From the NCBI RefSeq assembly GCF_018362975.1, contig NZ_CP074371.1, forward strand, positions 6,510,001 to 6,574,000: a DNA stretch of 64,000 nt. Reading direction: 5' to 3'. A program made the translations under genes and the position numbers. Below the pieces are notes generated by a model. It was not told the DNA's origin, ran no database searches, and saw nothing but the letters and a program-made list of their open reading frames with translations. Each line of letters begins with the position of its first letter. Positions within the stretch are counted from its first letter, which is position 1. Positions 1 to 64,000 of this stretch are shown piece by piece. This DNA comes from Nocardia tengchongensis. Its GTDB lineage: Bacteria; Actinomycetota; Actinomycetes; Mycobacteriales; Mycobacteriaceae.

Positions 1-828
1 AATCCCCCGTTCGTGGTCGGGCCGGCCCGGGTCGAGCACACCTACCGGGACTCCGGCCTGGCCCTCGACGGCGCGAGCGAACTCGTCATCTCCGGCATCC
101 CGGATCTGCTCGCGCCCGGCGGCACCGCCGCGCTGCTGGCGTCCTGGGTGCACCTCGAAGGCCAGGACTGGCGCGGCCGCGTCGCGAGCTGGCTGCCCGA
201 CCACGGCATCGACGCCTGGGTCGTGCAGCGCGACGTCGCCGATCCGGCCCTCTACGTCGGAACCTGGCTGCGCGACGCCGGACTGGACCCGCGCGAGCCC
301 GCCGCCCAGGCCCGCGCCGAACGCTGGCTCGACGCCTTCCGCGAATCCGGCGTCGAGGGTATCGGCTTCGGTTTCGTCTACCTGCGCGCCATCGACGGCC
401 CGACCGAACTGCTCGCCGAGGACCTCACCCACGGCTTCGACGATCCGCTCGGCCCGGAGGCCCTGGCCTACTTCGAGCGCTCGGCGTGGCTGCGGGCCGC
501 GGCCGCCGACCCGGACCTCATCCTCGACTCGCGCTACCGGGTCGATCCGGCCACCGCGCTCGAACGGGTCTACCTGCCCGGCGACGAGGGCTGGGCGCAG
601 GCGGTGGCCCGGCTGCACCGCGGCGACGGGCCGCGCTGGCAGCACGAGGTCGACGACACCACCGCCGCACTGCTCGCGGGCATGCGACCCGACGGCCTCC
701 CGCTGCGGGAACTCGTCGAGCTGCTGGCGTTCAGCGAGACCGGGGACGCCGCGACCCCCGAATTCGAGACCGCGGTGATGACCGTGGTGGCCGGGCTGGT
801 CCGCCACGGCCTCGTGCATCCCAGCTGA
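1..828 (+). CDS. Class I SAM-dependent methyltransferase (DUF7059/N5-glutamine type), 3' part
   Basis: The reading frame is open from the first base and opens with Asn-Pro-Pro-Phe, the (N/D)PPY/F motif IV that contacts the amide or amine being methylated in N6-adenine and N5-glutamine methyltransferases. The SAM-binding half and a probable N-terminal DUF7059 domain lie outside the window, so about 275 C-terminal residues are present. After the catalytic motif come an alternating Rossmann-type segment and an acidic C-terminal helical region of the sort found in actinobacterial proteins of this family. The real substrate (protein glutamine or nucleic acid) cannot be read from the sequence. A strong hairpin follows the stop, so the gene ends its own transcription unit. 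Confidence 0.8.
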   Translation, partial: NPPFVVGPARVEHTYRDSGLALDGASELVISGIPDLLAPGGTAALLASWVHLEGQDWRGRVASWLPDHGIDAWVVQRDVADPALYVGTWLRDAGLDPREPAAQARAERWLDAFRESGVEGIGFGFVYLRAIDGPTELLAEDLTHGFDDPLGPEALAYFERSAWLRAAAADPDLILDSRYRVDPATALERVYLPGDEGWAQAVARLHRGDGPRWQHEVDDTTAALLAGMRPDGLPLRELVELLAFSETGDAATPEFETAVMTVVAGLVRHGLVHPS

Positions 829-839
829 GCGCATCCTCT

Positions 840-872
840 CGACGGCCGCCGGGCATCCCCCGGCGGCCGTCG
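840..872 (+). terminator. Terminator hairpin after the methyltransferase gene
   Basis: A 14-bp perfect inverted repeat (left arm 840-853, right arm 859-872) with a 5-nt loop lies 11 bp past the stop codon. There is no U-tract beyond GTTT, which is usual for terminators in high-GC actinobacteria. Confidence 0.7.
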
Positions 873-1199
873 GCGTTTCCGCAGGAAACCGGCACTGACG
901 GGCGGTGAGGTCAGTCACGATCACATGTCGCGCGGATACCGATCCGGCCGGAGGCGGGAATGCGGTCGAACCCCGTTTCGTTTTAACGCGTACTCGCTTG
1001 ACGACACCCCGGGCAAGGCCCGTTCACACGTATTCGATTGTCGCGTCAGGAAGTTCGAGTTCGGCGATGGCAACCAACCGGACACCGAGGGGACCTCCGC
1101 CGGAGGCGCGTGTTCCCGGCACCGCGCGCTTCTCAGGAACTTCTCAGCCGTGCGCCGTAAAAACCGCAGCTCAGATGCGGTTTACCGGGGCTCCGGCGG

Positions 1200-1225
1200 G
1201 GAACTTTCCTGAAGTCGGGCCCGTT
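1200..1225 (+). promoter_or_regulatory. SigE/SigH-type promoter of sigB
   Basis: GGAAC at 1200-1204 and CGTT at 1222-1225 are separated by 17 bp. This is the consensus for extracytoplasmic/oxidative stress sigma factors of the mycobacterial SigE and SigH groups (GGAA, 17-18 bp, CGTT). The expected transcript start is about 25-30 bp before the sigB start codon. In M. tuberculosis sigB is known to be driven by such a promoter, so both position and motif agree. Confidence 0.7.
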
Positions 1226-1260
1226 GTACGGAGCGAGACACCACCGACAGGAGGCAAGTC

Positions 1261-2229
1261 ATGACAAGCCCCGCCACCACTGACGTGCGCACCAGCGAAC
1301 AAGACCTCGATGCCGCCAGCCCCGCCGCCGACCTGGTACGCGTGTACCTGAACGGGATCGGCAAGACGGCGCTGCTCACGGCGGCCGACGAGGTCGAGCT
1401 GGCCAAGCGCATCGAGGCGGGCCTCTACGCTCAGCACCTGCTGGAGACGAGCAAGCGATTGTCCGCCGCGAAGAAGAAGGATCTGGCGATCCTGGTTCGC
1501 GAAGGTCAGTCCGCCCGCCAGCATCTGCTCGAAGCGAACCTCCGCCTCGTGGTGTCGCTGGCCAAGCGTTACACCGGCCGCGGTATGCCGCTGCTGGACC
1601 TGATCCAGGAAGGCAACCTGGGTCTGATCCGCGCGATGGAGAAGTTCGACTACACCAAGGGCTTCAAGTTCTCGACCTACGCGACCTGGTGGATCCGTCA
1701 GGCCATCACCCGCGGCATGGCCGATCAGTCCCGCACCATCCGCCTCCCCGTCCACCTCGTCGAACAGGTGAACAAGCTGGCCCGCATCAAGCGTGAGCTG
1801 CACCAGCAGCTGGGCCGCGAGGCGACCGACGCGGAACTGTCGCGCGAGTCCGGCATTCCGGTCGACAAGATCGCCGATCTGCTCGACCACAGCCGCGACC
1901 CGGTATCGCTGGACATGCCCGTCGGCAATGACGAAGAGGCTCCCCTCGGCGACTTCATCGAGGACTCCGAGGCCACCTCCGCGGAGAGCGCGGTCATCGC
2001 GGGGCTGCTGCACCGCGACGTGCGCGTCGTGCTGGCCACCCTCGACGAGCGCGAACAGCAGGTCATCCGCCTGCGCTACGGCCTCGACGACGGCCAGCCC
2101 CGCACCCTGGATCAGATCGGCAAGCTCTTCGGGCTCTCCCGCGAGCGGGTTCGCCAGATCGAGCGCGAGGTCATGTCCAAGCTCCGCAAGGGCGAGCGCG
2201 CCGACCGCCTGCGCGCCTACGCCAGCTAG
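1261..2229 (+). CDS. sigB: Group 2 RNA polymerase sigma factor SigB
   Basis: A 322-residue sigma-70 protein that directs RNA polymerase to stress and stationary-phase promoters. A short variable N-terminus is followed by region 1.2 (about residues 22-45, with [16 protein letters not shown]). Region 2 (about 92-150) has the -10 recognition and melting helix ending in [12 protein letters not shown], then comes region 3, and the region 4 helix-turn-helix (about 279-316) contains [17 protein letters not shown]. Length and sequence match mycobacterial SigB (about 323 residues) rather than the longer primary SigA. The start is fixed by an AGGAGG ribosome site at 1249-1254. The stress-sigma promoter just upstream places it below SigE/SigH-like factors in a cascade. 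A GC-rich hairpin follows. Confidence 0.97.
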
Positions 2230-2557
2230 TCCCCCGCAGTTCCGACCCCGTGGAGCCGGTCCCCCTGCCCGGCTCCACCCCGGTCATCGGGCCATCTCGA
2301 GGCGCTGGCCCGATTCCGCCGGCCGATTCCGCTCCCCAGTACGTCCCCTCCGGGCGAGCAGAGTCGGCCGGCGTTTCCGTGCCCGGCCCCGGGTCGCCAC
2401 CGACCTGCGCGACGCTTCCGCCGGGCGGCGCGTCTTCACCGGCAGCCTCGGCGGCACGCGCATCCGGCTCACCGCCGTCATCGAATCCCTCTGCCGCGCA
2501 GGCGAAACCCAGCCGTTGATCACCCTGCCCTGACCGGCGTGCGCCGATCGGATCGGG
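2230..2557. other. Intergenic region between sigB and the AraC-type gene
   Basis: 328 bp between convergent genes. It contains the sigB terminator hairpin at 2250-2278. The rest is GC-rich with no ribosome site, repeat or recognisable coding frame. Confidence 0.6.
2250..2278 (+). terminator. Terminator hairpin after sigB
   Basis: A 10-bp perfect inverted repeat (GTGGAGCCGG at 2250-2259, its complement at 2269-2278) with a 9-nt loop, 20 bp after the sigB stop. No U-tract. Confidence 0.6.
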
Positions 2558-3379
2558 CTAGAACCGGGACAGGGTCTGGCACGGGGTCGGCGCCGGGATG
2601 TCGCCGCGGAAGTAGGCGGTCGGCGCGACGCCCATGAGCGAACGGAAATCCGCGCTCAGATGGGACTGGTCGTAGTAGCCGGAGGCGTGTGCCACATCCG
2701 ACCAGGGGGTGTTGCCCGCGGCGGCCAGGACCTGGCGCAGGCGGGCGATCCGGGCGTAGTGCTTGGGAGACAGGCCGATTCCGGCGGTGAACAGGTTGCG
2801 CAGCTGGCGTTCGGAGACGGCCAGGTCGGCGGCGAGGTCGCCGATCGGGGCGGTCGTGTCCATGGCGGTCACCGCCGAATTCAACAATCGGCGGTGGTCG
2901 CGGCGGACGGGGTCCTCGGTGAGCCGGTGCGGGAGTTCGGCTTCCAGGAAGGCGGTCACCTGCTCCGGGTCCAGCGCGAGCAGCGCGTCGGCGAGATCGC
3001 CCGCCGGACCGGGCAGCTCCGACAACAGCGCGACGCGATCGGTCAGCTCGGCGGCCGCGATACCCAGCAGGGGCTGCGATGCTCCGGGCGCGAGCCGGAT
3101 CCGGGTGCAGCCCGCGGGCTGTTCCGGGTGGGCGTAGGTGGCGCGGGTACGCGGGCCCAGCACCCAGGCGTCCCGACGGCCGGATTCCTCGCGGCGCAAC
3201 ACAATGGTGGTGGCCGCCTGGGGGATGTGGGTGAACGTCACCGGACCCGGCTCGACCGTGGGGATGTGGGCGATCTCGGTGATCCACGGCCGCAGCCCGG
3301 CCGGCGGGGCGATGCGGCGCTCGAGGTCCTCGGCGGACATGACGGGAGCCAGGGTTTGCGCGGTGGTCACCGAATCCAC
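2558..3379 (-). CDS. AraC-family transcriptional regulator
   Basis: 273 residues. The N-terminal two thirds is an uncharacterised sensor domain. The C-terminal third (about residues 165-265) has the two helix-turn-helix units of AraC/XylS regulators, with DLAADLAVSERQLRNLF as the first recognition unit and the family signature DVAHASGYYDQSHLSADFR in the second. It is divergent from the NmrA-type reductase gene, about 70 bp away, which makes that gene the likely target. The start is uncertain: ATG at 3379, GTG at 3370 and an internal ATG about 13 codons in are all possible, and none has a clear ribosome site. Confidence 0.9.
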   Translation of the reverse strand: MDSVTTAQTLAPVMSAEDLERRIAPPAGLRPWITEIAHIPTVEPGPVTFTHIPQAATTIVLRREESGRRDAWVLGPRTRATYAHPEQPAGCTRIRLAPGASQPLLGIAAAELTDRVALLSELPGPAGDLADALLALDPEQVTAFLEAELPHRLTEDPVRRDHRRLLNSAVTAMDTTAPIGDLAADLAVSERQLRNLFTAGIGLSPKHYARIARLRQVLAAAGNTPWSDVAHASGYYDQSHLSADFRSLMGVAPTAYFRGDIPAPTPCQTLSRF

Positions 3380-3450
3380 TCTAGGCAGCTTCCACGCCCC
3401 CGGCTGTGCCGGTTTTTCCTATCTCCGGGCCGGTGCCCGGCGGCAGGGTG

Positions 3451-4307
3451 ATGGACATGATCGTTATCACCGGTGCCACGGGCACCATCGGCAGTGAAGT
3501 CGTCCGTCTGTTGTCCGAGCGGGGCGTGAAAGTCCGTGCGGTGAGCCGGGATCCGGAGCAGGCACAGGTGCCCGACGGAGTCGAGGTGGTCCGCGGCGAT
3601 TACGCCGATACCGAATCTCTGGCCGCCGCCTTCGCCGGCGCGGAGGCCGCGTTCCTGGTCGGATTGCTCGGCCCCGACTACGTGGAGCTGGATCGCGCCC
3701 TGGTCGCCGCCGCACGCGACGCGGGAGTCCAGCGCCTGGTGAAGCTGTCCGCCATCGGCACCGGCGATCCGGAACTGGGTCGCGTCGGCACCTGGCACCT
3801 GCCCGGTGAGCAGGCGGTACAGGACAGCGGTGTAGCGTGGACGATCCTGCGGCCCAGCAGTTTCGCCTCGAACACGCGCAGCTGGATCGCCCCGATCCGG
3901 GCCGGGCAACCGGTCCCGAACATGACCGGGACCGGCGCGCAGGGTGTGATCGATCCGCGCGATGTCGCGGCCGTGGCGGCGGAAGCACTGCTGTCGGAAG
4001 AGCATTCGGGCCGGATCTACACCCTCACCGGCCCCGCGGCCCTCACCACCCACGAGCAGGCCGCCGCGCTCGCCGCCGCCCTGGACCGCCCGATCGACGT
4101 CGCCGACATCCCACTCGACGTGGCACGTGAATTCATGCTGGAGTCAGGCATGTCCGAGGAGTTCGCCGACGGTGCTCTCGCCGGTCAGGCGTTCGTGCGC
4201 GATGGCGGGAACGCCGTCGTCACCGGTGATGTCGAGCAGGTCCTCGGCCGCGCGCCCGCGCCTATGCCGACTGGGTGCGCGACCACCGCACCGCCTTCAC
4301 CGCCTGA
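3451..4307 (+). CDS. NmrA-family NAD(P)-binding reductase (frameshifted near 4258)
   Basis: An atypical short-chain dehydrogenase of the NmrA/NAD(P)H azoreductase-like group. It begins with the Rossmann signature ITGATGTIG and has a continuous sugar-epimerase-like core. As sequenced, the frame runs past its natural end into DNA antisense to the next gene. If one base is restored in the GC run at about 4256-4260, the frame continues as AYADWVRDHRTAFTA and stops at TGA 4305-4307, giving 285 residues, normal for the family. I therefore annotate the shorter end and treat the break as a one-base deletion. ATG at 3451 and 3457 are both possible starts. Probable target of the divergent AraC regulator; substrate unknown. 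Confidence 0.85.
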
Positions 4308-4352
4308 CGGCCCCGCCCCGACACGGCGGAGGAGCGTTCGAGGACCCGGCGG

Positions 4353-4826
4353 TCAGAAGTTGAGGTCGCCGATGCCGATGCTGCCGCCGCCGCGGCAACC
4401 GGGAGCATCCGGAGTCGGCTTGGGTGTGCCGGCGGGCGCGGCGGCGACGGTGACGGTCTGCGAAACCGTCCTGCCGTACTGGGTGGCGGTGATCGTGTGG
4501 GTGCCGGCGGTGGTGGGAACCCACACGGCGCCGACGCCCGAGGCGTCCATGCCGGGGAAGAAAGCCTTGAAGCAGGTTCCGTTGTCGCTGAAGGTCACCT
4601 TCGACTGCGGGGTGTTCAGCAGTGAGCCGACGATCGACGCCTGGATTCCGGCCTGCGCACCGACGACATAGCCGCCGGCGGGCGGGAAGACCTCCATGCT
4701 CAGCATGCCGTCGGCGGAGGTGACCGGAGCCGCGGACGCGACCGCCGCGCCGGCCAGCACGGCCGCCACCATCACACCCGCTGCGCCCCAGCCGATCCCA
4801 TGGCGGGACGTCGTACTCGCACTCAT
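4353..4826 (-). CDS. Small secreted protein with an Ig-like domain
   Basis: 157 residues. A Sec signal peptide covers about residues 1-33 (hydrophobic core GVMVAAVLAGAAVASA, cleavage after ASA-AP). The mature part is a short all-beta domain ending in GTHTITATQYGRTVSQTVTV, which reads like a bacterial Ig-like or fibronectin-like fold, then a Pro-rich linker and a Gly-rich tail. One Cys lies in the domain and one near the C-terminus, possibly a disulfide. The start codon is chosen because AGGAGAT lies 6-12 bp upstream; longer in-frame starts lack this. It resembles in layout the secreted protein at 16752-17321. Function unknown; an envelope or extracellular role is inferred. Confidence 0.8.
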   Translation of the reverse strand: MSASTTSRHGIGWGAAGVMVAAVLAGAAVASAAPVTSADGMLSMEVFPPAGGYVVGAQAGIQASIVGSLLNTPQSKVTFSDNGTCFKAFFPGMDASGVGAVWVPTTAGTHTITATQYGRTVSQTVTVAAAPAGTPKPTPDAPGCRGGGSIGIGDLNF

Positions 4827-4914
4827 CTGAATCTCCTGTTCATGGACCCGCCTCCGGGGTTTCACGAACACTAACGTTCACAGAGTTTGAAGCATGAGGA
4901 TTCCAATTTGTTGG

Positions 4915-4938
4915 GCTGCCCCAGCTTTCCGGGGCAGC
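4915..4938 (-). terminator. Terminator hairpin downstream of ppc
   Basis: GCTGCCCC (4915-4922) and GGGGCAGC (4931-4938) form an 8-bp stem with an 8-nt loop, 20 bp beyond the ppc stop on the minus strand. Confidence 0.55.
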
Positions 4939-4957
4939 GGATCGGCGATCGGATCGG

Positions 4958-7720
<2,763 letters not shown>

Positions 7721-7775
7721 TACTTCACCTCTCCGACGTTCGGTCACTGCCCGATCCACTCGACCGGGGTGTTGC

Positions 7776-10541
7776 TCAACCCATCCGGCGCGGCCCGATG
7801 TCGAACCGGTTGGGTTCCGGCCCGATCCGCACCCGTGCGTACAGCACCGCGGCGCCCTCCGGCGAGGCCAGTACCGGCTCGCACTGCAACTCCCGCACCT
7901 CCGGCAGGTCGTCGCAGAGCGCCGAGATCCGTTGCGCCAGTTCGGCCAGCGCACCCTTGTCGACCGGTTTGCCGATATCGCGGCCGCCGACGGTGCCCGA
8001 CAGCAGCGGGGCCGCGCGCGGGGCGTCGATGAGTTCGGCCGATTCCGCCTCGGTCAGCGGCAGCGCCCGGTACACCCGGTCGCCGAGCAGATCGATGATG
8101 GTGCCCGACAGGCCGAAGCTGATGACCGAACCGAAGGAGGGGTCGTCCTGCACCCGGAAGGTACAGCCCACGCCCTTGGTGGCCATGCGCTGGATGTGCA
8201 CCGGATTGCCGGAGATCTCGGCCAGGTCGGTGAAGGCCCGGCGCACCGCGTCCGAGCGCCACAGGTCGAGCCGCACGCCGGTGAGATCGGGCCGGTTGCG
8301 CCAGATCTCGCCGGTCGCCTTGGCGGCCACCGGGAATCCCAGCTCGTCGGCGGCCGCCACCGCGGCGTCGGCGTCGAGCACCTCCCGGAACTCGACCACC
8401 CCGATCCCGTAGCAGCCCAGCAGTTCCGCCGCCTGCAGATCGGTGATCCACCGCGTGGCGTCGCCGGAGTTCCACTCCGCCACCAGTTCCCGCGCCCGGG
8501 CGGTGTCCACCCCGCCGGGCCTGGCTATCGGTGAGAGCGGGCGGGTGCGCCACTCGGCGTAGCGCCGCGCCCGCCCCAGCGCCCGCGCGGCCCGTTCCGG
8601 ATCTCCGTAGGAGGGAATGGATCCGCGTTCGAGAATGCCGCCCGGCCCGCGGGTGGCCAGCAGATTCGGCATGCCCTGATCGGCGACGAAGGTGGTGAGC
8701 ACCGGGGTGGCCGGATCCGATTGCGCGCCCGAGCGAATCGCCTCGGCGAAGGAGGCGACGGCCGCGGGAACCGGCGGCGAGTAGATGACGATGACCGCGT
8801 CCACGGCCGGATCGGTGACCGCGCCGGCCACCGCGGTCAGATAGTCCGCCGGACCGGCCTGCGGCCCTAGGTCGATCGGCTCGCCCGCCGCGAGCCCCTC
8901 GCCGCGCGCCGCGTCGACCGCCAGCCAGCTCAGCGCCGCGCTGTTGCCGATCACCGCCAGCCGCGGCCCCGCGGGCAGCGGCTGATAGGCCAGCAGCATG
9001 GCGCAGTCGAACAGCTCGGTGATGGAGTCCACCTGGATGATCCCGGCCTGCGCGAAGAGATTGCGCACCAGCGAGCGATCCAGGTCCTGATCCCCGTCCG
9101 CCCGAGCGGTGTTGCGGCCGCTGTTGACGGCCACAATGGGTTTGGTGTGCGCCACCCGGCGCGCGATGCGGGAGAACTTGCGCGGATTGCCGAAGGTCTC
9201 CAGATACAGCAGCACCACATCGGTGTCCGGATCGCTGTCCCAGTACTGCAGCAGGTCGTTGCCGGACACGTCGGCGCGGTTGCCGGCGGAGACGAAGGTG
9301 GACAGCCCCAGCTGCCGCGCCGCGGCCTCGCCCAGGATGGCCGCGCCCAAAGGGCCCGACTGGCAGAAGAATCCGATCCGCCCTCGGCCCGGCAGCACCG
9401 GCGCGAGGGTGGCGTTCAAAGCGATCGACGGATCGGTGTTGGCGATGCCGAGCGCGCTCGGACCCACCACCCGCATACCGTGCGCCCGGGCGGCGTCGAC
9501 CAGCTCGCGCTCGGCCTGATAGCCGTGTGGACCGGTCTCGGAGAAGCCGGCGGTCAGCACCACCAGGCCCTTGACGCCCTTGGCCATGCAGTCGTCGAGC
9601 ACCGACCCGATCTCGGTGGCGGGCACCGCGATCACCGCCAGATCGACCTCGTCGGGGATGTCGCGCACCGTCGGGTACGCGCGCACCCCGCGCACCGCGG
9701 TGCGGTTGCGGTTCACCGGGAACACCGGCCCCTGATAGGCCCCCGACAGCAAGTTGGCCAGCACCGCGCCGCCCACCCGGCTGGTGGAGGGGGTGGCCCC
9801 GATCACCGCGATGGACTTGGGCGACAACAGGTTCCCGACGCTGCGCGCCTCCGAGGCTCGCTCACGTGAATCCCGCACCGACAGCAGCGCCTCGGTGGGG
9901 TCGATGGCGAACTCCAGGTGCAGCACCGACCCGTCGCGGCTGCGCTGCACCTGATAGCCGGCGTCGCGGAACACCTGCACCATGGCGTTGTTCTCGGCCA
10001 GCACCTCGGCCACGAAGGTCTCGATGTCGTTCTCCGCGGCCGCGCCCGCCAGATGTTCGAGCAGGATCGAGCCCAGCCCGCGCCCCTGATGCTCGTCGGC
10101 CACCACGAACGCCACCTCGGCCGCGCGCGGTCCCGGGCGATCGGCCAGGTACTCGTAGCGGCCCACCGCGATGATCTCGTCGCCGAGCTCGGTCACCAGA
10201 CCCACTCGATCCCGGTAGTCCACGTGCGTGGTCCGGTACAGGTCCTTGGGTGTCATGCGCGGATACGGCCCGAAGTAGCGCAGATACCGGGTGCGATCCG
10301 AGAGCGCGGTGTGGAAGCGCTCCAGGGCGGGCGCGTCCTCGGGGGTGATCGGCCGCAGCCCGACCACGCCGCCGTCGGAGGCCAGCACGTCGGCGAACCA
10401 ATGCTCCGGCGGCGGAGGCGGATTCACCGGCGTGCCGGGAGTGTCGGGCGGCAGCGGCGGGGCGGCCGCCGGGGGCGCGCCGCCCTCGGCGGCCGCCTGG
10501 CCGTTGCCGGAAACCAAGGGCGAGTCGGCGGGGTCAGTCAC
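7776..10541 (-). CDS. GNAT acetyltransferase fused to ADP-forming acyl-CoA synthetase-like domains (Pat-type protein acetyltransferase)
   Basis: 921 residues. A Pro-rich disordered N-terminus (about 1-48) is followed by a GNAT domain (about 55-210) with the acetyl-CoA loop [14 protein letters not shown]. Next come a CoA-binding domain ([17 protein letters not shown]), a succinyl-CoA-ligase-like domain ([13 protein letters not shown]) and a C-terminal ATP-grasp domain. Proteins with these parts, such as Salmonella Pat and actinobacterial PatA, acetylate lysines of acetyl-CoA synthetase and other enzymes; here GNAT is N-terminal rather than C-terminal. The GTG start at 10541 has GGAGG 5-9 bp upstream and overlaps the end of the deacetylase gene by 8 bp, so translation is probably coupled. 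Whether the synthetase half is catalytic is not shown by the sequence. Confidence 0.92.
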
Positions 10542-11790
10542 GGGGATCCTCCGGATCCAGGCCGAGCAGTCCGAAACTTGCCCGGCGCGTTGCCAATACG
10601 GATGTGTCGAGGGCCCGCCTGGCGCGGTCGACGCGCTCGTCGCCGGTGTCGCGACCGCCGCCGGGTCCGTCCCAGCGCGCGAAGCTGGTGTCGGCGCCGT
10701 CACCCATGGTCTCGGGCACCGCGACCATCGGCGCGTACCGGCCGACCTGTTCACGCCATTCCAGCGGTGTCGCGGTGGCCGGCTCGATGGTGCGGTCCAA
10801 TGCGGTGGCCAGCAGATGGGTCCAGGCCCGCGGCACCACCCGGATCAGGCCGTACCCGCCGCCGCCGACCGCCAGCCAGCGGCCCTCGGCGTAGCGGTCG
10901 GCGAGCTCGCGCATGGCGATGAAGGCCGCGCGCTGGCCGTCGATGCTGAGTTCCAGATCCGCGAGGGGATCCTCGCGGTGGGTGTCGACGCCGCACTGGC
11001 TGATCACGATCTGCGGCCGGAACGCCGCCAGGGCTCCCGGAACCACGGCGTGGAAGCCGCGCAGCCACAACGAGTCCCGGGTGCCGGGCATGATCGGCAG
11101 GTTGATGGCGGTGCCCTCGGCCGCGCCCATGCCGGTCTCCTCCGGCCATCCGGTGTTGGGCCACAGCGTCGCCGGATGCTGATGGATGGACACCGTCAGC
11201 ACCCGCGGGTCCCCGTAGAACACCCGCTGCACCCCGTCACCGTGGTGCACGTCCACATCGAGATAGGCGATGCGGTCGAAACCGTTGTCGAGCAACCACG
11301 AAATCGCCACCGCTACATCGTTGTACACACAGAACCCCGCTGCCGAGGACGGCATGGCGTGATGCATACCACCACCGATGCTCACCGCCCGCCGGGTGCG
11401 CCCGGCCGCGATGGCCTGCGCGGCCGCCAGGGTGCCGCCCACGATCACCGACGCCGCCTCGTGCATGTGCGGGAAGACCGGGTTGTCCGCCGAGCCGAGC
11501 CCGAAGGGCGGCGCGGTGGGCGCGGCGCCCGACGGTTGCCGAGCGTGCTTGACGGCCTCGATGTAGTCGTGGGTGTGCACCCGCAGCAGTTCCGATTCAC
11601 CGGCCGCGGCGGGTGTGAGCCGCTCCACACCGTCGAGCAGCCCCAGCCCCTCGGCCAGCGCCATGGTGAATTGCAGCCGGACCGGCCGCATCGGATGCTC
11701 GGGGGTCCAGGTGTAGTCGAGGAATCGATCGGTCCAGACGACCGTTCCATCGACTGCGGGGTTCGGGTCACCACCAGCGGAGCCAGGCAT
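10534..11790 (-). CDS. acuC: Class I histone deacetylase-like protein AcuC
   Basis: 418 residues of the zinc-dependent arginase/deacetylase fold. Visible are the charge-relay His pair in GGGMHHAMPSSAAGF, the zinc ligands in AYLDVDVHHGDGVQ and the third ligand Asp in CGVDTHREDPLADL. In Bacillus subtilis AcuC deacetylates acetyl-CoA synthetase that AcuA has acetylated. The gene overlaps a protein-acetyltransferase-like gene by 8 bp, so the pair looks like a writer-eraser unit for lysine acetylation. ATG 11790 is chosen; GTG 11799, three codons earlier, is also possible. It is divergent from ideR across about 190 bp. Confidence 0.93.
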   Translation of the reverse strand: MPGSAGGDPNPAVDGTVVWTDRFLDYTWTPEHPMRPVRLQFTMALAEGLGLLDGVERLTPAAAGESELLRVHTHDYIEAVKHARQPSGAAPTAPPFGLGSADNPVFPHMHEAASVIVGGTLAAAQAIAAGRTRRAVSIGGGMHHAMPSSAAGFCVYNDVAVAISWLLDNGFDRIAYLDVDVHHGDGVQRVFYGDPRVLTVSIHQHPATLWPNTGWPEETGMGAAEGTAINLPIMPGTRDSLWLRGFHAVVPGALAAFRPQIVISQCGVDTHREDPLADLELSIDGQRAAFIAMRELADRYAEGRWLAVGGGGYGLIRVVPRAWTHLLATALDRTIEPATATPLEWREQVGRYAPMVAVPETMGDGADTSFARWDGPGGGRDTGDERVDRARRALDTSVLATRRASFGLLGLDPEDPRD

Positions 11791-11982
11791 ACCTGCCACG
11801 CTAATGCGTCGCGCGAGTTCGTAGGCTTGGCGCACCGCTGTGCGCGCGAGGGACGCCGCGAGGAAACCTGCAGGGAACACGCTGCCCGTCCTGGCTGTTG
11901 ACTGTGCGTTCGCGAAATAAGCTGTCGCCCGGTGTAGCCGCCGCGCATGGGTAGAATTCGTGCCGACGAAGGGGTTTAACAG

Positions 11983-12668
11983 GTGAAGGATCTGGTCGAC
12001 ACCACGGAGATGTACCTCCGTACCATCTACGACCTCGAGGAAGAGGGCGTCACGCCGTTGCGTGCGCGCATCGCCGAGCGTCTGGAGCAGAGCGGCCCGA
12101 CGGTGAGCCAGACGGTCGCGCGGATGGAGCGCGACGGTCTGCTGAACGTCGCCGGTGATCGGCACCTCGAACTGACCGAGAAGGGCCGCGCCATGGCGGT
12201 CGCCGTGATGCGCAAGCACCGGCTCGCGGAGCGGTTGCTGGTCGACATCATCGGGCTCGACTGGGAGAACGTGCACGCCGAGGCGTGCCCTGGGAGCACG
12301 TGATGAGCGAGGAGGTCGAGCGCCGCCTGGTCGAGGTGCTCAACCACCCCACCACCTCCCCCTACGGCAATCCGATTCCGGGCTTGGACGAACTGGGTCT
12401 CACGCCCGGTAGCGGTGTCGAGGAGAAGCTGGTCCGGCTCAGCGATCTGCCGACCGGGCAGGCCCAGGCCGTGGTGGTGCGTCGGCTGTCCGAGCACATC
12501 CAGACCGAACCGGAGACCATCAACCAGCTCCGGCAGGCCGGTGTGGTGCCCGATGCGCGCGTCACCGTGGAGAACAAGCCCGGCGGTGTGGTCATCTCGG
12601 TGCCCGGGCACGAGGGATTCGAACTGTCCGACGAGATGGCGCACGCCGTCCAGGTGAAATTGGTCTGA
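11983..12668 (+). CDS. ideR: Iron-dependent repressor IdeR (frameshifted near 12288)
   Basis: A DtxR-family repressor that binds DNA when loaded with Fe(II). The first about 100 residues match mycobacterial IdeR closely ([24 protein letters not shown] start, winged HTH with [17 protein letters not shown]). The frame then ends early at TGA 12300-12302. In the next frame the protein continues with [12 protein letters not shown], a dimerisation segment and a C-terminal SH3-like domain ending 12668. One extra base in the CCC run at 12288-12290 joins the two into 228 residues (IdeR is about 230). The break falls exactly at the C-x-x-E-H metal-binding motif. Because IdeR is essential or nearly so in relatives, a sequencing deletion is likelier than a true mutation. 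GTG start; galE follows after 3 bp. Confidence 0.93.
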
Positions 12669-12671
12669 TAC

Positions 12672-13652
12672 GTGAAACTTCTGGTGACCGGCGGCGCCGG
12701 CTACGTCGGCGGCGTCTGCGCGCAGGTGCTGCTCGAGGACGGCCACGAGGTCGTCGTCGTCGATGATCTGTCCACCGGCAATGCCGACGGTGTTCCCGGC
12801 GGCGCCAAGTTCGTCGAGGGCGATATCGCCACCGTCGGCGCCGAACTGATCGCCGCCGAATCCTTCGACGGGGTGCTGCATTTCGCGGCCCAGTCGCTGG
12901 TCGGCGAATCGGTGGTGGCGCCTGAGAAGTACTGGCACGGCAATGTGGTCAAGACCCTCGCCCTGCTCGAGGCCATGCGCGCGGCGGGCACGCCGAAGCT
13001 CGTGTTCTCCTCCACGGCAGCGGTGTACGGCGAGCCCGAGCAGGTGCCGATCGTCGAGGACTCTCCCAAGGCGCCGACCAACCCCTACGGCGCGTCGAAG
13101 CTGTCCATCGACTACGCGATCACCTCGTACGCGGCCGCGTACGGACTGGCCGCGACCAGCCTGCGCTACTTCAACGTGGCCGGCGCGTACGCCGGGCTCG
13201 GCGAGAACCGTGTGGTGGAAACCCATCTCATCCCCCTCGTATTGCAGACCGCGCTGGGTCATCGCGAGTCGATCTCGGTGTTCGGCACCGACTACCCGAC
13301 GCCCGACGGCACCGCGGTGCGTGACTACATCCACATCCTCGATCTGGCGCAGGCGCACCTGAAGGCACTCGAGCAGTCGCAGCCAGGCACGCACCGCATC
13401 TTCAATCTGGGCAGCGGCACCGGTTTCTCGGTTCGCGAGGTCATTTCGGCCTGCGCGCGGGTGACCGGCCTGCCGATCGATGTGGTGGACGCGCCGCGCC
13501 GCGGCGGTGACCCGGCCGTGCTGATCGCCTCCAGCGCCAAGGCCATCGCCGAACTCGGCTGGCGGCCCGAGCACACCGATCTCGACGAGATCGTCTCCGA
13601 CGCCTGGGATTTCCTGCGTTCCCTGGGCGAGCGCGCGCACAGCGCGCGCTGA
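12672..13652 (+). CDS. galE: UDP-glucose 4-epimerase
   Basis: Interconverts UDP-glucose and UDP-galactose, supplying galactose for arabinogalactan. The 326-residue extended SDR protein has the NAD-binding signature [10 protein letters not shown] at its start, the catalytic YGASK (Tyr-xxx-Lys), an upstream Ser-rich [10 protein letters not shown] motif and the GalE-typical [11 protein letters not shown] segment. GTG start, 3 bp after the ideR stop, so it is probably co-transcribed with ideR as in other Mycobacteriales. Confidence 0.95.
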
Positions 13653-13674
13653 GCCCGCGTCACCGCAGCCCTCG

Positions 13675-14846
13675 TCACCGCGACTCCGGCCCGAGGCGGA
13701 CGCCGAGATCGGCGGCCGTTTCCCGGCCGGAGTCGGCGAGCCGCTGTAACCGCTCGGGCGGCATGCCGGTCTGCAACCCCAGTTCCAGCAACGTCGCCAT
13801 CCGATGCTGCGGATCGGCGCTCAGCGCGGCGTCCAGGGCCACTCCGGCGAGCGGTCCATCGCCACGCGTGTACGCGCAATAGCCCAGCAGCGCCGCCGCT
13901 TCGGCGCGATCGGGTCGGGCAGCGCCCGGGCCAGCTGCGACCACAGCACCTCCGCGCCGTCGGCGTGCGGGCCGGGCGCGAGACCGTACATGATGTCGCG
14001 CAGCGCCGGATCCCGCAGGGCCACGGCCAGATCCGCCATCTCCGCGGGGGTGAGCCGGGCCCCGGCCTCGACTCGCTCCAGATAGCGCAGCACCCGGCAC
14101 AGCTCGAACCGCAACTGCGCCCGCGGATCACCGTGCCGCACCAGGCGGGCCAGCCGCCGGGCCGCGGCGGTCGCCGCGATGTCCAGGGCCGCGGCGGTCG
14201 CGTCCCGCGCCACCGGGTCGACGGCGAGGACATCGGTCAGCTCCCGCCGGGAGCCGCGCAGCGGCCGGCCGTCGAGGACGTGCCGGACGGTCACCAGCGA
14301 GGTCGCCGGATCGTGCTGGAGCCCCCGCGACCACGGTCCCGACAGCGTCCACCACGGCAGCCGCGCCCCGATGGCCTGCACCGCCCAGGCCCCGGCCAGC
14401 GGCACGGCATCGGCCTCCAGCCGATGTTCCAGCGCTGCAACCAGATCCCCGTGCTTACGAGCCCGCACGCCCGCGTGCCGCCCATGGGGTTCGGTCGCGC
14501 GGTCGTCCACCACGAGCGCCAGGGCCGCGACGGCCCGATGCCGCACGCAGATGCCCGCGATCCGCTCGACCAGCACCCCGGTCGCGGATCGGCCCGGATT
14601 GTCCAGATCCATCCGAGTCAGCACCTCGACCGCCGCGGCGCCGGGCGATTCGTCGTCGGCCCGCAGCACCGTCACCACCAGCGACCGCACGGGCATGAAA
14701 CCGAGCATCGCCGGTACCGCGGCGATCAGATCACCGGGAGCCCGCAGCCTGTCCCCGCAGTGTCCGGGGTCCTCGGGTGGCGGGTCTGCGGCCGGTTCGG
14801 GGCGATCGGGTTCGAGGGGCGCGGTGGGATCGATGGGTGCGTTCAT
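13675..14846 (-). CDS. DUF4192 family protein (frameshifted near 13913)
   Basis: A cytoplasmic actinobacterial protein of unknown function; the N-terminus contains LIAAVPAMLGFMPVRSLVVTVL, the conserved DUF4192 start. The frame breaks near 13911-13914: one extra base restores ALPDPDRAEAAALLGYCAYT and a tail with repeated helical, TPR-like character ending at 13675, 390 residues in all. I read the break as a lost base in a C/G run. The start at 14846 follows an acceptable ribosome site. Convergent with galE (22 bp between stops), so no functional link is implied. Confidence 0.8.
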
Positions 14847-15178
14847 GCCGTCGAGCGTGCGCCGACCCGCCCCCGCGGCCGGATCGGCGACCTCGGGTTT
14901 TGCCGGGGCTGTGGATGATTCATGTCGTCGAGTCGCGCGCCGTGGACTACTCGGCGTGGCCCGAGGTCCCGCGGCCCGGATCTGTCGGTGCCCGTTGTTA
15001 TCGTGCGCCCGCCCGCGGGACGACCCGGCCGCGACCTCCACCCCGAACCCCCGGGACGCAAACGTGAAATGTATTCATTTCATTTTGACCGCCCCGGCGG
15101 TTTCACACTGCTACTGTCCGCCTGGCACCGGTGGTCACCGGCGCCGGAAGGAGATCACGTGCATGCACTGAAAAGCGC
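14847..15178. other. Intergenic region upstream of the DUF4192 gene
   Basis: 332 bp. AT-richer than its surroundings around 15062-15090, with GAAATGTATTCATTTC forming an imperfect dyad, then a TTTCACA...CTACTGT stretch that resembles promoter DNA. A strong ribosome site at 15148-15155 precedes a seven-codon frame (listed separately). No longer gene is visible. Confidence 0.5.
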
Positions 15179-15182
15179 CTAG
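15159..15182 (+). CDS. Possible seven-codon leader ORF (MHALKSA)
   Basis: GGAAGGAG ends four bases before GTG 15159, an unusually good ribosome site, yet the frame encodes only Val/Met-His-Ala-Leu-Lys-Ser-Ala before TAG at 15180-15182. The stop shares its CTAG with the stop of the minus-strand VOC gene. It could be a leader peptide, the remnant of a deleted gene, or chance. No downstream plus-strand gene follows within 450 bp, which weakens the leader idea. Confidence 0.25.
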   Translation: MHALKSA

Positions 15183-15586
15183 CCGGCCCGGGACTCGGCC
15201 AGGATCGCCAGGTAGTGCGGATTGGACATGATGCCCAGGACATTGCCGAACGGGTCCACCACCGACGCCGTCACGAAACCGGTGCCTGCACCGCGTTCGA
15301 TGATCGGCTCGTACACGGTGGCGCCCAGTTCGAGCAGCCGCGCGAAGGTGGCGGCGACGTCGTCGACATGCCAGTTCACGATCTGACCACCCGGAAGATC
15401 CGGGTGCGAGGGCGCGAACTTCTTGGCGATGATGCCCAGTTCGGCCTGGTAGTCACCGATGCGGAACTCGTAGTACCCGCCCGGCACCGCGAAATACGGT
15501 TCGACGCCGAGCAGTTCGCGGTACCAGTCCTTGGCGGCCTCGAGGTCGTCGGCGAAGTAGTTGACGGTGGCCATTCCACGCAGCAT
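15179..15586 (-). CDS. VOC (glyoxalase/bleomycin resistance) family protein
   Basis: 135 residues with the two beta-alpha-beta-beta-beta modules of the vicinal oxygen chelate fold: YFADDLEAAKDWYRELLGVEP in the first half and WHVDDVAATFARLLELGA in the second, ending with the VVDPFGNVLGI motif. Small proteins of this type are often dioxygenases, isomerases or resistance proteins; none can be chosen here. AGGAGAACGACC precedes the ATG. It is divergent from a WYL regulator with a perfect palindrome between them, so it is a likely regulated target. Confidence 0.85.
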   Translation of the reverse strand: MLRGMATVNYFADDLEAAKDWYRELLGVEPYFAVPGGYYEFRIGDYQAELGIIAKKFAPSHPDLPGGQIVNWHVDDVAATFARLLELGATVYEPIIERGAGTGFVTASVVDPFGNVLGIMSNPHYLAILAESRAG

Positions 15587-15638
15587 GGTCGTTCTCCTCG
15601 GTCGGTGATGCTCGGTTCGTAATCCATCATCACGCGCA

Positions 15639-15661
15639 AAGTGCTCACCGAATGAGCACTT
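15639..15661. promoter_or_regulatory. Palindromic operator between the VOC and WYL genes
   Basis: AAGTGCTCA (15639-15647) and TGAGCACTT (15653-15661) form a perfect 9-bp inverted repeat with a 5-bp spacer. It lies in the 95 bp between two divergent genes and is the expected kind of site for the adjacent HTH-WYL regulator, probably controlling both directions. Confidence 0.7.
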
Positions 15662-15681
15662 TTCCGGGCAGAATTCCGGGC

Positions 15682-16628
15682 ATGCGCGCGGACCGTCTGG
15701 TAGCGACCCTGTTGTTCATGCAGACCCGGGGGCGGGTGACCGCCGCCGAGGTGGCGGCCGAGCTCGAGGTGTCGGTGGCGACCGCGCGCCGGGACCTGGA
15801 GGCCCTGTCCACGGCCGGCATCCCGGTCTATCCGCAGCCCGGACGTGGCGGCGGCTGGGCACTGGTCGGCGGGGCGCGCACGGACCTCAGCGGTCTCACC
15901 GCCACCGAGGCCCAGGCCCTGTTCCTGCTGCTCGGTCCGGTGACCACGGCGAACCCGGCCACCAAGTCCGCGCTGCGGAAACTGTTGCGCGCCTTACCGC
16001 CACCCTTCCGCGGTGCGGCCGAGGCGGCGGCGAGCGCGATCGTGGTGGACCCGGCCCGCTGGGGCGAAGCCGACGAACAGGCTCCGGCGATGGTGGCCGA
16101 GTTGCAACGAGCCGTGGTGCGCCGCAACCGGATCCGGATGGACTACGACCGCGCCGGACAGCGGACCCACGGGTGGTCGATCCGTGGGGCCTGGTCGACA
16201 AGGACGGCATCTGGTACCTGGTGGCCGGAACCGAACGCGGACAACGGACCTTCCGGGTCGACCGGATCGCGGCGGTCGAGCCCACCGGCGAGATCGCGGT
16301 CCGGCCGCAGGATTTCGACCTGTCGGCGGCCTGGTCGGAGGTGGTGGAGCAGGTCGAACGGCAGCGCTCCACGCTGGCGGCGACGGTGCTGATCCAGGCC
16401 GACCTGGCACCGGTGCTGCGCAAACAGCAAGGGCGGCACTGCATCCTGGACGGCCCGGCCGACGACGGGCGGGTGCGGGCTCGGGTCACCGCGCCGACGC
16501 CGCTGATGATCGCGCAGCAGCTGGCGGGCTGGGGCGCGGCGGTCGAGGTGATCGAGCCGGAATCGGTGCGCGCCGAACTCGCGCGCCTGGGCGCGGAACT
16601 GGTGCGGCGCTACCGTACCGGCGAGTAA
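15682..16628 (+). CDS. HTH-WYL family transcriptional regulator (frameshifted near 16170)
   Basis: The N-terminus is the typical DeoR-like winged helix (MRADRLVATLLFMQTRGRVT, then EVAAELEVSVATARRDLEAL), followed by a WYL ligand-sensing domain and a C-terminal WCX extension. The frame breaks at about 16168-16174; one more C restores THRVVDPWGLVDKDGIWYLVAG, the WYL core, and a normal end, 315 residues. ATG 15682 is preferred over 15652, because the earlier ATG lies inside the palindromic operator and family members begin at MRADR. Likely regulates the divergent VOC gene and itself. Ligand unknown. Confidence 0.88.
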
Positions 16629-16751
16629 CCGCTGCCCAGTTATGCGATAATCGAATCACGTTGCAGCAGTGTCGATTTCGTGAACTTTCACAGTCCGCCA
16701 CTGTTACAGTCCGCCCGGCGCGACCCCTTCAACGCGCCGAAAGGATTACCC

Positions 16752-17321
16752 GTGAGAAATCAGCTCTCCCCCGATCTGCGACGCTCGGCCGTCGGTGCGG
16801 GCGCGGCCGCCGCGCTCGCCCTGGTGGCCGGCTCGATCCTGGCCGCGCCCGCCGGAGCCTCCATCGAAGGCATCCAGGTCGCCGGCCTCACCAGCGACAA
16901 GCCCTGCAGCGTGGCCGACGGCTGCGTCATCCAGGCCTCCCTCGGCGGCTCCGACCAGCTGAGCCCGGTCGACTTCCTGGTCAACGGCGCCGTCGTCGGC
17001 ACCCTCACCCCCACCTCGTACGGCGCCGGCGCGGCCGCGAACCTGCCCTGGCACCCGGGTAACGACGGCACGTACACCATCGGCGTCCGGCAGGGCGTGT
17101 CCACGGTGCAGACCGTCTACATCGTCGGCAAGGGCGGCACCTGCCCGCCGATCTCCTCGCTGCTTCCGGGCTCCGCGTCCGGCGGGTCCTCGGGCGCCGG
17201 CTCGGCCAGCGGCTCGGGCGACAGCGGTTCGGGCACCGGCTCGGGTGGAAGTGGTTCGGCGGGATCGGGTTCGGGCAACGGTTCGTCTTCGGGTTCGAAC
17301 ACGCCGCTTCCGGCCTGCTGA
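16752..17321 (+). CDS. Secreted protein with Ig-like domain and Gly/Ser-rich tail
   Basis: 189 residues. A Sec signal peptide (about 1-34: LRRSAVGAGAAAALALVAGS, then ILAAPAGASI) precedes a beta domain with paired cysteines (SDKPCSVADGC) ending in DGTYTIGVRQGVSTVQTVYIV. The last about 60 residues are a low-complexity Ser/Gly tail, as in surface proteins that span the envelope. GTG 16752 is chosen because AAAGGA lies about 7 bp upstream. Upstream TTATGCGATAAT resembles an extended -10. Function unknown; the layout parallels the secreted protein at 4353-4826. Confidence 0.8.
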   Translation: MRNQLSPDLRRSAVGAGAAAALALVAGSILAAPAGASIEGIQVAGLTSDKPCSVADGCVIQASLGGSDQLSPVDFLVNGAVVGTLTPTSYGAGAAANLPWHPGNDGTYTIGVRQGVSTVQTVYIVGKGGTCPPISSLLPGSASGGSSGAGSASGSGDSGSGTGSGGSGSAGSGSGNGSSSGSNTPLPAC

Positions 17322-17330
17322 TTCGGGTCC

Positions 17331-17360
17331 GGGAGCCGAGAAGGCAGGGGGTCGGCTCCC
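17331..17360. terminator. Bidirectional terminator hairpin
   Basis: GGGAGCCGA (17331-17339) and TCGGCTCCC (17352-17360), a 9-bp perfect stem, sits in the 46 bp between two convergent genes. Confidence 0.6.
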
Positions 17361-17367
17361 TCCCCCG

Positions 17368-18075
17368 TCAGCCCTTGCGGACCTTGCGGACCGCCGCGGT
17401 GAACAGGGTGTCGAGCGCCTCGGTGTCGGACGTGGTCCCGGAGGTCATGTACGTCACCGCGACCCGCACCTCACCGACCTGACCCACCAGCGTCTGCATG
17501 GTCCGGGTGAGGCCGGGCGCATTGTTCTCGGCGCCCACCGTGCGACGCAGAGCGAGTGAGTCGTCGGCGATGACCGGCGGCGGCGGATCCAGCTGTGTGG
17601 TGACCACCGAGGTCACCCCGGTGTGCCCGATCCGCACGAACCCGCAGCGCTGCAACTGTTCCCGCAAGGCCGACAGCGGCTTGTCGGAGCGGGTGAGGAC
17701 CACCGTGAGCGTGGCTTGGCCATGGTCGTCGGTGCCCACCTCCACGGCAGGTCCGGACGTCGGCGCGACCGGCGCGCAGGTGCTCGGATCCACCTGCGCC
17801 CCCGGCAGATAACCCTCCAGATCGTTCGCGGCCTGGGCCGCTGTCTCGGGCGACAGCACGATTGCGGTGTAGCGCGACGGAAACTGTGACGGATCCGGCA
17901 ACAGCGCCGTGAGCCCCTTGTCCACGGTGGCGACCGGCGCGGGATTGCGAGCCGCGATCGGATGTCCGGACACCGAGGTCCCACACGCCGCCAGCAACCC
18001 GCCCAGCGCCACGACCCCCACCGTGTACGAGGTGCTGCGGCGACTGCGTTCGGGGGTGCGGAAGGGCTGGGTCAC
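17368..18075 (-). CDS. Predicted lipoprotein with a sensor-like domain
   Basis: 235 residues. After a short charged N-terminus and hydrophobic stretch comes the lipobox LLAAC, so it is probably a lipid-anchored protein on the outer face of the membrane. The mature part (about 180 residues, two cysteines spaced as a likely disulfide) has the mixed alpha/beta pattern seen in mycobacterial lipoproteins of the DUF5642/sensor-domain type. The GTG start at 18075 is the first that leaves a normal signal peptide; its ribosome site is weak. Function unknown. Confidence 0.75.
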   Translation of the reverse strand: MTQPFRTPERSRRSTSYTVGVVALGGLLAACGTSVSGHPIAARNPAPVATVDKGLTALLPDPSQFPSRYTAIVLSPETAAQAANDLEGYLPGAQVDPSTCAPVAPTSGPAVEVGTDDHGQATLTVVLTRSDKPLSALREQLQRCGFVRIGHTGVTSVVTTQLDPPPPVIADDSLALRRTVGAENNAPGLTRTMQTLVGQVGEVRVAVTYMTSGTTSDTEALDTLFTAAVRKVRKG

Positions 18076-18256
18076 GCCGCCCACTATGCCGAAAATCGGC
18101 TGTTCACACCGAATGCCACGCCGCGTACCGGGGGCCTCGGGAATGCGGGTCCGGGTCCGGCGTGTTGCACAGCGATGCGGGTGCTGCGCGCCTGTCAACG
18201 GCATGAGGGACAATGGGGTTGGTCGCGAAAGTGGGCCACGCAGGAAGGAGTACGCG

Positions 18257-19210
18257 ATGGACTACGAATCGCGAATGTACGAGCTGGAGTTCCCGGCTCC
18301 GCAGCTGTCCTCCGCCGACGGCGCGGGCCCGGTTCTGGTGCACGGCCTCGAGGGCTTCACCGATGCCGGACATGCGGTTCGCCTGGCCACCACGCATCTC
18401 AAGGACAGCCTCGAGCACGAACTGGTCGCCTCGTTCGACATGGACGAGCTGCTCGACTACCGCTCGCGGCGTCCGCTCATGACGTTCAAGACCGACCACT
18501 TCTCCGACTACTCCCAGCCGGAACTGAGCCTGTGGGCGCTCAAGGACACCGCCGGCACGCCGTTCCTGCTGCTGGCCGGGCTGGAACCGGATCTGCGCTG
18601 GGAGCGCTTCGTCACCGCGGTGCGCCTGCTGGCCGAACAGCTTGGCGTGCGCCGCACCATCGGCCTGAGCGCGATTCCCATGGCGATCCCGCACACCCGC
18701 CCGCTGGGCGTCACCGCGCACGCCTCGGACTCGGATCTGGTCGGCGAGCACCAGCGCTGGCCCGGTGAGCTGCAGGTACCCGGCAGCGCGTCCTCGCTGC
18801 TGGAGTACCGGATGGCCCAGCACGGCCACGAGTCGGTCGGCTTCTCGGTGCACGTGCCGCACTACCTGACCCAGACCGCCTACCCCGAGGCCGCGCAGAC
18901 GCTGCTGGAGAACGTGGCCGAGAACGCGGGCCTCGAGCTGCCGCTGGCCGCGCTCACCGATGCCGCCGCGCGGGTGCGCGAGCAGGTCAACGAGCAGATC
19001 GCGGGCAATTCCGAGGTGGAGACCGTGGTCTCGGCGCTGGAACGCCAGTACGACAGCTTCGTCACCGCCCAGGAACGTCAGTCCAGCCTGCTGGCCAGCG
19101 AGAACGATCTGCCCACCGGCGACGAGCTGGGCGCGGAGTTCGAGCGCTTCCTGGCCGAGCAGACCGGGTTCGCCGACGGCGACGGTCCGGAGAACCCGCC
19201 GCTGCGCTAG
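18257..19210 (+). CDS. PAC2 family protein (Rv2714 type)
   Basis: 317 residues, related to the proteasome assembly chaperone 2 fold. The N-terminal core contains VLVHGLEGFTDAGHAVRLAT and the later GLSAIPMAIPHTRPLGVTAH, both typical of this actinobacterial family. A helical C-terminus (about 230-300) is likely coiled. AGGAAGGAG ends 6 bp before the ATG. In M. tuberculosis the homologue also lies near sigB, ideR and lexA, so this is conserved core synteny. The role in the cell is not established. Confidence 0.9.
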   Translation: MDYESRMYELEFPAPQLSSADGAGPVLVHGLEGFTDAGHAVRLATTHLKDSLEHELVASFDMDELLDYRSRRPLMTFKTDHFSDYSQPELSLWALKDTAGTPFLLLAGLEPDLRWERFVTAVRLLAEQLGVRRTIGLSAIPMAIPHTRPLGVTAHASDSDLVGEHQRWPGELQVPGSASSLLEYRMAQHGHESVGFSVHVPHYLTQTAYPEAAQTLLENVAENAGLELPLAALTDAAARVREQVNEQIAGNSEVETVVSALERQYDSFVTAQERQSSLLASENDLPTGDELGAEFERFLAEQTGFADGDGPENPPLR

Positions 19211-19256
19211 TGGTCGTTACCGGCATTCGTGACGCCGCCCGGTAACGTTGGGCGGC

Positions 19257-21770
19257 GTGCAGCAACTGTCCGAATTGGTTCCCGACCGTGCCGTACCCGA
19301 CGTGGACCCGGATTGGTTGTACGAGACCTTCGCCGACTGGGCGAGCCAGGCGGGTCTCGAGCTGTACCCGGCACAGGAAGAAGCGCTGCTGGAGCTGGTC
19401 ACCGGGTCCAACGTCATCCTCAACACCCCGACCGGATCGGGGAAGTCGCTGGTCGCGCTGGGCGCGCATTTCGCGGCGCTGAACAAGGGCGTGCGCAGCT
19501 ACTACACCGCGCCGATCAAGGCCCTGGTGAGCGAGAAGTTCTTCGCGCTGTGCGAGGTCTTCGGCGCCGACCGGGTGGGCATGGTGACCGGTGACGCGGC
19601 GGTGAACCCGGACGCGCCGATCATCTGCGCCACCGCGGAGATCCTGGCCAACCTGGCGTTGCGCGAGGGTGCCGCGGCCAAGGTCGGCCAGGTCGTGATG
19701 GACGAGTTCCACTACTACGCCGATCCCGATCGCGGCTGGGCGTGGCAGGTGCCGCTGATCGAGTTGCCCAATGTCCAATTCCTGCTGATGTCGGCCACTC
19801 TCGGCGAGGTCGACTTCTTCGCCGAGGACCTGACCAAGCGGACCGGGCGCGAGACCTCCATCGTGTCCGGCTCCGAACGTCCGGTGCCGCTGAGCTTCTC
19901 CTACGTCCGCACCCCCATCACCGAGACGCTGGAAGACCTGGTCACCACCAGTCTCGCGCCGGTGTACGTGGTCCACTTCACGCAGGCTTCGGCCATGGAG
20001 CGGGCGCAGGCGCTGATGAGCGTGAACATGTCGACCAAGGCCGAGAAGGAGGCCATCGCCGCGGCCATCGGCGAATTCCGCTTCGCCACCGGATTCGGCA
20101 AGACGCTGTCGCGGTTCATCCGCCACGGGGTCGGCGTGCACCACGCGGGCATGCTGCCCAAGTACCGGCGCCTGGTGGAGAAGCTCGCGCAGGACGGGCT
20201 GCTGAAAGTGGTGTGCGGCACCGACACCCTCGGCGTCGGCATCAACGTGCCGATCCGCACGGTCATGCTGACCGGGCTGACCAAGTTCGACGGCGTGCGC
20301 ACCCGGCGGCTCAATGCCCGCGAGTTCCACCAGATCGCCGGGCGCGCGGGCCGCGCGGGCTACGACACCATGGGCACGGTGGTCGTGCAGGCCCCCGAGC
20401 ACGAGGTGGAGAACGCGCGCCTGATCGCCAAGGCCGGCGACGATCCCAAGAAGCTCAAGAAGGTCCAGAAGAAGAAGCCGCCCGAGGGCTTCGTGTCCTG
20501 GTCGGAGGAGACTTTCGACCGGCTGGTGGCGGCCTCGCCCGAACCGATGGTGTCGCGGTTCAACGTGACCAACTCCATGCTGCTGAATGTGATTGCGCGC
20601 AAGGGCAATTGCTTCTACGCCATGCGGCATCTGCTGGAGCAGAACCATGAGCCGCGCGCGGCGCAGCGCAAGCACATCCTCAAGGCGATCCGGCTGTACC
20701 GGGCGCTGCGCGACGCGGGCGTGGTGCAGCAGCTCGACGAACCCGACGCCGACGGCCGCCACGCCCGGCTGATGGTCGATCTGCAGCGCGACTTCGCCCT
20801 CGATCAGCCGCTGTCGCCGTTCGCGCTGGCGGCCTTGGAGCTGCTCGACAAAGAGTCGCCGACCTACACCCTCGATGTGATCTCGCTCATCGAGTCCACC
20901 CTCGAGGATCCGCGCCAGCTGCTGATGGCCCAGCAGCACAAGGCGCGCGGAGTGGCGGTCGCGGAGATGAAGGCCGACGGGATCGAATACGAGGAGCGGA
21001 TGGAACTCCTCGAAGAGGTCACCTGGCCCAAGCCGCTGGCCGCCGAGCTCATCGAGCCGGCGTTCGAGACCTACAAGGGCGGGCATCCCTGGGTGTCGGA
21101 GTTCGAGCCCTCCCCCAAGTCCGTGGTCCGCGAGATGGTCGAGCGGTCCATGACCTTCGCCGAGCTGGTGTCGGGCTACGAGCTGGCCCGCTCGGAGGGC
21201 GTGGTGCTGCGGTATCTGGCCGACGCCTACCGGGCGCTGCGGCGCACCGTGCCCGAGCAGGCCCGCACCGAGGAACTCGACGACATCACCGAATGGCTGG
21301 GCGAGTTGATCCGGCAGGTGGATTCGAGCCTGCTCGACGAATGGGAGCAGCTCACCAATCCGGGCGCCGAAGGCGACGATCAGCAGGTCGCGTTCGGGGC
21401 GGAGACGGTACGCCCGATCTCGGCCAACGAGCGCTCCTTCCGGGTGCTGGTGCGCAACGCCATGTTCCGCCGGGTCGACCTGGCGGCGCTGCGGCGCTGG
21501 GCGGCGCTCGAGGAGCTGGGTGACGACCTGGACTGGGAGGCCGAATTGGGCCCCTATTTCGACGAGTACGCCACCATCGGCACCGGGCCGAACGCCCGGG
21601 GCCCGAAACTCTTCCAGGTGGAACAGCGGCCCGGCTTCTGGCATGTGCGTCAGGTGCTCGACGACCCGGCCGGGGATCACGGCTGGTCGCTCGACGGCGT
21701 GGTGGATCTGGCCGAATCGGACGCAGCGGGCGAAGTGGTCTTCGACGAGGTGTCGATCACCGCGGGCTGA
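19257..21770 (+). CDS. Ski2-like DEAD/DEAH-box RNA helicase with DUF3516 C-terminus
   Basis: 837 residues. Walker A is in NTPTGSGKSLVA (about residues 58-69) and the DExH box in MDEFHYYADPDRG. Motif III is in LLMSATLG, and motif VI in HQIAGRAGRAGYD. The C-terminal about 350 residues form the helical DUF3516 region found in actinobacterial members. It probably unwinds structured RNA for decay or ribosome processing, by analogy with Ski2/Mtr4 helicases. GTG 19257 gives the usual N-terminus; no Shine-Dalgarno site precedes it and a TAACGT -10-like hexamer lies about 9 bp upstream, so the message may be leaderless. Confidence 0.93.
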   Translation: MQQLSELVPDRAVPDVDPDWLYETFADWASQAGLELYPAQEEALLELVTGSNVILNTPTGSGKSLVALGAHFAALNKGVRSYYTAPIKALVSEKFFALCEVFGADRVGMVTGDAAVNPDAPIICATAEILANLALREGAAAKVGQVVMDEFHYYADPDRGWAWQVPLIELPNVQFLLMSATLGEVDFFAEDLTKRTGRETSIVSGSERPVPLSFSYVRTPITETLEDLVTTSLAPVYVVHFTQASAMERAQALMSVNMSTKAEKEAIAAAIGEFRFATGFGKTLSRFIRHGVGVHHAGMLPKYRRLVEKLAQDGLLKVVCGTDTLGVGINVPIRTVMLTGLTKFDGVRTRRLNAREFHQIAGRAGRAGYDTMGTVVVQAPEHEVENARLIAKAGDDPKKLKKVQKKKPPEGFVSWSEETFDRLVAASPEPMVSRFNVTNSMLLNVIARKGNCFYAMRHLLEQNHEPRAAQRKHILKAIRLYRALRDAGVVQQLDEPDADGRHARLMVDLQRDFALDQPLSPFALAALELLDKESPTYTLDVISLIESTLEDPRQLLMAQQHKARGVAVAEMKADGIEYEERMELLEEVTWPKPLAAELIEPAFETYKGGHPWVSEFEPSPKSVVREMVERSMTFAELVSGYELARSEGVVLRYLADAYRALRRTVPEQARTEELDDITEWLGELIRQVDSSLLDEWEQLTNPGAEGDDQQVAFGAETVRPISANERSFRVLVRNAMFRRVDLAALRRWAALEELGDDLDWEAELGPYFDEYATIGTGPNARGPKLFQVEQRPGFWHVRQVLDDPAGDHGWSLDGVVDLAESDAAGEVVFDEVSITAG

Positions 21771-21878
21771 GTGCAACCCCGGTCACACCGGTTCGTTTTC
21801 CGAGGGCGAACGCTGCTATTCTCGCGCACTGTTGCCGTTTTCCGGCTCGCCCACCGAACCACGGAGAGTTCCCTTAGA

Positions 21879-22994
21879 TTGACCGACGCAAACCTGCCCG
21901 AGTCGCCCTGTCTGGTCGTCGACCTGAACCGGGTGCGCGCGAACTACCGCGCACTGCAAGCCGCCCTGCCCGCGGCGCGAATTCGCTTCGCCGTCAAGGC
22001 GAGTCCGCTACCGGAGATCATCCGGCTGCTGAATGACGAGGGCGCCGAGTTCGACGTCGCCAGCGTCGGCGAGATCGAACTCTGCCTCGCACAGGACGTC
22101 GATCCGGCCGTCATGTGCTACGGCAATCCGATCAAGAAGGCCTCGCAGATCGCCACCGCCTACGCGGCGGGTGTGCGGCGCTACGCCTTCGACACCGAGG
22201 CCGACCTGGAACGCATCGCCGAGCATGCGCCGGGCTCGGAGGTCGAGTGCCGGTTCCTGTCGTCGGCCCCGCAGTCGCAGACGCCGTTCGGGACCAAGTT
22301 CGGCTGCGCGCCGGGCGAGGCCGCCCGGCTGCTGGTGCGGGCGCACGATCTGGGCCTGCGGGTGGTCGGCCCCTACTTCCACGTCGGCTCGCAGCAGCTC
22401 GACCCGAAGGCCTGGGGCATCGGGATCGAGCAGGCCGGAGCCATCGCGGAAGCGCTGGCGGTCAAGGACATTCCGGTCACTGCGGTGAATATCGGTGGGG
22501 GACTGCCGATTTCGTATGTCGATCCGGCTCCGGGGGTCTCGGAGCTGGGTGCGGCGATCGCCGATGCGGCGGCCCGCTATCTCCCGGAACACACCGCGCT
22601 CGTCGTGGAACCCGGTCGCGCCCTGGTGGGCAACACCGGTGTGATTCACGCCGAAGTGGTGAATGTTCGCAGAGCGCCGGACGGGCGGCGCTGGGTATAC
22701 CTCGACATCGGCCGCTATAACGGCATGGCCGAAACCGAGAACGAGTACATCGCCTACCGATTCGAAACCGATCGGGACACGGATCCGAAGGACGAGGCAG
22801 TGGTTGCCGGTCCTACGTGTGACGGCGACGATGTACTCTATCAACGCACGCGTGTCCTCCTTCCGACCACGTTGCAAGCCGGTGATCCCGTTCGGATCCT
22901 CGAAACCGGCGCCTATACGGCGAGCTATTCGTCGGTGTCCTTCAACGGTTTTCCGCCACTGACAGTCCATGTCACTGGCGCTGAGCGAGAGTGA
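21879..22994 (+). CDS. Ornithine decarboxylase-like PLP enzyme (alanine racemase fold)
   Basis: 371 residues of the fold-type III decarboxylase family. The PLP lysine is in RFAVKASP, the phosphate-binding glycines in NIGGGLP, and the active-site Cys in GPTCDGDDVLYQ; the Cys-Asp-Gly pattern is that of ornithine rather than diaminopimelate decarboxylases. It would make putrescine from ornithine. The next gene, 9 bp downstream, encodes the two enzymes that make spermidine from putrescine. The TTG start at 21879 follows a GGAGAG site. A longer frame from GTG 21771 is rejected because a TATTCT -10-like element at 21817-21822 puts the likely transcript start inside it. Lysine as an alternative substrate cannot be excluded. 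Confidence 0.88.
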   Translation: MTDANLPESPCLVVDLNRVRANYRALQAALPAARIRFAVKASPLPEIIRLLNDEGAEFDVASVGEIELCLAQDVDPAVMCYGNPIKKASQIATAYAAGVRRYAFDTEADLERIAEHAPGSEVECRFLSSAPQSQTPFGTKFGCAPGEAARLLVRAHDLGLRVVGPYFHVGSQQLDPKAWGIGIEQAGAIAEALAVKDIPVTAVNIGGGLPISYVDPAPGVSELGAAIADAAARYLPEHTALVVEPGRALVGNTGVIHAEVVNVRRAPDGRRWVYLDIGRYNGMAETENEYIAYRFETDRDTDPKDEAVVAGPTCDGDDVLYQRTRVLLPTTLQAGDPVRILETGAYTASYSSVSFNGFPPLTVHVTGAERE

Positions 22995-23003
22995 GTTTTA
23001 GCC

Positions 23004-24219
23004 ATGATCACGGCAGAATTCACCGGCTGGCACGTGCTGGCCGAGTTCGGTGGTGTCGACGCTGGTCTCTGCGACGACCTCGAACGACTCGAAACCGCGC
23101 TTCGAAAATCGTTGGTCGCCGCGGGGGTGACCATCTGCGATGTCGTGCGGAAGAAGTTCGAGCCGCAGGGTGTCACCATCCTGGCCCTGCTCGCCGAGTC
23201 GCATGCCTCGATCCACACCTACCCTGAGTCCGGCGACATCTTCGTCGACGTATTCACTTGCGGCAGCATCGGTTCCGGCGCCACCAAGGCCGTCGAACTG
23301 CTGCAGCAGGAGCTGTCCCCGGGTTCGGTGAACATCGAGGTCATCCAGCGCGGCCACACCGCCCGCCGGATCCACGAGCCGGTCGGCGAGGGTCTGACCC
23401 GGGTGTGGAACACGACGGAAACCATCGTCGACACCAACACCCCTACCAGCACATGGTGATCGCGCGGACCGAGCAGGGCATCTCCCTGTTCTCCGACGAC
23501 GACCGCCAGTCCACCGAGTTCTCGCAGCTCACCTACCACGAGGCCATGCTGGTCCCGGGGTACGCGCTGGCCGCGAAGCTGGACAAGGTGCTGATCATCG
23601 GTTCCGGTGAGGGTGTCGCCTCGCAGATGTCGGTGGCCGCGGGCGCCTCGCTCGTCGATCACGTCGACATCGACCAGCTGGAGGTGGAGCTGTGCGCCGA
23701 GCACCTCCCCTACGGCTACAGCCAGGCCGATCTGGCCGAGGCGGTCGCGCAGACCGGCCCGATCAAGATGCACTACGCCGACGGCTGGGACTTCCTGGCC
23801 AAGGCCGAGGCCGCGGGCGTGCGCTACGACATGATCTGCATCGACCTGCCCGACGAGCGGGTCGAGGACGCGCAGCACAACCGCCTCTACGAGGACGACT
23901 TCCTCAACCGCTGCAAGGCGCTGCTGGCCGAGGGCGGCGTGCTCGCCGCGCAGGCCGGCTGTCAGACCATGTGGCGCAACGAGACCCTGAAGCGTTCGTG
24001 GACCCGTTTCCACAACCTGTTCGAGACCGTCGTGCCCTACGTCAGCGACGAGCACGAGTGGACGTTCATCTTCGGTACCCGAAGGCGATCGCGGATCCGG
24101 TCGCGAAGATGACCGAGACCTCTCGACCCTGCCCTACAAGGCCGAGACCATCGACGAGCGGGCCCTGGTCCGCGGCGCGATCGAGCCGCACGCCGCTGCG
24201 GGCGAGCGTGACCGTCTAA
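23004..24219 (+). CDS. speD-speE: S-adenosylmethionine decarboxylase fused to spermidine synthase (several frameshifts)
   Basis: Residues 1-125 are a bacterial SpeD. Self-cleavage to form the pyruvoyl group is expected between Glu65 and Ser66 of LLAESHASIHTYPE, and the catalytic Cys is in DVFTCGS. The frame ends at 23459, but one extra C in the CCCC run at 23440-23443 joins it to an aminopropyltransferase beginning TPYQHMVIARTEQG and carrying KVLIIGSGEGVAS (SAM-type loop), DHVDIDQLEVE and the active-site segment MICIDLPDERVED. Two more single-C losses are inferred at about 24078-24080 and 24119-24120. The exact stop (24177-24219) stays unclear. Together the parts convert putrescine plus SAM to spermidine. 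The conserved TPYQ lies upstream of any separate start codon, which favours one fused protein of about 405 residues. The GGGDG and DSSDP motifs of classic SpeE are altered. Confidence 0.85.
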
Positions 24220-24237
24220 TCGACGCGGTACCACCGG

Positions 24238-24278
24238 AGCGCCCCGCACAGCCTGGCTGTGCGGGGCGCTTCGTTTTT
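24238..24278. terminator. Strong terminator after the polyamine operon
   Basis: A 14-bp perfect stem (24238-24251 with 24257-24270) with a 5-nt loop, followed by TCGTTTTT. It lies between convergent genes and probably serves both. Confidence 0.85.
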
Positions 24279-24285
24279 CGTCGGT

Positions 24286-25359
24286 TCAGACAACGGATTT
24301 CGTTGTGCGAGGGCCGATCGTCACGCGATCGGGGGGAGGTGTGACCACCTGACCGGCGTAGGCCAGCCCCGCGCCGAACCCCAGCAGCAGCGCCGTGTCG
24401 CCGGGCTTGGACGCGCCCGAGCGCAGCAGCTGCTCCATCGCCATCGGGATCGACGCGGCGCTGGTATTGCCCGCTTCCGCGATGTCCCTTGCGACAGCGA
24501 TGTTTTCGGGCATGTGCAGCGTGCGCACCAGCGCGTCGGTGATGCGGCCGTTGGCCTGGTGCGGCACGAAGGCGTCCAGATCCTCGACGCCGACGCCCGC
24601 CTGATCGAGCGCCTCGCGGCAGGCCTTCTCCAAGAACGTGACGGCCCAGCGGAATACGGCCGCGCCGTTCATCCGGATGTAGGGCCGCTCGGTGGTGCCG
24701 CCGGTGGCCTCGGCCGCCGCCACCTCGGCGAAGTAGGTCTTGAAGTCCTTGTCCTGCTTGATCGCCGCGGTCTGGCTGCCGTCCGAGCCCCAGGCCACCG
24801 GGCCGATGCCCTCGACGTCCGAGGCGCCCACCACGACCGCGCCCGCACCGTCGGCGAAGATGAACGCGCAGGTGCGGTCGTCCTGGTCGAGCAGGTCCGA
24901 GAGCCGCTCGACGCCGATGACCAGCACGTGGCGGGCCTGCCCGGCGCGCACCAGGTTGGCGCCGTTGGCCAGGGCGTAGCAGAAGCCCGCGCAGCCGGCC
25001 GAGACGTCGAAGGCGGCGGTGTCGTGCATGCCGAGTTCGGTGGCGACCACCGCGCCGGCCGACGGGCCGAGCACCATCTGCGAGGACGTGGCCAGGATGA
25101 CCGCGTCGATCTGGTCGGCGGTGATTCCGGCGGCGGCGAGCGCGTCGCGGGCGGCGGCGGCGCTCATGCCGACGATGGTCTCGTCGTCATCGGCCCAATG
25201 TCGGGCTTCGATGCCGGAGCGGGTCCGGATCCATTCGTCGGAGGAGTTGATGCGGTCGACGATCTCGGCGTTGGGGACCACCCGGCGTGGCCGGTACACG
25301 CCCAGGCCGAGCAGGGCGGCGTGGGCTACCGGGGAGGCGGTGGCGATCAGGGCTGGCAT
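24286..25359 (-). CDS. 3-oxoacyl-ACP synthase III (KAS III, FabH-like)
   Basis: 357 residues of the thiolase fold. The catalytic triad is complete: Cys in DVSAGCAGFCYA, His in FVPHQANGRI and Asn in EAGNTSAASIPMA. KAS III enzymes start fatty-acid or polyketide chains by condensing an acyl-CoA with malonyl-ACP; the N-terminus is about 20 residues longer than housekeeping FabH. GAGGAAAT precedes the ATG at 25359. It stands alone, divergent from a TetR-type regulator with palindromic operators between, so it is probably a regulated accessory synthase rather than the main FabH. Confidence 0.92.
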   Translation of the reverse strand: MPALIATASPVAHAALLGLGVYRPRRVVPNAEIVDRINSSDEWIRTRSGIEARHWADDDETIVGMSAAAARDALAAAGITADQIDAVILATSSQMVLGPSAGAVVATELGMHDTAAFDVSAGCAGFCYALANGANLVRAGQARHVLVIGVERLSDLLDQDDRTCAFIFADGAGAVVVGASDVEGIGPVAWGSDGSQTAAIKQDKDFKTYFAEVAAAEATGGTTERPYIRMNGAAVFRWAVTFLEKACREALDQAGVGVEDLDAFVPHQANGRITDALVRTLHMPENIAVARDIAEAGNTSAASIPMAMEQLLRSGASKPGDTALLLGFGAGLAYAGQVVTPPPDRVTIGPRTTKSVV

Positions 25360-25383
25360 GCGCGGATTTCCTCTTTTCCCATA

Positions 25384-25456
25384 TGAACCGATCGGTTCAC
25401 ATGACTTAGGTTTAACATGGACCGATCGGTTCACACAAGGGGCTGATCGGTTAACA
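25384..25456. promoter_or_regulatory. TetR-type operator cluster
   Basis: TGAACCGATCGGTTCA (25384-25399) is a perfect 16-bp palindrome. TGGACCGATCGGTTCA (25418-25433) is the same with one mismatch, and a degenerate third copy, CTGATCGGTTAACA, lies at 25443-25456. They fill the 118 bp between divergent KAS III and TetR-family genes, and the centre-to-centre spacing of the first two is 34 bp. Repression of both genes by the adjacent regulator is the natural reading. Confidence 0.8.
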
Positions 25457-25477
25457 CTGGGGCTGGAGGACATTGCA

Positions 25478-26062
25478 ATGACGGCGGGACCACGCGCCCG
25501 ATTGATCGCGAGCACCATCACCACCGTCCAGGAACACGGCGTGCACGCGGCCGGTCTCAACGAACTCCTCAAACGCAGCAACGCCTCCAGAAACTCGCTC
25601 TACCAGCACTTCCCTTCCGGCAAGGGCGAATTGGTGGCGACCGCGGCCCGGATCGTGTCGCGCATGGTCTACTCCCACGTCAGCCGCATGTCCGACGCCC
25701 TGCCCGTGGCGCCCTCGTTGGACGCCTGGGTCGACGAGTTGCTCGGCTTCTGGCGCGGCCAACTCGAGACCAGCGAGTTCCGCGCCGGATCGTTCATGAT
25801 GGCCGCCGCGCTCGACGAGCTGGACCCGACGCTGCAGTCCGCGGCCGGGCAGGCCTTCTCCGAATGGACCGCCCGCCTGGCCGACGGGCTGGTCGACGCG
25901 GGCATCGAACGCGCCACCGCGTGCTCGCTGTCGGGCTTCGCGCTCTCGGTGATCGAGGGCGCGATCGTGCAGAGCCGGGCCCTGAAATCCGCCCTCCCCT
26001 TCACCGACGCCGGCACCCAGCTCGCCGTCCTGCTGCACCACCACATGCCCAACCGCCGCTGA
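25478..26062 (+). CDS. TetR/AcrR family transcriptional regulator
   Basis: 194 residues. The N-terminal HTH (about 8-55) contains [20 protein letters not shown] and [17 protein letters not shown], the TetR recognition helix and following helix; the C-terminal domain is the LmrA/YxaF-like ligand-binding fold. GGAGG lies 9 bp before ATG 25478. The operator cluster immediately upstream suggests autorepression and control of the divergent KAS III gene, with an acyl or lipid-like ligand as a guess only. Confidence 0.92.
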
Positions 26063-26076
26063 TCGGGCGCCGACGG

Positions 26077-26107
26077 TTGACTTGGAGCGCACTCCAGGTC
26101 GTAGCGT
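26077..26107 (+). promoter_or_regulatory. MerR-type promoter with 19-bp spacer
   Basis: TTGACT (26077-26082) and TAGCGT (26102-26107) are 19 bp apart, the over-long spacing that MerR-family activators correct. Between them ACTTGGAG and CTCCAGGT (26080-26099) form a dyad with one mismatch. The aldo/keto reductase gene starts 59 bp downstream. No merR gene is adjacent. Confidence 0.75.
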
Positions 26108-26165
26108 CGAGGTCACGAGCGGCGGCCCGCCGCGAATTCCATTCCTACCGAGGAGGATTCATCGC

Positions 26166-27148
<983 letters not shown>

Positions 27149-27188
27149 TCCCGCCCCGATCCCGGCCCTCGATGAGGAGAATGACCGC

Positions 27189-27626
27189 ATGAGGATTTCG
27201 GTTGCCGCAGACGAGGACACCGGGGTGGCCACGGCCGTGGTCGAGGAGCTGAGGGCCCGGGGACACGAGGTCACCGTGCACGGGGCCCTCGATCCGGACG
27301 AACGGGACGACTGGGCGTGGGCGTGTGAGGCGGCAGCGCGCGATGTCGCCGACGGCCGGACCGAGCAGGCGATCGTGTGCTGCTGGACCGGCACCGGCGC
27401 GTCCATCGCCGCCAACAAGGTCGCCGGGGTGCGGGCGGCGCTGTGCGTGGACGCGTATACCGCTGAGGGAGCGCGGAAGTGGAACGACGCGAATGTGCTG
27501 GCGCTGAGCTTGCGCCTCACCTCGCGCGCGCAGCTGAGCGAGATTCTCGACGCCTGGTTCGCCGGGGCCCCGAGCGCGGACCCCGGCGATCTGGCGAACA
27601 TCGCCCACGTGGATCTGATCGGCTGA
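27189..27626 (+). CDS. RpiB/LacA/LacB family sugar-phosphate isomerase-like protein
   Basis: 145 residues of the ribose-5-phosphate isomerase B family, recognised by [20 protein letters not shown] and [12 protein letters not shown]. Several signature positions differ from true RpiB: the N-terminal SDHAG-type substrate motif reads AADEDTG, the Cys-Gly-Thr-Gly loop reads CCWTGTG and the HNDAN motif reads WNDAN. It may therefore act on another sugar phosphate or have lost isomerase activity. GATGAGGAG provides a ribosome site for ATG 27189, 40 bp after the restored end of the aldo/keto reductase gene; the two are probably co-transcribed. Confidence 0.8.
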
Positions 27627-27648
27627 TCAGTTTTCCCGGCTCGGCTGA

Positions 27649-29264
27649 TCAGTCCGCGGCAGCGAGATCCGCGTGTTGCGTGCGCAATTCGCGCTTGAGG
27701 ATCTTGCCACTGGGGTTCTTGGGCAGGGCCTCGACGAAGGTCACGTACTTGGGGACCTTGTAGCCGGCGAGGCGCTGCTTGCAGTGCGCGATGACCGCCG
27801 CGGCGTCCGGGGCGGTTCCGGTGCGCGCCACCACGATCGCGGCCACGGCCTCGATCCAGCGGGCGTGCGGGATGCCGACCACCGCGGCTTCGGAGACGTC
27901 GGGGTGCTCGTAGAGGACTTCCTCGACCTCGCGGCTGGCCACGTTCTCGCCGCCGGTCTTGATCATGTCCTTCTTGCGGTCGACGACGCTGAGATAGCCG
28001 TCGGCGTCCAGGACGCCCAGGTCGCCGCTGTGGAACCAGCCGTTGCGGAAGGCTTCCGCGGTTTTGGCGGGATCGTTCCAGTAGCCGAGCATGGCCTGCG
28101 GGGAGCGGTGCACGATCTCGCCGACGACACCGACGGCGACAGGATTGTCGTCGTCGTCGACCACCCGGTTTCGACGTTGAGCGCCGGGCGGCCCGCCGAA
28201 CCGGGTTTGGTGAGCTGATCCTCGGGGGCGAGCACCGTCGCCAGCGGCGAGAGTTCGGTCTGGCCGTAGAAATTGGTGAGGCCGACGCCGGGTAGTCGCT
28301 CGGCGAGTTCGTGCAGGACCTCCACGGGCATGATGCTCGCGCCGTAGTAGCCCTTGCGCAGCGAGGACAGGTCGTAGCTGTCGAAGCCGGGATGGCGCAG
28401 CAGCGAAACCCACACCGTCGGCGGGCAGAACAGTTTGGTGGCACGTTCGGTCTCGATGGTGCGCAGCACGGTCGCCGGGTCGGGGCCCGGCAGCAGGATG
28501 CTGGTCGCGCCCAGCCACAGGTCGGGGGTGAGGAAGCAGTGCAGTTGAGCGCAGTGATAGAGCGGCAGCGCGTGCACGTCGATGTCGTCGGCGCTCATCC
28601 GGCCGTCGACGACCACGCTGCTGTACTGCGCGATCAGGGCGCGGCTCGACAGCACAGCGCCTTTGGGGCGCGACTCGGTGCCGGAGGTGTACATGATCTG
28701 GATCGGGTCGTCGTCGGCGACGAACGCCGTGGGCGCGGAGGCGTCGGGGTGGTGTTCCCAGGCGCTCACGTCCTCCCACCCGGCCGCGGCGGGCAGGCCG
28801 CCGAGCCCGATCCAGCCGAGCAGCCGGATCTCGCTGTCGCTGAGCTGTTTCACCGCGGCCGCGGCTTCGGTGGCCAGGCCGTCCTCGGCGATGAAACCGA
28901 CCGCTCCGGAGTGCGCGAGGATGAAGGCCACCTCGTCGGCGGTGAGCATGAAGTTGATCGGCACCGAAATCGCGCCGAGCCGGGCCAGCGCGAAGTACAG
29001 CAGCACGAACTCACGGCAGTTGTGCGAGTAGATCGCGATCCGATCGCCCTGCGCCACACCGCGATCGGCCAGGCTGTGCGCGACCCGGTTGACCGCCGCG
29101 TCGAGCTCGGCGTAGCTCTCCCGGCGCTCGCGCCAGACCAGCGCGGTCTTGTCCGGGACCCGGGCGGCGCTGCGCCGCAGCAGATCTCCGAGCGCCTGCG
29201 AGCGCGCGCCCGCCACGGTCGGATCGGTGCGCGTCACGGTCGGCTCACTGCGCTGTGCATCCAT
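27649..29264 (-). CDS. Fatty-acid--CoA ligase family protein (frameshifted near 28166)
   Basis: An AMP-forming acyl-CoA synthetase. The P-loop-like motif is MYTSGTESRPKGAVLSSRA, the adenine motif NFYGQTELSPL, the hinge GDLGVLDADGYLSVVDRKKD and the catalytic C-terminal Lys in NPSGKILKREL. The frame breaks at about 28164-28169, where one missing base in a CCCGGG-like run separates ALNVET from RVVDDDDNPV. Restored length is 538 residues, normal for the family. Related enzymes activate fatty or aromatic acids; the substrate is not evident. A faint ribosome site precedes ATG 29264. Confidence 0.9.
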
Positions 29265-29298
29265 GCGACCAACTTCTACCGCACGAGTGTGGCCCGTG

Positions 29299-29757
29299 TC
29301 ATACAGTCTCGCTGAGCAGGATCAGATCGCGCCGCCACGCAGCACATTTCGAGGCGTAATACGGCAGGTGCCCGGTCTCGAAGTCCGCCGCCGACCAATC
29401 GTCGGCGGCGACCTCGGCGGTCCAGGTGTAGGTCCAGGCGTACCCGGCGCGCTCCCCCGCCAGGACCGGCACCGGCGTCAGGTCGTATTCGTCGTCTTCG
29501 AAGGCGTCGAGCACCTGCCAGTCGTCGCGGCCGAGCTCGGTGAGCAGGAAACCGTCGGTCACGGAATCGGTGGCGGTGACCAGTCCCGGATACGCCTTCC
29601 CGGGCAGCGCGGCGGCACGCCGCCCGATCAGCCGCGCGGGCTCCATCGCCGGAACCCGGCCGATCAATGCGCTCAGAACGGTGGGAAACCGCAAAGTTCC
29701 ATAGACGAACAGTGGGTCACTCGCGACGGGAAGCCTGCGCGCCGGACGTTCGCTCAT
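29299..29757 (-). CDS. Gamma-glutamylcyclotransferase family protein (AIG2-like)
   Basis: 152 residues with the cyclotransferase fold: the phosphate-like loop FVYGTLRFP and the catalytic Glu region DAFEDDEYDLTPV. Family members release 5-oxoproline from gamma-glutamyl amines or act on related small amides. Its ATG overlaps the stop of the upstream lactonase-like gene (ATGA), so the two are translationally coupled and may act in one pathway. Confidence 0.82.
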   Translation of the reverse strand: MSERPARRLPVASDPLFVYGTLRFPTVLSALIGRVPAMEPARLIGRRAAALPGKAYPGLVTATDSVTDGFLLTELGRDDWQVLDAFEDDEYDLTPVPVLAGERAGYAWTYTWTAEVAADDWSAADFETGHLPYYASKCAAWRRDLILLSETV

Positions 29758-30566
29758 CGCCCGGCGACCCGCGCGAACAGGCCGGCGTCGTGGGAGTTGA
29801 TGACGGTGACGGTGTCCCCGTGCAGCTTCCGCAATTCCTGGAGCCGCCGCTGGTTGAGCCGGTACGCGTCCCCGGCGATGGCTCCGGTCTCGTACACCTT
29901 CCACCAGAACGGTGTGAACGGCTCCTCGGGATGGATGCTGGATTCGGTGAAGAACGCGTCACCGGCGTGCAGCAGCCACCCGTTGCCGTGATCGATGGCC
30001 ACCCCGGCGTGACCGCGGGTGTGACCGAGCAACGGCACCACCAGGATCTCCGGCGGCAGTCCGGGCAGGTCGCGCACCGCGGTGAAGCCGAACCAGTCCT
30101 CGCCGCCGTCGACCTCGTTCACCATCCACTTGGGTCCGTGTGACCACTGCGCGGCGCGGTAGCGCAGCCGCTCGGACAGGGTCGGAGTGGCGGTGGCGGC
30201 CCGGAATTCGGGGCCGTGCACGTGCACGGTGGCCTCGGGGAAGTCCGAGAGTCCGCCGGAGTGGTCCAGGTCGAGGTGGGTGAGGATGATGTGGCGGACG
30301 TCGCGCGGATCGAAGCCCAGCGCCTGGATCTGGCGGATCGCGGTCTCGCCCTCGGCCGGTTTCGCACCCATCAGGAAACGGCTCGCACCCAGCATCTTCG
30401 CGGGCTGCCGCACGGCCTCGAGCCCGAAGCCGGTGTCGACGAGCACGAGCGCGTCGCGGGTCTCGAGGAGCAGGCAGTGATCGATCACGCCGAATCCCAT
30501 GGTGCCGCAGTTCAGTGTGGTGAATCCGCATGGCCCGAGCGTTTCAGACGCCCCAGGGTGACGCAA
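29754..30566 (-). CDS. MBL-fold metallohydrolase (N-acyl homoserine lactonase-like)
   Basis: 270 residues. The dinuclear metal site of the metallo-beta-lactamase fold is seen in ILTHLDLDHSGGLSDF, with later ligands in LGHTRGHAGVAI and LLHAGDAFF, the arrangement of AHL lactonases and their relatives. The substrate could be a lactone or other ester. The start is uncertain: the only near-cognate codon that keeps the full N-terminal strand is TTG 30566, and another ATG lies about 22 codons inside. A hidden frameshift near the N-terminus is possible. Coupled by ATGA overlap to the cyclotransferase gene. Confidence 0.85.
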   Translation of the reverse strand: MRHPGASETLGPCGFTTLNCGTMGFGVIDHCLLLETRDALVLVDTGFGLEAVRQPAKMLGASRFLMGAKPAEGETAIRQIQALGFDPRDVRHIILTHLDLDHSGGLSDFPEATVHVHGPEFRAATATPTLSERLRYRAAQWSHGPKWMVNEVDGGEDWFGFTAVRDLPGLPPEILVVPLLGHTRGHAGVAIDHGNGWLLHAGDAFFTESSIHPEEPFTPFWWKVYETGAIAGDAYRLNQRRLQELRKLHGDTVTVINSHDAGLFARVAGR

Positions 30567-30611
30567 CCGCGCAGGTTGCCGGAATTGTCAGGGTCCTGTC
30601 GGGGGCTGTCG

Positions 30612-31520
30612 TCAGTGCGTCCGCCCTTCGCGAATGATCTCGGCGAGCAGCTGGTAATCGTCGCCGCGCGCGGTGGACGAGCGGAACGCCAGCCCGAGGG
30701 TGCGGCCGGGCGCCGGCGCGGCGAAGGTCGCGATGTCGAGGGTCCCGCGCCCGGTTTCGGCGGGCACCGCCATGGCCGGAATCAGGGTGACACCGAGATC
30801 GCCCGCGACGCACTGCACCACGGTGGCCAGTGACGCGGCGCGGGTGTCGCCGACCGCGCCCGGGTGGGCGTCGTGGGCGCGACACAGATCCATGGTCTGA
30901 TCGCGCAGGCAGTGCCCCTCGTCGAGGAGCAGCAGCGGCAGCGCGTCCAGGTCCGCCGGCGTCAGGTCCGCGCGCCCGGCGAGGTCGTGGCCGCGCGGCA
31001 CCACCAGCACGAACTCCTCGGTGTAGAGCGGTATCTCGATCAGGCCGGGTGCGTCGGCGGGCAGGGCGAGCATGGCCACGTCGAGTACGCCCGAGCGCAG
31101 TCCGTCGAGCAGTCGCGCGGTCTGGTCCTCGATGACGTGCGGCGCGAGAGCGGGCACCCGCCTGCGTAATTCGGGCAGCAGGGTGGGCAGCACATAGGGC
31201 GCGATGGTCGGGATGATGCCCAGCCGCAGCGTGCCGCGCAGACCCTCGCCGGCAGCGGATGCGACAAATCGGTCGGCGGCCTCGAGGGTGGCAATGGCTT
31301 GCGGCAGCAAACGTTTGCCGTCGGCGGTGACCAGCACCCGACGCGTGCTGCGCTCGATCAGCAACAGCCCCAGTCCGTTTTCCAGTGATGCCAAAGCCTG
31401 CGATAGCGTGGGCTGGCTCACGCCGAGCCGGGTCGCCGCGGTACCGAAGTGCCGGTATTCCGCGACGGCCACGAACGCACGCAGCTGTGACAGGGTCGGC
31501 TGATAAGTTTGATCAGTCAC
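30612..31520 (-). CDS. oxyR: Hydrogen peroxide-sensing LysR regulator OxyR
   Basis: 302 residues. A LysR winged HTH occupies residues 1-65 (TLSQLRAFVAVAEYRHFGTA, then RLGVSQPTLSQALASLE). The regulatory domain contains the peroxide-sensing cysteines in LLDEGHCLRDQTMDLCRAHD. The gene is intact, unlike the decayed copy in M. tuberculosis, and is divergent from ahpC as in other mycobacteria. GTG 31520 (VTDQTYQPTLSQLR) aligns with known OxyR starts; a longer start at ATG 31547 is less likely. The binding dyad lies over its own start, so autorepression and activation of ahpCD are expected. Confidence 0.95.
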   Translation of the reverse strand: MTDQTYQPTLSQLRAFVAVAEYRHFGTAATRLGVSQPTLSQALASLENGLGLLLIERSTRRVLVTADGKRLLPQAIATLEAADRFVASAAGEGLRGTLRLGIIPTIAPYVLPTLLPELRRRVPALAPHVIEDQTARLLDGLRSGVLDVAMLALPADAPGLIEIPLYTEEFVLVVPRGHDLAGRADLTPADLDALPLLLLDEGHCLRDQTMDLCRAHDAHPGAVGDTRAASLATVVQCVAGDLGVTLIPAMAVPAETGRGTLDIATFAAPAPGRTLGLAFRSSTARGDDYQLLAEIIREGRTH

Positions 31521-31530
31521 GCCTATCAGT
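31500..31530. promoter_or_regulatory. Probable OxyR-binding region
   Basis: CTGATAAGTTTGATCAG (31500-31516) is an imperfect dyad with CTGAT/ATCAG ends, and a further CTATCAG lies at 31523-31529. It overlaps the first codons of oxyR and sits about 100 bp upstream of ahpC, like the mycobacterial oxyR-ahpC operator. The exact boundaries are inferred. Confidence 0.5.
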
Positions 31531-31628
31531 GTAGTGCGACCGATCACCTTTACCTCTCAGCCAAGTTCGGCAAGGATCGTATACAGAAGTCTCGACACAA
31601 TCGGCACGACTACATATGAGGAGCATTC

Positions 31629-32216
31629 ATGGCCCTGCTGACCATCGGCGATCAGTTCCCCGCGTACAACCTGAAGGCTGTCATCGGCGGTGATCTCTCG
31701 AAGGTGAACGCTCAGCAGCCCGACGACTACTTCACCCAGATCTCGAGCGACGACTACGCCGGCAAGTGGCGCATCGTCTTCTTCTGGCCGAAGGACTTCA
31801 CCTTCGTGTGCCCGACCGAGATCGCCGCCTTCGGCAAGCTGAACGAGGAGTTCGCCGATCGCGACGCACAGGTGCTGGGAGCCTCCGTCGACAACGAGTT
31901 CGTCCACTTCCAGTGGCGCGCCCAGCACGAGGAGCTCAAGACGCTCCCGTTCCCGATGCTGAGCGACCTGAAGCGTGAACTGGCCGCGGCCACCGGCGTT
32001 CTCAACGCCGACGGCGTCGCCGACCGCGCCACCTTCATCGTCGACCCGAACAACGAGATCCAGTTCGTGTCCGTCACCGCCGGCTCGGTGGGTCGCAATG
32101 TCGACGAGGTGCTGCGCGTGCTGGACGCACTGCAGTCCGACGAGCTGTGCGCCTGCAACTGGAAGAAGGGCGACCCGACCATCCAGGCCGGCGAGCTCAT
32201 GACCGCGTCGGTGTAA
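31629..32216 (+). CDS. ahpC: Alkyl hydroperoxide reductase subunit C (peroxiredoxin)
   Basis: 195 residues. Reduces hydroperoxides and peroxynitrite. The peroxidatic Cys is in DFTFVCPTEIAAF and the resolving Cys pair is in ELCACNWKKGD near the C-terminus, the three-cysteine arrangement of actinobacterial AhpC, which takes electrons from AhpD. GAGGAG lies upstream of ATG 31629. First gene of an ahpC-ahpD operon divergent from oxyR. Confidence 0.97.
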   Translation: MALLTIGDQFPAYNLKAVIGGDLSKVNAQQPDDYFTQISSDDYAGKWRIVFFWPKDFTFVCPTEIAAFGKLNEEFADRDAQVLGASVDNEFVHFQWRAQHEELKTLPFPMLSDLKRELAAATGVLNADGVADRATFIVDPNNEIQFVSVTAGSVGRNVDEVLRVLDALQSDELCACNWKKGDPTIQAGELMTASV

Positions 32217-32240
32217 TCAAGGCTCGTAAGGGAATTCGTC

Positions 32241-32780
32241 GTGACCATAGATAATCTGAAGAACTCGCTCCCCGAGTACGCCAAGGACCTCAAGCTCAAC
32301 CTGTCCTCGCTGGCGCGCACCACGGTGCTCAACGAGCAGCAGCTGTGGGGCACCCTGCTGGCCTCGGCCGCGGCCACCAAGTCCGCGACCACGCTGCGGG
32401 AGATCGCTGAGGAGGCGGCCGACGTGCTGTCGGCCGAGGCCTACAACGCCGCACTGGGCGCCGCGTCGATCATGGGTATGAACAATGTGTTCTACCGCGG
32501 CAAGGCGTTCCTGGACGGCCGGTACGACGATCTGCGCGCGGGCCTGCGCATGCAGATCATCGGCACGCCGGGCGTGGACAAGGTCGACTTCGAGCTGTGG
32601 TCGTTCGCGGTCTCCTCGATCAACGGCTGCCAGCACTGCCTGGAGGCGCACGAGCACACGCTGCGTGAAGCGGGCGTGTCGCGCGAGGTGATCTTCGAGG
32701 CGCTGCGCGCGGCCGCGATCGTGGCGGGCGTGGGCCAGGCGGTGGCGTCGACGGAGGCGCTGGCCACGGCCACCGTCTAG
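32241..32780 (+). CDS. ahpD: Alkyl hydroperoxide reductase AhpD
   Basis: 179 residues, all-helical carboxymuconolactone-decarboxylase-like fold. The redox centre is [20 protein letters not shown], with the Cys-x-x-Cys pair and the downstream His that activates it. AhpD passes electrons from lipoylated dihydrolipoamide succinyltransferase to AhpC. GTG start, 24 bp after the ahpC stop, with GTAAGG as ribosome site. A strong terminator follows. Confidence 0.97.
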
Positions 32781-32814
32781 CCGATCGGGCGTGGCCCGGG
32801 ACGCGGTTCCCGGC

Positions 32815-32857
32815 CCAGGGGCCGGACACCTCGAGGTGTCCGGCCCCTGGTTTATTT
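32815..32857 (+). terminator. Terminator of the ahpCD operon
   Basis: A perfect 36-nt palindrome at 32815-32850 (18-bp stem, almost no loop as DNA) is followed by TTTATTT. A classic intrinsic terminator, rare in this GC range. Confidence 0.9.
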
Positions 32858-32925
32858 GCCAGTAGATTGCCTCGATCCGGCAACAATGCCCGAAACATAC
32901 CAATTGCCCGCTTAGACTCCCCCGC

Positions 32926-33675
32926 ATGCCTCCGCGCTCCCGGACCCCTGCCCGGCGTCGCCGGCGCAGACTCTTCGCCTCCTCCGTGCTCGTCATCGCA
33001 CTCTCCGCGGGCGGCCTGGCGCTGTATCTGAATCGCCACGAGACACCCGACACCGACCAGCCACCGCCGCCCGAACAGGCGGGCACCCCGATCCTGGACG
33101 CCGCCCGCGCACGCACCGGGCTCGACCGCCTCACCGTCGCGTGGAACCGGAACTGGGAGTCCTACGACCGCAACGCCTTCGGCCCCGGCTGGTCCGGGCG
33201 CGGCGGCGAACCCGTCCTCACCGGCGGCTGCACCGCACGCGAGCAGGTGATGAAGCGCGACCTCACGGAAACGCGTGTGGGAGAAAGCAATTCGTGCCTG
33301 GTGCTGTCGGGCACCCTGGACGATCCGTACACCGGCGAACGACTGCCGTACGACCGGTTCAAGTCCTCCGACATCGAGATCGATCATGTGGTCGCCCTCG
33401 GCGACGCCTGGCGCTCGGGAGCCTCCGGATGGCAGCCCGCCCAGCGCGAGGAATTCGCCAACGACGTCGGCAACCTGCTCGCGGTCCAGAAACAGGCCAA
33501 CCAGGACAAGGGATCGAAGACCCCCGATCAGTGGCAGCCGCGCCAGGCCTATCAGTGCGACTACGCCCGCCGGTGGATCACCGTGAAGGCCCGCTGGGGC
33601 TTGAGCGTGCAACCCACCGAGAAGAGCGCACTGTCCAACATGCTCGATACCTGCGGACCTCCCGCGAATCGATAA
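32926..33675 (+). CDS. HNH/DUF1524 family endonuclease-like protein with N-terminal membrane anchor
   Basis: 249 residues. An Arg-rich start is followed by one hydrophobic segment (about 17-34, LFASSVLVIALSAGGLAL), a Pro-rich linker and an HNH-type nuclease domain. The motif DIEIDHVVALGDAW gives the Asp-His of the beta-beta-alpha-metal fold and NDVGNLLAVQKQANQDKGSK the Asn-containing helix. Such proteins are common, secreted or membrane-anchored, in Mycobacteriales; extracellular DNA degradation is an inference. Four cysteines may form disulfides outside the cell. Confidence 0.87.
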   Translation: MPPRSRTPARRRRRRLFASSVLVIALSAGGLALYLNRHETPDTDQPPPPEQAGTPILDAARARTGLDRLTVAWNRNWESYDRNAFGPGWSGRGGEPVLTGGCTAREQVMKRDLTETRVGESNSCLVLSGTLDDPYTGERLPYDRFKSSDIEIDHVVALGDAWRSGASGWQPAQREEFANDVGNLLAVQKQANQDKGSKTPDQWQPRQAYQCDYARRWITVKARWGLSVQPTEKSALSNMLDTCGPPANR

Positions 33676-33696
33676 CTGTCGGTATGCTCGCGTGAC

Positions 33697-34389
33697 ATGA
33701 CCGTTCCGGAAAGTGATAGCGCCCAGATCGAGGTCGTGCGTGTGTTCACCGACGCGGCAGGTCGATTCGGCAGTCCACTCGGCATCGTCCGGCACTCCGC
33801 CGTGGCGAACATCGACCATCAGGCGCTGGCCGCCCGCGTCGGGCAGGCCCTGACCGCAGTGGTCTACGACCCGGCCGACGGGCGGGTGGCGATGCGCATC
33901 TACACCCCGGCCGTCGAACTGCCCTTCGCCGGGCGGCCCAGCATCGGCGCCGCGTGGTGGCTCAACGAGCAACTCAGTCCGGTGAAGGTCATCGACGTCG
34001 CGGCCGGACCCGTCGAGGTCGCGCTGACCGACGGGCTGACCTGGGCCCGCGCCCGCGCGACCTGGTCGCCGCCCTTCGAATTCCACCAATTCGAGGACGC
34101 GGCGCTGATCGCCACCCTGGATTCGGCCGACTTCCCCGGCGGCCAGCACTACTGCTGGGCCTGGACCGACGAACTGCGCGGGGCCGTGCGCGCTCGAATG
34201 TTCGCCCCCGGCATCGGGATTCCAGAGGACGAGGCCACCGGAGCGGCCGCCATCGCGCTCACCGCACTGCTGACCCGCGGCCTGCACATCACCCAGGGGC
34301 AGGGCTCACAGATCTTCACCGAATGGGATTCCGACGGCTGGGCCCGGATCGGCGGCCGCGTGGTCGCCGACCACCCGATCGTCATCTAG
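33697..34389 (+). CDS. PhzF family phenazine-biosynthesis-like isomerase
   Basis: 230 residues, shorter than the usual 260-300. The PhzF fold is shown by VFTDAAGRFGSPLGIV at the start, the motif LPFAGRPSIGAAWWL and the second-half motif EDEATGAAAIALTALL. The catalytic Glu expected around residue 45 in PhzF is not obvious here, so the activity may differ. Starts 21 bp after the nuclease gene and may be co-transcribed. Substrate unknown. Confidence 0.82.
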   Translation: MTVPESDSAQIEVVRVFTDAAGRFGSPLGIVRHSAVANIDHQALAARVGQALTAVVYDPADGRVAMRIYTPAVELPFAGRPSIGAAWWLNEQLSPVKVIDVAAGPVEVALTDGLTWARARATWSPPFEFHQFEDAALIATLDSADFPGGQHYCWAWTDELRGAVRARMFAPGIGIPEDEATGAAAIALTALLTRGLHITQGQGSQIFTEWDSDGWARIGGRVVADHPIVI

Positions 34390-34404
34390 CGCCCGGCGCC
34401 GCCT

Positions 34405-34770
34405 TCAGCTCGCCGGGGCGATGCGCTGCCCGAAGGCGAGGCGGTGGCCGCCCGGGATGCGGAGCACGAAATCGCGCAGCCCCCACGGGTGTTCGGTGAG
34501 TTCGGTGGTGATCTCACCGCCGTGGCGCAGGCAGTGCGCATACAGCGCGTCCACGTCGGAGACGCCCACGTATCCGGCGGTGGTCTCGTTCACGGCCGGA
34601 TTCGGTGTGCGCACCACACCCACGCCGACTCCGTCGCGGCGCAGCAGCGCCAAGCCCATCGCGGGCTCGTGCACCTCGACCGCGAAACCCAGCACGTCGC
34701 GCAGGAAGTCGACGGTGGGCGCGAGATCGGCCACCTCGAGGTTGGCGCGATAACTCTCGAACACGGCCAT
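34405..34770 (-). CDS. VOC family protein (glyoxalase-like)
   Basis: 121 residues with the two-module vicinal oxygen chelate pattern: LEVADLAPTVDFLRDVLGFA in the first module and VGVSDVDALYAHCLRHGGE in the second, with the final RIPGGHRLAFGQR. This resembles antibiotic-binding or glyoxalase-like members. Convergent with the PhzF-like gene 15 bp away. No specific function can be assigned. Confidence 0.85.
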   Translation of the reverse strand: MAVFESYRANLEVADLAPTVDFLRDVLGFAVEVHEPAMGLALLRRDGVGVGVVRTPNPAVNETTAGYVGVSDVDALYAHCLRHGGEITTELTEHPWGLRDFVLRIPGGHRLAFGQRIAPAS

Positions 34771-34845
34771 TGCCGCCGCAGCCTACCGCCGGTACGCGAG
34801 CGCATTCGGATACGAAAGCGCTCGCGCCGGCGGTGTCGGCGGGTA

Positions 34846-36072
34846 TCAGCCCAGGGCGCGGGCGAAGCGCTCGGCCATCTCCGCGACCTCGGCCTCGGTG
34901 ATGACGAACGACGGCGAGATCTGCAGCGCGCCCTGACCCGCGGCCCGGGTCGAGACGCCGTGGGCGCGCAGGGTCTTCACCATGCCCAGGGCCTCGGCCG
35001 GATCGGCGAGCTGGACGGCGGCGACCGCGCCCAGGCCGCTGCGCACCTCGGCCACCCGCGGGTGCTCCGCCAGCGGCGAGAAGTGCTCGTGCAGTAGCGA
35101 TTCCAGATTCTTGCTGGCGTCGAGGAGATTCTCGCGCTCGAAGATGTCCAGGTTGGCCATGGCCGCGGCGGCCGCACCGGCGTGACCGCCGTAGGTGTAG
35201 CCGTGCCGCCACCAGACGCCGCCCGCGAAGAACGGGTCGGCGATGCGCGGCGCGATGAACACCGCACCCATCGGCACGTAGCCGGAGGTGAGGCCCTTGG
35301 CGGTGGTCATCAGGTCGGGTTCCAGGCCGAAACGCGAGGAGGCGAACCAGGATCCGCCGATGCGGCCGAAGCCGGTGACAACCTCGTCGGCGACGAACAG
35401 GATGTCGTTGTCGCGGCAGATCTGGCGGACCTCGGTGAGGTAGCCCTCCGGCGGCAGGTAGACCCCGCCCGCGCCGATGATGGGTTCGGCGAAGAAGGCC
35501 GCGATGCGCTCGGCGCCGAGCTCCTCGATCAGCGCGGTCAGCGCCTTGGCCTGATCCCATTCGATGGTGCGGGTGTCGGGCATGAAGACACCGGTGTAGC
35601 CCTCGCCGTTGACCGGGATGCCGGCCAGCGAGGTGCCGCCGACGTGCATGCCGTGGTACGCCTTCTGACGGCCGACCAGGATGGTCTTCTCCGGGCGGCC
35701 CATCTCCTGCCAGTAGCGGCGGGCCAGCTTGGCGGCGGTGTCGATGCCGTCGGAGCCGCCCGAGGTGAAGAAGATCTTGCTGCCCGGCACCGGGGCGAGC
35801 GCGGAGAGCCGCTCGGCCAGATCGCGGGTCACCGGGGAGACCAGGTCACCGAAGTTGGAGTAGTGCGCGACCTGGGTCAGCTGCGCGGCCACCGCGTCGG
35901 CGATCTCGCGACGGCCGTGACCGACATTGGCGAACCAGAGACCACCGGTGGCATCGAGGTACCGCGTGCCACTCTCGTCCCAGATGTGCGCGCCCTCACC
36001 GCGCGCGACCACGAACGACCCGTCCCGCTCCACCGCACCCATATCGGCGAAGCCATGCCACAGCGAACCCAT
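34846..36072 (-). CDS. Class III aminotransferase
   Basis: 408 residues of PLP-dependent fold type I, class III. The PLP Lys is in TTAKGLTSGYVPMGA, the cofactor Asp in LFVADEVVTGFGRIG, and the Ser/Gly loop is FFTSGGSDGIDTAAKLA. It transfers amino groups from omega-amino acids or amines; the closest classes act on beta-alanine, taurine or diamines. ATG 36072 is chosen because GGAGG lies 8 bp upstream; two earlier ATGs lack this. A role in polyamine or beta-amino-acid breakdown is possible but not shown by neighbours. Confidence 0.9.
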   Translation of the reverse strand: MGSLWHGFADMGAVERDGSFVVARGEGAHIWDESGTRYLDATGGLWFANVGHGRREIADAVAAQLTQVAHYSNFGDLVSPVTRDLAERLSALAPVPGSKIFFTSGGSDGIDTAAKLARRYWQEMGRPEKTILVGRQKAYHGMHVGGTSLAGIPVNGEGYTGVFMPDTRTIEWDQAKALTALIEELGAERIAAFFAEPIIGAGGVYLPPEGYLTEVRQICRDNDILFVADEVVTGFGRIGGSWFASSRFGLEPDLMTTAKGLTSGYVPMGAVFIAPRIADPFFAGGVWWRHGYTYGGHAGAAAAAMANLDIFERENLLDASKNLESLLHEHFSPLAEHPRVAEVRSGLGAVAAVQLADPAEALGMVKTLRAHGVSTRAAGQGALQISPSFVITEAEVAEMAERFARALG

Positions 36073-36211
36073 CCAGAGCACCTCCATCACCCGATACCGG
36101 CCACCCCCAACCGGGCGAACCGACCAATACTCACCATCTCACCACTACGACGGTGAACAGCTCGAACGGCCCCCGGGTGCGCCGGACTCGAAGGCCGGAA
36201 CCTGGTCGGCA

Positions 36212-36832
36212 TCAGCCGGCCGCGGCGGCCACCAGCATGTAGGCGGTGCCGAGGTCCATCACCAGGTGCGGCACCACGGCCGGGGATCCGGCCACGCCGC
36301 CGGGATGCGGGAACACTCCCGGCACACGGCGGCGCAGACCCGGCGTCAGCATGACGACGGCGTCGAGAACGAACAGCACCGCCAGCGCCAGCAGCGGGGC
36401 GGGCGCGGGCCCCCCGTGCCCGGGCATACCCGGCTCGTGCGCCCCGTGCCCGCTCATCGCGTACGACATCGCCGCGGCCGCCAGCACGTGATAGGCGAAC
36501 GCGCCGGGCGTCGCCGCCCCGGCATCGGCGTCCACAATCCCGTTGCGCCACCGCAGGATCCGCTCCCCCAGCAACAGCGTGTACACGACCACCATGGCCG
36601 TCAGCACCCCGCGCACCGCGTGCGGGTCCACCGCCGTCGGGAACACCAGCATGCCCACCATGACCAGGCACATCACCAGATGCGCGGCATCGGACTCCCG
36701 ATCCGCGCGCGGCCCGGCACACGCCACCGGGCGCACCCGCGCCAGCCTGGCGACCACCAGCACCGCGGCCAGGCAGAAGGCGGTCACCGCCATCCACCGC
36801 ACCACCCCGGACTGCTCCACGAACAACCCCAC
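36212..36832 (-). CDS. DUF5134 membrane protein
   Basis: 206 residues with about five predicted membrane segments (for example MAVTAFCLAAVLVVARLA and VLTAMVVVYTLLLGE). A His/Met-rich stretch (AMSGHGAHEPGMPGHGG) lies between membrane segments, of the kind that can bind copper or other metal. The DUF5134 family is found in actinomycetes and its function is unknown. Confidence 0.8.
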   Translation of the reverse strand: MGLFVEQSGVVRWMAVTAFCLAAVLVVARLARVRPVACAGPRADRESDAAHLVMCLVMVGMLVFPTAVDPHAVRGVLTAMVVVYTLLLGERILRWRNGIVDADAGAATPGAFAYHVLAAAAMSYAMSGHGAHEPGMPGHGGPAPAPLLALAVLFVLDAVVMLTPGLRRRVPGVFPHPGGVAGSPAVVPHLVMDLGTAYMLVAAAAG

Positions 36833-37021
36833 GCCCCACCACCTCTCACCGCGGCGACCGGCTCCCCCTCCATGCTGACAGCATCAGCGCCCTACGCCCG
36901 GCCTTTCCCCTGCCGAATCCCCCGCCCGCGCACCGCCACTGGTGACCGATTACCCGGCCGATTCACTCGATCGACTCCCCTGAAACGTTCGTATCGAGAC
37001 AGCGAACAGAGGAGTCACTGC

Positions 37022-37216
37022 ATGCGACACAGCCGAACCGAGCGTCAGCGGCGGACCGACGAGCCCGTCGACCCGATCGCCGATCTCCGCGCGAGCCTGA
37101 ATCTGCTGCGTCATTCGGTCGAGCAGATGACCGAGGCGATGCGGGGCATCCTGCAGGAGATGCGGAACTTCGACGCGCGGCTCAGCGCCTTGGAGGCCGG
37201 CGTCGGCGAGCGGTGA
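37022..37216 (+). CDS. Small coiled-coil protein
   Basis: 64 residues. A charged N-terminus is followed by a heptad-like amphipathic helix (LRASLNLLRHSVEQMTEAMR, continuing through LQEMRNFDARLSALEAGV), so it is probably an alpha-helical oligomer. GAGGAG 8 bp before ATG 37022 and a terminator hairpin just after the stop show it is a genuine monocistronic gene. I do not recognise the family. Confidence 0.7.
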   Translation: MRHSRTERQRRTDEPVDPIADLRASLNLLRHSVEQMTEAMRGILQEMRNFDARLSALEAGVGER

Positions 37217-37537
37217 CCCGGGCCATCGCGAGCATGGCAACGGCCCGGCGGCCTTGCGGCTGCCGGGCCGTCTTCATGCTTCGGGTCGCCGTGCACGTAT
37301 CCGACGCCCCGCGCCGGCACTCTCGGAAATGTGCACTTACGGTTCGCCCCACGACGTTCCGAACAACCGGCCGGGTAACCCGAGATCATCGCGAAACCCC
37401 TCCGGCCACACCGAGTGTGGCCGGTCAGCGCGGTGAATGCGCGAGACACCGGCGCGGACGGCACTCCTGGTCGGCTGGTTGGCGCGGAAGGTCAGTCCCG
37501 CGACCGGGCCCGCGCGGGTGCTCGCTAGCCTGGCGGC
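37217..37537. other. Intergenic region after the coiled-coil gene
   Basis: 321 bp. The terminator hairpin is at 37241-37274. The rest, up to the acetyltransferase gene, has no clear promoter, repeat or coding frame. Confidence 0.55.
37241..37274 (+). terminator. Terminator hairpin
   Basis: CGGCCCGGC (37241-37249) pairs with GCCGGGCCG (37262-37270) and is followed by TCTT; 25 bp after the coiled-coil gene. Confidence 0.65.
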
Positions 37538-37993
37538 ATGCGGATTGAGGTGGACGATCTGACCGGACCCCAGGTGATCGGGCTGCTCGAGGCACACGTG
37601 ACCGAGATGCTGGCGAACTCGCCGGAGGACAGCATGCACGCCCTCGACGTGGCTGCGCTGCGCAAGCCGGAGATCACCTTCTGGTCCGCGTGGGACGGCG
37701 GCGAGCTGGCCGGGTGCGGGGCGATCAAGGAGCTGGATCCGGCGCACGGGGAGATCAAGTCCATGCGGACCACCGCCGCCTACCGCGGGCGCGGGGTCGC
37801 GTCACAGTTGTTGCGCCACATCCTCGCCGAGGCCGGCGCGCGCGGATACCGGCGGTTGAGCTTGGAGACCGGATCGTCGGAGTTCTATCGGCCCGCGGTG
37901 CGGTTGTACGAGCGCTACGGGTTCGAGCACTGCGGGCCATTCGCGGACTACGCCGAGGACCCGCACAGCGTGTTCATGACCCGCGCGCTGTGA
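37538..37993 (+). CDS. GNAT family N-acetyltransferase
   Basis: 151 residues. The acetyl-CoA-binding beta4-alpha3 motif is KSMRTTAAYRGRGVASQLLRHIL (R-x-x-G-x-G/A), followed by FYRPAVRLYERYGFEHCGPF typical of the YjdJ/PhnO-like small-molecule acetyltransferases. Substrate unknown. Convergent with the membrane protein gene 10 bp downstream. Confidence 0.9.
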   Translation: MRIEVDDLTGPQVIGLLEAHVTEMLANSPEDSMHALDVAALRKPEITFWSAWDGGELAGCGAIKELDPAHGEIKSMRTTAAYRGRGVASQLLRHILAEAGARGYRRLSLETGSSEFYRPAVRLYERYGFEHCGPFADYAEDPHSVFMTRAL

Positions 37994-38002
37994 GACCGGC
38001 GG

Positions 38003-38629
38003 TCACCGGCGGGCGACGGCCTTGGGTACGAGCCCGTTCAGCGCCGCGACGATGACGCCGAGGATGGCGAACACGACGGCCATCACCACCAGACCGATGG
38101 TCAAGGCTCCGTAGCCCTGCTCGCGGGGGTCGATGAACGGGTACGGGTACCAGTCGGCGAAGGGTCCGCGCACCAGCGTGTACGCGCCGTATGCCAGCGG
38201 GTAGATGAGCCAGCCCAGGATGAGCTTCACCGTCGGCTTCAGGGCCGCGGCCACCAGCAACCAGTCGGCGATCAAGACGATCGGGATCACCCGGTGCAGG
38301 GTGTCGTTGATCCAGCGCTCGGTCAGCTGCACGTCGATATCGGCCAGCAGCACCGCGTAGATGATCAGCGTGATGGTCAGGTAGAGGGTGGCCGCGCCGC
38401 GCAGCACCTGCCAGCGCCGGCCCGCGGGATCCTTCAGCCCGCCGACCACCAGCACGATCAGGCCCAGGATGTTGGACTGGATGGTGAAGTAGCTGAAGAA
38501 ATTGACGTACGAATAGTTCGGGTTACCCAGGTTCCGCAGCGGGATCCACGCGAGTGCGACCAAGCCCAGGATTGCGAAGGCAATGCGCAGCACCCGAATC
38601 CACGCGGGCGTACCACCTCTGACGACCAT
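38003..38629 (-). CDS. Pr6Pr/FAR-17a-like integral membrane protein
   Basis: 208 residues with six predicted membrane helices. The conserved motifs of the actinobacterial Pr6Pr family are present: SYFTIQSNILGLIVLVVGG, WINDTLHRVIPIVLIADW and GWLIYPLAYGAYTLVRGP. The family is related to eukaryotic androgen-induced FAR-17a proteins, some of which are lipid hydrolases; activity here is unknown. ATG 38629 gives a start just before the first helix. Divergent from hrpA by 138 bp. Confidence 0.85.
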   Translation of the reverse strand: MVVRGGTPAWIRVLRIAFAILGLVALAWIPLRNLGNPNYSYVNFFSYFTIQSNILGLIVLVVGGLKDPAGRRWQVLRGAATLYLTITLIIYAVLLADIDVQLTERWINDTLHRVIPIVLIADWLLVAAALKPTVKLILGWLIYPLAYGAYTLVRGPFADWYPYPFIDPREQGYGALTIGLVVMAVVFAILGVIVAALNGLVPKAVARR

Positions 38630-38767
38630 GGCCCAGATCGTCGCATGTCGAACCGCCCGAATGCGGACGATACGCCGATGCGGCACACTTCCGGCAAGCC
38701 CTGGTCGGGGCCACCGGACACCGCGGCGACCGGCACGGACCGACTCTTCGCTATCGTTGACAGTGCA

Positions 38768-41700
38768 ATGACCAGGACCGCCGCCACCTCTCGCGAGCTT
38801 CGTTCCCGCCTGGCCGATCTCTCGATCCGCGACGAACATCGCTTGCGTCGCCGGCTCGACAAGGCCCGCGGCAGCGATCTCACCTCCCTCGAAGCCGAAT
38901 TCGACGCCGCCGCGCGCCGGGTGGACGCCCGCCGGGCCGCCGTCCCGGCCATCGTCTACCCCGAGCAGCTACCGGTCTCCGCGCGCCGCGACGACATCGC
39001 CAAGGCCATCGCCGAGCACCAGGTCGTGATCGTGGCCGGCGAGACCGGCTCCGGTAAGACCACCCAGCTGCCCAAGATCTGCCTCGAACTCGGGCGCGGG
39101 ATTCGCGGCACCATCGGCCACACCCAGCCGCGGCGATTGGCCGCGCGCACGGTGGCCGAGCGCATCGCCGAGGAACTGGGCACCGAACTCGGCGACGTGG
39201 TCGGCTATACGGTCCGCTTCACCGATCAGGCGTCGGATCGCACGCTGGTGAAGTTGATGACCGACGGCATCCTGCTCGCGGAGATCCAGCGCGACCGGCT
39301 GCTGCGCCGCTACGACACGATCATCATCGACGAGGCGCACGAGCGCAGCCTCAATATCGACTTCCTGCTCGGGTATCTGAAGCAGTTGCTGCCGCAGCGG
39401 CCGGATCTGAAGATCGTCATCACCTCGGCGACCATCGATCCTGAGCTTTTTGCCCGCCACTTCAGTGACGAGAACGGCACGCCCGCACCGATTGTCGAGG
39501 TGTCTGGCCGGTCGTATCCGGTGGAGGTCCGGTATCGGCCACTGTCGCTGGAGGTTCCGGTCACCTCCGAGGATACCGACGACGAGGACACCGAGATCGT
39601 CGACCGCGACCCCACCGACGCCATCGGCGACGCGGTGCGGGAACTGCAGGCCGAGGGCGACGGCGACATCCTGGTATTCCTGTCCGGCGAACGCGAGATC
39701 CGCGACACCGCCGACTCGCTGCGGGACATGCGCCTGCCGCGCACCGAGATCCTGCCGCTGTACGCGCGGCTCTCGGCCGCCGAACAGCACCGGGTGTTCG
39801 AGTCGCACACCGGGCGGCGCGTGGTGCTGGCCACCAACGTGGCCGAGACCTCGCTGACGGTGCCGGGCATCCGGTACGTGATCGACCCCGGCACCGCCCG
39901 CATCTCGCGCTACTCCATGCGCACCAAGGTGCAGCGGCTGCCGATCGAGTCGATCTCGCAGGCGTCGGCGCGGCAGCGCTCGGGCCGCTGCGGCCGCGTG
40001 GCCGATGGCATCGCCATCCGCCTGTACTCCGAGGACGACTTCGAATCCCGGCCGCAGTTCACCGAACCGGAGATCCTGCGCACCAACCTGGCCGCGGTGA
40101 TTCTGCAGATGACCGCGCTCGGGCTCGGCGATATCGAGGGCTTCCCGTTCGTCGAACCGCCGGACGGCCGCGCCATCCGCGACGGCATCGCCCTGCTCGA
40201 GGAGCTCGGCGCGCTGGCCCGGGCGGAAGCCGAGGCCTCCGCGCAGCGCGAGGTCCCCGACGCGGGACTCATCCTCACCCCCATCGGCCGCGAGATGGCG
40301 CAGATCCCGGTCGATCCGCGCATGGCCCGCATGCTGGTCGAGGCCAACCGCGGCGGCTGCTTGGCCGAGGTCCTCATCATCGTGGCGGCCCTGTCCATCC
40401 AGGACGTCCGCGAACGCCCGGTCGAGCACCAGCAGGCCGCCGACACCAAACATGCGCGCTTCACCATCGAAGGCTCGGACTTCCTGTCGTACCTGCGCCT
40501 GTGGGACTACCTGCGCGAGCAGCGCAACGCCTTGTCCTCCAACCAGTTCCGCCGCATGTGCCGCGACGAGTTCCTGCACTACCTCCGCATCCGCGAATGG
40601 CAGGACCTGCACGGGCAACTCCGCACCATCACCCGCGGCCTGGGCTGGAACACCGAAGGCTCCGACGCCCAGTTCGACCGCACCGCAACCGCTTCCGACG
40701 ACAGCGGCGCGAACACCCGCCGCGGCCGCAACTCCGGGCGCGCGGACGACGCTCGGCCCGTGACGGATTCGAACCGCGCCGCAGCCACGGCTGAAGACAC
40801 GGGCTCCGGCCAGGGCGGCACCGCCGATCGCGGTCGTGGCCGGCGCCGCGGCGGCAGAGGCGGAGGCGGAGGTTCCACGGTCGCCGCGGGAGATCACGCG
40901 GGCAGCGGCCGGCCGACCCGCGCTGCGGACACCGTGCGCGATACCGGTTCCCGGGGTGAGCCCGGGCATGGTTCGGGCTCCGGGCGTGGGACCGGTTCCG
41001 GCCGCGGACGGCTCGCGGAGTCGCTCGCCGCCAAGGCCGGACTGGCCGATGACTCGCTGCCGTGGGATGTGACGTCGATTCATCAGGCGTTGCTGGCGGG
41101 CATGCTGTCGCATATCGGGGTGCGGGAGGCGGAGAGCCGGGAGTTCCTCGGGGCGCGCAATGCCAAGTTCATGATCTTCCCGGGGTCCTCGCTGGCCAAG
41201 AAGCCGCCGCGGTGGGTGATGGCGGCCGAGCTGGTGGAGACCTCGCGACTGTGGGGGCGGACCACGGCGCGGATCGAGCCGGAGTGGGCCGAGCGGCTGG
41301 CCGGGGATCTGGTGAAACGCACCTACTCCGAGCCACATTGGTCGGCCAAGCGGGGTGCGGCGGCCGCCTACGAGCGGGTCACGCTGTACGGGATTCCGCT
41401 GGTGACCCAGCGCCGGGTGGGATTTCGGGCGCATCGATCCGGAACTGTCGCGGGAGCTGTTCATCCGGCACGCCCTGGTGCAGGGCGAATGGCAGACCAC
41501 GCACGACTTCTTCGCGCGTAATCGCGAATTGCTGGACGACGTCGCCGATCTGGAGCATCGGGCGCGGCGGCGCGACATCCTGGTCGACGACGAGGTGCTG
41601 TTCGAGTTCTACGACCGGCGGATCCCGTCGGACATCGTCTCGGTGCGGCACTTCGACAGCTGGTGGCGCAAGACCCAGCGCAATGAACCGAACCTGCTCG

Positions 41701-43130
41701 ATTTCACGGCCTCCACCGTGGTGAACGAGGATGCGGCGCTGCTGGATCCGACCGCCTACCCCGACAGCTGGCGGCAGGGCGAACTGACCCTACCGCTCAC
41801 CTACCAATTCGAACCCGGTCAGGCCGACGACGGTGTCACCGTGCACATTCCGATCGCCCAGCTGGCCCACGTGCGCTCGGTCGGCTTCGACTGGCTGGTG
41901 CCCGGCATGCGCGAGGAGCTGGCGGCCGCGTTCATCAAGACGCTGCCCAAGCAGTTGCGCCGCACCGTGGTTCCGGCCCCCGACTTCGCCAAGGCGGCGC
42001 TGGACCGGCTCACCCCGCGCGCCGAGCCGCTGCGCACCGGGCTGGCGCGGGAGTTGTCCCAGCTCGGCTCGGTGACGATCGCCGCGGCCGCGCTGGATCC
42101 GGCGGGCCTGCCCGACCACCTGCGCATGACCTTCGCCGCCACCGACCCGTCGGGCGTGATCGTGGCCCGCAGCAAGAGCCTGTCCGACCTGAAAACCCGC
42201 CTGGCCGAACAGGTTTCGAAGTCGGTGGCGCGCGCCAACAATGCCGCCGAGCGCGCTCCCGCCGCGGTGTGGACCTCCGAATCCCTGGGCACCCTGCCGT
42301 CCGCGGTGAAACGCCAGGTCGGCGGGCAGACCATTACCGGCTATCCGGCCCTGGTCGCCGAATCCGAGGGCGTGGCCGTGCGGGTGCTCAGCTCCCCCGC
42401 GGAGCAGGCCACCGCCATGCGCACCGGCACCCGCGCGCTGCTGCTGGGCGCGATCACCACCAGTGCCCGCGCCGTCACCGCGGGCCTGCCGCCCACGGAT
42501 CGGCTTGCGTTGAGCCAGAATCCGTACGGCACCCTCGATGCCCTGGTCGAGGACTGCCGGGCCTGCGCCGCGGACGAGCTCATCGCCGCCAATGGCGGTC
42601 CGGTGCGCAGCCCCGAACAGTTCCAGGCCCTGGTGGAGAAGGTCCGCCCGCAATTCACCAGCGCCGTGGCCGCCATCGTCCGCTCGGTGGTGCCGGTGCT
42701 GGCCGAGGCGCACCGCGTCCGGGCCACCCTCGCCGACTCCCGCGACCCCGACGCCACCGACGATGTCACGCACCAGCTCGACGATCTGATCTTCCCCGGC
42801 TTCATCTCCGAATGGGGCAGCGTCCGATTGCGGGCACTGCCACGGTATCTGGAGGCCGCCCGGCTGCGGCTGGACGCGCTGCCGGCGTCCGCGAACCGTG
42901 ACCGCGCGGGCATGATCGAACTCGATCGCGTGCACGCGGCCTACGACCGGCTGGTCGCCAACCTGCCGGAGGGACGCCGCGGGGGTCGCGACATCGTCGA
43001 AATCTGGTGGATGATCGAGGAACTGCGGGTGAGCCTGTTCGCCCAGCAGCTCGGCACGCCCTACCCGGTCTCGGCCAAGCGCATCGAGAAGGCGATCGAC
43101 ACCGCGCGCCGCCCACCGCAGAAGCGCTGA
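38768..43130 (+). CDS. hrpA: ATP-dependent RNA helicase HrpA (frameshifted near 41424)
   Basis: A DEAH-box helicase of 1453 residues when restored. Motif I is VIVAGETGSGKTTQLPKI, motif II DEAH in IIIDEAHERSLNIDF, motif III SAT and motif VI SARQRSGRCGRV; HA2/OB-fold and the long DUF3418 C-terminal domain follow. The frame breaks at 41423-41425: removing one T from TTT joins RRVGF to GRIDPELSRELFIRHALV. Between the OB-fold and the C-terminal domain, residues about 630-760 are a low-complexity Arg/Gly/Ser-rich insert ([15 protein letters not shown]), unusual for HrpA and probably disordered and RNA-binding. Bacterial HrpA resolves stalled or collided ribosomes. Confidence 0.93.
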
Positions 43131-43174
43131 ACAACGCCGCGCCCGAGGCCCAGCCATGGCAACCGGAAACAGAG

Positions 43175-43207
43175 CGGTCCGGCCCCGAATGGTTCGGGGC
43201 CGGACCG
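43175..43207. terminator. Bidirectional terminator between hrpA and nrdR
   Basis: A 15-bp perfect stem (43175-43189 with 43193-43207) and 3-nt loop between the convergent hrpA and nrdR genes; no U-tract. Confidence 0.7.
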
Positions 43208-43252
43208 TGAATCGTGGGATGTGCGGCCGAGCCGCTCGTACCGATGGCGCGT

Positions 43253-43729
43253 TTACTCCGCGGTGGCGCCGACCGCCTGTTCGTCGCGGTGTTTGCGGAG
43301 GTCGGCGATCTCGCGCTCGAAATCCTCGGCGGAGCTGAAGGATCGGTACACCGAGGCGAAGCGCAGGTAGGCCACCTCGTCGAGATCCCGCAGCGGTCCG
43401 AGGATGGCCAGGCCGACCTCGTGGCTGGGCACCTCGGGGGAACCCTTGGCCCGCACGGCATCCTCCACCTGCTGGGCCAGCAGGTTCAGGGCATCGGAGT
43501 CGACCTCGCGGCCCTGGCAGGCGCGGCTGACACCGCGGATCACTTTCTCGCGGCTGAACGGCTCGGTGACACCGCTGCGTTTCACCACCGACAGGATGGC
43601 GGTCTCGACGGTGGTGAACCTGCGTCCACATTCCGGACAGGCACGTCGCCTCCTGATGGCGGTGCCTTCCTCGGCCTCACGCGAGTCGACCACCCTCGAA
43701 TCGGGATGGCGGCAGTACGGGCAATGCAT
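43253..43729 (-). CDS. nrdR: Ribonucleotide reductase regulator NrdR
   Basis: 158 residues. An N-terminal zinc ribbon ([13 protein letters not shown] and [13 protein letters not shown], four cysteines) is followed by an ATP-cone ([19 protein letters not shown]), the standard NrdR build. It senses ATP/dATP and represses ribonucleotide reductase genes. ATG 43729 gives the invariant MHCPYC start. In M. tuberculosis nrdR (Rv2718c) also lies beside Rv2719c and lexA, as here apart from one inserted gene. Confidence 0.97.
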
Positions 43730-43834
43730 CCGGGATCCTTCGTCGATGCCTGGGTTCCACAGCAACCTCGAGCAATCTCGAGGATACCGTGACGGACGCG
43801 GTCTGCGGCGTCCGCCCGGGTCGGCGGGCCGGAA

Positions 43835-45055
43835 TCAGGTCGTCAACTGCCACTGCGCGGTCATGTCGGCCAGCAGGTCCGGCAACCGCTGGAACAGCCG
43901 CCCGTGGCCCAACATGGCGGAGAACGGTTCGGCCAGAACCGGTCTCGCGACGGCCGGGTTCGCGCACAGTTCCAGATACCGCGGCAGCAGGTCGCCGGTG
44001 ATGTAGGTCCACCGCGTGTCGCGGTCGGCCCAGTTGAAGGCGGGCAGCGGCGCCCGCAGCGACATGGTTCCCGCGGTGACGGTGGTGGGCGCGAAGACGC
44101 CGGGCGCGCGCACGCCGGGGACGGCGGCCTTGCCCGCGATGGTGCTGACATAGGTCAGGACCCGGCCCATGACCCCGCGACCTCGGGAGGTGACGTCCCA
44201 CTGGTCGGCGATGATCTGGTTCTGTTCCCGGTCGGTCATGCGCAAAGCCGCGTCGGCCAGCCCGCCGGGGGTGCCGTCGGCGATCTCCCGCCAGGCCGTG
44301 ATGGCGTTCTCGTCGAGCACACCGGCCTGGTACATCTCCTCGACCCCGGCCCGGCCCGCCGCCGCGTAGGCCTCGTGCATCGGCACCTGATCGATGAAGA
44401 TGTGCTTCTGCATGATCATCAGCCTGGTCTGGTACCAGACCAGGTCCTCGGCGGTGAGCCGTTCGCCCTCGGTGCCCAGCGTGCGGATGTCGCCGGGCAG
44501 GATGTCGAGCAGCTGCGCGGGGGTGCCGCGCAGCAGGTCGGCGACGGCGTCACCGAGCTGGTGGATGCCCGGCACGCTGATGATCGACGACACGTCGCCC
44601 ATGTCGAAGAAGCCGGAGGCGAAGGAGCCGCCGGCCAACCCGGCCAGGCCGGTCCACCAGTACTCCGGGTGAGAGTTGTTCAGCCGCAGGTAGTTCACGT
44701 AGACCTGGGTGAAGGTGGCGGTGTTGGCCGCGACGCCGCGCCCGGGATCCCACCCGGCCAGGTCGATATCGGCATTGCGGGTGGCGACCGCCAGCCAGTA
44801 CTGATGCAGCAGCGTGGCGTAGTGGCGCGGTTCGACGCCCGCCGCCCGCGCCGCGTCGAGCGCGTCGCGCAGAGAGTCCGGATCCAGGGGCAGGGCGGGA
44901 TTGAGGCCGCCGCCCGCGCCGTCACCGTTGACCGACGGCAGATCAAGGTAGGCGGCATAACCGGCTTCCGCGTGCACCGCCGGTGCGGTCACCAACCCGA
45001 TCATCAGGCAGGTGAGCACTCCGGCCACCCGGACCAACCCTCGAACTCTCGGCAT
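43835..45055 (-). CDS. Secreted protein of unknown function
   Basis: 406 residues with a Sec signal peptide (about 1-30, VRVAGVLTCLMIGLVTAPAVHA, cut after VHA-EA). The mature protein is mostly helical, contains few cysteines, and has conserved-looking Trp/Tyr-rich segments (SHPEYWWTGLAGLAGGSFAS, FNWADRDTRWTYITGDLLP). I do not recognise a catalytic family, though NPxxxYVNYLRLNN and the helical bulk suggest a globular extracellular enzyme or binding protein. It sits between nrdR and the SOS gene, a position not occupied in M. tuberculosis. Confidence 0.75.
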   Translation of the reverse strand: MPRVRGLVRVAGVLTCLMIGLVTAPAVHAEAGYAAYLDLPSVNGDGAGGGLNPALPLDPDSLRDALDAARAAGVEPRHYATLLHQYWLAVATRNADIDLAGWDPGRGVAANTATFTQVYVNYLRLNNSHPEYWWTGLAGLAGGSFASGFFDMGDVSSIISVPGIHQLGDAVADLLRGTPAQLLDILPGDIRTLGTEGERLTAEDLVWYQTRLMIMQKHIFIDQVPMHEAYAAAGRAGVEEMYQAGVLDENAITAWREIADGTPGGLADAALRMTDREQNQIIADQWDVTSRGRGVMGRVLTYVSTIAGKAAVPGVRAPGVFAPTTVTAGTMSLRAPLPAFNWADRDTRWTYITGDLLPRYLELCANPAVARPVLAEPFSAMLGHGRLFQRLPDLLADMTAQWQLTT

Positions 45056-45240
45056 TTACGCCCCCTGTCGCTCGCGCGCGGGCCGATCACACGGCCGGCG
45101 CGGCTGTAGCCTCTGTCACATTCAGGGGGACCGTAGCAACACGTTTCAGTTTTCAATCTGCAATTTCGGCCACCCCGTGGCCGGGTATCCCGATCCGGAA
45201 AACCGGCTACGACGTGGCAACCGGACGAGCACCGCCGCCG

Positions 45241-45645
45241 CTACCGCACCGGCGGCTGGACCACCTGCACCGTGGGCGGGGTGGTCTGCGAACCGAAGTC
45301 GCCGGAACGTAATTGGGCCAGTCCGATCAAGCCGGCCACGGCCAGCGCACTCACCAGAGCGGTCACCGCCAGCGCCGCGAGACCGGCCTGGGCGCGCTGC
45401 ATCCGGTCCAGCGGATGCCGGCCCCGGGCGCGACCCGCGGCGTGTCGCACGACGACATGGTCGCGTCGAACACCGGCGCGAGAAATCGGCCGGACCCGCG
45501 CCCGGCACGGGCGGCGGTCGGTGACGGGCCGCGTCACGGCCGCGGACGCCGTGGCCGGGGACCGGTCGGAACGCAGCTCCCAGGGGAGGCTGTCGAATCC
45601 CAAATCGCTTCCGAGGGTGTCGATCTCGCTGACCATGGCGCGCAT
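45241..45645 (-). CDS. Rv2719c-like membrane protein of the SOS response, lacking LysM
   Basis: 134 residues. An acidic N-terminus (RAMVSEIDTLGSDLGFDSLP), an Arg-rich middle and one membrane segment (about 88-112, AGLAALAVTALVSALAVAG) match the N-terminal part of the Rv2719c/ChiZ group. That protein continues into a LysM domain; here it stops after a short Pro/Val tail. AGGAGGATATTCCG before ATG 45645 fixes the start. A LexA box lies 50-65 bp upstream. In M. tuberculosis ChiZ blocks division during DNA damage; a similar role without peptidoglycan binding is inferred. Confidence 0.75.
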   Translation of the reverse strand: MRAMVSEIDTLGSDLGFDSLPWELRSDRSPATASAAVTRPVTDRRPCRARVRPISRAGVRRDHVVVRHAAGRARGRHPLDRMQRAQAGLAALAVTALVSALAVAGLIGLAQLRSGDFGSQTTPPTVQVVQPPVR

Positions 45646-45694
45646 CGGAATATCCTCCTGTGTAGGGCGGGCCGCAGGGTGCTGGACAACTGAC

Positions 45695-45710
45695 TCGATC
45701 ATGTGTTCGA
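45695..45710 (-). promoter_or_regulatory. LexA (SOS) box of the Rv2719c-like gene
   Basis: TCGATCATGTGTTCGA matches the actinobacterial SOS consensus TCGAAC-N4-GTTCGA at 11 of 12 defined positions and stands 50 bp upstream of the gene start. Confidence 0.8.
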
Positions 45711-45773
45711 TGAACTGATGTTCGAATTTCTATCATGTCCCGACGACAAAGTCACTGATTTCCACGACATGCG

Positions 45774-45789
45774 TCGAACAGATGTTTGA
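45774..45789 (+). promoter_or_regulatory. LexA (SOS) box of lexA
   Basis: TCGAACAGATGTTTGA matches TCGAAC-N4-GTTCGA at 11 of 12 positions, about 110 bp before the lexA start; it implies autorepression. Confidence 0.85.
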
Positions 45790-45899
45790 TCACACGCGTC
45801 ACACGGTCTACAGTCGAGTCACGAGTTGCCCGGACGCACGACACAGCGCGTGCGGAACGAAATCCGGTGAGCGACAGCAGTGAACGGAGGACGGCGGCG

Positions 45900-46655
45900 G
45901 TGAGCGAACACGGCGGCGCGGATGGTGAGAACGGGCCCCTTGGTCCCGGCGGTAATGTCCCCCAGTCCGAATCGTCCGGCGCCGGGGCCGATCTGACCGT
46001 GCGGCAGCGCCGGGTCCTGGAGGTCATCCGCACGTCGGTGCACGACCGCGGCTATCCGCCCAGCATCCGTGAGATCGGCGATGCGGTCGGCCTCACCTCG
46101 ACGTCGTCGGTGGCGCACCAGCTGCGGGCGCTCGAGCGCAAGGGCTACCTACGCCGCGACCCGAATCGTCCACGCGCCGTGGACGTCCGCGGTCTGGACG
46201 AGACGGTGGTGCGCGCCACCGGCGGCGTATCGCAGCTACGCGCGGTCAACGCCGAGGCGGAGTCCTCCGACGACCACCCGATCCCGACCTACGTCCCGGT
46301 CCTGGGCCGGATCGCCGCCGGTGGCCCGATCCTGGCCGAGCAGGCCGTGGAGGATGTCTTCCCGCTGCCGCGCGAGCTGGTCGGTGAGGGTTCGCTGTTC
46401 CTGCTGAAGGTCGTCGGCCAGTCCATGATCGACGCCGCCATCTGCGACGGCGACTGGGTGGTCGTGCGTCAGCAGAATGTCGCCGACAACGGTGACATCG
46501 TGGCCGCCATGATCGACGGCGAGGCCACCGTGAAGACCTTCAAGCGCACCGGTTCCCAGGTGTGGCTGATGCCGCACAACCCCCTGTTCGAGCCGATTCC
46601 GGGCAATGACGCCCAGGTTCTCGGCAAGGTCGTCACGGTCATCCGCAAGATCTGA
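45900..46655 (+). CDS. lexA: SOS repressor LexA
   Basis: 251 residues from GTG 45900, which has GGAGG 8-12 bp upstream; GTG 45867 would add 11 residues. After a poorly conserved 28-residue N-terminus come the winged HTH ([40 protein letters not shown]) and the peptidase domain. The self-cleavage site is Ala-Gly in GRIAAGGPI, the catalytic Ser is in [16 protein letters not shown] and the Lys in [10 protein letters not shown]. RecA-stimulated cleavage relieves repression of SOS genes. Divergent from the Rv2719c-like gene, each with its own box. Confidence 0.97.
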
Positions 46656-46664
46656 CCGTGCCGC

Positions 46665-46716
46665 ACTGTCGTGACTCGGTGGCCGCCCCGCAGACCGGCC
46701 GCCGGGTCACGACAGT
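46665..46716 (+). terminator. Hairpin after lexA
   Basis: ACTGTCGTGAC (46665-46675) and GTCACGACAGT (46706-46716) form an 11-bp perfect stem enclosing a further partly paired GC-rich stretch, 10 bp after the lexA stop. Confidence 0.65.
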
Positions 46717-46761
46717 CGTGTTTCCACCCCGAGGCTTTCGACCCGCGGCGCACCCCGCCGA

Positions 46762-47223
46762 CTAATGGTCGACGACGCCGTTCCACACCGCGTGAGCCCC
46801 CGAGTCCCCGGTCCGGAACGTCTGCCAGGTGGCCGCCCCGCCGCTCGCCAGCGCGAGGACCGCGATCAGCGCCACCACCGCCCGGCCGACCGGCTGCCGC
46901 CGTGACCGCACCTGCACGAAGACCAGCAGTACGGCCGAGATCAGCAGTGGTGCAACGAAATACGGCATCTGACGCCCGAGTCTGGCGTGCTCGTCGACCG
47001 TCGGCGGCATCCCGAGCCGCTGCTGGAACCACTCCCCCGCCTCGACGGTGATCGGGGTCAGGATCGTCACCAGCACCGCCAACGCGACCACCAGCCAGAG
47101 CAACCGGCTGCGAGCCGCCGGCCACAACGCGCACAGGATCAGCAGGCCCGCCGTCAGCGGCACCAGCACGACGACCGCGTGCACCAGCAGGACGTGGGCG
47201 GGCAGCCCATTGAATGTCGACAT
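46762..47223 (-). CDS. DUF2231 membrane protein
   Basis: 153 residues with four predicted membrane helices. The start NGLPAHVLLVHAVVVLVPLT is the DUF2231 signature, with conserved His residues (HVLLVHA and a later DEHARLG) of the kind that could bind haem or metal. Family function is unproven; many members are called predicted membrane haem proteins. Monocistronic by appearance. Confidence 0.85.
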   Translation of the reverse strand: MSTFNGLPAHVLLVHAVVVLVPLTAGLLILCALWPAARSRLLWLVVALAVLVTILTPITVEAGEWFQQRLGMPPTVDEHARLGRQMPYFVAPLLISAVLLVFVQVRSRRQPVGRAVVALIAVLALASGGAATWQTFRTGDSGAHAVWNGVVDH

Positions 47224-47341
47224 GTATCGGCTCTTTCGAACTCGGCGAACGAAGCCCGGCGTATACGAACAACGTATGCCGGGCCCGGCCGGTTCGATCT
47301 CGAGCCACGCCCGTTCGGTCGATCCCGACGGGCGCCGCGAT

Positions 47342-48130
47342 TCAGTCCGTTTCGACAGGCTCCACGATGCGGGCGATCAGCTGGGTGGGCGCCTCGTCGG
47401 CCGGCGCTGCGGACACGGCGACGACCGGGTCGGGAGCGGCCTGCGGTGCGACGGCTTCGGCCGGCGCCGGTTCCGGAGCGGCCACCGCGACCGGCTCGGG
47501 GATCGGGAGCACCTCGGCGACGGGCGGGATCGACAGGTCCGGGGTGGCGGGCGCGGACAGGTCCGGCGTGGGGATCAGCGCGGCGGCCGGGGTCAGATCG
47601 TGGACGGCCGCGACGGTGGGGGCGTGGACGATGCGGCGGGTCGGCGCTTCCTCGCTCGGCGCGGGGTCAATGACGCCCGGCAGCGCGGCGCCGGTGACGA
47701 ATCCGAGCACCTCGTATTGGGTGCCGATGGTCATGACCGCCGAACTCTTGTCATGCGCGATGAATCCCTGATTGGTGCCCAGAACGCGGCGCAGGGATTC
47801 GAGCCAGCGATGGTCGAGTACGCGGCAATCGGCCCACGGGAAGTATTCGAGGCCGGTGCGAAGGTAGAAGCGATCACCGATCTGCCCGCCGCGCAACAGT
47901 TCCAGCAGCCAAGCGTCGATCAGATTGGGCTGGGCATTGCGGTAGATGCGCGACCGCGGCGCCACAGAGCCGTTCGCGAATTCGCCGAAGGCACTCAGCA
48001 ACTCACCCGGAAACTCATCTGGTTTCCCAAAACCGACGACATCCAAACCAAGAAGTTGTTCCGGAAGTTGGGCGGCGATCCTGCGCTCGTCATGCAGTTT
48101 GAACTTCCTATTGATGTTCTCAGTGCGCAT
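47342..48130 (-). CDS. Hypothetical protein with Pro/Ala/Val-rich C-terminus
   Basis: 262 residues. The first about 145 residues are globular (for example RSRIYRNAQPNLIDAWLLEL and FLRTGLEYFPWADCRVLDHRW-like segments), without signal peptide. The last about 110 residues are a low-complexity Pro/Ala/Glu/Val tail with two short repeats of DLSAPATPDLS type, likely disordered. ATG 48130 is chosen for the GGAG 7 bp upstream. I do not recognise the family. Confidence 0.6.
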   Translation of the reverse strand: MRTENINRKFKLHDERRIAAQLPEQLLGLDVVGFGKPDEFPGELLSAFGEFANGSVAPRSRIYRNAQPNLIDAWLLELLRGGQIGDRFYLRTGLEYFPWADCRVLDHRWLESLRRVLGTNQGFIAHDKSSAVMTIGTQYEVLGFVTGAALPGVIDPAPSEEAPTRRIVHAPTVAAVHDLTPAAALIPTPDLSAPATPDLSIPPVAEVLPIPEPVAVAAPEPAPAEAVAPQAAPDPVVAVSAAPADEAPTQLIARIVEPVETD

Positions 48131-48292
48131 TTGTCTCCGACTTCCCACTCCAACTTCACGAAACCCTAGCATGAACCCAACCGTTTCAAACTAGTTTGGT
48201 CGGCCGCTCAGACTAGTGGTACGGCATGGTCCGCAACGAATCCGCTACCATCAGTTACGGCTATCACACCGCAACGAACCGGCCGTTCGGCC

Positions 48293-49970
48293 TCATCGGC
48301 GATAGCGGTCGGCGATGATGTCGCCCTGACTTCGAAGGCCCGGATTGCCCGGCTCCCAGTAGTTTCCGTGCGCCCGCACATCGATCGGTATGGCCCGCAA
48401 CACAGGCAGGTCCAGGGTGCCTCCGGAAGAAGTGAAAACCGTTGCGCGAAATTCGCGATCGACCGGATTAACACCGTGTACTAACTGTCCGAGCACCGGC
48501 ACCGGATCGGCGGGATCGGCAGTGGCATAGACATGCGCGCCGTTGTGGCCCGGCGGAATACCCGTCAAACGCAATTCTGAAACATCATTAACACCAATCC
48601 CAGGACTGCCCACCAGCACCACATCGTCGGCGGCCAAGGAGTTCGCTCCGCTGGCCGCCGCGCCGATCACCGTGCTCCCGTAACTGTGTCCGAGCACGGT
48701 CTGATGGGCGGCCGGGCCGACATGGCTTGCCCGCAGTCCGGATTCGAACCGATCCAATGCGGCCGCACCCGCGCGGGCCCGCCGATCGGCCATCGCGGCG
48801 GCCGGATCCGGCGGCGCGTCGTAGCCGTACCACGCGATCACCGATGTCCGAGCGGACGGATCGGACCGGCTCGCGGCGTCGAGCAGGGCTCGCGCGCGCC
48901 AGATTCCGACGCCGATGGCGGTGAGCGGCGATCCGGTCCCCGGCACGAAGGTCGCGACATTGGCCGCGGTGTCCGGATTGTTCAGCGCGATCGCGCCGTG
49001 GCCGTCCGCGTCGACCATCAGCAGCAGCCGGTGTCCCGCAGTCGGACCGGCGTGATCTTCCAGTGCCCGGTATCCCGCGAGCTCGGCGAGCACCCGCGCA
49101 CGCGCACTCTCCCCACTCCCGCAGACGCACCCAGCCCCGACTGCTCGTGGGCAGATTCTCCCCGCGCACCCAGTCCGGATGCTGCTCGACCAGCCACCGA
49201 TCCGCCGCGACGGCGGCATCGCGCAGCTTGCGCAGCGCCAGCCGGTTGTAATGGTCGCGGGCGAGGGCGGGCAGACCCGCCCGAGCACCGATCAGCGGAT
49301 CGACCGCGAACAGTACGTCCTGATCGGCCGGGCCGAGCGACTTCCACAGCGCGCTCAGCGTTTTCGGATCGTCGGGCAGCCTCGCGGTCCGGTCGACGAA
49401 CGCGGTGATGCGGGTACTCGGTCCGCCACCCGTCGGATCGGCTCGCAATCCGGCCAGTGCCGTCGCCGCCGCGGCCAGCCGGGCGCCGACCCGCTCGTCG
49501 ATCTCCCCGGCGGTATCGAGCAGCGGGACCAGTCGCGCCTGCAGGGCCTGCGCCTTCGCATCGAATCCCGCCTGGAAGAGCCAGTCCAGCACCAGATCTC
49601 CGATCTGGGAGTGCGGACCCGACACCGTGCCGTCCTCGGCGATCCGGCACCCGTTGGCGTGCGCCTCGTCGCGGATCTGGCCGACCAGCGCACACACGCG
49701 ATCGAGCGCGCTCGCCTCGGCGAGCGCATCCGCGACATCGAGCAGCGCCGCGCCGAGGTGGTTCGCCGCCACCTGAGATTCCCACCCCCGCAGCGCTCCC
49801 GCGGTCCCCGCCGCTCCCCGCCACCCGCCGATCGCCCCGTCGACCGCCCGCCCGACCCGTGCCATCGCCTCGGAGAACGCGGATGCGGCCACGACCACAC
49901 CGTCACCGGCCCGCGCCGCGGCCTCGGGATTCCACCCGCACACCTGCGAAAGGCTCGCCCGCGTCACCAC
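48293..49970 (-). CDS. Alpha/beta hydrolase (DUF1023 type) with WXG-like helical N-terminus (frameshifted near 49112)
   Basis: 558 residues when restored. The first about 250 residues are helical and begin like type VII secretion substrates (MARVGRAVDGAIGGWRGAAG, with Gly-Trp-Arg-Gly in a helix-turn-helix). The C-terminal domain is a serine hydrolase with the nucleophile elbow LGHSYGSTVIG, Asp in TADPADPVP and His in RAHGNYWEPG, as in DUF1023 proteins. The two halves are in different frames; removing one base from the CCCC run at 49111-49114 joins REW to ESARARVLAEL. GTG start at 49970 or 49967. The next gene upstream, 303 bp away, is an EspC-like protein, so a secreted lipase or esterase is inferred. 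Confidence 0.82.
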
Positions 49971-50273
49971 ACCTCCCCCGCGCCCCGATCACCTCCCGAA
50001 CCTGTCCCGCCGCAACGCCCGCCACCGCCTGTCCAGGCACCACCCCCTGCACACCATCTCGGGCGTGGCCGGCGCTCGGTCGCTTTGCGCATCCCCCGTC
50101 GGCCCGGCCAGGGACCGAGCGGGTCAGTATCGGCCGCCCGATCCTGCGGCTAGGCGCGATCGACACGCACTCGGAAGCCCAGACCGCTAAGCCCTGAGCC
50201 CGATCGGTTCACTGAATCCGCACGGCTCCAGTCGAATTCGCAAAATCAGGCCGTGCGCGAGGGGCTTCGACAC
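49971..50273. other. Intergenic region between the hydrolase and EspC-like genes
   Basis: 303 bp. A minus-strand frame at 49903-50166 can be read, but its composition is that of a shadow frame and it overlaps the hydrolase start, so I do not call it. The stretch probably holds the hydrolase promoter; no clear motif is seen. Confidence 0.5.
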
Positions 50274-50582
50274 TCAGGACGCGGTGTGGAGGTAGCCGTC
50301 CAGCTCCGCGGCGAGTGCTAGTTGAGTGGCCTCATAAGTGGTGGCGCAACGCTCCGAGGTGTCGACGAACGAGTGCAGGTGCTCCGCCATGCGGCGTAAG
50401 GATGCGAGGAGCGGTTCGCCGATGGTGACCGCGGCCGCGCCGATGGCCGAATTCGGCATGGCCAGGCCGACTTTCGCGATCAGATCCACCGGATCGATAC
50501 CGGAGATGGCGGCGGCCTCACCCCGGATTCCCGCCGCCATGATTCGAAGCGCCGTGATATCGGCACGCAGCATGTCCGCCAT
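50274..50582 (-). CDS. EspC/DUF2580-like ESX secretion-associated protein
   Basis: 102 residues, two long helices, of the WXG100-superfamily EspC type. The start MADMLRADITALRIMAAGIR and the end TTYEATQLALAAELDGY fit the pattern, in which the C-terminal Y-x-x-x-D/E secretion signal is approximated by YEATQLA. AAGGGGGAAGC precedes the ATG. In mycobacteria such proteins are secreted by type VII systems with a larger partner; the downstream hydrolase with a WXG-like N-terminus is the likely partner. No ESX machinery genes are in the window. Confidence 0.75.
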   Translation of the reverse strand: MADMLRADITALRIMAAGIRGEAAAISGIDPVDLIAKVGLAMPNSAIGAAAVTIGEPLLASLRRMAEHLHSFVDTSERCATTYEATQLALAAELDGYLHTAS

Positions 50583-50689
50583 GCTTCCCCCTTCGTCGTG
50601 CCCACCCTAGCGGCGGTGGACCGGGTGGGCTCGGCGAGAACAGCGTCCTGTGGACAGCGCAGCGGCTGTTCACATGTCGTGCGGGTCGA

Positions 50690-51661
50690 TCACTTGTCGC
50701 GGCGGGCGGCGTCGCGGGCCAGGGCGCGGTCGCGCTGTTCCTCGAAGCGGACGACGTCGACGGCGAGCTTGTCGAGGTGGGCGCCCAGCTCGTCGCGGAT
50801 GCGCTCACCGCGGCCGGAGAAGTCGTTCCGGTCGAAGATGTTCCATTGCCGCAGCACCGGGAGCAGCACTTCCTCGAGGTGCTGGCGCAGATCGTAGATG
50901 CCGTGCTTGGCGATCAGGACGCTGTTGCGGCGGAAGTCGGGCATGCCGGCGCCGGGCATGCGGAAGTGCTCGATCACCGCGGCGATGGCTTCGAGCGCGT
51001 CGTCGGGGACCAGGTCCAGCGCCGCCGCGCAGAGATTGCGGTAGAAGATCATGTGCAGGTTCTCGTCGGCGGCGATGCGGGTGAGCAGGCGGTCGGCGCG
51101 CGGATCCCCGCAGACCTTGCCGGTATTGCGGTGCGAGACGCGGGTGGCCAGCTCCTGGAACGTCACGTACGCGACCCCGTGCAGGACGGCGTGATTGCCG
51201 GTCCCGGTGGGGTCGTCGACGCCCTGGGAGACGCAGACCATGCGGGCGTGCTCGAGCGCCACGGGGTCGACGCCGCGGGTGACGACCAGGTAGTCGCGGA
51301 TTGCGATGCCGTGCCGGTTCTCCTCGGCGGTCCACCGGTCGACCCAGGTGCGCCAGGCGCGTTCACGGGAGAACGCGGTCGAGATGAGGCGGTGGTAGGA
51401 GGGCAGATTGTCCTCGGTGAGCAGGTTGGTGACCATGGCGGCGCGGGCCACCTCGCTGAGCCGGGATTGGCCCGGTTCCCAATCGGTTCCGCCGAGGGCG
51501 GCGAAGTTATGGCCCTCGTCCCAGGGCACGTAGTCGTGCGGATGCCATTCCTTCGCCAGCGAGAGATGCCGGTTCAGATTCTCTTCCGCCACCGGTTCGA
51601 GTTCGGCCAGCACGGCTTGCGGAGTCATGGACGGTGTCGCCGGAGTCATGGATTTCGTCAT
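50690..51661 (-). CDS. Acyl-ACP desaturase
   Basis: 323 residues of the soluble ferritin-like di-iron desaturases. The two Glu-x-x-His iron motifs are in RWTAEENRHGIAIRDYL and IAADENLHMIFYRNL, with the first Glu in TEDNLPSYHRL. Relatives of mycobacterial DesA2/DesA1 introduce a double bond into acyl chains on ACP, for unsaturated fatty or mycolic acid synthesis. ATG 51661 is chosen, with AGGGAC upstream. Divergent from the lipid-related membrane protein gene at 51881. Confidence 0.93.
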   Translation of the reverse strand: MTKSMTPATPSMTPQAVLAELEPVAEENLNRHLSLAKEWHPHDYVPWDEGHNFAALGGTDWEPGQSRLSEVARAAMVTNLLTEDNLPSYHRLISTAFSRERAWRTWVDRWTAEENRHGIAIRDYLVVTRGVDPVALEHARMVCVSQGVDDPTGTGNHAVLHGVAYVTFQELATRVSHRNTGKVCGDPRADRLLTRIAADENLHMIFYRNLCAAALDLVPDDALEAIAAVIEHFRMPGAGMPDFRRNSVLIAKHGIYDLRQHLEEVLLPVLRQWNIFDRNDFSGRGERIRDELGAHLDKLAVDVVRFEEQRDRALARDAARRDK

Positions 51662-51880
51662 GTCGTGTCCCTGGCTTACGACTTGCTTCCCACTCGCTCG
51701 TGAGCCTACTCGGATAATCGCCGGTCGGCGGGGCGCCCAGACAAGACGACCGTTCCGTGACTGCAGCCTCACCGGACAATTCGGACAACACGGGTCGGGG
51801 TTGCCATACGGGGTTAATGTTGACCCGCGCGTATGCGATTCACCGGGGGAAATTCGTCTGCGATACCCGAGGAGATGCAG

Positions 51881-52909
51881 ATGGCGGCCGTTCCCGCAGC
51901 TGCGAGGAAGGCACTACCGACCGTCGTCTGCACCGTGCTGGTGGCGGCCGCGGCGGTGTGGCAACGGGACGCGGTGTCGACCGGAGTGCACGCCCTCGCC
52001 GGGGCCGATCCGCGCTGGCTGCTGGTCGCCGGGCTCGCCACCCTCGCCCTGTGGCCGACCTCGGTCTTCATGCTGCGCGGATCCATTCCCGCGAAGCCGA
52101 CCACCGGGCAACTGTTCGCGCTGCAACTCGCGGTGCCGGCCATCGGGTTGGTGCCCGCGGCGTCGTTGCTGTTGCGCCTGCGCTTCCTGCGGCGGACCGG
52201 TCTCAGCCACACCGGGGCGGTCGCGTCGATGGGGTTGATGGGGTTCGCGGCGCTCATGGTGCGCGTGCCGCTGGTGGTGGTCGCCGTGCTGGCCGCGCCC
52301 GGCCTGATGCGCCGCAACGGCGCGCAGCCGCCGTGGCACGATCTGGGCGCCCGGGCCTCCGGCTGGTGGCATCACCTCGCGGGTGAGAATCCCTGGCGCA
52401 CAACCCTGATCACGATCGCGGTGCTGATCGTGGTCATCGCCGCGACGGCCGTGGCCCTGCATCGCCGGGTGGTCGCGCGGGGCGGCTGGCGGCGGCTGCC
52501 CGCACGCCTGCGCGGTGCCCGCTCGGATGCCGAACTCGCCTGGAAGTCGGTGGCCACCATGGCTTTCCGGCCGCGCCGGGCGGCGGCGCTGTGGATCTGC
52601 GCGCTGTTGCAGCCGCTGCTCATGGTGGTGGCGTTGTGGGCGGTGCTGCACGCGGTCGGGGCGAATCTCAGCCTGCCGGACACCTTCGTGGTGGAGCTGG
52701 TGACCGTGGCGCTGGCCCCGCTACTGCCCTCGCCCAACGGCGTCGCGACCAAGGAAATCACCATCGCGGCCGGTCTCACCGCGGTCGCGGGCCTGACCGC
52801 GGGAGTGGCGGTCGGCGCGGCCCTGGGGTTCCGGCTCCTCACCTTCTGGTGCCAGATCCCGCTGGGCCTCGCGTCCTTCGCCTATCTGAACCACCGCCGC
52901 GCCATCTGA
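51881..52909 (+). CDS. Lysylphosphatidylglycerol synthase transmembrane/UPF0104 family protein
   Basis: 342 residues with about eight membrane helices and short basic loops. The build matches the flippase-like AglD/MprF transmembrane domain (LTATALAPLLPSPNGVATKEITIAAGL-like region with the Pro-x-Pro-x-Gly turn). Such proteins move or modify membrane lipids; there is no soluble aminoacyltransferase domain. GAGGAG lies 6 bp before ATG 51881. Confidence 0.8.
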   Translation: MAAVPAAARKALPTVVCTVLVAAAAVWQRDAVSTGVHALAGADPRWLLVAGLATLALWPTSVFMLRGSIPAKPTTGQLFALQLAVPAIGLVPAASLLLRLRFLRRTGLSHTGAVASMGLMGFAALMVRVPLVVVAVLAAPGLMRRNGAQPPWHDLGARASGWWHHLAGENPWRTTLITIAVLIVVIAATAVALHRRVVARGGWRRLPARLRGARSDAELAWKSVATMAFRPRRAAALWICALLQPLLMVVALWAVLHAVGANLSLPDTFVVELVTVALAPLLPSPNGVATKEITIAAGLTAVAGLTAGVAVGAALGFRLLTFWCQIPLGLASFAYLNHRRAI

Positions 52910-52925
52910 CGCGGCGGGTCCGGAA

Positions 52926-53177
52926 TCAGTTGCCGGGCTTGCAGTCGATGGTCGCGAACTTGGCGATCCCGCCCCAGGTGGTCTGCGCGACGCCCTGCGC
53001 CTGGCGCTTCTTCTTGGCCTCGACGGTCAGGGTGGGCAGCGTTTCCCCGCCCCAGGTCTGGGCATTGCAGGTCCAGGTCGGGGCGGCGGCCTGCGCGGGC
53101 GCCGCGGCGACGGACGCGACGACCGGGGTCATCGAGATGACGGCCACGGGCAGGCCGACCAGATACTTCATGCGCAC
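52926..53177 (-). CDS. Small secreted protein
   Basis: About 83 residues. The signal peptide is MKYLVGLPVAVISMTPVVAS, continuing to a cleavage near AQA-AAP; the mature part is about 50 residues with two cysteines (WTCNAQTWGG and FATIDCKPGN), probably one disulfide. AGGAG stands 5 bp before GTG 53177; ATG 53171 is the alternative start. Small Cys-paired secreted proteins are common in Nocardia; function unknown. Confidence 0.7.
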   Translation of the reverse strand: MRMKYLVGLPVAVISMTPVVASVAAAPAQAAAPTWTCNAQTWGGETLPTLTVEAKKKRQAQGVAQTTWGGIAKFATIDCKPGN

Positions 53178-53347
53178 GGGGACTCCTTGTGCGATCGCGG
53201 GTGAGCCGGGCGAACAGCAGCCCAGATTCTCGCACGTACGCGGCGAGCCCGCCGCCCAACCCGGCGGCCATGATCGACGATGGGGGCACTTTCGATCGAC
53301 GCCGGGCGTTGAGCGCGGTAAGGGTGACCACGAAGAAGGAGTTCTCC

Positions 53348-53623
53348 ATGTCACTGCTCGGTTCGCTGCTCGGGCTCGCCCTGACGCTGTTCATGTTGGT
53401 GCTGATCGCACGGTTGATCATCGATTGGATCGGCGTGCTCGGCGATACGCCCCCGGCGCTGGGCAAGGCGCGCGATGTCGTGCACCGGCTGACCGAGCCG
53501 GTGATCGCGCCGGTCCGCAAGGTGCTCAAACCGGTCCGTCTCGGCGGGATGCAGATCGACCTCGCCTTCACCGTCGTCTTCATCGCCGTGCTGGTGCTGC
53601 GGGCCATCGCCTACAGCCTCTGA
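53348..53623 (+). CDS. YggT family membrane protein
   Basis: 91 residues with two membrane helices (LLGLALTLFMLVLIARLIID and the C-terminal LAFTVVFIAVLVLRAIAY) flanking the conserved RLTEPVIAPVRKVLKP loop, which is the YggT signature. Related proteins are linked to cell division (Wag31 region genes) and osmotic or Mg stress. GAAGGAG lies 6 bp before ATG 53348. Confidence 0.9.
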   Translation: MSLLGSLLGLALTLFMLVLIARLIIDWIGVLGDTPPALGKARDVVHRLTEPVIAPVRKVLKPVRLGGMQIDLAFTVVFIAVLVLRAIAYSL

Positions 53624-53665
53624 TCACCCGGAATATCCTCCGCCCCGCGACGATTGGATCAGGTC

Positions 53666-54178
53666 ATGACGAGCGCTGACTTGCTGGTGGACGCCTTCGG
53701 CCGGGTGAAGGAGAACGTGCACGGCGCGGTCGCCGGCCTCACCCAGGACGAACTGGCGGCCCGCCCCGATCCCGACGCCAACTCCATCGCCTGGCTGATC
53801 TGGCATCTCACCCGCGTCCAGGACGACCATGTCGCCGATGTAGCCGGCATCGACCAGGTCTGGACCGCCCAGGGCTGGGCCAAACGCTTCGACCTCCCCT
53901 TCGACGACGCCGCCCACGGCTACGGCCACAGCTCCGCCGACGTCGCCCAGCTCGCCACCGTCCCCGCCGAGCTGCTGCTCGGCTACTACGACGCCGTCCA
54001 CGACCAGACCATCACCTACGTCTCCACCCTCACCGACGCCGACCTCCCCCGCATCGTCGACACCCGCTGGGACCCGCCGGTCACCCTCGGCGTCCGCCTG
54101 ATCAGCGTCATCGACGATGATATCCAGCACTCCGGCCAGGCCGCCTACATCCGCGGAATACTGCTGCGCCGCCGTTGA
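53666..54178 (+). CDS. DinB/DUF664 family protein
   Basis: 170 residues, four-helix DinB fold. The metal-binding His triad appears in LIWHLTRVQDDH and IQHSGQAAYIRGILLRR. Members are thiol-dependent metalloenzymes; in actinobacteria several use mycothiol for detoxification. ATG 53666 is chosen although its ribosome site is weak. Convergent with the SDR gene 28 bp downstream. Confidence 0.87.
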   Translation: MTSADLLVDAFGRVKENVHGAVAGLTQDELAARPDPDANSIAWLIWHLTRVQDDHVADVAGIDQVWTAQGWAKRFDLPFDDAAHGYGHSSADVAQLATVPAELLLGYYDAVHDQTITYVSTLTDADLPRIVDTRWDPPVTLGVRLISVIDDDIQHSGQAAYIRGILLRRR

Positions 54179-54206
54179 TCTCGCACTGTTGCGGCGATGG
54201 TCAGGG

Positions 54207-55181
54207 TCACGACCACCCGTAGGTCACGCCGGTCAGCCGCTCGCTGAGTTCCCAGAGCCGACGGGCTTGGAAACGGCTGTAGGCGAAGGGATTCCGGAGG
54301 GTTCGGCGCGGATATCCGAAAGCTTCGAAAGCCGGACCGCAATAGGAATTTCCGGTCAGCCCGGGCGTGGTCGCCGCATACAGCTGCGGCAGAGCGCCCT
54401 TGGCGTCGGATTGGGCCAGCGAGAACAACATTCGCTGCTGCACCGCCGCGAGCGCCGCCGCGGCGCCCTTTTCCGGGGCGGAATTGTAGAGATTGGTGGC
54501 CGTGAGTCCCGGATGCGCCGCCACCGCGGTCAGATTCGCGCCGACGGCCCGGGCGCGGCGGTGCAGTTCGGCGGTGAACAGCAGATTGGCGAGTTTCGAT
54601 TGGCCGTAGGCCGGCCAGCGGAAGTACACCCGCCGCCAATTCGGATCCAGCCAATTGATCATGCCGCCCCAGGCGGCGATGGAGGAAACCGTCACCACGC
54701 GCGGTTCGGGGGCGCGCAGCAGTAGCGGCAGCAACGATCCGGTCAACGCGTAGTGGCCCAGGTGATTGGTGCCGAATTGGGCGTCGAAGCCGTCGGCGGT
54801 GCGCTGGTGCCGCGGCAGCGCCATCACGCCCGCGTTGTTGACCAGGATGTCGATCGGGGTGCCGCGGACGTCGAGGTGGTCGGCGGCGCGGCGAATGGAG
54901 GCGAGGTCGGCGAGATCCAGTGGCAGCACTTCGGGTTTCGGGCCGGTGGCGGCGGCGCTCACCTGTTCCAGCGCGGCGGCGGCCTTGAGCTCGTTGCGGC
55001 AGGCCAGCAGCACGCGGGCGCCCTTGGTGGCGAGGGCTTCTGCGGTGCGCAGGCCGAGTCCGCTGTTGGCGCCGGTGATCACGGCGGTGCGGCCGGTCTG
55101 GTCGGGGATGTCGGCGACGGTCCAGCGGCGGGCGAACAGGGGTGGGCTGGTCACGGTCGGCCGGTGCGGCGTCTCGGTCAT
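54207..55181 (-). CDS. Short-chain dehydrogenase/reductase
   Basis: 324 residues, retinol-dehydrogenase-like SDR. The cofactor loop TGANSGLGLRTAEALATKGA, NNAGVMALP, catalytic Ser in VVTVSSIAAWGG and YGQSK (Tyr-xxx-Lys) are present. AAGGAGACC precedes ATG 55181. It is divergent from a KAS-type gene, so a role in lipid metabolism is possible, but substrate is unknown. Confidence 0.92.
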   Translation of the reverse strand: MTETPHRPTVTSPPLFARRWTVADIPDQTGRTAVITGANSGLGLRTAEALATKGARVLLACRNELKAAAALEQVSAAATGPKPEVLPLDLADLASIRRAADHLDVRGTPIDILVNNAGVMALPRHQRTADGFDAQFGTNHLGHYALTGSLLPLLLRAPEPRVVTVSSIAAWGGMINWLDPNWRRVYFRWPAYGQSKLANLLFTAELHRRARAVGANLTAVAAHPGLTATNLYNSAPEKGAAAALAAVQQRMLFSLAQSDAKGALPQLYAATTPGLTGNSYCGPAFEAFGYPRRTLRNPFAYSRFQARRLWELSERLTGVTYGWS

Positions 55182-55429
55182 GCGATCGGTCTCCTTGCGG
55201 CGAATCTCCGTCTGAGACAATGTACCCGGAGGTGTCGGGGCGCGACAGTCGAGCGGACGCCCGGACTCCCTCGAAATCCGGTCGGTCGCATTTCGCTCAT
55301 TCGGCGCGACAGGTTACTTCCGGGTTCTGAGTGTCGCTGCCGCGCTTCGGCGATTCTCGGGCTAACCTCGCAGGCGCTCGCGAATTCTCTGCAGGACATG
55401 CCAATTGGCCGAAAAGGACGACACGAAAA

Positions 55430-56689
55430 GTGAATAGCCTCGCAGAATTCTCCACCCGCAATGGCGGATTCCGAAATGTCGTGGTCACCGCCGTCGAGAT
55501 GACCACCTCCATCGCCCCCGACACCGACGGCACCTGGCAAGGACTTTTGTCCGGAGCCAGTGGCATCGCCACCCTCGACGACCCGGAAATCACCCGCCTG
55601 AATCTGCCGGTGACGATCGGCGGCAAACTCGCCGCGGATCCGACCGCCGAACTCGATCGGGTCAAGAAGCGCCGCATGTGTTACGTGCAGCAAATGTCGT
55701 ACGTGATGGGAAAGCGTCTGTGGAATACCGCGGGCAACCCGGAGGTCGACAAGGACCGGCTGGGTGTGTGCATCGGCACCGGGCTCGGCGGCGCGGACAC
55801 CATCGTGGACGCCAATGACGCCATGCGCGACCACGGCTACCGCAAGGTGTCGCCGTTCGCGGTCCCCATGTCCATGCCCAACGGCGTCTCCGGCGTGGTC
55901 GGCCTGGAGATCGGGGCCCGCGCCGGACTGGTCACCCCGGTCTCGGCGTGCGCGTCCGGCAACGAGGCGCTGGTGCACGCCTGGCGCTCGATCGTGCTCG
56001 GCGAGGCCGACATGGTGGTGGCCGGCGGTGTGGAGGGCTACATCAATCCCGTTGCCATCGCCGGATTCTCCATGGCGCGGGCCCTGAGCACCCGCCTCGA
56101 CGAGCCCGAACGCGCCTCCCGCCCGTTCGACCGGGACCGCGACGGCTTCGTCTTCGGCGAGGCCGCGGCGCTGCTGCTGATCGAATCCGAGGAGCACGCG
56201 CGGGCCCGCGGCGCCAAGCCCCTGGCCCGGTTGCTCGGGGCCGGACTGACCGCCGACGGCTATCACATGGTGGCCCCCGACCCCGAGGGCCTGGGCTGCG
56301 CCCGGGCCATGCGCCGGGCCATCCAGTCCGCGGGCGTGCGGCCCGAGGAAGTGGATCACGTGAACGCGCACGCCACCGGCACCAGCATCGGAGACCTGTC
56401 CGAGGCCAAGGGGATCGCGGCCGCGGTCGGCAATCACCCGTCGGTGTACGCGCCCAAGTCGGCGCTGGGGCATTCGGTGGGCGCGGTCGGCGCACTCGAG
56501 GCCATCATCTCCGTGCTCACCCTGCGCGATCAGGTGATTCCGCCGACGCTGAATCTGGAGAACCAGGACCCCGAGGTGGACCTGGATGTGGTGCACACCG
56601 AGGCGCGCCGGGCCCCGGTGGAGTTCGCGCTGAACAATTCGTTCGGATTCGGCGGCCACAATGCGGCGGTGCTGTTCGGACGTTACTGA
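55430..56689 (+). CDS. Beta-ketoacyl-ACP synthase II (KasA/KasB/FabF-like)
   Basis: 419 residues, thiolase fold. The catalytic triad is Cys in [13 protein letters not shown], His in [13 protein letters not shown] and His in [14 protein letters not shown]. The overall sequence, with [19 protein letters not shown] at the start, fits mycobacterial KasA/KasB, which elongate acyl chains toward mycolic acids. GTG 55430 gives the conserved N-terminus; AAAAGGA is 12 bp upstream. It lacks the usual kas neighbours (acpM, fabD, accD6), so it may be an additional copy. Confidence 0.93.
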
Positions 56690-56888
56690 CCGGTACGGCT
56701 GGCGTTTGTGCCGTGCGGATCGGACTATAGGTCAGCGGGTCGTGCGTTTGATGTTCGGCCACCCGGTTTCCCCGGGATGGCCGGGGAAAAGGCAGACTGA
56801 ATGCCGGATCGCCGGGGAGACCAAACATCTTGGGAGCCGCCGGAATACGATAGCGGCGCACGACCCGTTACCGATGAGGAGATGACGC

Positions 56889-57008
56889 ATGGCCGACCAA
56901 CCACCAGCCGAACCGCCCACCAAGAGCGCCCGGGTCATCCTGGCCGTGCTCGCGGTGGCGATCATCAGCGCGCTCGTCGCGGCAGCCATGATGGCGGGTG
57001 GTGTCTGA
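56889..57008 (+). CDS. 39-residue single-pass membrane protein
   Basis: Residues 1-13 are polar and Pro-rich (MADQPPAEPPTKSARV) and the rest is one hydrophobic helix (VILAVLAVAIISALVAAAMM). GAGGAG 7 bp before ATG 56889 is a strong ribosome site, so I regard it as real despite its size. Membrane miniproteins of this kind often bind larger membrane partners; nothing nearby identifies one. Confidence 0.65.
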   Translation: MADQPPAEPPTKSARVILAVLAVAIISALVAAAMMAGGV

Positions 57009-57036
57009 GACGTCAGGTTCGCGAGCGCGGGGGTAG

Positions 57037-57813
57037 TCAGGCCGTCGCGCTGCGCCGGTGTGCGCCGGAATCGGGATCCAGGCCCGCCAGTTCGTCGAAG
57101 CGGGCCAGCACCTTCTCGTGATACATGGCGAACAGGTCCTCGAACAGTGCCAATTGCGCCGGCGTGGGCCCGCCCGCCGATTCCCACACCGCCAGCAGCG
57201 CCCGCCAGACCAGCACGTGCAGATCGGCGGAGACCGCGAAGTACGCTCCGACCGCCTCGGGCACCTCGAACAGCATCTCCCCCACCGAGTTCAGCACCGC
57301 GCGCTGCATGGTGTGGCCCAGATCGGTGAGAATCGCCCGCACCAGGCCGATCTCGAGCTCCAGCATGCGCGCCTGGTCGGGTTCGGCGGCGCGAGCCTGG
57401 GTTTCGAGTTCGTCGACCGCGGCGGCCAGCGTCGCGGGGGCGATGCCGCGTTCGGCGGCGGTGTAGTCGAGCAGGGCCTCGAGCACGATGCCGCGTTCGG
57501 CCGCCACGATATTGGCGAACATCTCCGAGGCCGCTTCGGGCGCGTGCAGGCAGAGACGGAATAACCGCCGGTACACGTCCACCCCGCCGGTGCGGCGCAC
57601 GTCGCGCACGCTGAATCCGCGTCCGCGGTGCGCGTCGACGAAGCCGTAGGACTCCAGGCGGCCCAGCACCAATTGCGCGGTGGCCCGGTTCATCTCGAAT
57701 TCCTCGGCGACCTGACGGACCGAGGGCATCAGGTCACCGGGCGCGTACTGTCCGGTCGCGACGCGGCGAGCCAGCTCGTCCGCGACATCGGCCACGACCG
57801 TCTGGGCACCCAT
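57037..57813 (-). CDS. GntR family transcriptional regulator
   Basis: 258 residues. The N-terminal winged HTH (about 5-75) is GntR type, with YAPGDLMPSVRQVAEEFEMN and TAQLVLGRLESYGFVDAHRG. The C-terminal about 180 residues are helical, of the FadR/FCD-like or a related effector domain. AAAGGTGACGGG precedes ATG 57813. It is divergent from a UbiB-type kinase gene, 142 bp apart, which is a plausible target. Confidence 0.9.
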   Translation of the reverse strand: MGAQTVVADVADELARRVATGQYAPGDLMPSVRQVAEEFEMNRATAQLVLGRLESYGFVDAHRGRGFSVRDVRRTGGVDVYRRLFRLCLHAPEAASEMFANIVAAERGIVLEALLDYTAAERGIAPATLAAAVDELETQARAAEPDQARMLELEIGLVRAILTDLGHTMQRAVLNSVGEMLFEVPEAVGAYFAVSADLHVLVWRALLAVWESAGGPTPAQLALFEDLFAMYHEKVLARFDELAGLDPDSGAHRRSATA

Positions 57814-57955
57814 CCCGTCACCTTTCGACAACTTTCGGATACGTCCCAGACAGTTTAAGCTTTCATGTGCCAAACTGCACGTGCATGCGCCATACCGCAG
57901 ACCCGGCTCTGCCGCACACACCATGGCCTTGCCGCGCACACAATGGGGTGAGCAG

Positions 57956-59403
57956 ATGCCGATTCGGCGAATCCTGGAACGGAATGGGGGCGACGGGGGC
58001 AGCCCGCCGATCCGTGCTGCCGTCCGCAATGCCCGGATCGCCAGTCTCCCGGTCGCATTCGCCGGGCGGCAGGCCGCCGGGGTCGGCAAACGCGCACTGG
58101 GCCGCTCGCCCGCCGACGTGGACGCCGAGATCCGAATGCGCACCGCCCAGCACATTTTCGAGGTGCTCGGCGAATTGAAGGGCTGCGCAACCAAACTCGG
58201 GCAACTGCTCTCGCTCTACGAACTCGCACTGCCGCCGAGATCGCCTCCCCGTATCGGACCGCACTGACCCAGCTACAGGATTCGGTGCCCACCATGCTCC
58301 CAGGCACCGTACACGCGGCCATGATCGCGGGCCTGGGCGAGGACTGGCGCCGGCACTTCACCGAATTCGACGACCGGCGCGCGGCCGCGGCCTCCATCGG
58401 TCAGGTTCACCGCGCGGTGTGGCAGAACGGGCGGCCGGTGGCGGTTAAGGTCATGTATCCGGGCGCGCACACCGCCGTGCTCGCCGATCTCGAACAGCTG
58501 CGCCGACTCTCGGTGCTGGCCACCGTGTTCGCGCCGGGCGCGGACGTGCCCGCGGTGACCGAGGCCATCTGCACCTGCGTCGCCGACGAACTCGACTACG
58601 CCGCCGAGGCCGAGCATCAGCGGCGTTTCGCGCAGGCGTACGCGGGCGACCCGGACTTCGCGATCCCGGACGTGATCACCCAGCAGGGCGACGTGATCGT
58701 CACCGAATGGCTCACCGGCACACCGGTTTCGCGGATCATCGACGCCGGCACGCCGGAGGAGCGCAGCCGGGTCGGCATGCTCATCATCCGATTCCTGTTG
58801 TCCGCGTGGACCCGCACCGGCCTGCTGTACTGCGACCCGCACCCGGGTAACTTCCGGATCCTGCCGGACGGGCGGCTGGGCGTGGTGGATTTCGGGGCCT
58901 GCACGCCCTGGCCACCCCCGGGTTTCGAGGAACTGGTCGGCGAGGTGATGGACGCCGCGTTCAACGGCGGCATCCCCGAACTGGACGCGGCGGTGCGCCG
59001 GCACGGCTTCGTCCGGCCCGGCCGCGACTACGACGTGGCCGCGCTGGCCGCGGGTCTCGATGCCGTCGGCGAGCCGCTGACCGTCCCGACGTTCCATCTC
59101 ACCACCGATTGGCTGCGCGGCCACGTCCGCTCGGTGCTGGCTCCCCGCCTGTCCAATGTCCACCGTCAACTGGACATGCCCGCCTACTTCACCCCCTTCG
59201 CGCGCTGCTTCCTCACCGCGCTCGGCGTCGTCTGCCAGCTCGGAACCGAGGGCCCGATCCGCGCCGAATTCGCCTGCTGGTCACCGGAATTGGCGGAAGT
59301 CTTCGACCGCTACGACCGCGACCATGCCCAGCCCACCGACCTGGCGGTGGTGCGTCAGCTGCGCACCGCGCCGACTGCGCGCCGGACCTCGATCGTCGGC
59401 TGA
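57956..59403 (+). CDS. ABC1/AarF/UbiB family atypical kinase (frameshifted near 58235)
   Basis: 482 residues when restored. The UbiB signature KxGQ is in GCATKLGQLLSLYELALPPE, the Ala-rich nucleotide loop in ASIGQVHRAVWQNGRPVAVK, and the catalytic segment in YCDPHPGNFRILPDGRLGVV followed by DFGA. The frame breaks at 58231-58237; one more G restores LPPEIASPYRTALTQLQDSV. UbiB-type proteins have ATPase activity and support lipid-quinone or other isoprenoid metabolism. ATG 57956 is preferred; its ribosome site is weak. Divergent from a GntR regulator. Confidence 0.9.
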
Positions 59404-59534
59404 CGCGACCAACGGCACCGATCCCCCGGTCCGGTCGGGCATAGGACCAGGCGAGGTAGGCCATAGAACAGGTCTATGGATCCATTGAAATGCGGGTGCT
59501 ACCGGGGCATGCGTGATCGGACGAGGGTGGAGGC

Positions 59535-60688
59535 ATGACCACAGTGACCTTCCGCCGCACCCCAGCCGCCGCCACCGCCACCGAGGCCGGTCCGGCGACG
59601 GCGCTGCGCGCGGGCGAGCGGGCGGGCCGGGAGCCGTTGCGGCATCTGGCCCCGAACTGGTTCGCCGTGGTCATGGGAACCGGGATCATCGGCAATGCCG
59701 CCGCCACCCTGCCGGTGCAGTTCCCGGGCTTGAAGGGCGCCGCGACCGCAGCGTGGGCACTGGCCTCGCTGATCCTGATCGTGCTGGCCGGGGCGTGGGT
59801 GCTGCATTGGCGGCGCTATCCCGAGGAGGCCCGCGGGCACGGGATGCACCCGGTGATGATGCAGTTCTACGGCGCCGCCCCGATGGCCTTGATGACCGTC
59901 GGCGCGGGCACCCTGATGCTGGGCAAGGACGTCATCGGGCTCGGTGCGGCGGTGACCGTGGACTGGGTGTTGTGGTCGGCCGGAACCGTTCTCGGGCTGG
60001 TGACCGCGGCGAGCATTCCGTATCGGATGATCACCCGCCATCGCTTCGACGCCGATTCGGCGTTCGGCGGCTGGCTGATGCCGGTGGTGCCGCCCATGGT
60101 GTCGGCGGCGCTGGGCGCGCTGCTGGTGCCGCACGCACCCGCCGGGCAGCTGCGGCTGACCATGTTCGTCGCCTGTCTGGCCATGTTCGGCCTGAGTCTG
60201 ATCGCCTCGCTGGTGACCATCACCCTGATCTGGTCGCGGCTGCTGCACCACGGTTTGCCGCCCGCCGGCATGGTCGCGACCGTGTGGCTGGTGCTGGGTC
60301 CGCTGGGCCAGTCGGTGACCGCCGCGAGCGCGCTGGCCCGTGTCGCCCCGGTGTCGTCGATGACCGCACCGCCGCCGGGATGGATGTGTTCGCCGTGCTG
60401 TTCGGCATTCCCACCTGGGGATTCGCCATGCTGTGGCTGGCGTTGGCCGTCGCGGTCACCTGGCATTCCCGCGCGTCGATGCCGTTCAACCTGACCTGGT
60501 GGGGCTTCACCTTCCCCCTGGGCTGCTGTGTCACCGGCAGCACCGCCCTCTACGGCCACACCGGCGCGGATCTGTTCGCCGTCACCGCCGTGGCCCTGTA
60601 CGCGCTGCTGGTCGGGGCCTGGCTGGTGGTCGCCTCCAAGACCGTCCGGGGCCTGGTGCTCGGCGAGTTGCTGCGCCCCGCCCGCTAG
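59535..60688 (+). CDS. TDT family (TehA-like) transporter (frameshifted near 60370)
   Basis: 384 residues with about ten membrane helices of the tellurite-resistance/dicarboxylate transporter family. The start HLAPNWFAVVMGTGIIGNAA is the family signature. The frame breaks between about 60346 and 60379; restoring one base continues into GMDVFAVLFGIPTWGFAMLW and a normal end. GGTGGAGG precedes ATG 59535. Related proteins export sulfite, malate or act as SLAC1-like anion channels. The sigma factor gene follows 115 bp downstream. Confidence 0.87.
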
Positions 60689-60727
60689 TTCACGGTCCGG
60701 GACCAATCGGGCCCGAAACCGCCGCGC

Positions 60728-60747
60728 TGTAACCCCGCCCGCTATCT
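60728..60747 (+). promoter_or_regulatory. Shared promoter-like element upstream of the ECF sigma gene
   Basis: TGTAACCCCGCCCGCTATCT. A copy identical at 16 of 20 positions lies at 62107-62126. In both places the element begins 76 bp before the start codon of the gene it precedes (60804 and 62183). The likely meaning is a promoter recognised by the encoded sigma factor, or an operator shared by the regulon. Confidence 0.6.
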
Positions 60748-60803
60748 ACTGACAGACGTGAACACGCGTCGAAGTATTCGGTGGATGCGGGAAGCGGCGG
60801 TTC

Positions 60804-61377
60804 ATGGTGCGACGGGTCGAATCCGAGCGCCGGACACGGCCCGCCGCGAGTTCCGGCTCGGGTCGGGAGTTGCGGCTGGTGTCCGGTGACAGCTACCCCG
60901 GCTGGGAAGCGGTTGTACCGGGACAACGCCGCCTGGGTGTACGCGCTGATGTTCGGCAAGGTCGGCAACCGGCCCGACGCCGAGGATCTGACCGCCGAGG
61001 TGTTCACCGCGGCGCTCAAACCGCTGCGCATCACCGCGAGCGTCCCCGAGGTGCGGGCCTACCTGCGGGCCACGGCCCGCACCGTGCTGGCCGCGCACTG
61101 GAAGGCGCGGATGGGCCGGGAGATCACCGCCATCGAGGACGACATCCCCGACGACCCGCCCGAGGAGTTCCACGACTCCGGGGCTCAGGCCCGGGCGAAG
61201 GCGGTGCTGGCCGAACTCCCGGACCGCTACCGGCGCATCCTGGAACTGCGCTTCCTGCAAGGACTCTCGGTGCGGGAATCGGCGCAGTCACTCGGGGTGA
61301 CGGTGGCGAATGCCAAGGTGTTGCAGCATCGGGCGTTACAGATGGCGTCCCAGCTGAACGAGCGAGGTGTGCGGTGA
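60804..61377 (+). CDS. ECF-type RNA polymerase sigma factor (frameshifted near 60913)
   Basis: 190 residues when restored. Region 2 (NAAWVYALMFGKVGNRPDAE, then DLTAEVFTAALK) and region 4 (ELPDRYRRILELRFLQGLSV and RESAQSLGVTVANAKVLQHR) are typical of ECF factors. The N-terminal about 37 codons from ATG 60804 are in another frame; removing one T at 60913-60914 joins WEAV to YRDNAAW. The start is supported by the upstream element lying the same distance away as in front of the cupredoxin gene. The stop overlaps the GTG of the Rieske gene by 4 bp, so the two are translationally coupled, as sigma/anti-sigma pairs usually are. Confidence 0.88.
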
Positions 61378-62069
61378 GCGGGCGGGACGTGCGGCGGTTC
61401 GTCGACGAACTACTGGCCGGCAAGAAGTCCACGGGTTTCACCCCCGACGAGACCGAGGCCGAGGAGATGCGCACGGCCATCGAGCTGCGCGCCGCCCGGC
61501 TGGGCAGCGACGCGCCCAGCGAGGAGTTCCTGAGCGGTCTGCACCGGCGGCTGGCGGCCGAGATCGACGAGCCGGAGCCGGAATCGCCTCCGGCCCACGG
61601 TTACCGGCGCCGGAACCTGCTGATCGGCACCTCCGCCGCCGCGGCCGCCGCGACGGTCGGCGCGGTGGTGGACCGCACCCTGCTCGGGCACGGGCAGAAG
61701 GGTTCCCCGCCCGCCGCCCGGCAGACGCCGCTGTCGCCCAATACCGGAGCGTGGCTGCCGATCGCGCGGTCGGCGGACCTGCCCGAGGGCGCGACGGTGG
61801 CCTTCGATGTGGGGACGGTCAACGGATTCGTGCGCCGCGACAAGGGGAATCCGGTCGCGGTGTCGGGGGTGTGCACGCATCAGGGCTGCAAGCTGTGGCT
61901 CGACGCTCCGGCCGAGCGGCTGCGCTGCCCGTGCCACTCCACCTCGTTCTCGATCGAGGGCCAGGTGGTCACCCATCAGCTGCCGGTGGCTCCGGCGCCA
62001 CTGCCCCTGGTGCAGGTCCGCGAGAACAACGGCACCATCGAGGTTTTCGCGCCTACCGAGCCCGCCTAG
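61374..62069 (+). CDS. Membrane-anchored Rieske [2Fe-2S] protein, possible anti-sigma sensor
   Basis: 231 residues. The first about 75 residues are soluble and acidic/basic (VRRFVDELLAGKKSTGFTPD onward). One membrane segment follows Arg residues (YRRRNLLIGTSAAAAAATVG), which could be a Tat-type anchor. The outer domain is a Rieske fold with both cluster motifs: VCTHQGCKL and CPCHSTSF (Cys-x-His and Cys-x-x-His). It is translated in overlap with the sigma factor. The cytosolic head, single span and outer redox domain fit a redox-sensing anti-sigma factor; an electron-transfer subunit is the alternative. No known anti-sigma domain can be named from sequence alone. Confidence 0.85.
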   Translation: MSGRDVRRFVDELLAGKKSTGFTPDETEAEEMRTAIELRAARLGSDAPSEEFLSGLHRRLAAEIDEPEPESPPAHGYRRRNLLIGTSAAAAAATVGAVVDRTLLGHGQKGSPPAARQTPLSPNTGAWLPIARSADLPEGATVAFDVGTVNGFVRRDKGNPVAVSGVCTHQGCKLWLDAPAERLRCPCHSTSFSIEGQVVTHQLPVAPAPLPLVQVRENNGTIEVFAPTEPA

Positions 62070-62106
62070 TCGTCAACAGTGTTCGCGCACAGCGGTTTTC
62101 GTCCCG

Positions 62107-62126
62107 TGTAACCCCCTCCCCTATCT
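62107..62126 (+). promoter_or_regulatory. Second copy of the sigma-upstream element, before the cupredoxin gene
   Basis: TGTAACCCCCTCCCCTATCT, 16 of 20 positions identical to the copy at 60728-60747, again 76 bp from start of element to start codon. Confidence 0.6.
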
Positions 62127-62182
62127 GTAGATGACCGGTTCGCAACAGCGAACGGACCCATCCCGGATGGAGGACCGGACCT

Positions 62183-62677
62183 ATGAGACCCACCCGCAGC
62201 TCTCGGCGCGCAGCCGTAGCCGCCACCGTCGCCGCGGCAGCCCTGCTGACGGCGACCGCGTGCGGCTCCGGCGGCGGTGGTAAGACCGCGGATCCGGCCG
62301 CCCCCGGATTCACCTTCGCTTCCGGCACCGCCACGCCCGGCATGGTGCCGGACGGCGCGGATCCGGCCATGCCCGGGATGACCTCGGCGGCGGGCACCCC
62401 CGCCACCGGGGCGCCCGCGCCGGCCGGACCCGATGCTGTCACCATCGACAATTTCGCCTTCGGGCCCGGCTCGCTGACCGTCGCGGCCGGGACCACCGTG
62501 ACCTGGACGAACAAGGACGAGGAACCGCACACGGTGGTCGCGAACGACGGCAGCTTCCGCTCGCCGACCCTGGGCACCGGCGCCACCTACACCTTCACCT
62601 TCGCCAAGCCCGGCAGCTTCGCCTACGTCTGCTCGATTCACCCGTTCATGCACGCGACCGTGGTGGTGACCCCGTGA
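62183..62677 (+). CDS. Cupredoxin (plastocyanin-like) lipoprotein
   Basis: 164 residues. Signal peptide with lipobox LLTATAC (lipid-anchored Cys near residue 27), then a Pro/Ala/Gly/Met linker with MPGM-type repeats, then a blue-copper fold of about 90 residues. The type 1 copper ligands are His in DEEPHTVVAN and Cys, His, Met in YVCSIHPFMHA. It should carry one electron outside the cytoplasmic membrane or buffer copper. GGATGGAGG precedes ATG 62183. It follows the Rieske gene and carries a copy of the same upstream element. Confidence 0.93.
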   Translation: MRPTRSSRRAAVAATVAAAALLTATACGSGGGGKTADPAAPGFTFASGTATPGMVPDGADPAMPGMTSAAGTPATGAPAPAGPDAVTIDNFAFGPGSLTVAAGTTVTWTNKDEEPHTVVANDGSFRSPTLGTGATYTFTFAKPGSFAYVCSIHPFMHATVVVTP

Positions 62678-63612
62678 GCGGCGACGACGCGGCACGGGAC
62701 CCGCAGGGGATGACCCGCCGCCAGCTCATGCGGCACAGCGCGTGGTTCGGCGCGGCGGTGGGCCTGGCGGTGGTGGGCGGCGAGGTGGTGTCGCACGTGG
62801 CGGGTTCCGCGCTGGCGGCTCCGGCGCGGCCGACGCTGCGCTTCGCACAGGTCAGCGACAGTCACATCGGGTTCACCGGGGCCGCGAACACGAGTGTGAC
62901 CGACACCTTCTCCGAAGCGATCTCCCAGGTGAACTCGCTGGGGTATCAACCCGATTTCGTGATTCACACCGGCGATCTCACCCATCTGGCGACGGCGGAG
63001 CAGTTCGATCAGGTCAAGCAGATGATGGGCGGGTTGTCGACGCCGCACGTGTTCACCGTTCCGGGAGAACACGATTCGAGCGATGACGGCGGCTCGAGAT
63101 ACCGGTCAGTCTTCGGCAATGGAACGCACGGCGACGGCTGGTACAGCTTCGACATCGCCGGCGTGCACGTGATCGGATTGGTCAATACGCTCAATTTGAA
63201 GAACCTGGGGCATCTCGGTCAGGACCAGCTCGACTTCGTCCAGAAGGACGTGGCCGGATTGTCCAGTGACACACCGATCATCGTGTTCAGCCACATCCCG
63301 CTGTTCGCCATGTACCCCCAATGGGGCTGGGGCACAGACGATGCCACGCAGGCGCTCAGCTATCTGAAGCGGTTCTCCTCGGTCACCTGCCTCAACGGCC
63401 ATGTGCACCAGCTGTTCACGAAGACCGAGGGCAATGTCACCTTCTACAGCGGGACCACCACCGCGTACCCGCTGCCGAAGCCCGGCGACGGCCCCGCGCC
63501 CAAACCGGTGACGCTGCCCGCGGGCAAGTTGCACGCGGCACTGGGGATTCGCGAGGTGACCTACCAGAAAGGGCAACAGCAGCTCGCTATCAAAGAACAG
63601 GCGCTGAAATGA
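62674..63612 (+). CDS. Tat-exported metallophosphoesterase
   Basis: 312 residues. The Tat-like signal is TRRQLMRHSAWFGAAVGLAV. The calcineurin-like metal motifs follow: FAQVSDSHIG (Asp-x-His), VIHTGDLTH (Gly-Asp), VPGEHD (Gly-Glu/Asn-His, with Glu in place of the usual Asn), FSHIPLF and NGHVHQLF. It hydrolyses a phosphoester outside the membrane, probably with Fe/Mn. GTG start overlaps the cupredoxin stop by 4 bp, so the two are translationally coupled. Confidence 0.93.
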   Translation: MSGDDAARDPQGMTRRQLMRHSAWFGAAVGLAVVGGEVVSHVAGSALAAPARPTLRFAQVSDSHIGFTGAANTSVTDTFSEAISQVNSLGYQPDFVIHTGDLTHLATAEQFDQVKQMMGGLSTPHVFTVPGEHDSSDDGGSRYRSVFGNGTHGDGWYSFDIAGVHVIGLVNTLNLKNLGHLGQDQLDFVQKDVAGLSSDTPIIVFSHIPLFAMYPQWGWGTDDATQALSYLKRFSSVTCLNGHVHQLFTKTEGNVTFYSGTTTAYPLPKPGDGPAPKPVTLPAGKLHAALGIREVTYQKGQQQLAIKEQALK

Positions 63613-63772
63613 CCACGGCCGAACGGCGTGTCGCACGCGGGTCTCACATCGATGTCATTTCGTCGGGATGACCGGGCGCTGGAAGATCGGAAACGGCGGG
63701 TAATCTACTAGGCTGGGCAGTAACAAGATGCTGTGCAGCAATGCGGCGCACGGCGATTACAGGAGGGAAGCC

Positions 63773-64000
63773 ATGCCACCCCGCCGTTTTCGGACGAACG
63801 CCGCAGCGAGCGTCATAGTGACGCTCGCCCTGGTGCTGGCGGCCTGCTCGTCCAATCTCCCGAGCGGGAAGGTCGGTCCGCGGACACCGGTCGAGCAATC
63901 CATCGTGGTGACGCCCGCCCAGGGCTCGGACAAGGTGGACCCGTCGGCGCCGGTGAAAGTGAGCACGACCGGGGGTGTGCTGACCGATGTCGTGCTGACC
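63773..64000 (+). CDS. L,D-transpeptidase-like lipoprotein with Ig domain, 5' part
   Basis: 76 codons before the window ends. The signal peptide and lipobox (ALVLAAC) are followed by SSNLPSGKVG and the start of an Ig-like domain (IVVTPAQGSDKVDPSAPVKV, then STTGGVLTDVVLT). This is the layout of mycobacterial Ldt enzymes (LdtMt2 type), which make 3-3 cross-links in peptidoglycan; the catalytic YkuD domain would lie beyond the window. GGAGGGAAGCC precedes ATG 63773. Confidence 0.85.
   Translation, partial: MPPRRFRTNAAASVIVTLALVLAACSSNLPSGKVGPRTPVEQSIVVTPAQGSDKVDPSAPVKVSTTGGVLTDVVLT

Follow-up and report, generated by a model that had tools for sequence, protein, structure and literature searches.

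A conserved pair of an ECF sigma factor and a membrane Rieske protein, with a linked promoter-like element, suggests an envelope redox-signalling module in actinobacteria

The window (the whole 64,000-nucleotide stretch of Nocardia tengchongensis DNA analysed here) carries on its forward strand an ECF sigma factor gene coupled to the gene of a Rieske protein, and the two probably form a signalling module in which a Rieske-type membrane anti-sigma factor governs a small envelope-redox regulon. A more specific reading, in which the extracytoplasmic Rieske cluster is itself the anti-sigma redox switch and the sigma factor uses a compact promoter with boxes 8–9 bp apart, is put forward only tentatively. 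The sigma gene (60804..61377) is followed by the Rieske gene (61374..62069), by the gene of a cupredoxin lipoprotein (62183..62677; PF13473, 5.1e-11; PF00127, 3.6e-10; lipobox cysteine seen in the sequence) and by that of a metallophosphoesterase with a Tat-type signal (62674..63612; PF00149, 7e-11), which starts inside its 4-bp overlap with the cupredoxin gene. A candidate promoter element, TGTAACC-N7-CTATCT, precedes both the sigma-Rieske unit (60728..60747, with TGTAACC at 60728–60734 and CTATCT at 60742–60747) and the cupredoxin-phosphoesterase unit (62107..62126, with TGTAACC at 62107–62113 and CTATCT at 62121–62126). A sequence-only reading of this DNA had described the same gene order and both 4-bp overlaps, and every part was located in the sequence; it had counted 16 identical bases between the two 20-bp elements, where the actual figure is 17. 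Taken as a whole that observation is confirmed, and its interpretation is partly supported.

The sigma factor gene is not intact in the assembly of this genome, although intact orthologues exist elsewhere. The N-terminal 37 residues lie in the frame of the ATG at 60804, while the remainder, comprising regions 2 and 4, lies in that of the main open reading frame (60781–61377). The two pieces match the intact Nocardia sigma factor P0124 (~190 residues) with 86% identity over 37 residues and 94% over 154. Because both match parts of intact sigma proteins, the frame shifts inside the gene, between about 60905 and 60925; this may be an assembly error or a real mutation. The sequence-only reading overlooked the change. 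In the window frame and in intact orthologues (L036, L059), PF04542 and PF08281 score above cut-off and region 3 finds no match, so that by profile comparison the protein is an ECF (group IV) sigma factor with regions 2 and 4 present and region 3 absent. The 76-bp distance from the first element to the start codon is correct for the ATG at 60804, which is outside the main sigma frame, and the spacing is not conserved, since in many relatives the start codon is found 26 bases past the first T of the element. The closest solved structure by sequence is 6dxo_A (E 5.9e-12), the sigma factor BldN in the BldN-RsbN complex (6dxo).

A search of other genomes, as the sequence-only reading had proposed, found the sigma-Rieske pair conserved across many actinobacterial families and the element before orthologous sigma and cupredoxin genes. 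Among 80 named loci (the best 80 of 215 relatives, rich in related mycobacteria), a sigma gene adjoins the Rieske gene in 79, the one exception being truncated at the end of a contig. The 4-bp overlap of the two genes recurs in 132 of 165 pairs from partly redundant loci, and at 17 of 20 distant loci no more than 150 bp separate a sigma gene from the Rieske match. By this comparison the pair is an old module, and the Rieske gene shows the gene coupling expected of a membrane anti-sigma factor. The phosphoesterase is absent within 4 kb from 18 of the 80 loci (at least two of which, L058 and L079, are cut short downstream, and 13 of which have the full 4 kb); 17 of these 18 have the sigma gene. 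In 150 Nocardia genomes the phosphoesterase occurs in 33, the same 33 in which the Rieske gene is present as more than a fragment. Targets are swapped while pair and element persist, with DoxX, small secreted proteins or a weakly haloperoxidase-like protein encoded at other loci.

The Rieske protein (PF00355, 1.1e-14) consists of an N-terminal head, a predicted membrane span and a [2Fe-2S] domain (residues 122–231; 61737..62066). The cluster ligands C167, H169, C185 and H188 and the disulfide pair C172 and C187 are invariant in 54 aligned relatives, and the C-x-H-x15-C-x2-H pattern, disulfide cysteines and Rieske fold identify a Rieske [2Fe-2S] protein. These features are shared with the bc1/b6f Rieske subunits (PetC, QcrA) and the arsenite oxidase small subunit, families with Tat-type export. 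Unlike the bc1/b6f subunits, the window protein scores far below the family cut-offs (bc1_QcrA_actin, NF050121, 26.6/275 bits; NF045928, 37.4/250; TIGR01416, 28.9/97.4), and it has an extra head and a position beside a sigma gene. The twin arginine R79–R80 is invariant in 54/54 relatives and leads into a hydrophobic span reaching about residue 100 (61608..61673), together a predicted Tat-type anchor; TAT_signal_seq gives weak matches in 4/54. For the head, the proposed sigma-binding domain (residues 1–66; 61374..61571), AlphaFold2 predicts three helices (residues 4–14, 26–40 and 50–65) with moderate confidence (pLDDT about 60–80), falling to low confidence (below 50) at residues 67–113 in the span region. 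The head is found in all 54 aligned relatives and extends to the f14, f32 and f34 families.

Sequence searches with the isolated head against Pfam, NCBIfam and PDB sequences found no known anti-sigma domain and gave a few weak matches (E 0.003–0.02) to unrelated families. For the head folded alone (pLDDT 71), E values in Foldseek are 3.0 or higher and VIA Z values at most 4.4; neither RsbN nor a class I anti-sigma domain is among the structure matches listed for it, and 6dxo is absent from the sequence and structure matches listed. The NCBIfam anti-sigma model NF052375 matches 18/54 full-length Rieske proteins weakly (best 1.7e-4), and in the window protein this match covers residues 36–120, mostly the span. 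Mean-field DCA of sigma against Rieske (165 pairs, Meff 75) gave scores between the two proteins that did not exceed those within them, at noise level for this shallow alignment; head residues make up 37% of the 160 highest scores and 30% of the 40 highest, compared to 29% expected.

It is conceivable that the Rieske protein is instead an exported electron carrier partnered by the cupredoxin, with the head serving as a Tat-export or assembly tag and the sigma factor, controlled by other means, only co-regulated with it. Rieske proteins and cupredoxins are typical redox partners, as are Rieske and plastocyanin in the b6f system; the lack of a match between the head and known anti-sigma domains is in keeping with such a role, and so is a search of structures with the model of the full Rieske protein, in which Rieske domains are among the matches listed and the best are electron-transfer proteins. 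However, the Rieske gene remains with the sigma gene where the cupredoxin and phosphoesterase are lacking, in all but one of the 18 loci that show no phosphoesterase within 4 kb, it is the sigma gene that it overlaps, and its head reaches the f14, f32 and f34 families. Furthermore, a head inside and a sensor outside is the usual layout of a membrane anti-sigma factor, and we regard the carrier role as unlikely.

A Rieske-type anti-sigma factor would have both likenesses to and differences from known systems. RsbN sits in the membrane, is encoded alongside its sigma factor and, to our knowledge, has no Rieske domain. The present pair resembles the Streptomyces BldN/RsbN system in the closest solved sigma factor by sequence, in a GTAAC-type box and in three helices (predicted here); it differs in that no sequence or structure match to RsbN was found for the head and in that the two blocks are ~8 bp closer. 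Most class I anti-sigma factors have a membrane span. According to PMC7406223, this class includes RseA, RskA and ChrR, zinc or non-zinc, and a class III anti-sigma factor has three helices. The Rieske protein would share with class I a cytosolic sigma-binding head (as proposed here), a C-terminal sensor domain and a gene beside that of the sigma factor, whereas no class I sequence was recognised in its head of ~66 residues with three predicted helices and the sensor would be a Rieske cluster.

The distribution of the element connects it with the pair. A pattern search of the whole genome (8,006,012 bases) finds two exact matches, both at this locus, and at the one-mismatch level two further matches, compared to two for the reversed control. 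The 80 related loci (653,050 bases) hold 60 exact forward-strand matches, against none with the reversed pattern and none in shuffled sequence. At ≤2 mismatches the element lies upstream of sigma or DoxX-sigma in 40/80 loci (controls 0) and just after the Rieske gene in 54/62 phosphoesterase-bearing relatives (controls 0); at ≤3 mismatches it precedes the sigma operon in 72/80 (controls 6 and 4) and follows the Rieske gene in 60/62 (controls 2 and 2). Eight of the 80 loci have no upstream element even at three mismatches: L041 and L055 are cut by contig ends, while L078, L079, L085, L088, L093 and L105 are uncut, and five of these six have the divergent sigma factor encoded beside the Rieske gene.

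Among 150 Nocardia genomes the exact element was found in 30 of the 34 with a Rieske gene and in 0/116 others. Of 198 Mycobacterium genomes, 49 have the element, 78 the Rieske gene and 48 both, so that 1/120 without Rieske carries it (G874); Fisher tests on this co-occurrence ignore phylogeny. The exact element is missing from 30/78 Mycobacterium and 4/34 Nocardia Rieske genomes, and 78 of 112 Rieske genomes carry it; each genome with the element has one to three exact copies. Unlinked copies (>5 kb from the Rieske gene or on another contig) were found in 16 Mycobacterium Rieske genomes, compared to 1/120 without Rieske. Across the genomes compared, the element goes with the pair even where its target is a different gene or sits at another place in the genome.

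The position of start codons relative to the element points to its function. An ATG begins exactly at element position 27 in 40/140 elements, which are not independent and reduce to about five separate position-27 cases: a mycobacterial cupredoxin, the N. concava cupredoxin, the cupredoxin of L204 and L205, DoxX, and the sigma factor of L193 and L194 (in-frame GTG starts). N. concava (L037) lacks the leader, and there the cupredoxin ATG corresponding to the one in the window sits exactly at position 27; in L196–L198 a GTG at this position is not in the sigma frame. A purine occupies position 27 in 173/181 copies (≤2 mismatches), and the gap from GTAACC to TAT[CT] is 8 in 212/279 pairings. The M. 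avium-like sigma sites depart from this pattern, with a degenerate CTATCT block (GATATTC) and T in place of a purine at position 27. The element looks like a whole promoter because the start codons of three unrelated genes fall at position 27 and a purine is found there. Transcription is thus predicted to start at position 27, at 60754 (A) for the sigma-Rieske unit and at 62133 (G) for the cupredoxin-phosphoesterase unit. This would place TGTAACC at −26 (−26 to −20) and CTATCT at −10, 8–9 bp closer than the boxes of known GTAAC-type ECF promoters. The doubt raised in the sequence-only reading, that the spacing is shorter than in a normal −35/−10 pair, was well placed; its suggestion of a partial promoter seems to fit less well than a complete promoter with an unusual geometry. 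Recognition by housekeeping sigma A, with TATCTN as the −10 hexamer, was rejected: the mycobacterial consensus TANNNT needs a T at position 21, which is rare there (0.01 of 160 copies).

The element could be part of a canonical ECF promoter, with TGTAAC as the −35 box, positions 24–26 (G-G/A-T/C) as the −10 box, a start near position 36 and CTATCT as an extra motif in the spacer. Such spacing is on record for two ECF sigma factors of actinobacteria, with GTAAC-N17-18-GAT for C. glutamicum sigma D (PMC11588781) and CGTAACN16CGTTGA for BldN (PMC2375139). Sigma D resembles the present case as an actinobacterial ECF sigma factor with a GTAAC recognition box, and differs in box spacing and apparently in the genes controlled. 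Positions 24–26 are weakly conserved (G.63; G.62 or A.21; T/C.77) in the 160 copies left after near-duplicates were dropped from 241, a set in which positions 1–7 and 15–20 are conserved partly through selection. By comparison with canonical promoters, whose boxes are ~15–20 bp apart and whose start lies ~35 bp after the first box, the element nevertheless appears too compact. The ATG27 codons and the GTG27 of L193 and L194 would fall upstream of such a start; the DoxX residues read from ATG27 in L056 match the N-terminus of its relative in L057, which starts behind a Shine-Dalgarno-like site. In M. avium-like loci, GAAGGAGG occupies element positions 28–35 and would not be transcribed whole from such a start. 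Together with the purine at position 27 and unconserved positions 35–36, this makes the canonical arrangement improbable.

We also doubt that TGTAACC is bound by a separate regulator while a sigma factor reads CTATCT alone and the Rieske pair merely co-occurs. In favour of this, the 8–9 bp between the blocks are hard to square with RNA polymerase geometry, and no −35 conservation is seen in the same 160 copies. On the other side, ECF sigma factors are known to use GTAAC as a −35 motif, the TGTAACC block is neither a palindrome nor a repeat, and among the genes compared sigma and Rieske are those that accompany the element when its target or its place in the genome changes.

The conserved pair, the element, their linkage across genomes and the predicted start site come from comparison, while sigma binding by the head, recognition of the element by this sigma factor, the signal and the release are inferred steps of a working model. 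The three-helix head (residues 1–66) would hold the sigma factor at the inner membrane face, with the Tat-type twin-arginine span crossing the membrane and the cluster outside. A change in the cluster, whether it is oxidised, reduced or lost (through copper or oxidants, for instance), would loosen this hold, and the freed sigma factor would initiate at TGTAACC-N7-CTATCT promoters before its own operon and before genes for exported redox or envelope proteins, here the cupredoxin and phosphoesterase, elsewhere DoxX or small secreted cysteine proteins. The induced cupredoxin might read and reset the cluster, closing an electron-transfer feedback loop. With boxes so close, region 4 would need a novel kind of contact with DNA or polymerase, unless another factor reads the first box. 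We know of no sigma-70-family promoter with boxes this close; here they would be nearly one helical turn closer.

The design of the membrane protein and the spacing of the promoter both look undescribed: a search of mainly open-access literature listed no paper on a Rieske anti-sigma factor or a compact promoter of this kind. If the model is correct, an iron-sulfur electron-transfer domain joins the known sensors of membrane anti-sigma factors, and actinobacteria, many environmental mycobacteria and Nocardia among them, gain a direct means of sensing redox or copper conditions outside the membrane. The candidate promoter is specific enough to define a small regulon, and its compact spacing would put to the test a fundamental rule of RNA polymerase positioning by sigma factors.

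Both leaders contain a predicted stem-loop after the predicted start, pairing 60755–60760 with 60765–60770 (loop AACA; fold, L001 855) for sigma-Rieske and 62138–62143 with 62148–62153 for cupredoxin-phosphoesterase, in folds whose window began at position 27 and so favoured early stems. A DNA inverted repeat acting as an operator was considered for these hairpins; the sequences vary between species while a stem keeps roughly its position, which suggests that an RNA leader suits them better.

The cluster, in a window at 6,510,001-6,574,000 of a genome of one 8.0 Mb contig, runs in the order SLAC1/TDT transporter, element (60728-60747), ECF sigma, Rieske (61374-62069), element (62107-62126), cupredoxin lipoprotein (62183-62677) and metallophosphoesterase (62674-63612). 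Both 4-bp gene overlaps described in the sequence-only reading (sigma/Rieske and cupredoxin/phosphoesterase) are present, while the two elements, credited there with 16 identical bases of 20, in fact agree at 17. The pattern TGTAACC-N7-CTATCT has two exact matches in the whole genome, both at this cluster. The nearest named proteins to the window Rieske protein belong to Nocardia.

Regions 2 and 4 were found in the sigma gene product, whose closest sequence match among solved structures is 6dxo_A, Streptomyces sigma BldN. In this assembly the sigma frame changes between about 60905 and 60925: residues 1-37 are read from ATG 60804, the remainder in a different frame. Both pieces match one intact sigma protein of other Nocardia, P0124, the shorter at 86% (37 residues) and the longer at 94% (154 residues). 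Copies with an unbroken frame, about 190 residues long, are common. The SLAC1/TDT gene (59535-60688), about 0.5 kb upstream of sigma, shows an apparent frame change near 60370-60400: its first ORF matches the 331-position Pfam profile only over 1-233, and a second ORF, overlapping it in a different frame, continues to 60688. The piece 60376-60688, searched alone against Pfam, gave no match. The sigma frame change could be a genuine mutation or a sequencing/assembly error; the occurrence of two frame changes within about 0.6 kb hints at error.

Scanned with a profile, 84,980 species genomes yielded 215 relatives. The best 80, which make up the set of loci compared below, come from Nocardia, Mycobacterium, Mycolicibacterium, other Mycobacteriaceae, Antrihabitans, Skermania and a single record labelled as a Pseudonocardiales MAG. 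Rieske is adjoined by sigma in 79 of these 80 loci, the exception (L055) being cut by a contig end. Of 165 sigma/Rieske pairs, a partly redundant set, 132 overlap by 4 bp. Within 4 kb downstream, 62 of the best 80 loci contain the phosphoesterase and 61 the cupredoxin; for the 18 loci lacking the phosphoesterase, the full 4 kb of downstream sequence is available in 13 and less in five, two of which have fewer than 130 bases. Among 20 distant loci, the Rieske match and sigma lie within 150 bp in 17; in the other three, sigma is farther upstream on the same strand and the match covers only the later part of Rieske. The element occurs with at most two mismatches in 18 of the 20. In surveys with a separate E-value limit for each, Rieske was found in 34/150 Nocardia, 78/198 Mycobacterium, 22/298 order and 25/345 class genomes sampled.

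Four Nocardia loci (L078, L085, L088 and L105) carry two sigma genes, in the order divergent sigma by Rieske, element, second sigma, element, cupredoxin, phosphoesterase. The Rieske-adjacent sigma is 43-50% identical to the window sigma and the second, which has no Rieske gene of its own, 65-67%. Another Nocardia genome holds only a Rieske fragment (G150:C1:5129076-5129363, locus L156; residues 100-197, one stop), with neither an exact element nor a phosphoesterase match in the genome, and this is probably a decayed module. In several loci, though not in the window, the phosphoesterase is followed by a small membrane-like protein (L147:5553-6005; oriented L199:6829 and L211:6918; L076:6119); the L147 copy had no match in Pfam.

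Of the 80 loci, 31, 40 and 72 have the element ahead of the sigma unit at up to one, two and three mismatches, compared with 0, 0 and 6 for the reversed pattern and 0, 0 and 4 for shuffled sequence. After Rieske, it was found in 50, 54 and 60 of the 62 loci with phosphoesterase (0, 0 and 2 for either control). The jump at three mismatches arises mainly because mycobacterial sigma sites end in GATATTC or similar, not CTATCT. The gap from GTAACC to TAT[CT] is 8 in 212 of 279 pairings. All 30 of the 150 Nocardia genomes with an exact element fall inside the 34 with Rieske, and 48 of the 49 such genomes among 198 Mycobacterium have Rieske; 30 Mycobacterium Rieske genomes lack an exact element, and in 16 Rieske genomes an element lies more than 5 kb from Rieske or on another contig. 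Several loci of Mycolicibacterium type lack cupredoxin and phosphoesterase; there the element precedes DoxX, the first gene of a DoxX-sigma-Rieske unit. The element tracks the sigma-Rieske pair rather than any single target gene. The one carrier among 120 Mycobacterium genomes without Rieske (G874) has its element upstream of an alkyl sulfatase gene, and may hold a relic, since an alkyl sulfatase of that kind directly follows Rieske in L057.

Counting from the first T of the element, an ATG stands exactly at position 27 in 40 of 140 elements (up to three mismatches; best 80 of 215 loci), and belongs to two unrelated genes, cupredoxin and DoxX. The cupredoxin of N. concava (L037) starts exactly there, as do those of distant loci L204 and L205, and L193 and L194 have in-frame GTG27 sigma starts. 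In the window, the cupredoxin start codon follows a Shine-Dalgarno-like site and is 76 bases away from the element. Start codons at 27 are the pattern expected of leaderless messages that would begin at 27. Of 181 distinct copies with at most two mismatches, 173 have a purine at position 27 and 150 a pyrimidine at position 26. The M. avium-like sigma sites, most of which a third mismatch keeps out of this set, read T at 27 followed by G. In mycobacterial sigma sites, positions 28-35 are occupied by GAAGGAGG. Copies with a leader gave 104 structures whose stem has at least 5 pairs, and in 87 of them the first pair falls at positions 27-31, the fold window having begun at 27. Stretches of 30 bases beginning at position 27 fold more stably, on average, than their shuffled versions (mean z -0.71 over 138 copies); those beginning at 35 do not (mean z 0.0). 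Conservation in 160 copies spans about -27 to +5 and then ends, with none seen near -35. A start at 27 would therefore place CTATCT at -12 to -7 and TGTAACC at -26 to -20, and the element looks like a complete promoter.

Its boxes are 8-9 bp apart, unlike the known GTAAC-type sites of BldN (CGTAACN16CGTTGA; PMC2375139) and C. glutamicum sigma D (GTAAC-N17-18-GAT, elsewhere in the same paper N18-20; PMC11588781). The weak G-G/A-Y at positions 24-26 might serve as a -10 box of the sigma D kind; on that reading, however, neither ATG27 nor the Shine-Dalgarno sites would fall within the transcript.

The predicted window leaders each open with a six-pair stem-loop (60755-60770 and 62138-62153), the former one base and the latter five bases downstream of its predicted start, with loop AACA in both; relatives have leader stems of other sequences.

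The simplest reading is a classical sigma/anti-sigma circuit with an unusual sensor. Sigma would be held by the inner head of the Tat-anchored Rieske protein, the outer Rieske cluster would serve as input, and the autoregulated output would comprise exported redox and envelope proteins. The coupling, the layout and the regulon come from genome comparison; binding of sigma by the head, its release and the identity of the signal we infer. Copper or redox as signal is suggested solely by Rieske, cupredoxin and DoxX occurring together. Systems that pair an ECF sigma with a membrane anti-sigma factor are already known. Our literature search, of incomplete coverage, returned no paper assigning Rieske an anti-sigma role or naming this promoter, and within it the Rieske sensor domain and the promoter spacing appear new.

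In 18 stretches around remote and other elements, the genes behind the elements encode, among others, DoxX, cupredoxin, a PPE-type protein and small secreted proteins that share a conserved pair of cysteines. In mycobacterial L242 and L243, the element TGTAACCCCYGYGTCTATCT lies on another contig than Rieske, just upstream of a PPE-like gene. In distant loci L203 (2716-3987) and L195 (oriented 3131-4393), a protein with a Tat signal is encoded behind an element; the L203 protein has Pfam matches to PAP2 and vanadium chloroperoxidase below cut-off, and the L195 protein is similar by eye. One kind of small secreted protein recurs in mycobacteria (L244:9323, L245:2513, L246:3472, L251, L253, L254 and L258); copies tested against Pfam gave nothing above cut-off. 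It is about 95-140 aa long, with motifs like QDTV..LQ.QG..V..NG...PLS.C.V and TVYVD.SC, and is located behind an element or near the module.
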